A DNA stretch of 9,729 nucleotides. It comes from an uncultured Duganella sp. (GTDB taxonomy: Bacteria > Pseudomonadota > Gammaproteobacteria > Burkholderiales > Burkholderiaceae). The notes under the pieces were generated by a model that did not search any database, had not been told where the DNA came from, and saw only the letters and a list, made by a program, of their open reading frames with translations. A program made the position numbers and the translations under genes. The stretch covers positions 1 through 9,729 of the forward strand of contig CAMLSG010000204.1 in assembly GCA_946482635.1 (NCBI GenBank). The letters are read 5' to 3'. Below, in pieces: positions 1 through 9,729 of this stretch; the first letter of the stretch is position 1, and each line of letters opens with the position of its first letter.

Positions 1-248
1 CGGTGCTCGGGGAAATTGCCGCCCATGCCTTTCCAGAAGGCGGTGGTGGCTGCCGAGGTGATGGTGATGCCGCGTTCCTGCTCCTGCTCCATCCAGTCCA
101 TGGTCGCGGCGCCATTGTGCACCTCACCCAGCTTGTGGTTGACCCCGGTGTAAAACAGGATACGCTCCGTCGTCGTGGTCTTGCCAGCGTCGATGTGGGC
201 GCTAATGCCGATATTGCGGTAACGCTCGATAGGTGTCTTGCGGCTCAT
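1..248 (-). CDS. fusA: Translation elongation factor G (EF-G), N-terminal part, cut by the window edge
   Basis: EF-G is the cytoplasmic GTPase that drives ribosomal translocation and, with RRF, ribosome recycling. The 82 visible residues begin [20 protein letters not shown]. They contain the G1/P-loop [10 protein letters not shown] (residues 17-26) and the switch I/G2 segment RGITIT (59-64), followed by [11 protein letters not shown], all typical of bacterial EF-G. The ATG at 246-248 is chosen because an AAGGAG lies 6 nt upstream and the N-terminus matches the family. The protein continues past position 1; the usual length is about 700 residues. The gene directly upstream is a flavin-reductase-like gene, not rpsG, so this copy is not in the canonical str operon and is probably a second EF-G paralogue (inference). 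Family identity is secure. Whether it is the housekeeping or the accessory copy cannot be seen here. Confidence 0.96.
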
Positions 249-254
249 CACAAT

Positions 255-260
255 CTCCTT
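255..260 (-). promoter_or_regulatory. Ribosome binding site of fusA
   Basis: AAGGAG on the minus strand, 6 nt before the ATG at 246-248. It is a near-perfect Shine-Dalgarno sequence and fixes the EF-G start. Confidence 0.85.
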
Positions 261-284
261 GAACGATGCCTTGCGGGCATCTTC
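261..284 (-). promoter_or_regulatory. Hairpin in the fusA leader, next to the ribosome binding site
   Basis: On the minus strand GATGCC-CGCAA-GGCATC forms a perfect 6-bp stem with a 5-nt loop (265-281). The flanks GAA (282-284) and TTC (261-263) can extend it by 3 bp across a single bulged base at 264. It abuts the AAGGAG at 255-260. No T-tract follows, so an intrinsic terminator is unlikely. It could be a leader structure affecting fusA translation or the 3' end of the upstream operon. The structure is read from the sequence; any function is inference. Confidence 0.4.
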
Positions 285-332
285 GATTCTATCAGTAACA
301 GGAGTGCGAAGATTGGGCGGCTCAACAATAAA

Positions 333-923
333 TCAAGGGAGCGGCCTCGCTTTTATCATCGCACTCGCGCGCGCAAAATTTCCAGCGCCGAGGTGGTGCA
401 AGGTATGCAGGTCGGCATTATCCTCACGGAATGACCAGTGCCCGTTGGAAAATACACGTTCGTCAGCGGCAGCGGCCACCACTTCGGCGAAGCAGGTGTC
501 GTACGCCTGTTCGGCATGCGGTTCGGGGATAAGGCGGCATTCCAGCCAGGCGACACAGCCTGAGGCGATCAGCGGGGCGCCGGTGGCGCCGCCCGGACGG
601 GCAACGATGCCGAAGCGGTCGAACTTGTCGCCCTCGCGTCCGCTCGACGTACCGACCGCATAAGCCAGGTCGGCCGCAGCGGCGCCGGGGATGCAGACGG
701 CAAACACGCCGCTGGCAGCGGCAAGCTCGCGCGTAAAGGTGTTCTTGTCGATCACGACGGCTATACGGGGCGGCGTGAATTCCACCGGCATGGACCAGGC
801 GGCAGCCATGATATTGCGACGGCCGCCATGGGCGCTGGTGACCAGGACCGTCGGGCCGTGGTTGAGCAGGCGGCTGGCGTGCTCCAGCGCGACCGGCTTG
901 AAGTGTTCAAATTGCTGAGTCAT
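333..923 (-). CDS. Flavin reductase-like (DIM6/NTAB-type) FMN-binding protein
   Basis: A 196-residue protein with the split-barrel flavin reductase fold, which binds FMN/FAD and in characterised members uses NAD(P)H or serves as the reductase partner of a monooxygenase. The core segment TVLVTSAHGGRRNIMAAAWSM (25-45) followed by PPRIAVVIDK (51-60) and FAVCIP (74-79) is typical, as is the GTSSGREGDKFDRFGI stretch (91-106) before the C-terminal barrel strands. No signal peptide or membrane segment is seen, so it is probably cytosolic. The frame stays open upstream to 1268, but that part overlaps the lactonase gene antiphase. The ATG at 921-923 is chosen because the family N-terminus begins there. 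It overlaps the 3' end of the lactonase gene by 17 bp and has no good Shine-Dalgarno, which suggests translational coupling. It is the last gene of the operon. The substrate is unknown and a role in galactose breakdown is not obvious. Confidence 0.82.
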   Translation of the reverse strand: MTQQFEHFKPVALEHASRLLNHGPTVLVTSAHGGRRNIMAAAWSMPVEFTPPRIAVVIDKNTFTRELAAASGVFAVCIPGAAAADLAYAVGTSSGREGDKFDRFGIVARPGGATGAPLIASGCVAWLECRLIPEPHAEQAYDTCFAEVVAAAADERVFSNGHWSFREDNADLHTLHHLGAGNFARASAMIKARPLP

Positions 924-1785
924 CCCCCATTCTAGCGCCGAAGCGAATTTCCGGCAGGCCGACCGCGTCCGTGACGGGCATGCCGAACACGCCGCCCGCA
1001 AACCGTTCGTTTTCCAGCAAGTCCACCAGGGCGCTGGTGACAAAGAGCCGGTCCAGCTCCGGTCCGCCAAAGGCCGGACAGGTAGGCTGGCTGACCGGGA
1101 CGGCGATGGCACGCTCGATACTGCCGTCCGGCCGGTAGCGCACAATCCGTCCGGCACCCCATTCGGCGTTCCACAGGTAGCCGTCAGCATCGATTGCGGA
1201 ACCGTCGGGCTCACCGCAGCCCGGCGGCAAATGGGTGAAGATGCGCTCTCCCGCAACGTCGTCGCCATAGTCGCAGCAGCGGATCATGCCCGACAGGGAA
1301 TCGCAGAAATACATGGTGCCGCCATCCGGGCTGAAGCAGATGCTGTTGGCAATCGCCACCGGCGCCAGCGGCAACACTTCGAGCTGCAGGTTATGGCCGA
1401 GCCGGTAAAAGTGCCCGACCGGGGCCCGGCCGATTGCTTCGTTCATGGTGCCGAAGACGAAGCGGCCCTGGCGGTCGCAACGGCCATCGTTGATCCGCGT
1501 CCCAGGCACGTCGGCCTCGACGTCGACGATCGTCATCGCTTCGCCGGTGGCAAAATCAAACCAGGCCAGCCGGCTTTCCAGGCCGAGCAACAGGCGGCCT
1601 TCGGAAGCAGCCAGTGCGAACGACCCCAGCCGTTCGGGCATGTCCCATTGCCTGGTTTCGCCGCTGGAGAGGTGGTGACGCCACAATTTGCGGCCCAGGA
1701 TGTCGGTCCACAACAGCGATTGGGTGCGTTCGCACCACAGGATGCATTCGCCCAAGGCATTCTGGGCATCAACGATCAGCTCCAT
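907..1785 (-). CDS. SMP-30/regucalcin-type sugar lactonase, probably galactonolactonase
   Basis: A 292-residue six-bladed beta-propeller of the SMP-30/gluconolactonase/LRE family, cytosolic, which hydrolyses aldonolactones using a bound divalent metal. Visible family residues are the first metal ligand E13 (NALGE), the substrate-contact motif R97-I98-N99 with DG (TRINDGRCDRQGRFVFGTMNE), the ligand N147 (ANSICFSPDG) and the catalytic/metal-binding D194 (GEPDGSAIDADG). Length matches the family. The ATG at 1783-1785 has GGAGGT 5 nt upstream, and the gene follows galM by only 3 bp. Lying in a galactonate operon, its likely reaction is D-galactono-lactone to D-galactonate, the step before DgoD (inference). 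Arabinonolactone, fuconolactone or gluconolactone are alternatives that the sequence does not exclude. Confidence 0.9.
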   Translation of the reverse strand: MELIVDAQNALGECILWCERTQSLLWTDILGRKLWRHHLSSGETRQWDMPERLGSFALAASEGRLLLGLESRLAWFDFATGEAMTIVDVEADVPGTRINDGRCDRQGRFVFGTMNEAIGRAPVGHFYRLGHNLQLEVLPLAPVAIANSICFSPDGGTMYFCDSLSGMIRCCDYGDDVAGERIFTHLPPGCGEPDGSAIDADGYLWNAEWGAGRIVRYRPDGSIERAIAVPVSQPTCPAFGGPELDRLFVTSALVDLLENERFAGGVFGMPVTDAVGLPEIRFGARMGDDSAI

Positions 1786-1788
1786 GTT

Positions 1789-2838
1789 TCACCTCCACCT
1801 GTCGATGACGTAGCGTGTCGACGCACGGTAAGGCGCGCCGGGACGGCAAATAGCGTCGGGGAAAGCCGGACGGTTCGGGGCGTCGGGGAAATGCTGCGGT
1901 TCCAGGCACAGGCCTGCATGACGGGTAAAGTCGCGGCCCTTGCCGCCCAGTGTGCCGTCGAGGTAGTTGCCGCTATAAAACTGCAGGCCGGGGCAATCGG
2001 TATAGATGTCCATTTGGCGGCCGGACACCGGATCGGCGAGGCAGGCATGGGGTCCCGGCCCGGGTGCCAGCACAAAATTGTGGTCAAAGCCACGCGCCAG
2101 TGCAAGTTGCGGATCCGGCTGCGCCAGCGAATTGCCGATGCGCCGTTTCAGGCGGAAGTCGAAAGGGCCTCCGGCTACCGCCCGCAACTCACCGTCCGGC
2201 ACCAGGTCCGGCCGCACCGGCAGGAATTCCCCCGCATCGATACACAATTCATGGCCGAGGATATCGCCCTCCCCGGCCAGGTTGAAATAGCTGTGCTGGC
2301 TTATGCTGACAGGCGTCGGCTGGTCCGCCACCGCCTGGTAAATGCAGCGCAGCTCGCCAGTGACCGACAATTCGTAGGTCACCATGACCAGCAGGTTGCC
2401 GGGATAGCCTTCTTCGCCATCCCGGCTGAGCCGGCACAGGCTGAGGCGTGCCGCCTCGTTGTCGGTGCTCGCATAGCCCTGCCAGCAATGCTTGTGGAAG
2501 CCCCGTCGGCCGCCGTGCAGGTGGTTTTCGCCTTCGTTCTGCGTCAACTGGACAATTCGGCCATCGCGTTCGAAGCGTCCATGGCCGATCCGGTTGGCGA
2601 AGCGCCCCACCAGTGCACCGAAATAGGCCGTATCCCGTTCGTAATCGAGCAAGGTGTCAAAGCCCAGCACGAAATCGACCGGCGCACCATAGCGCGCGAG
2701 CACGCGCCAGCTGCGAATGATGCAACCATAGTCGAGCACCGACAACAGCATGCCCTGCCCGTTATCGAGCGTGAATTCCATGACTGGCTCGCCATTGGCG
2801 AGCTCCCCGAACAGGCGGCTGTCGACACAGGGCTTCAT
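1789..2838 (-). CDS. galM: Aldose 1-epimerase (galactose mutarotase)
   Basis: A 349-residue GalM that interconverts alpha and beta anomers of D-galactose and other aldohexoses; galactose dehydrogenases generally act on the beta form. Family signatures appear in order: GRFANRI (78-84, substrate Arg), NHLHGG (105-110, catalytic-site His108), HSYFNLAG (182-189, general acid His182), FDHNFVL (251-257, Asp252) and CLEPQHFPDAPN (311-322, general base Glu313). All key residues are present and the length is typical. No signal peptide is seen, so it is cytosolic. The ATG at 2836-2838 overlaps the dgoA stop in an ATGA arrangement and has no clear Shine-Dalgarno, so translation is probably coupled to dgoA. 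It likely supplies beta-galactose to the oxidative galactose route encoded around it. Confidence 0.95.
   Translation of the reverse strand: MKPCVDSRLFGELANGEPVMEFTLDNGQGMLLSVLDYGCIIRSWRVLARYGAPVDFVLGFDTLLDYERDTAYFGALVGRFANRIGHGRFERDGRIVQLTQNEGENHLHGGRRGFHKHCWQGYASTDNEAARLSLCRLSRDGEEGYPGNLLVMVTYELSVTGELRCIYQAVADQPTPVSISQHSYFNLAGEGDILGHELCIDAGEFLPVRPDLVPDGELRAVAGGPFDFRLKRRIGNSLAQPDPQLALARGFDHNFVLAPGPGPHACLADPVSGRQMDIYTDCPGLQFYSGNYLDGTLGGKGRDFTRHAGLCLEPQHFPDAPNRPAFPDAICRPGAPYRASTRYVIDRWR
1791..1796 (-). promoter_or_regulatory. Ribosome binding site of the lactonase gene
   Basis: GGAGGT on the minus strand, 5 nt before the ATG at 1783-1785. It overlaps the galM stop codon (1789-1791) and the codon before it, so this signal sits inside the upstream gene. 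Confidence 0.8.
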
Positions 2839-3452
2839 CGGGCGCGCCAGGCGGCGAGCAGTTCGCGCGCCCTCGCCTCCAGGTCAGGCAAGGCGATACC
2901 TGGTTCATACAAGCGGCCGCCAATGCCAAAGCCGTCGGCGCCGGCGCGCACCCATTCGTGCAGGTTGCCAGCACTGACGCCGCCTACTGGCCATATCCTG
3001 GCCGACGGCGGCAGGATGGTCTTGACGCTGCGCAGCCCGCTCGGCCCAAGCGTTTCGGCCGGGAACCACTTGATCGCGTCGGCGCCGGCCGCCAGTGCTG
3101 CCAGCGCTTCGGTTGGCGTGGCTACGCCCGGCACCGTCAGCATGCCCAGCTCGCGCGCACGCTGCATGACCGCCGGATCGAAATTCGGCGCCACCATGAC
3201 GCGGCCTCCCGCGGCATGTACTGCCTCCACGTCGGAAACGCTGGTCATGGTGCCGCCGCCGACCAGTGCATCGGCTGGCTTGATGCTGTCCAGCACGCGG
3301 ATACACTCCAGCGCCCCGGGCCGGTTCAGCGGCACCTCCAGGATGCGGAATCCGGCCGAAAACAATGCAGCAGCCACCGCCGGCGCCTCGGCTTCGGTCA
3401 AGCCGCGCAGAATGGCAACCATGGGTGGCTGGAAATCGTCGATTGCGCTCAT
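2835..3452 (-). CDS. dgoA: 2-dehydro-3-deoxy-6-phosphogalactonate (KDPGal) aldolase
   Basis: A 205-residue class I aldolase of the KDPG/KHG family, the same length as E. coli DgoA. It cleaves KDPGal to pyruvate and D-glyceraldehyde 3-phosphate in the cytosol. Visible are AILRG with Arg16, the catalytic Glu39 in LEVPLNRP, GGGTMTS (65-71), the Schiff-base Lys128 in DAIKWFPAE, and the phosphate-binding PVGGVSAGNL (155-164) and GIGGRLY (176-182). PLN after the Glu resembles DgoA rather than Eda. The ATG at 3450-3452 shares one base with the dgoK stop (TGATG) and has GGAGG 7 nt upstream. Two core motifs vary slightly from E. coli: GGGT for GAGT and KWFP for KIFP. KDPG (Eda-like) activity is an alternative, but dgoK and dgoD next door support KDPGal. 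Confidence 0.93.
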   Translation of the reverse strand: MSAIDDFQPPMVAILRGLTEAEAPAVAAALFSAGFRILEVPLNRPGALECIRVLDSIKPADALVGGGTMTSVSDVEAVHAAGGRVMVAPNFDPAVMQRARELGMLTVPGVATPTEALAALAAGADAIKWFPAETLGPSGLRSVKTILPPSARIWPVGGVSAGNLHEWVRAGADGFGIGGRLYEPGIALPDLEARARELLAAWRAR

Positions 3453-4354
3453 CAGATCGCCTCCATGAAGCGGGACAGGGCCGCGCAGTAAGCTTGGTCC
3501 GGGTCAATCAACTCCGTCGCATAGCCGAGCATCTGCGCGACCTCACGGTATGGCGCGGTCAGCTCATGCGACGCGATCAGGCGCAGCACCGGCAAGCTGC
3601 CCGCAGCCGGTGACGACTCGTCGCGCCGGGCCGCGAACTCGGTGCCGATCAGCAGGCCGCTCACATAGGAGCGCGTTTCTCCGGCGTCCGACTCCCCCGC
3701 CACCACGCGTGCCCGCGCTTCAAACAGAGTATGGCTCAGGGCTTCGGCGCTTTGCGCACGGTTGGCGCCGGCCCGCAAGGCGTCGGCGTCGGCCTTGCCC
3801 TCGGCCATCAGCGCTGCCAGCGTCCCCGACGCGCGCAAGGATGCGTACAACTCGCCGGTGATGAAAGTGGTCAGGCGGGCAATCGCTCCGTTGGCCACTT
3901 CCACCCATTTGCTGTGCGTCCCAGGCAGCACGTAACAACCGTCGCCGTGCTTGAGCAGATGCGCCCCGAGCAGCTGGGTTTCCTCGCCGCGCATGACGTC
4001 GATGCTGCCATGTTCGCGGTAGCAGTAGCCTGGCACAATGAAGCAGCCTGGCGCGCCGCTGACCGGCACCAGCGTCTCCGGCAAGCGATCCAGCGGAACG
4101 CTGCTATCGAGGTACGCGACTTCCTGCCATCCCTGCGCACTGCCCACCATGCCGGACATGACCACCGGCACCAGCGCATCCAGATCGAGCTGCTGCCGCA
4201 GCGCTTGCAATGCCTCTGCAAAATGGCCCTGGGCAGCCAGCGCGCCCAGGGCGTCTTCATGCTTGCGCAGGCACGCGCCCTCGGCGCCAATTACATAGGC
4301 ACGGCGGTTGCTCGTACCCCAGTCGATGCCGAGCAGGCAGGCCGGCGCTACCAT
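3452..4354 (-). CDS. dgoK: 2-dehydro-3-deoxygalactonokinase
   Basis: A 300-residue sugar kinase of the DgoK family (ASKHA fold), which phosphorylates 2-keto-3-deoxy-D-galactonate with ATP to KDPGal. Signature segments are the phosphate-1 loop [13 protein letters not shown] (8-20), [16 protein letters not shown] (67-82), [24 protein letters not shown] (107-130, conserved RGEE) and [11 protein letters not shown] (143-153). A late [20 protein letters not shown] segment fits the C-terminal ATPase lobe. The ATG at 4352-4354 is preferred over a GTG at 4382-4384, because known DgoK proteins start just before the IDWGT loop. The chosen start overlaps the dgoD stop by 7 bp and lacks a good Shine-Dalgarno, so translation is probably coupled to dgoD. 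The protein is cytosolic and the family call is secure. Confidence 0.95.
3460..3464 (-). promoter_or_regulatory. Ribosome binding site of dgoA
   Basis: GGAGG on the minus strand, 7 nt before the ATG at 3450-3452. It lies inside the last codons of dgoK and supports the dgoA start. Confidence 0.8.
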
Positions 4355-5496
4355 TCCGCCACGCTGCCATCGGCATGCCGCCACAGCGGATTGCGCCAGT
4401 CGGGCGCGGCGCGGCTGGCTTCGATGACCCGTTCTTCGTTGATGTCCACTCCCAGCCCCGGCAGGGGCAAGGGCTCGATATAGCCGCCCTCCATGCGGAA
4501 GTCTTCCGCGTTATGGACGTAATCGAGCAGTTCCGCGCCGGTGTTGTAGTGGATCCCCATGCTCTGTTCCTGCAGCACGGCGTTGTAGGAGACAAAGTCC
4601 ACCTGCAGGCACGCCGCCAGTGCCACCGGGCCCAGCGGGCAATGCGGCGCCAGGGTCACGTCGTACGCTTCCGCCATTGCGGCAATGCGCAGGCATTCGC
4701 TGATGCCGCCGGCATGAGACAGGTCCGGCTGCAGGATCGCCAGCCCGCCCTGCTCCAGTACACGCTTGAATTCGAAGCGCGAGAACATGCGTTCCCCGGC
4801 CGCCAGCGGGATGCTGGTCATGTCGGACAGCCGCCGGTAGTATTCGGACTGCTCCGCCAGCACGGGTTCCTCGACGAACAGCGGCCGGTATGGTTCGAGC
4901 GCCCGCAGCAGGGGCTTGGCCATCGGCCAGGCGACGCGGCCGTGGAAGTCGATGCCGAACTCGATGTCATAGCCGAACGCGGAGCGGATGCCGGCAATGC
5001 GTTCAACGGCCGCGTCCACCGCTGTCGCGCAATCAAGCATCGCCATTTCCTCCGTGCCGTTCATCTTGAAGGTATTCAGCCCGATGTCGCGCAAGGTCTG
5101 GATCCCCGCCACCACTTCGGCCGGGCGGTCGCCGCCCACCCAGCTATAGATCTTCATGCGGTCGCGCACGCGGCCGCCGAGCAGCTGGTACACCGGCACG
5201 CCAAGCGCCTTGCCCTTGATGTCCCAAAGGGCCTGGTCGATGCCGGCGATCGCGCTCATGAACACCGCGCCGCCGCGGTAAAAGCCGCCGCGGTACATGG
5301 CTTGCCACAGGTCGCTGATCTGGGCCGGATCGCGCCCGACCAGCAGCTCGCCCAATTCGTGCACGGCCGCCTCCACGGTCCGGGCCCGGCCTTCGATCAC
5401 CGGCTCGCCCCAGCCGCTGACGCCCTCGTCCGTTTCGATCTTGAGGAACATCCAGCGCGGCGGCACGCGGTAAGTGCTCAGTTGTGTGATCTTCAT
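4348..5496 (-). CDS. dgoD: D-galactonate dehydratase
   Basis: A 382-residue enzyme of the enolase superfamily that dehydrates D-galactonate to 2-keto-3-deoxy-D-galactonate with Mg2+. From memory it is colinear with E. coli DgoD at the same length and with near-identical stretches ([35 protein letters not shown]). The metal ligands fall at the expected positions: Asp183 (GIDFHGRV), Glu209 (FVEEPVL) and Glu235 (AAGERMF). The catalytic His185 and His285 (APHCPLGP) are also present. The C-terminus [18 protein letters not shown] is the DgoD-type ending. The frame is open upstream to 6369, but residues before MKITQLS are shadow sequence, so the ATG at 5494-5496 is chosen. The gene lies 2 bp after the fusion gene stop and its Shine-Dalgarno is weak (AAGG, 10 nt away). 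This is the best-supported functional call in the window. Confidence 0.98.
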
Positions 5497-5498
5497 GG

Positions 5499-6908
5499 TC
5501 AGGAAGCCTTCGGCGCCGCCTGGCTGCAGTGGCGCGCCACTTGTTCCGCCGCGCGCTTGCCGGCCAGGAAAGCGTGGTCGGAGTTGTAGTATTCCCACTC
5601 GCTGTAGCGGCCCGCCAGCAGGATATCGTGCTGCGCCAGCCACTCGCGCACGATGCCGACGTTGCGCGCGCGCTGGTGGTCGTAGACGACGTAAGCGACA
5701 GGCATGTCGACCTGGTTGGCCACCAGCACTTGATCGTCCTCGCGCATGAAGCCGACCCGGATCGCGTCGCTGATGCAGCGCTGGACCAGGGCGTCGCCGT
5801 CGAGCGGGAGCGGCTTCCACGGCGAATAGGAAATTTCGCAGGTGAAGCCGAAACCGCCGGGCGCGTTGCATTCGGGGCTGGCGTTGCCCTGCACGAAAAT
5901 GCGGTGGAAAATGCTGTCCTCGGGGTAGTAGATCCAGTGCTTGTCCGTGACAGCAGTGCGCGCGATGCCGATATTCACGCAGCGGATCGAAATGTGCCTC
6001 AGGCCGCGCGCCGCCTCGCGCACTTCGGGTGGCGCTGCCGTGCCGATCAGCTTGACCAGCTCCGGCAAGGGCATGGTGCTGACCAGGTTGCCGTACTTGA
6101 AGCGCCGCCCATCGGCCAGCGCGACCACATGTTCCTCCGGCAGCACCTGCGCCACCTCCGCCTTCAGCTCCACCTTGCCGCGGATCAGCGGCAGGAAGCC
6201 GTTCATCAGGGCCTGGAAGCCGCCGCGGCGCGGATAGCCGAAGCGCGCGTTCGGACCCATCGGCCGCGCCACCGGGCGCAAGGCGCCGTCGATAATCTCC
6301 GACAGGTCCGGCAAGGGCACTCGCCCTCCGAGCCAGGAGGTTTCCATTTCGCCCAGGGGGACCGTCCACAGCTTGCGGTTGTAAGGGATGGCAAAATGCT
6401 TTGCGATCCCTTTGCCCCAGACCTTGTAAATGAAGTCTTCAAAGCTCTGGGTTTCGGCCGCCCGCGCTTGCGGTCCGGCAGTGGCGACATCGGTTGTGCC
6501 ATCGGCGCAGCAATCCCCAACCTGCTGGCTGGCACAGGCTGGCGCCACGCTGGTCAGGCCATAGCGGGCTTCGATCGCCCCCAGGATGCACTCCTTGATC
6601 ACGTCCGGCGGCAGGCCATACAGGGCGCCCTGGAAAGGATAGCGGGTGTACACGCCTTTGCTGTGGACCCAGGCTTCGCGCATCTGCCAGTGCTGGTTAT
6701 CGCCCAGCAGCTTGTCGTACAGCTCCAGTACATAGGGATCGTTGGAGAACATGATGTGGCCGGCATGATCGAAAGTGAAGCCGCCGTCCTGGATTGAGCG
6801 GCACCAGCCGCCAACGGTTTCATTGCGCTCCAGCAGCAGGTTATCGGCGCCCACGTGGTAGGCTGCCGACAGGCCGGTCGGGCCACCGCCAATCACGATG
6901 CTGCCGTA
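5499..6908 (-). other. Unit 3 of the fusion: FAD oxidoreductase of the UDP-galactopyranose mutase / amine oxidase type
   Basis: Residues 789-1257. The dinucleotide-binding signature [16 protein letters not shown] (Gly795, Gly797, Gly800) is followed by [14 protein letters not shown] and [14 protein letters not shown], as in UDP-galactopyranose mutase and protoporphyrinogen oxidase-like proteins of polysaccharide clusters. The middle part includes [23 protein letters not shown] and [15 protein letters not shown], and the C-terminal segment [22 protein letters not shown] resembles the FAD-closing strand and helix of mutases. If it is a mutase it would make UDP-galactofuranose. I could not match the active-site residues of Glf with confidence, so only a UGM-like flavoprotein is claimed. 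A 35-40-residue Cys-containing insert lies within it. Confidence 0.78.
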
Positions 6909-9272
6909 CGATTGCCCGCTGGACGAGCCGCGCAGGGGATTCACCTTGCCCGCCGCGCCGGTGGCGGCGGCTTCAGGCGAGGCGCCTTTGCCGGCCAGGC
7001 GCGCAGCCTTGCCGCCTGGCGGTGTCTGGTCGATCAGTTCATGCATGCGGTCTGCTGTCGCGTCCCACGAGGTGCGGGCCACCACTTCGCGCATGGCTGC
7101 CGCCATCGCGGCGGTTTCTTCAGGCGTCTGCGCCAGCGCCGCTTCGCAATGGCAGATGAACTCGTTGTGTTCATGGCCAATCGCCACAATGTCGCCATAC
7201 GGCTGCTCGACGTCGCGGATCGCCGTGCTGACGATAGGCAGTTCCGCCGCCATGTATTCCAGCACCTTGGTCGGGCTGATGAAACGGGTCGCTTCATTGA
7301 GCGCAAAGGGCAGCAGGCAGACGTCCCAGCCGGCCAGGAATTGCGGCAGCGCCTTGTAGGATTGCTGGCCCAGGTAGTGCACGTTTTGCCGCTGCGGCAG
7401 CGAAGCCGGATCGATCTTCACCACTGGGCCCACCAGCACCACCTGCCATTCGGGATGGGCGTCGGCGATATCGGCAATCAGCTCGGCGTCGAAGCGCTCG
7501 TCGATGACGCCGAAGAAGCCCAGGCGCGGCCGGGGAATGGACGTGTGCAGCGGGTGGCCGTTGCTGCGGTCCAGCGCCTGCTCAAAGTGCACAGCATCGA
7601 CGCTGCTCGGGAAGCAGTGCGCATTGTGGTGGCGTGAACGCTTGGCCTCATACAGGCTTGGCCCGCCGGTGAACACCAGGTCGGCAATGTTCAGCAAAGC
7701 CGTTTCACGTTGCAGCAGCTGCTTGGGGGGATTCCTGAATGCGCTCAGTTCGTCCATGCAGTCGTAAACGACCAGGGACGGATGCAGGGCCTGCAGCAGC
7801 GGCAGCGCCATCGGGGTGTAGAACCAGACCAGCACTTCCTCGCCTTCCGGCGCCAGGGCTGCAACCAGCGGCTGCAGCAGCGGGATCTGGTCATCGTGGA
7901 AACCGTGCGCCTGCACCGGCGTATGCGGCTGGCAGACCGTCAAATTCGGCGCTGGATGGGACATGACCATGCGCGCCTCCCCTTCCTCATACACCGGCTC
8001 CTCGACGAACACCACCTTGTAATACTTGGCCAGGCGGGTGAGCAGGTGCTGGGGACGCTGGAAGACGAAATCCCAGCGCAGGTGGCAAAAAACTATCAGC
8101 GTTTGCATGGCATTCTCCTTGGTTTCACTCAGGCTGTCGGTCAGCCGGATCGATTGCTGCAGGGCCGTGGCATAGGGCGCGACCAGGATGCGGGCCAGCG
8201 GGTCCGGCCCGTCGCGGTCCAGGTCCCACAAGCCGCTGTGGTGCCAGTGGTCGGCGTTTTCCCAGTCGGGCCGGTCGACGGCGGGATACAGGCAGATGCC
8301 GCACACTTCGGCGCCGCGCTCGCGCGCCATCATGCTTTGCTCGGCCATCTCGCGTATCCAGGTGCCGCGCCCGCTGCCGACATGGCTGGTTTCCGCCAGC
8401 AGCACCGGCCGGCCGTAGCGCTGGTGCAGCTCGACCAGGATGTCGGACAGCGGCCGGCGGCGCGGATCGTCCAGGTGCCACCACAGGCGCATATTGGTGC
8501 CGCTTTCCCACTGGTTGCTGTGGTAGTAGTTGCCGCCGACCAGGTCCAGGTAACGCGCATGGCCACCCAGCTCGGGCGCGACGCGGCCGCACAGCATGTC
8601 CAGCGCCTCAAACTGGGACGCCGTCCAGCCGGCGGCCTGCGCCGCCCAGTCCGGCCGGTCGTGCGGCGCGATGACGTGGATCAGCGGATCGCACTGGAAG
8701 AAGCGCGCGCCCGGGGTGATTTCGCGGATGGCATCGATGGCGGCGATGGAAGCGCGCACCAGCTGGCGCTTGCCAAGCTCCCCTGCCCGCTCGTGGTACA
8801 TGTTCAGGCAGCGGAACATGTGCACCGACAGGCCCCACGCCGTGAAGGACAGTTCGTTCATCGGCGAGTACACCGGCTCTTCGCCCAGCCAGGGCGCCAG
8901 GAAACGGGCACTGGCCTGGCAGAAGCGTACGAAGCGCGGCACAAAGTCGTCACTGTAAATGTCAACGTCTTCCGGCCAGCCGTAGTGGCAGAAAGTCCAG
9001 CAGCTTTGCAGGCCCAGGTCGCGCGCCGCTTCCAGCCGCGGCAGCAGTGGCGAGAAGTCGAACCGCCCGTCGCGCTCGACCAGGCGCCAGCCGATCGACT
9101 CGCGCACCGTGCGGATGCCGAACTGGGCCAGCAGTTCGTAGTCGGCCCGGGCCCGCTGCAGGTGGCCGGTGACCAGGTTCATGTCTTGCGGCTGCCCTGC
9201 ATGGTTCACGTGGTCGGCGCCCTCATAGCCGGCTTGCCAGAAAGTGGCGAAGGGGTGGCAGGCTGGATTCAT
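5499..9272 (-). CDS. Three-unit protein: GH-A glycoside hydrolase, GT-B glycosyltransferase, UDP-galactopyranose mutase-like FAD oxidoreductase
   Basis: One frame of 1257 codons without a stop. Residues 1-388 are a TIM-barrel hydrolase, 389-748 a GT-B transferase, 749-788 a small-residue-rich linker and 789-1257 an FAD oxidoreductase; each has its own entry. No signal peptide or membrane segment is seen, so the protein is probably cytosolic. The ATG at 9270-9272 follows the GH2 stop by 8 bp, with AGGTG 5 nt upstream. The combination suggests assembly or trimming of a galactose-type glycan (inference). The hydrolase/transferase junction holds an intact AAGGAG-N6-ATG (start at 8108), the normal layout of two separate genes, so a separate 869-residue transferase-oxidoreductase product is possible, either as well as or instead of the full fusion. 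The transferase/oxidoreductase join lacks any internal ATG or Shine-Dalgarno and looks like a real fusion. Sequencing error at the first junction cannot be excluded. Confidence 0.85.
6909..7028 (-). other. Interdomain linker between the glycosyltransferase and oxidoreductase units
   Basis: About 40 residues (749-788 of the fusion), starting [10 protein letters not shown] and rich in Ala, Gly, Ser, Pro and Lys, with no recognisable fold. There is no ATG within it; one GTG (KVNPL) lacks a Shine-Dalgarno. The composition is typical of a flexible tether between two folded units and argues that this join is a genuine fusion. Confidence 0.6.
7029..8108 (-). other. Unit 2 of the fusion: GT-B glycosyltransferase (GT4/TuaH-like)
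   Basis: Residues 389-748, a complete GT-B enzyme that would move a sugar from a nucleotide-sugar donor to a glycan acceptor at the cytosolic face. The N-terminus [23 protein letters not shown] is characteristic of a group of bacterial transferases that resemble TuaH. The second Rossmann lobe begins around [14 protein letters not shown]. The donor-site motif [20 protein letters not shown] contains the expected Glu (residue 672 of the fusion). Donor and acceptor cannot be read from sequence. With a mutase-like unit attached, a galactose or galactofuranose donor is possible but unproven. Confidence 0.82.
8109..9272 (-). other. Unit 1 of the fusion: clan GH-A glycoside hydrolase (GH1-like)
   Basis: Residues 1-388, about the size of a full TIM-barrel glycosidase. 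The early part ([11 protein letters not shown], then [20 protein letters not shown] and RFDFS) reads like the first barrel strands of GH1/GH5-type enzymes. The acid/base motif appears as YSPMNELSF (Asn139-Glu140) and a candidate nucleophile as LLAETSH (Glu294), so the retaining two-glutamate machinery seems intact. [12 protein letters not shown] (245-255) fits the strand before the nucleophile. The N-terminus [10 protein letters not shown] has no hydrophobic leader, so it would act in the cytosol. The exact family is not certain from reading alone; GH1-related is my best guess. The substrate is unknown, and the neighbours suggest a galactoside. Confidence 0.75.
8115..8120 (-). promoter_or_regulatory. 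Internal Shine-Dalgarno for a start at 8108 inside the fusion frame
   Basis: AAGGAG on the minus strand, 6 nt before the ATG at 8106-8108, which is exactly where the glycosyltransferase homology begins. The site is as strong as the fusA one. It implies that the glycosyltransferase was, or still is, translated from its own start even though the upstream hydrolase frame reads through. Confidence 0.7.
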
Positions 9273-9280
9273 CGGCGCAC

Positions 9281-9729
9281 CTACCGCACGTTGCGCGTCG
9301 CCGCGCTGATCAGTTCAAGCGGGATCTTGGGCGTGCGGTCGGCATTCAGCAAGCCGTTCGTTTCCTGGAAGGTGTCGGCGAACTGGGTGTAGCAGAAGCC
9401 GCTGAACATCATGGTTTCATTGACCACCTTCAGCAGGGAGCGGTAGTGCTCAAGGAAGGCTTCCGGCGTGTTCTGGCGCGAATAGCCCCAGGTGTGGTGC
9501 GCCGGCGCATTGGGGTCGAAGGCAATGCCGCCAAACTCCGTCAAGACGATCGGCTGGCCGCGGTGCGGGAAGCCGTCCAGCGTGAGGATGCGCCCGCCCG
9601 GCCGGCGCTGGTCGAACAGGGTGCGTACCGGATCGGTGACTTCATAGCGCTGGCGCACGCGTTCCGGGTCGGGATCGTAGTCGTGGATGCCGAGGATATC
9701 GGTGGCCGACGCCTCCCAGCCGTCGTTGC
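9281..9729 (-). CDS. Glycoside hydrolase family 2 enzyme, C-terminal part, cut by the window edge
   Basis: The last 148 residues of a GH2-type enzyme (beta-galactosidase / beta-glucuronidase group). The frame enters from the right edge as NDGWEASATDILGIHDYD, the region after the acid/base site, where GH2 TIM barrels carry a conserved HDYD-like segment. The likely nucleophile is the Glu of IVLTEFGGIAF, followed by the last barrel strands SGFCYTQFADTFQETNGLL and ADRTPKIP, all good GH2 features. The GTG at 9656-9658 is internal and not the start. The start, the sugar-binding domain and any signal peptide lie outside the window, so location cannot be judged. The gene ends 8 bp before the fusion gene and is probably in the same operon. 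A role in releasing galactose or glucuronate is inferred from family and context. Confidence 0.85.
   Translation of the reverse strand, partial: NDGWEASATDILGIHDYDPDPERVRQRYEVTDPVRTLFDQRRPGGRILTLDGFPHRGQPIVLTEFGGIAFDPNAPAHHTWGYSRQNTPEAFLEHYRSLLKVVNETMMFSGFCYTQFADTFQETNGLLNADRTPKIPLELISAATRNVR

Follow-up and report, generated by a model that had tools for sequence, protein, structure and literature searches.

The window, 9,729 nucleotides from an uncultured Duganella sp. (contig CAMLSG010000204.1), contains a fusion gene of 1257 codons in which a glycoside hydrolase (GH), a glycosyltransferase (GT) and a UDP-galactopyranose mutase (UGM) domain share one frame. A GH2 gene lies immediately upstream, and the window genes downstream serve only galactose degradation. 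The features, all on the minus strand, are:

9281-9727, minus: 3' end of a GH2 gene of predicted furanosidase (galactofuranosidase) type, last 148 residues in the window
9527-9541 and 9374-9391, minus: GH2 motifs TEFGG and YTQFAD, respectively
5499-9272, minus: GH1-like/GT4/eukaryotic-type UGM fusion gene, 1257 aa
8109-9272, minus: divergent GH1-fold glycosidase domain, residues 1-388
8853-8855, minus: E140, putative acid/base
8391-8393, minus: E294, putative nucleophile
8115-8120, minus: internal Shine-Dalgarno sequence AAGGAG, ahead of an in-frame ATG
8106-8108, minus: the internal in-frame ATG, residue 389, likely a second start for an 869-aa product without the GH (GT-UGM)
6963-8108, minus: GT4-type, TuaH-like glycosyltransferase domain, residues 389-770
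7257-7259, minus: E672 of the GT domain, invariant second Glu
5502-6917, minus: UGM domain of eukaryotic type, residues 786-1257
6756-6758, 6321-6323, 5901-5903 and 5589-5591, minus: H839, R984, R1124 and Y1228 of the UGM domain
6507-6512, minus: conserved vicinal Cys-Cys, residues 921-922, in a UGM-domain insertion of low confidence
4348-5496, minus: dgoD, galactonate dehydratase, its ATG 2 nt past the fusion-gene stop
3452-4384, minus: dgoK, 2-keto-3-deoxy-galactonokinase
2835-3452, minus: dgoA, 2-dehydro-3-deoxy-6-phosphogalactonate aldolase
1789-2838, minus: galM-like galactose 1-epimerase
907-1785, minus: SMP-30/gluconolactonase-family protein, perhaps a galactonolactonase, judging from the neighboring genes

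The first-pass annotation had described three catalytic units in a single frame, and conservation of that frame bears this out: among the matches listed, 119 of 120 homologues cover 96-100% of it, confirming that the fusion is real. The domain order is glycosidase, glycosyltransferase and mutase, and relatives split the same parts over one, two or three genes. The annotation also knew of no characterized protein with this architecture; likewise, our search of open-licence PMC papers (mostly titles and the starts of abstracts, covering fusion, stress, desiccation and Mn-catalase contexts and the host genera) found no description of a GH-GT-UGM protein, which is not proof of absence. That annotation did not mention the upstream GH2 of furanosidase type, the genes for galactose degradation downstream, or the Shine-Dalgarno sequence and ATG inside the frame. 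A single 2.4-kb DNA query from a Citrobacter locus (L059) gave no match in E. coli genomes. In another related locus (L033), a 1553-aa frame was considered as a GH2-GT-UGM fusion and rejected, as it hits no GH2 structure at E 1e-20; a GH2 was found in the same DNA stretch but not in this frame, and so must lie in another.

The mutase domain is the best defined of the three. All 14 of its matches among PDB sequences at E 0.001 are eukaryotic UGMs, among them those of A. fumigatus (3.5e-43) and T. cruzi (1e-37), and in a fold comparison eukaryotic UGM chains fill the top 34 places, with protoporphyrinogen oxidases ranking behind. The fusion protein has no match to PF03275, the canonical bacterial Glf, at E 0.001. 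The UDP-galactopyranose (UDP-Galp)-binding residues given for the Aspergillus enzyme in Table 3 of PMC3624792 are identical here at 13 of 13 positions and invariant in 25 of 25 aligned rows, as are G795, G797 and G800 of the FAD GxGxxG motif and H839 of the His loop. A passage of the same paper describes two Gly in the His loop as unique to eukaryotic UGMs; the loop here reads A837-G838-H839 and lacks this pair, so we class the domain as eukaryotic-type UGM and not as a eukaryotic UGM proper. Its bacterial carriers span Pseudomonadota, Acidobacteriota, Planctomycetota and Gemmatimonadota. Interconversion of UDP-Galp and UDP-galactofuranose (UDP-Galf) is thus a strongly supported prediction. 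Of the earlier wording, a "UGM-like" flavoenzyme, the kinship stands, and it is sharpened to a eukaryotic-type UGM with a full set of substrate residues and with a glf gene usual where the domain is missing.

This replacement by glf is seen in several lineages. On plasmids of Azospirillum, Skermanella, Deinococcus and Comamonas, a canonical glf (PF03275, E between 1e-73 and 1e-84 across the four) takes the place of the UGM beside or fused to GT relatives, and in two related loci (L066 and L071) it directly follows GH-GT. Among 70 genomes behind related loci (leaving out L002, L041, L044, L054, L068 and L074), GLF occurs in 6/6 with a missing or decayed UGM domain versus 9/64 with the domain (Fisher test, p 3.8e-5, kinship ignored); the 64 include L058, cut by a contig end, and L075 and L076, which carry UGM as a separate gene, and, as a control, the GLF search was positive in 4 of 14 named genomes. 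On a tree, the UGM losses fall in approximately four places (L063; L065; L066 with L071; L078 with L079). A sample of 116 genomes from a larger group, the family of a Janthinobacterium relative, gave GLF in 26 of 43 GT-positive genomes (GT matches at E 1e-100 or better only) versus 0 of 73 GT-negative genomes, counts that ignore kinship. By GT form, GLF was present with 12/13 GTs without a UGM domain, 14/22 GT-UGMs and 0/8 full fusions. Displacement is therefore not strict, given those 14 GT-UGM genomes, the GT-only genome G087, which has no GLF, and a Pantoea locus (L013) with both GLF and the UGM domain. Stress genes (catalase, ferritin-like, DUF892, Ku/LigD) occur near members in 6 of 15 plasmid regions (L082, L085, L089, L090, L092 and L093); these regions were hand-picked, so we attach no statistics to them.

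The GT domain matches PF13692 over the cut-off (E 1.4e-9), indicating that a Glycos_transf-1-type C-terminal domain is present. The EX7E motif of the GT4 family is incomplete: E672 is invariant, and Phe664 stands eight residues before it. As the domain has no match among PDB sequences up to E 1, its specificity for galactofuranose (Galf) rests on context. Fusion to a UGM and co-occurrence with glf support its assignment as a Galf transferase. The annotation's interpretation is supported in part: its choice of galactofuranose as the likely theme is upheld, while a cytosolic carrier and editing of the product by the hydrolase are only possible features.

The GH domain has a GH1 (beta/alpha)8 fold. 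Its Glu pair, which we take from GH1 motifs to be acid/base (E140) and nucleophile (E294), is present in 50 of 50 rows, and the Asn before the acid/base (N139) in 48; the key residues of all three units are thus intact, as had been claimed. The GH part has no match to Pfam PF00232 up to E 0.1, and one relative (L046) matches below the cut-off (E 7.7e-5). Among 79 related loci, GH and GT form one frame in 39 (Oxalobacteraceae, Enterobacterales, Nitrosomonadaceae and others, with varying junction length), GH is a separate adjoining gene in five (Acidobacteria, Methylobacter and Gallionella), and 35 have no GH in or beside the GT frame; the way of selection accounts for the 39 being in frame, but not for how many they are or how widely they are spread. 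The first-pass annotation would have given way had homologues always been separate, with a stop at the junction, which is not the case. A close GH (E below 1e-60) occurs anywhere in the genome in only 8 of the 27 genomes behind GH-free loci, and the GH unit is dispensable.

At the GH/GT junction, most fused proteins examined have a Shine-Dalgarno sequence and a start. Tested singly, 3 of 40 gave p<0.05, with a combined p of 6e-4 over related rows; the test took the best start from 14 codons before to 5 after the junction, which favors the junction. L066 has no such signal there. Because the in-frame ATG behind a Shine-Dalgarno sequence recurs in relatives, a hydrolase-free GT-UGM is likely translated as a second product.

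A Rugamonas homologue, 90% identical to the GH2 over the part in the window, matches 7xyr (E 1.6e-100), 7sf2 and the galactofuranosidase structures 9j6n and 9j6m (3e-72 and 1.5e-71), with the next other GH2 in the PDB far weaker (1e-27). The window part alone matches 7xyr (1.3e-15) and 9j6n (0.0021). In sequence alignment, YTQFAD falls on the stretch of 7xyr and 9j6n that carries Thr where other GH2 enzymes have Trp. PMC12243196 describes replacement of Trp by Thr at the -1 subsite for the GH2 furanosidase group. The upstream gene is probably a cytosolic beta-galactofuranosidase.

Taken together, the domains suggest a cytosolic galactofuranosyl-glycan enzyme that produces UDP-Galf, uses it for Galf transfer and trims or remodels the resulting glycan, a reading we consider probable. 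The C-terminal domain, with reduced FAD, would convert UDP-Galp to UDP-Galf, and the adjacent GT4 domain would use it to place galactofuranose on an acceptor. We considered a particular acceptor, a storage polymer, a compatible solute and a glycolipid, and put none of these forward. The GH1-fold domain, with its intact retaining-glycosidase Glu pair, might act on the product or its core by trimming or transglycosylation. Translation of this message probably also begins at the internal start, and the upstream GH2 probably releases galactose, feeding the galactonate genes. A wider version, which we hold only tentatively and think doubtful, is a make-and-break machine for a cytosolic Galf glycan serving as a reserve or protective compound: one message would yield the synthase with and without its hydrolase/transglycosidase, the neighboring galactofuranosidase and galactose genes would recycle the sugar, and the system would be a bacterial home of eukaryotic-type UGM.

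The locus could instead serve galactoside breakdown, with GH1 and GH2 freeing galactose from imported oligosaccharides, the mutase running in reverse to salvage UDP-Galf, and the GT making only an inducer or side product. The galactonate genes tightly follow the fusion gene, and of the 79 related loci 16 have a galK cluster and 11 have a galT cluster; however, in loci and genomes found through the GT, it is the GT that is constant and GH and UGM that vary, the GT tracks a biosynthetic gene, glf, and an ABC gene of the MsbA/glucan-exporter kind directly follows in several members, so we regard breakdown as unlikely. Slightly less credible is that two genes became joined without consequence, so that the functional products are a GH and a GT-UGM made separately and the fusion itself does nothing. 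The junction starts and the five loci with a separate GH fit such a history, but the number and wide spread of one-frame loci, with their varying junction length, do not. Least probable, and quite improbable, is a changed reaction of the FAD domain, such as action on another nucleotide sugar or sugar oxidation: the domain is only ~25% identical to solved UGMs, its NCBIfam matches are all below cut-off and best to "hypothetical protein" families, and it has the Cys-Cys insertion, yet every substrate residue is retained and canonical glf takes its place in several lineages.

If the galactofuranosyl-glycan reading is correct, this would be a new way to package the galactofuranose pathway, a single polypeptide supplying itself with UDP-Galf, which a review (PMC7278926) describes as a costly donor that is difficult to obtain. 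Many proteins with vague names ("NAD(P)-binding protein", "protoporphyrinogen oxidase") would also gain a link to galactofuranose biology, a GT4-type galactofuranosyltransferase family would be predicted, and eukaryotic-type UGM would be placed in bacteria of several phyla. The domain junction is a testable gene-within-gene case.

Each part has a known counterpart. GH1 beta-glycosidases (e.g., Thermus 1ug6) are ~19% identical to the GH domain, which is shorter, has no Pfam GH1 match and has ETSH in place of ENG, the usual GH1 nucleophile context. TuaH of teichuronic acid synthesis shares the Glyco_trans_1_4 domain and C-terminal Glu (model match E 5.9e-20), but its cut-off is far from reached (71.5 of 550 bits) and the GT here is fused to UGM. 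The best PDB matches of the Rugamonas GH2 are a GH2_19 enzyme (7xyr) and the Streptomyces JHA19 beta-D-galactofuranosidase (GH2_18, 9j6m). Canonical bacterial Glf occupies the UGM place in the Azospirillum, Skermanella, Comamonas and Deinococcus clusters, whereas the fusion protein is without PF03275. With A. fumigatus UgmA (3ute) and T. cruzi UGM (4dsg) the domain shares the fold, FAD motif, His-loop His and all UDP-Galp-binding residues; it differs in being bacterial and fused behind a GT, in its extra Cys-Cys insertion, in a loop of Ala-Gly-His instead of Gly-Gly-His, and in some FAD contacts (D38, S39, L46 and S461 differ).

The first-pass annotation had read a hydrolase (GH), a glycosyltransferase (GT) and a mutase-like flavoenzyme (UGM) as sharing one frame with key residues apparently intact, and both observations hold.

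5499-9272, minus strand: fusion gene, stop-free, 1257 residues

The three-unit single frame is real, as 119 of the 120 homologues listed (1240–1354 aa) span 96–100% of the query at 63–91% identity; those with a named source come from genera such as Pseudoduganella, Rugamonas, Duganella, Janthinobacterium, Massilia, Alteromonas, Shewanella and Rheinheimera. Judged by sequence, the key residues of all three units are intact. A genome scan for relatives kept at least 79 loci, and these 79 comprise 35 GH-GT-UGM, 30 GT-UGM and 4 GH-GT frames (contig ends cut L044, counted as GH-GT, and L068, counted as GT-UGM), five loci in which GH is the gene neighbouring GT-UGM (Acidobacteria, Methylobacter, Gallionella) and five with GT alone in its frame. 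A separate UGM gene lies near GT in L074-L076, and in L076 GT, UGM and GH are three genes in a row. The GT tree (83 rows) needs 18 layout changes versus a mean of 36 in shuffles, so the units have been joined and split repeatedly in evolution. The Azohydromonas fusion L063 (9971-13645) has a UGM domain of which just the second half gives a match; read by eye, it lacks a stretch holding several substrate residues, and a canonical glf lies elsewhere in that genome.

The GH/GT junction carries a putative second start.

8115-8120, minus strand: putative internal Shine-Dalgarno, AAGGAG
8106-8108, minus strand: in-frame ATG

Among 40 fused proteins (the window and 39 loci; 38 ATG and two GTG starts), anti-Shine-Dalgarno pairing before the junction start has a median of -6.6 kcal/mol; the control, 901 further in-frame ATGs within these genes, gives -2.4, and pairing reaches -6 in 24/40 versus 57/901. 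Codon choice leans toward the junction start (combined p 6e-4, 33/40 below 0.5; control of 240 ATGs, median 0.74), although the window on its own is unremarkable in this respect (p 0.43). The junction start also coincides with the beginning of some free-standing GT-UGM frames (L028, L030, L032, L040). We therefore predict that one message probably yields both the full fusion and a protein from the internal start.

The C-terminal domain very probably forms UDP-galactofuranose (UDP-Galf), as judged from its sequence. The review PMC3624792 names as UDP-galactopyranose-binding residues of Aspergillus fumigatus UGM (AfUGM) Y104, F158, F106, Q107, R182, Y317 and R327, together with Y419, Y453, N207, N457, N163 and W167; on alignment the window protein has the same residue at all 13 positions, which are also invariant in 25/25 relatives. 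R984, R1124 and H839 align with R182, R327 and H63 of the Aspergillus enzyme (UgmA), of which the first two are important for function in vivo and the third contributes (PMC3893270). FAD contacts T18, H63, V242 and R447 are shared with AfUGM; D38, S39, L46 and S461 are replaced, and G456 is unaligned. The His loop reads Ala-Gly-His, whereas eukaryotic UGMs have Gly-Gly-His, a loop that the review PMC3624792 calls unique to them. A vicinal Cys-Cys (CCxDG, 6507-6512) is near-invariant within a variable, low-confidence UGM insertion (about residues 906-940), being present in 118/120 fusion-search and 120/120 UGM-search proteins listed and in 26/27 GT-UGM rows; L075 and L076, both Gemmatimonadales UGMs, lack it. 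Because UGM is active only when reduced (PMC3624792), one idea is a redox switch.

Canonical bacterial glf (GLF) tends to take the place of the UGM domain. On plasmids of Azospirillum, Skermanella, Phyllobacterium, Deinococcus, Comamonas, Sinorhizobium, Rhizobium and Mesorhizobium, glf-annotated genes, alone or GT-fused, stand with GT and GH relatives; the four tested (L080, L081, L083, L084) match PF03275 at E 1e-73 to 1e-84. GLF occurs in 6/6 related-locus genomes whose UGM domain is absent (L065, L066, L071, L078, L079) or decayed (L063), versus 9/64 with the domain. It directly follows the GH-GT gene in L066 and L071; none was found within the fetched flanks of L063 and L065. Between sisters, Variovorax L065 has glf without the domain and L064 the domain without glf (support 100/88); likewise Azohydromonas L063 has glf with a decayed domain and Rhizobacter L061 the domain without glf (98/71). 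Stronger evidence comes from 116 genomes, tool-drawn rather than hand-chosen, out of the family to which the L001 Janthinobacterium genome belongs: all 26 with GLF fall within the 43 with GT, and 0/73 GT-less genomes have it (Fisher 7e-15, kinship ignored). By layout, GLF accompanies 0/8 full fusions, 14/22 GT-UGM and 12/13 GT-alone genomes. Strict displacement is contradicted by those 14 GT-UGM genomes, six of which hold an extra GT-only copy, by the single GT-alone genome without GLF, and by Pantoea L013, which has both the domain and GLF.

A further pointer lies upstream.

9281-9727, minus strand (as the fusion): 3' end of a GH2 gene, last 148 codons and stop

Its stop lies 8 bases upstream of the fusion gene, and GH2 at about 57% identity or more occurs in the fetched flanks of 33/79 loci kept, with two more at 31–34%. 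A Rugamonas copy that shares 90% identity with the part in the window matches 7xyr (E 1.6e-100), 7sf2 (4e-78) and the beta-D-galactofuranosidase 9j6n/9j6m (3e-72, 1.5e-71), and other GH2 structures only at 1e-27 or weaker. The literature describes 7XYR itself as uncharacterised and as having lost the Asn-Glu motif, whereas the Rugamonas copy retains the pair (FNESWG); at the corresponding place the window fragment reads YTQFAD. A GH2 enzyme of Streptomyces JHA19 is reported to act specifically on Galf (PMC4560423). The neighbour is thus a putative furanosidase-type hydrolase, probably a galactofuranosidase and less probably an arabinofuranosidase, and since it adjoins a putative furanose-making mutase, it is an independent pointer to galactofuranose.

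The fusion gene sits within a tight same-strand run: dgoD starts 2 bases past its stop, followed by dgoK, dgoA, galM and a lactonase-family gene, which together suggest galactose breakdown via galactonate, although galactose dehydrogenase, the first enzyme of that route, was not seen within the window.

333-1268: Flavin_Reduct-domain frame that closes the galactonate run at its 3' end
window edge, after that frame: start of a gene with an EF-Tu-type GTP-binding domain

In the window just galactose degradation genes lie downstream, which points to recycling or else to the rival in which the locus serves galactoside breakdown only. Elsewhere, a galK gene cluster is present in 16/79 and a galT one in 11/79 of the loci kept. 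An ABC transporter gene of the MsbA/glucan-exporter kind follows directly in L005, L015, L064, L065, L080, L081 and L086 (assignment tested in L080 alone, with matches under model cut-offs), and Rhizobium L089 also has GT fused to oxidoreductase-type domains; both favour a product that is made and sometimes exported. Beyond what sequence comparison establishes (three units with intact key residues, the UGM substrate site and the glf link), the C-terminal domain would make UDP-Galf, the adjacent GT would use it, the GH1 unit may act on the product, and GH2 and the galactose genes may recycle it. We regard this proposal as a whole as reasonably probable.

L089 (2628-5867) encodes a 1079-residue GT4/Gfo-Idh-type oxidoreductase/Zn-alcohol-dehydrogenase-type fusion (domains tested in L089 only), and rhizobial L088 and L090 have genes of similar size; in these clusters the large fusion adjoins GT-glf and GT-GH genes, perhaps in the same pathway. 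On Deinococcus plasmids, the GH relative lies inside genes that carry the name acyl-CoA dehydrogenase family protein (L083 7752-10265; search matches H44, H62, H64, H66), which would be another fusion or a wrong name. A cluster of ~730-aa genes, of which the member tested (L039) is GH1-like plus RmlD-like, occurs near GH-less GT genes (L038, L039, L050, L057, L072, L075). Beside fusion or GT-UGM genes in L010, L014, L019, L020 and L070 recur a second GT4 gene and a ~268-aa gene that looks amidohydrolase-like on inspection; the one member tested gave no NCBIfam match.

Our literature search found no description of this architecture, of a eukaryotic-type UGM in such a setting, or of the internal start; each of the three units is of a known kind.
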